From NCBI GenBank assembly GCA_018818505.1, contig JAHIRR010000200.1, forward strand, positions 1-8,482: DNA of 8,482 nucleotides, written 5' to 3'. The DNA is from Candidatus Omnitrophota bacterium. Its GTDB lineage: Bacteria > Omnitrophota > Koll11 > Gorgyraeales > Gorgyraeaceae. Position 1 is the stretch's first letter. Each line of letters starts with the position of its first letter. This document shows positions 1 through 8,482 of the stretch, piece by piece. Below the pieces are notes generated by a model. That model was not told where the DNA came from, did no database searches, and was given only the letters and a program-made list of their open reading frames with translations. Both the position numbers and the translations under genes were made by a program.

Positions 1-110
1 AGATCCTCTATGCTTGAATGAAGGGTATCGATCTCAGAGTTCTTTTCCTGGTTTATCTGTTGCAGTTTAAATTCTTTTTCTTTAATATCTTGTATCTTTT
101 GGTTTAATTG
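1..110. repeat. Left copy of a perfect 110-bp direct repeat (inside coding sequence)
   Basis: Bases 1-110 are identical to 331-440 with no mismatch and are offset by exactly 330 bp (110 codons). Both copies are read in the same frame in the coiled-coil part of the left-edge glycosyltransferase. Identity ends at base 110 on the right; on the left it is cut off by the window edge and probably continues. Confidence 0.97.
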
Positions 111-2663
111 CGTACGAAGGTTTGTAATCTCAGTGATCTTTTCTCTGACTATCTCCTGCGACTGGAATTCTTTATCCTTGATCTCCTGTGTTTTTTGGCT
201 GAGCTCGACATGAAGGCCCTCTATTGTGGAACGCAGGGCAAGGATCTCTGCAGTCTTCTCCTGGTTTTCCTGCTGCAGAAGAAGTTCTTTGCCCTCGGCA
301 TCCTTGGTCTTTCGACTTAACTGACTGTAAAGATCCTCTATGCTTGAATGAAGGGTATCGATCTCAGAGTTCTTTTCCTGGTTTATCTGTTGCAGTTTAA
401 ATTCTTTTTCTTTAATATCTTGTATCTTTTGGTTTAATTGGTTATTTAGATCATCTATGCTGGAGAAAAGATTTATTATCTCGCTGGTCTTTGCCTTATT
501 TAGCTCTTGTAACTGAGATTCTTTATCATTTATTTCCTGTATCTTTTTGTTGAGCTGGATATCAAGCTCCTCTATGGAAGAGAGCAAGCCGGAAACTTGA
601 GCATCCTTTTCAACGATCTGACCGTCTTTTAAAAGTAGTTCATCTGTTTTCTGCCTGAACATATCGTTCATAAGACGAAGTTCTTTTTCTGTGCCTTTAA
701 GGCTTGCTTCCTTATCTAAAAATATCTTTTCTTTGGAACTAAGCTCTTCTATCTTCTGGTCCAGGCTAGTCCTTAGTTCCTTTATAGAGGCGCGAAGTTT
801 ATCTATGTTTAAACAAAGATTTGAAAGCTCTGTATCCTTTTCAATGATCTGGCCGTCCTTTAAAAGGAGCTCGTCTTTTTTAGCTATCAACTCTGTATTA
901 AGCTGGGCAACCTCTTTGGTCAGAGAATCTATCTTGTGTCTTTCCTCAAGAAGCTCCATGTCTTTCAAGGATATCTCCTCTATCGCGCTATTGAGCTGTG
1001 TCTGGAAGGCCTGGATATGGCCAAGCTGGTTGGCAGCCTTTTCTTTTTCTTCCTGGAGCTTTTGTTCGTGGTCTTTTATCTCCTGTGTCTTTTGACTAAG
1101 CTGGTTATGGAGATCCTCTATGATTTTACGAAGATCTGTGATCTCAGCTGCCTTTTCCTGGTTTAGCCCCTGTAGATAGGCCTCTTTGTCTTTGATCTCC
1201 TGTGTCTTTTGGCTGAGCTGGATATAAAGCTCATTCATATTCGAACGAAGGCCAGCTACCTCAGAAACCCTCTCCTGATTCATTTGCTGCAGATGAAGCT
1301 CTTTATCCTGGACCTCCTGCATCTTCTGGCTTAATTGCTCATGAAGCTCGTCTATGTTAAAACGAAGTCGTGTAATCTCAATGCCCTTTTCCTGATTTAT
1401 CTGCTGCAGCTGGAGCTCCTTATTCTTTATCTCCTGCGTCTTTTGACTGAGCTGGTTATTCAACTGGTCTATAGAAAAATTAAGGTCAAATATCTTATTC
1501 TCTTTGGAAGACAATTTTGTGCTGGCGTAGCTGAGCTGTTGATTTAGATGGTAAAGCTGGGCCTCTTTGTTTCTAAGATCCTCTACCTTCTGATGAAGCT
1601 GAGCACTTAACTGTTCCAGATTAGAACGAAACTTAGAGATTTCAATATCCTTATTGGACATGTCTTTAAAGTTCTGACTGAGTTCTTCCTTGCTATTCTT
1701 TAGATCTCCTCCCAGCCTTGACAATTCTTCTAAAATAAATCTGTGCTCGTAATTAAGGACAGTATCTAATTCGACGAATATGTCTTTTATGACCTTCTTG
1801 ACAACAGCCGTATCATTATGTTTCATCAGTTTAGTCACTATATCTGGTAATAGAGAGTACAGTTTCGAAAATGACTCTAAGCCTTTTTTTACAGTAAAAT
1901 ATCCTTGTCCGAAAAGCGAGTTAGAAAGCTTTTCTGGGTTATGCTTGGCCAAGAATAATAATCTATTTTTCTCTATTTGCAATCTTGAAAAATCTCCATC
2001 GCTAGAACCGTGAAATTCATGAAAAACCTCACTCTTTGGGACAAATAATAGTTTCCATCCTTTTTCTCTGAGCCGAACAGCCATGTCAACATCTTCACCG
2101 TATATCACATAGTCTTCATCGAATAACCCTACCTCCTCCAGACAGCTCTTGCGATACAAAGCCACAGCCCCGCATAGACTCTGTACCTCCTCTATTTCAC
2201 TAAAGTTATTTGTTTCAAGTCCAGCCCCGCGTTCTCCCCAGTAAAAATTCGGCAGTCCATAGTGGCCTGCATTCTGAATCTTTCCATCAAAAGTGAGTAC
2301 CTTACTACCTACAGCAGCAATACTGGAGTCTTCACTAATCACTTTGACTAGTTCAATAAGCCAACTCCTAGTCACCTTTGTATCATTGTTTAACAAGACA
2401 ACAAATTCTCCTTTTGCCTTGGTAATCCCTAAGTTAATAGCCTTACAATAATTATTAACGTCATTGACTATAATTCTTACTTCCTCATAGTTCTTCCTGG
2501 CAAACTGCAAGGAATCATCGCTGGAGGCATTATCGACCATAATAATCTCAAACCTATCCTTTGGGTATATGGTCTCCTGCAGAGAATCGAATAACCTCTT
2601 TAAACATTTTTCTCCGTTAAAGTTTACTGTTATAACAGAGATATATGGAGATCTGTTTTCCAT
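1..2663 (-). CDS. GT2 glycosyltransferase fused to a long repetitive coiled coil (3' end outside window)
   Basis: An open frame of 887 codons with no stop runs off the left edge, so the C-terminus is missing. Residues 1-225 form a GT2 (GT-A fold) glycosyltransferase: VDNAS at 43-47, the DXD-equivalent NND at 92-94, CGA at 164-166 and the GEDVD acidic motif at 189-193. It should transfer a sugar from a nucleotide sugar at the cytoplasmic membrane face. Residues about 225-310 are a helical linker. From about 312 to the edge everything is predicted coiled coil rich in Q, E, K, I and L, largely in 39-residue units. The ATG at 2663 shares one base with the preceding stop (TAATG) and has a GGAG Shine-Dalgarno 9 nt upstream. 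By analogy with the WbdD-type coiled-coil rulers of ABC-exported O antigens, it may terminate or measure the chain. That role is inferred, and a scaffold or tether is the alternative. The catalytic domain call is firm. Confidence 0.9.
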   Translation of the reverse strand, partial: MENRSPYISVITVNFNGEKCLKRLFDSLQETIYPKDRFEIIMVDNASSDDSLQFARKNYEEVRIIVNDVNNYCKAINLGITKAKGEFVVLLNNDTKVTRSWLIELVKVISEDSSIAAVGSKVLTFDGKIQNAGHYGLPNFYWGERGAGLETNNFSEIEEVQSLCGAVALYRKSCLEEVGLFDEDYVIYGEDVDMAVRLREKGWKLLFVPKSEVFHEFHGSSDGDFSRLQIEKNRLLFLAKHNPEKLSNSLFGQGYFTVKKGLESFSKLYSLLPDIVTKLMKHNDTAVVKKVIKDIFVELDTVLNYEHRFILEELSRLGGDLKNSKEELSQNFKDMSNKDIEISKFRSNLEQLSAQLHQKVEDLRNKEAQLYHLNQQLSYASTKLSSKENKIFDLNFSIDQLNNQLSQKTQEIKNKELQLQQINQEKGIEITRLRFNIDELHEQLSQKMQEVQDKELHLQQMNQERVSEVAGLRSNMNELYIQLSQKTQEIKDKEAYLQGLNQEKAAEITDLRKIIEDLHNQLSQKTQEIKDHEQKLQEEKEKAANQLGHIQAFQTQLNSAIEEISLKDMELLEERHKIDSLTKEVAQLNTELIAKKDELLLKDGQIIEKDTELSNLCLNIDKLRASIKELRTSLDQKIEELSSKEKIFLDKEASLKGTEKELRLMNDMFRQKTDELLLKDGQIVEKDAQVSGLLSSIEELDIQLNKKIQEINDKESQLQELNKAKTSEIINLFSSIDDLNNQLNQKIQDIKEKEFKLQQINQEKNSEIDTLHSSIEDLYSQLSRKTKDAEGKELLLQQENQEKTAEILALRSTIEGLHVELSQKTQEIKDKEFQSQEIVREKITEITNLRTQLNQKIQDIKEKEFKLQQINQEKNSEIDTLHSSIED
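331..440. repeat. Right copy of the perfect 110-bp direct repeat
   Basis: Identical to bases 1-110. It encodes residues 742-777 of the coiled-coil glycosyltransferase (Q742 to D777). The other 39-residue units in the array are diverged at the DNA level, so the perfect match here points to a recent duplication or gene conversion rather than ancient periodicity. Confidence 0.97.
615..875 (-). repeat. Pair of DELLLKDGQI repeats inside the coiled coil
   Basis: The ten-residue string DELLLKDGQI followed by [IV]EKD occurs at residues 597-606 and 674-683, 77 residues (eleven heptads) apart. The DNA copies (846-875 and 615-644) differ at several third positions, so this duplication is older than the 110-bp one. 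It marks a second, different repeat class in the central segment. Confidence 0.8.
1047..1397 (-). repeat. N-terminal block of three 39-residue coiled-coil units
   Basis: Three consecutive units of exactly 39 residues start at 423, 462 and 501 of the coiled-coil glycosyltransferase. They share the N-Q-E-[KR] opening, the Q-L-S-Q-K-[TM]-Q-E centre and the K-D-[KH]-E end. They match the C-terminal block in protein pattern but are diverged in DNA. A less regular stretch (about residues 540-682) separates the two blocks. Confidence 0.85.
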
Positions 2664-2665
2664 TA
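2661..2665 (-). promoter_or_regulatory. TAATG stop-start overlap
   Basis: The stop codon of the carbohydrate-binding protein (2665-2663) shares its last A with the ATG of the coiled-coil glycosyltransferase (2663-2661), the classic layout for coupled translation. A GGAG Shine-Dalgarno on the minus strand (2676-2673) supports this start as well. Confidence 0.85.
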
Positions 2666-3595
2666 AGGCAAACTCCAGTCCCATGTATGCCCTATATAGG
2701 CCAGTCCATGATAGTTATTTCTACAAACAATCTTAAAACCACATAATCCATTGCGTACCATCAATGGCTTTAAATTAGATCTGTCAAATATCCCTGCAGA
2801 TAATGCATAATCGCCACCCAGCAAAGAAATACAAGGATATGTCAGTGTTATATTCCTGCCCCCACCTAGCATTGTAGTTGCAATATGACAAAGAATAGCA
2901 TCCCTGCGAACAATTGCTATCCTTAGACAATAACCATCTATAGGCCTCTTAAGACCTAAGCGTATATGTAGGGACATGGGTTCTCTGCTCTTAAAGACAT
3001 CCCTTCCTATACCGAACCTGTTAACTGTTTTTACGCTAGAGATATCTATCAAAGTAGATTCAATTTCCTTTTTAAAATCTCCTAAATCCGCCTCCATTGA
3101 CCCGCCTTCAGAAGAAGGCTTCCCACTCCATCTGTGAGGCATATTTAAGGCATGTGCCTTTTCATGGCCCCTTATTGTAAATTCATATCCCCCTGCATGG
3201 TAGCTATATGGCAAGATCTCTTTTTTATCCCAAATCGCCGCAGATATCTTATATCTGCCAGAACCAAGAGGGATGTCTTTAAATTTGATACTAAACCACC
3301 CTGCACCCTTATTAATTGAATCTATTGTAAAACCATCCTGCACAGTATTTGGGCCAAAACAATACAAACCATCTTCCCTGAAAATAGCTACTCCAAAGTG
3401 AGGGCTATCAATAACCTCTCTTACATAAAAATCAACCTTTACGGTAAGGTCTGCGCCGCTATCGATGGAATCAACAATCTTTCCTGATGAATCCAGCAGT
3501 TTAACAGAGGCAATCTCTGCCTCTCTGGTCCCCCATACCTGGCCCCACTCGTCTGTATCTGCCCACCATTTAAGGGTATTTTTTGTAATCGTCAT
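2663..3595 (-). CDS. Stand-alone Wzt C-terminal-type carbohydrate-binding protein, two tandem domains
   Basis: This 310-residue soluble protein has no signal peptide. It contains two copies of the beta-sandwich domain normally found at the C-terminus of Wzt exporter ATPases. Domain 1 (about 20-155) shows the WGTREAEI opening, FGVAIFREDG at 68-76, a G-x-Y strand near 113-115 and a closing HRW at 154-156. Domain 2 (about 183-306) is more diverged: RIAIVRRD at 225-232, GGDYALSAGIFD at 260-271 and a closing HTW at 303-305. In E. coli O8/O9a this module recognises the modified non-reducing end of the finished polysaccharide and licenses export. A similar role here is inferred. The ATG directly follows the ATPase stop, in the same frame and with no Shine-Dalgarno, so translation probably depends on reinitiation or readthrough. 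Tandem copies and a separate polypeptide are both departures from the usual single fused domain. Confidence 0.85.
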   Translation of the reverse strand: MTITKNTLKWWADTDEWGQVWGTREAEIASVKLLDSSGKIVDSIDSGADLTVKVDFYVREVIDSPHFGVAIFREDGLYCFGPNTVQDGFTIDSINKGAGWFSIKFKDIPLGSGRYKISAAIWDKKEILPYSYHAGGYEFTIRGHEKAHALNMPHRWSGKPSSEGGSMEADLGDFKKEIESTLIDISSVKTVNRFGIGRDVFKSREPMSLHIRLGLKRPIDGYCLRIAIVRRDAILCHIATTMLGGGRNITLTYPCISLLGGDYALSAGIFDRSNLKPLMVRNGLCGFKIVCRNNYHGLAYIGHTWDWSLP

Positions 3596-3598
3596 TTA
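3593..3598 (-). promoter_or_regulatory. In-frame TAA-ATG junction splitting Wzt into two proteins
   Basis: The ATPase ends in TAA (3598-3596) and the very next codon in the same frame is ATG (3595-3593), opening the tandem binding-domain gene. No Shine-Dalgarno lies at a usable distance; an AGAGG sits about 18 nt upstream. Slipping at the A-rich run just before the stop leads to prompt stops in the other two frames, so only reinitiation or stop readthrough would supply the second protein. Confidence 0.85.
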
Positions 3599-4381
3599 TT
3601 GATTTTTTGAAAACCTCTTTTCGCTTGCCAGTCTTCTATAGAAGGCATTTACCTCTGCAGGTTCTCCCTTACGCACTAATCTGCCATTTTCTAAAAGATA
3701 GGCCTCGTCGCATATCCTCTCGATTATGTCTAAATCATGAGTACTTATAAGCATTGTTTTTTTCTTGCGCTTAAAATCAATTATCTTCTCATAGCATCTC
3801 TTTTGAAAAGATAGGTCCCCTACAGAAATGACCTCGTCTATGAGCAGGATATCGAAATCCACGTGTATTGCTATGCTAAAAGCCAGCCTGAGCTGCATGC
3901 CTTGAGAAAAAGACTGGACTGGAATATCCATAAAGTCCTTTAATTCTGAAAATTCTATGATACTGTCGAGCTTTTCTCTGATCTCACCTCTGCTCATGCC
4001 CAGGATAAGGCCGTTTAAAAATATATTCTCCTTGGCTGAAAGCTCTGATTTAAATCCAGCCCCCAGCGAAAGGATGCTCGATGCCCTGCCATCTATGCCC
4101 ACCCTGCCTTCAGTCGGAGCAAATATGCCGGCAAGGATATTAAGGAGGGTTGTCTTGCCTGAACCATTCCTGCCTATGATCCCTACTATCCTTCCCTTTT
4201 CCACCTCCATATCTATATTCTTTAAGGCCCAGTATTCTTCTGTATTGTTTCCGGATAACCTGGGAAACAGGCTTTCTGAATGACCTAACAGCCTGAAGGC
4301 CTTGCCTACCTTCTCGAGCCTTACCATCTTACGGCCATTGTCACCTTGTTTATTGTAAAGATTTATTATTTTTTTAAACAT
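3596..4381 (-). CDS. wzt: Polysaccharide ABC exporter ATPase (Wzt-like, lacking its C-terminal domain)
   Basis: Numbered from the ATG at 4381: Walker A GRNGSGKTT at 70-78, a Q-loop-region G-F-K-S-E-L-S segment typical of this family, signature FSQGM at 158-162, Walker B plus D-loop ILLIDEVISVGD at 178-189 and the H-loop histidine of STHD at 215. The E-N-I-x-L-N-G segment is typical of O-antigen and teichoic acid exporters. The protein powers export through the permease encoded just upstream. It stops soon after the ATPase domain, where a typical Wzt would continue into its carbohydrate-binding domain; that domain follows as the next codon after the stop. The start is uncertain. The frame is open up to a TTG at 4417, the ATG at 4381 overlaps the permease stop by 8 nt, and an ATG at 4327 (MVRLEKVGKAF) best matches where the family usually begins. 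Confidence 0.92.
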   Translation of the reverse strand: MFKKIINLYNKQGDNGRKMVRLEKVGKAFRLLGHSESLFPRLSGNNTEEYWALKNIDMEVEKGRIVGIIGRNGSGKTTLLNILAGIFAPTEGRVGIDGRASSILSLGAGFKSELSAKENIFLNGLILGMSRGEIREKLDSIIEFSELKDFMDIPVQSFSQGMQLRLAFSIAIHVDFDILLIDEVISVGDLSFQKRCYEKIIDFKRKKKTMLISTHDLDIIERICDEAYLLENGRLVRKGEPAEVNAFYRRLASEKRFSKNQ

Positions 4382-5177
4382 GGTCTGCAAATCCCGGCGC
4401 AAGCCTTTTAAAAACAAATATACCGAGCAATAAAACTCCTATGCTGCATATAACAGGCCAGACTGTTATATTATAAAGGCAAACCTCTTCTGGAAGGGTC
4501 TGTATAAAGCCTTTTATCAAAACAATCCTGTATAAGCTTACCAGCCCAACAAAAGGATTGAGCATGTACAGCGTTAAAAAACCCTTTGAAAAATTAAGGA
4601 CCAGATCAAGAGGATAAAAGGCTGGTGTCAGGTAAAAAAGTATCAATAAAACAATCTCGGCCAAATACTTTATATCGCGAAGCTTCACATATAGGCTTGA
4701 AAAAAGCAATGAAAACCCTATTGTAAAAGATATCTGCATTAGCATTACTAAAGGCAGCAGGAATATAAAAAATGAATACTTGATCTTTAGAAGCGGCAGG
4801 GCAATAAGCAGTAAGGCCATAAAAATAAAAAAGTTTACCAGATTTGATAATATAATAGAGAAAGGAATGATGCTGCGGGGAAAATAGACCTTCTTTATCA
4901 GGCTCCCGTTATCCAGGATAGATGTGGTGGCCTGGATCACGGAACTCTGAAAAAATGTCCATGGAAATATCCCTGTAATTAAATACACGCTGTAAGGGAT
5001 ATCCTTTACCTCTACCCTTATTATCTTGGAAAATACCACCAGAAAAATAGTCATGAGTGCCAAAGGCATTAAGATCGCCCACAGGAATCCCAGGACAGGA
5101 TACCTGTATCTGGATTCTATATCCTTTACAGCCAACTCCCACACCAATTCACGATTTTTAAATATTTCGCTCCACAT
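4374..5177 (-). CDS. wzm: ABC-2 type polysaccharide exporter permease (Wzm-like)
   Basis: A 267-residue membrane protein, the usual length for this family, with six predicted membrane segments at about 31-52, 63-81, 103-130, 134-162, 171-190 and 238-256. Family hallmarks are the RYRYPVLGFLW motif before the first segment, GIFPWTFFQSS after it, KKVYFPRSI in the cytoplasmic loop, KLRDIKY before segment five and the TPAFYP turn. It forms the transmembrane channel that moves undecaprenyl-linked polysaccharide across the inner membrane, paired with the ATPase encoded immediately downstream. The start ATG lies one base after the stop of the upstream glycosyltransferase. There is no clear Shine-Dalgarno, so coupled translation is likely. 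Adjacency with the Wzt-like ATPase makes the assignment firm; the sugar exported cannot be read from the sequence. Confidence 0.93.
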   Translation of the reverse strand: MWSEIFKNRELVWELAVKDIESRYRYPVLGFLWAILMPLALMTIFLVVFSKIIRVEVKDIPYSVYLITGIFPWTFFQSSVIQATTSILDNGSLIKKVYFPRSIIPFSIILSNLVNFFIFMALLLIALPLLKIKYSFFIFLLPLVMLMQISFTIGFSLLFSSLYVKLRDIKYLAEIVLLILFYLTPAFYPLDLVLNFSKGFLTLYMLNPFVGLVSLYRIVLIKGFIQTLPEEVCLYNITVWPVICSIGVLLLGIFVFKRLAPGFADHV

Positions 5178-5178
5178 C

Positions 5179-6051
5179 TTAAATACGGGACAGGGCTATT
5201 ACTGGCAAACGAAGCATATTATAGATATGCGCAGAAAAAAGCTGTGCCTGTTTGTATCTTGTCAGGGTTAGAAAAAACCTGCATTCGTTAAATAAAAATT
5301 CTTTAAATATTTTTCCAAAAGTGAAATGTTTATATACAAAGCGTATTCTGTTCTTGGATATATCATAAAAGGCCTTTTGACTCTCGCCTATGGAATAGCG
5401 CTCGTAGTGCCTAAGCATGGCCTTTGGGACATAGACTACCTTGTAACCAGCCTTCTTCGCCCTCATCATAAAATCTATTTCCTCGTAATATAAAGGAGTA
5501 AATCCTTCGTCAAGGCAGCCTATTTTCTCCAATACCTCTTTCTTGATACCTATGGCAGCTCCGCATACATATTCTACTTCCTTTAAAGAATCATATTGAC
5601 CTCTATCTAACTCGCCTCTGCCTACGTGATATGAACGGCCTATCCCATCTATTATTCCACCTGCATGCTGTATTGTTTTACCATCCATATAAAATATCTT
5701 TGAACCTGCCACCCCTATTTCATTTCCTGAGATCATAGTGTCTACAAGTTCGCAAAGCCATTTATCGTCAACAACTGTATCCATATTAAGTAGCACAACT
5801 ATATCGCCCCTTGCCTTTTTTAAACCTATGTTTATACTCTTTCCAAAGCCTATATTTTTCCTGTTTTGCAAGACCCTTACGACACTGCTCAGATATGGCG
5901 CGATCCTGACAACTGAGCTGTCAGTTGAGGCATCATCTACTATCACTATCTCAAAGTTCTGATAGCTAGACCTTAAAACAGAGTCCAGGCAATCACCTAT
6001 TACGCGTTCTCCGTTATATAAAGGGATAATGACAGAAACAAATGCACTCAT
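5179..6051 (-). CDS. GT2 family glycosyltransferase
   Basis: A 290-residue inverting GT-A type glycosyltransferase of the rhamnosyltransferase-like (COG1216) sort. The nucleotide-binding start is VSVIIPLYNGE at 5-15, followed by VDDAS at 38-42, the DXD-equivalent NMD at 89-91, HAGG at 129-132, CGAA at 163-166 and the acidic EEID motif at 190-193 with the usual RAKKAGYK helix after it. It should act at the cytoplasmic membrane face, adding a sugar to the lipid-linked chain. Donor and linkage cannot be predicted. It resembles the catalytic domain of the coiled-coil glycosyltransferase at the left end (shared G-S-K, CGA and acidic-motif order), so the two may be paralogues. Its ATG overlaps the radical SAM stop in an ATGA arrangement. 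The basic, hydrophobic C-terminal tail (about 235-290) suggests peripheral membrane attachment. Confidence 0.93.
   Translation of the reverse strand: MSAFVSVIIPLYNGERVIGDCLDSVLRSSYQNFEIVIVDDASTDSSVVRIAPYLSSVVRVLQNRKNIGFGKSINIGLKKARGDIVVLLNMDTVVDDKWLCELVDTMISGNEIGVAGSKIFYMDGKTIQHAGGIIDGIGRSYHVGRGELDRGQYDSLKEVEYVCGAAIGIKKEVLEKIGCLDEGFTPLYYEEIDFMMRAKKAGYKVVYVPKAMLRHYERYSIGESQKAFYDISKNRIRFVYKHFTFGKIFKEFLFNECRFFLTLTRYKQAQLFSAHIYNMLRLPVIALSRI
6048..6051 (-). promoter_or_regulatory. ATGA stop-start overlap
   Basis: The TGA of the radical SAM gene overlaps the ATG of the GT2 gene by four bases, implying coupled translation. There is no Shine-Dalgarno at normal spacing; the nearest GGAG is about 16 nt upstream. 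Confidence 0.85.
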
Positions 6052-7103
6052 AAAAAATTAAGGTGTTCTCCAGGCTTTTTTATGTTCCATAATATCTGAT
6101 TGAACGTATTATCTCTGCATAAAGGCATGCAATCCCTGAAATCTATATTTCTTGCTACCTCTTTTCTTCTCTCGGAATCCCAGATCTCTTTAAATGTATT
6201 CTTGTTTAAATCACCTATGCAGTATTTATCATAACCTCGCAGGTGACAGCATATATACATCTTCCCTGAGGCTGAAATAACAGTTGCAAACTGATGGCCA
6301 TAGCACCTTCCGTAATTACGGCCATACTTGGGGTCTTTTATCATGTCATATTTATGTTTGGAATAGAGCACTTTGTATCCACCATAACTATGCTGTAGAC
6401 ATTCCTCAATTCTGCCATTGACCTCTGTCCAGTGATAATCAAACCTCCCCCCTCGGTGTATCTGCATTGGCCTAAACTGCAGGTAATTCACACCCAATGA
6501 CCTGCACATCTTTGACGCCTCTATCATGCCATCTACAGTATCATCGCAAGTAAGGTATCCTATTCCTATTGTACAATCAGAGCCAATATCCTTTTTTACA
6601 GAGGTTAGTTGTTGCGTGTTTCCTGTAATACGCTCATATTCTTTTCCGTTCATCCCATGCGTTTTCTGAAACATTTCCGGACACGAGGCATCCAAGGAAA
6701 CCCTGATCCATGTACAACACTTTGTCAGTACTAGTATATTTTCTCTGTTCAAAAGCGAGCCGTTTGTTATAAAACCTATATCCAGCCCCAATTCCTTGGC
6801 CATCTTTACCGCATCAACAGTATCTGGATTACACAAAGGTTCTCCGCCGCCAGTAAAAATCAGACCTCTCACCTTTGCCTCAGCTAGCTGCCTTATTATC
6901 CTGAATGCCAATTCCCTTGAAATAGAACTCTTATCTGTATTCTGAAAATAATTAGAGACGCATTCCGGGCACCTGTGGTTACAGACATTGGTCATGTCCA
7001 ACTCAACAGTAATGGGTGGAGGATTGTCTCCTGAAAGCCATTCATTGACCCTGTCCAGGTGTTTAAGGATCTTATCTGAACTAAACTGTCTCACATCAGC
7101 CAT
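6048..7103 (-). CDS. Radical SAM protein with SPASM-like C-terminal region
   Basis: A 351-residue protein with the [4Fe-4S]-binding CX3CX2C motif at C41, C45 and C48, the SAM-contacting GGGEP motif at 85-89 and a TNGS strand end at 113-116, all classic for the radical SAM barrel. The C-terminal part carries further cysteines (C267, C285, C286, C295, C325, C329) in the layout of a SPASM domain: an S-G-K-M-Y-I-C-C strand, an I-G-D-L-N turn, a K-E-I-W-D helix and a final CX3C. This domain binds auxiliary iron-sulfur clusters. Many SPASM enzymes modify peptides, but this type also recurs in surface-polysaccharide loci, where sugar or cap modification is a reasonable inference. The reaction is unknown. 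The start is supported by an AAGGA Shine-Dalgarno 7 nt upstream. It is 17 nt downstream of the GT4 gene and overlaps the next gene by 4 nt. Confidence 0.9.
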   Translation of the reverse strand: MADVRQFSSDKILKHLDRVNEWLSGDNPPPITVELDMTNVCNHRCPECVSNYFQNTDKSSISRELAFRIIRQLAEAKVRGLIFTGGGEPLCNPDTVDAVKMAKELGLDIGFITNGSLLNRENILVLTKCCTWIRVSLDASCPEMFQKTHGMNGKEYERITGNTQQLTSVKKDIGSDCTIGIGYLTCDDTVDGMIEASKMCRSLGVNYLQFRPMQIHRGGRFDYHWTEVNGRIEECLQHSYGGYKVLYSKHKYDMIKDPKYGRNYGRCYGHQFATVISASGKMYICCHLRGYDKYCIGDLNKNTFKEIWDSERRKEVARNIDFRDCMPLCRDNTFNQILWNIKKPGEHLNFL

Positions 7104-7110
7104 CTTTCAA

Positions 7111-7115
7111 TCCTT
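7111..7115 (-). promoter_or_regulatory. Shine-Dalgarno (AAGGA) of the radical SAM gene
   Basis: AAGGA on the minus strand sits 7 nt before the ATG at 7103, within the 17-nt gap after the GT4 stop. It is the best ribosome site visible in the window and fixes the radical SAM start. Confidence 0.8.
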
Positions 7116-7120
7116 CATGA

Positions 7121-8479
7121 TTAACTGAAAAGGCCTCTTAAGACTTTATATCTCTCATCCCATGTAGAGCTGTTCTGTGTTTTGGAATAACCTTTCTCTC
7201 CCATGGTCTGCGCTAAATCCCTGTCACCCAACAATCTCTCTATATAGTGCGAGATTGCCTCGATATCACTAAATCTTACCAGATAACCATCTTCTTCGTG
7301 TTTAATAACTTCTGGTATGCCTCCAGCCCTGGCACCTATAACTGGCTTCTTGCTCGCCCATGCCTCTAAAAATACAGCACCGAACGAATCTGTACGAGAT
7401 GGCAGTACAAGTACATCACCTGCAGCAAAAAGATCCTTCTTGTCTTCATTCATAATAGAATCCAGGACAAGACACTTCTCTTTCACTAAACTATCCTGGG
7501 CTGAGAAATATTTATTAAACTCATCCATTGGCGGTCCAGCAAGCACCAATCTTACATCTTTGTTGTTTTTCCACACCCTTTTCATTGCCTCTACTACATG
7601 AAATGTACCCTTATCATAGGATTTAGCAGCGACATGAAAAACCAGGTCTTTTTCTTCTATGTTAAATCTCTTTCTGAATCTAGCCTTATTGCCACCCTGG
7701 ATATCCTCTATGTTTACACCTTGGCCAACAATGGATATCTTCTTCTCGTCAATACCTATGCCCTTTAAATAATCACACTCTATCAAGGTCTGGACAATGA
7801 TACGGGAGGATCCTGAAAGAAGTTTCATCTGAAAATCCCTGGTGTAATACCTGCGCACCTTATCATTTTTATGTTCCCCTAAATGCAGGAATGGCGTAAT
7901 GATTAAAGGGATATTGTTTTTCTTTGCATAACGCATAGCCATATAAATCAAGGAATTGTACGGCAAGGCTGTCACATGAACCATGTCAAATCTATCGTGA
8001 TTGTCAAAAAATAACCTCTTCCACATCCCAGGCAATACAGGGCTTGGTAATGAAAATAAGGCCTTAAAAAACATAAAGGGCAGTTGGTAAAAGGTCCTCA
8101 TTATAATATTATGAAAAGGGAATCTAAACACGCGGAATCTTTCTATATTCACCCCATTGCAGGATTCTTTATGATCTTCTGCCCTGCGTTTACTCGGCTT
8201 CCAGAAATGTTCCAGATCCCAGGCATCTGTTGTAAAAACAGTTACTCTATAGCCATCTGCAGCAAGACGTTCTGAGGTCTCTTTCACGTACATCTCAGCC
8301 CCTCCAATAGCAGGATGATATCTATGAACTATATTGAGTATATGAGGTTTTTTATTTATTGCACTATCTCTTTTCTCTGGCGTATATTTTATAATCTCGT
8401 ACAGCGCCTTAAAAGTGTGCCTATTTGCAAACAACATGTAAAAAAATCTTGGCACATCATATAAAAGAAAAATAAACAA
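7121..8479 (-). CDS. GT4 family glycosyltransferase (5' end at window edge)
   Basis: This is a GT-B fold retaining glycosyltransferase. The N-terminal Rossmann domain begins at PHILNIVHRYHPAIGGAE (45-62) with the acceptor-side GGAE loop. The C-terminal domain starts near 278 with an A-A-K-S-Y-D-K-G segment carrying the phosphate-contacting K290. The donor-site helix is DSFGAVFLEAW at 364-374, with D364 in place of the first Glu of the EX7E motif and E372 retained, followed by GGIPEVI at 386-392. It transfers a sugar from a nucleotide sugar in the cytoplasm to the growing chain. The frame is open to the right edge, so the true start is uncertain. The outermost candidate is a TTG at 8479, the first ATG is at 8437 (residue 15), and a start beyond the window is possible. 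About 45 residues precede the conserved fold, with a hydrophobic stretch that could aid membrane contact. Confidence 0.9.
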   Translation of the reverse strand: MFIFLLYDVPRFFYMLFANRHTFKALYEIIKYTPEKRDSAINKKPHILNIVHRYHPAIGGAEMYVKETSERLAADGYRVTVFTTDAWDLEHFWKPSKRRAEDHKESCNGVNIERFRVFRFPFHNIIMRTFYQLPFMFFKALFSLPSPVLPGMWKRLFFDNHDRFDMVHVTALPYNSLIYMAMRYAKKNNIPLIITPFLHLGEHKNDKVRRYYTRDFQMKLLSGSSRIIVQTLIECDYLKGIGIDEKKISIVGQGVNIEDIQGGNKARFRKRFNIEEKDLVFHVAAKSYDKGTFHVVEAMKRVWKNNKDVRLVLAGPPMDEFNKYFSAQDSLVKEKCLVLDSIMNEDKKDLFAAGDVLVLPSRTDSFGAVFLEAWASKKPVIGARAGGIPEVIKHEEDGYLVRFSDIEAISHYIERLLGDRDLAQTMGEKGYSKTQNSSTWDERYKVLRGLFS

Positions 8480-8482
8480 ATA

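Follow-up and report, generated by a model that had tools for sequence, protein, structure and literature searches.

The window, by which we mean the whole stretch of 8,482 nucleotides of a Candidatus Omnitrophota bacterium analysed here, carries a tight minus-strand operon encoding a GT4-type glycosyltransferase, a radical SAM/SPASM protein, a family 2 glycosyltransferase (GT2), an ABC-2 permease, an ABC ATPase, a tandem Wzt_C protein and a GT2 with a coiled coil. The features of the exporter part of the operon are given in Table 1.

Table 1 Exporter genes, domains and junction in the window
Feature	Position	Strand	Details
Family 2 glycosyltransferase, long coiled-coil tail	3..2684	-	PF00535 E 4.9e-24; runs open at window end; alternative start 2663 (TAATG)
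Stand-alone protein, two tandem Wzt_C domains, 310 aa	2663..3595	-	PF14524, AlphaFold2 model, relatives
Second Wzt_C-like domain, more diverged	2666..3061	-	
First Wzt_C / carbohydrate-binding domain	3137..3535	-	
Stop-start junction TAA/ATG	3593..3598	-	TAA 3596-3598, ATG 3593-3595; gap 0, frame common to both ORFs
Exporter ATPase (Wzt nucleotide-binding domain only), 261 aa	3596..4381	-	ATG 4379-4381; PF00005 E 7.9e-22; database copy P0024, 261 aa
ABC-2 permease (Wzm)	4374..5177	-	PF01061 E 4.7e-14; 8-nt overlap with ATPase start

The ORF downstream of the ATPase matches PF14524 with an E value of 2.1e-35 (122.3 bits against a cut-off of 30.4) and two separate stretches of it match at E 0.001 or better. 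Its AlphaFold2 model (mean pLDDT 89.2) has two strand-rich domains, the first of which matches the fold of Wzt carbohydrate-binding domains (CBDs), and a Pfam scan of the other six window proteins found no Wzt_C domain. When the ATPase was compared with NCBIfam the top three of 189 similarities were to teichoic-acid exporter (TagH) and galactan Wzt/RfbE models, all well under cut-off. Among the features by which we recognise such an exporter, an ABC-2 permease adjoining the ATPase, an ATPase near Wzt/TagH-type subunits and a Wzt_C domain were found; a Wzt_C domain on the ATPase chain itself was not, as a TAA separates the two, and the pair was therefore classed as a split variant that would work like a CBD-dependent Wzm/Wzt exporter and not as a plain member. 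At the other end of the operon (window positions 1-1460) the coiled-coil tail is made of repeats of about 117 bases, with positions 1-110 and 331-440 identical over 110 bases, a possible slip site for assembly.

The first-pass annotation had placed the ATPase and Wzt_C ORFs in one frame with the stop directly abutting the start, and this was confirmed, the minus strand reading ...TCA AAA AAT CAA TAA/ATG ACG ATT... from the ATPase end into the Wzt_C gene. The gaps at the six junctions of the operon are +17, -4, +1, -8, 0 and -22 nt, the last being -1 (TAATG) if the final gene uses its second Met. Spacing of 0 nt is unremarkable here because abutting or overlapping borders are the rule in this operon. 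Only the ATPase/Wzt_C junction of the six is in frame, the chance of a common frame being 1 in 3. Translation through the stop would give a hypothetical product of about 572 residues, close to the 580 or so of the annotation. The sole Shine-Dalgarno-like stretch, AGAGG, ends 18 nt upstream of the Wzt_C gene ATG, a distance that is compatible with coupling, but weak expression of this gene could be its consequence.

Relatives of the two proteins and their loci

A first search with the Wzt_C protein, which covered proteins up to about 540 aa, gave 23 matches, namely the window's own protein, 20 that stand alone, a partial one and, as the only fused form, P0023 (528 aa). The nearest relative, P0002, is 76% identical, has the same length of 310 aa and starts at the same Met (MTITK as in the window); the longest contig carrying it is 18,309 bases. 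Another protein, P0020 (356 aa), whose N-terminal stretch resembles the ATPase tail of fused proteins, may come from a truncated fused gene. As this search excluded proteins over about 540 aa it was repeated with a query of read-through length, carrying X at the stop and scoring the C part only, which admits both fused and stand-alone lengths. The repeat search returned 35 matches, 17 stand-alone, 17 fused and one with another N-terminal domain, and is itself incomplete, P0002 lying below its length limit and P0003 (321 aa, 48%) and P0011 (316 aa, 41%) being in range yet absent. The top 12 of the 35 matches are all stand-alone (313-333 aa, 218-322 bits). The best-ranked fused match is 39% identical across 98% of the query, and the fused P0156 reaches 49% over half of the query only.

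The ATPase was searched separately in proteins up to about 450 aa. Among the best 120 of 5,967 matches the stand-alone P0025-P0047 (228-262 aa) are 52-72% identical to it, and two-domain proteins rank below them at 53% or less. The 24 stand-alone ATPases P0024-P0047 (P0024 being the window's own) and that of locus L060 stop 9-17 residues past profile position 240, whereas at this point most of the fused proteins continue through a linker of 18-25 residues; the exceptions among the fused forms are three loci of other phyla (3-5 residues), L033 and L040 (36-37) and L039 (26). The break in the window falls in the interdomain linker, as had been proposed, and a read-through linker here would have 20 residues. 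The closest stand-alone relatives are judged to be split by their predicted protein ends.

Scanning a species-genome collection gave 44 loci, 39 of them assigned to Omnitrophota by their taxonomy or record title, and in 43 of the 44 the ATPase and Wzt_C lie in one frame, L001 being the sole split locus. The Wzt_C protein matches 71 of 384 same-phylum genomes at E 0.001, two of them, G080 and the L001 genome G001, carrying the split, genomes without a retrieved locus being classed by frame length alone. A single fused gene is the majority form among the other Omnitrophota loci found. In L001 (DeMMO3_15) the last 11 nt of the ATPase frame overlap the start of the second gene, which is in another frame, and on a 1.26 Mb contig of G080 the two genes of L060 meet in an ATGA overlap, again out of frame. 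The two genes of each pair are in different frames, therefore readthrough is unable to fuse them there. The comparison of homologues that had been proposed thus found the window's start kept in P0002 and the split kept in L001 and L060, but with overlapping genes that are out of frame.

The order permease, ATPase, Wzt_C, GT2 is common to the window, L001 and L078 (G080). In 34 of the 43 fused loci the permease and fused Wzt are followed by a GT2, which in L008 sits behind a radical SAM-Wzt_C gene; no adjoining GT2 was found in the other nine, and in at least two of these (L034, L044) the contig ends there. The gene in L008 (6268-8184, plus strand), beside the fused Wzt, is a 638 aa frame with a radical SAM domain and a weak SPASM joined to a tandem Wzt_C pair; a radical SAM/SPASM gene is also present in the operon of the window. 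In L030 a second, stand-alone tandem Wzt_C frame (3533-4606, plus strand) overlaps the end of the fused Wzt gene, and P0154, the protein with another N-terminal domain, has 453 aa with CARDB and then a tandem Wzt_C pair.

Searches for further split genomes by gene order and by class gave, by frame length, only G001 and G080 again. Short Wzt_C frames in G129, G279 and G111 were rejected as fused genes truncated at a contig end, and G330:C88 as the second half of a Wzt_C pair straight after a transposase-like frame. G122 has a 143 aa frame near a contig end. Among viral contigs there were 42 pattern matches, none of them a relative. L081 (1146-2911, plus strand) contains a transposase-like frame, then a 202 aa frame with the later part of the Wzt_C pair only, then a GT2 with a coiled-coil-like tail, the transposase and coiled-coil calls being made by eye.

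Phylogeny of the split

With a view to following the history of the split, trees were built from the ATPase, the C domains and both parts concatenated, omitting repeated loci, the three loci L041-L043, which belong to other phyla, and L012, which is nearly identical to L013. The ATPase rows include 43 from the best 120 of 5,967 matches, P0024 and P0047 entering as the window and L001. The full ATPase tree has 107 rows, and a 67-row version, rooted on 29 fused rows, omits 40 of these (14 single-Wzt_C, 7 ATPase-only outside the split group and 19 fused). In the 67-row tree the 25 split rows kept fall in one group of 35 rows (83/86), within which 10 fused rows are nested (100/98). A minimum of two changes is required, a single change being seen in none of 200 bootstrap trees, and read simply this tree would imply one fission and one re-fusion; a topology with all split rows in one clade was not rejected by an AU test (p 0.438). 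The 107-row tree requires 6 changes, partly because the 7 ATPase-only rows lie outside the split group.

The C-domain tree, with 88 of 104 C rows (the 14 single-Wzt_C rows, L037 and L044 being omitted), requires 5 changes between 25 stand-alone and 60 fused rows, with P0020, P0154 and the radical SAM fusion of L008 uncounted. Here P0021, P0160 and P0162, all stand-alone, group together (99) amid fused rows, possibly through another fission or extra copies. For the concatenated tree 8 short or long-branch fused rows were omitted, which left 53 fused rows beside 9 split pairs, and it requires 3 changes. In six of the nine pairs ATPase and C protein were put together on the ground that the longest contigs of their two protein clusters are equally long, a circumstantial match. 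The number of changes required differs from tree to tree (2, 6, 5 or 3) and, a single split clade not being rejected, there may have been one or several fission or re-fusion events. The neighbourhood of the window is all split in each tree, with 9 rows at 97/92 in the 67-row ATPase tree, 6 at 100 in the C-domain tree and 6 at 95/90 in the concatenated tree.

Origin and function of the separate Wzt_C protein

Both frames of the pair are intact, the nearest relatives are also split and the type and frame of the junction vary among relatives. From these comparisons of sequence the junction is best read as a natural and inherited split of Wzt, as the first-pass annotation had allowed, and not as a fresh nonsense change. 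We consider it very probable that the window encodes an Omnitrophota-like Wzm/Wzt exporter whose Wzt is made up of two proteins, the ATPase and a substrate-binding protein with tandem Wzt_C domains, taking the explanation as a whole with fission, re-initiation and docking. Fission of a fused double-Wzt_C gene would have given rise to the split, ribosomes ending the ATPase would re-initiate at the abutting ATG and so translate the second gene, and the binding protein would dock on the ATPase dimer and pass on the finished polysaccharide, performing in trans the role that the linked domain has elsewhere.

Many ABC-transporter gene pairs are classed as translationally coupled in PMC3711429, the sign being a start and stop within 10 nt. 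The criterion applied here was a downstream start no more than 10 nt from the upstream stop that is retained in relatives; in the split loci with DNA the distance is 0 nt in the window, an ATGA in L060 and an 11-nt overlap, just outside 10 nt, in L001. In passages of PMC9445017 and PMC6379404 a CBD-truncated Wzt together with a separately expressed CBD restores transport, and isolated CBDs are jelly-roll dimers. The statement in the earlier annotation that Wzt domains work as separate polypeptides is borne out by these passages, neither of which ties it to E. coli O9a. The Wzt_C protein of the window is probably made by coupled re-initiation and probably acts in trans, like such engineered parts. 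In Aquifex aeolicus, according to PMC9445017, the CBD dimer touches one NBD only and there is a single binding pocket, which lies between a CBD and an NBD that belong to one Wzt chain, and therefore a split pair would have to meet by docking alone. It is conceivable, though we think it rather unlikely, that the free tandem Wzt_C protein by analogy replaces the CBD dimer within a single chain, which would provide both jelly-rolls and dock on one ATPase of the pair. If so, unlinking would allow the cell to adjust the amounts of exporter and receptor independently, or to exchange one receptor for another, and fusion and fission would both be reachable in evolution.

Leaky readthrough of the TAA, which had also been suggested, would yield a minor fused ATPase alongside the short one. 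It would fit the common frame and the normal length of the resulting linker, but the frames differ in both split relatives with DNA, so that no such product is conserved, and the junction resembles the other abutting gene borders of the operon; we found no support for it and regard it as improbable. Much the same low probability attaches to a stand-alone Wzt_C protein that no longer serves the exporter and has another role, for example glycan binding for the neighbouring glycosyltransferase. Wzt_C pairs are indeed joined elsewhere to radical SAM (L008) and CARDB (P0154), but the place of the protein between ATPase and GT2 is retained in the window, L001 and L078, and no other scanned window protein matches Wzt_C. 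Least likely of all, to the point of being very nearly dismissed, is a fresh one-base nonsense change or sequencing error within a fused gene, which would suit a single stop as the sole separation of two ORFs in a common frame, a read-through linker normal for fused relatives and the predominance of fused genes among the loci found, but is contradicted by the identical gene start and length of the 76% relative, by the ATPase relatives at 52-72% (among the best 120 of 5,967 matches) that terminate here too and by the genomes of L001 and L060, which hold the split out of frame.

As a natural split of Wzt, the pair would be a case shared among relatives of a possibility shown in the laboratory, namely an O-antigen-type exporter whose substrate receptor functions without being attached to it. 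With fused Wzt forms also present in the phylum and in the same operon setting, receptors that are linked can be compared with those that are not. None of this alters how such exporters are understood. The ATP-hydrolysing and sugar-recognising parts of these surface-polysaccharide exporters are usually one protein, and their split here is unusual yet fits existing knowledge.

Comparison with known systems

No natural split Wzt appears in the titles and abstract openings of the literature searched, most subscription papers being outside reach, and an earlier description is possible, for example in the 2019 survey by Mann, Kimber and Whitfield of how CBMs are organised, which is cited in PMC11231755. 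In the WzmWzt of A. aeolicus (PDB 8dku, 7k2t; isolated CBD 8dky, 6o14), as described in PMC9445017, Wzt is fused into one chain and carries only one CBD. The window differs in having two chains and two tandem Wzt_C domains. For the Wzt CBDs of PDB 5hno, 5hnp and 2r5o, which we take to be from Raoultella/Klebsiella O12 and E. coli, the separation is lab-made, whereas that of the window is natural and common to relatives.

The fused double-Wzt_C Wzt proteins of Omnitrophota (e.g. L002-L007) resemble the window in their domains and operon neighbours but, unlike it, are encoded in one frame, and their whole C part is at most 39% identical to that of the window, with segments of the first domain alone reaching 48-49% (P0156, L044, G403). 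In L001 and L060/L078 (G080), too, the ATPase and the Wzt_C protein are encoded by two genes, arranged as in the window; their genes overlap in different frames whereas those of the window abut in one frame, and the second domain of the G080 protein, unlike that of the window, gives no separate Pfam match at E 0.001.
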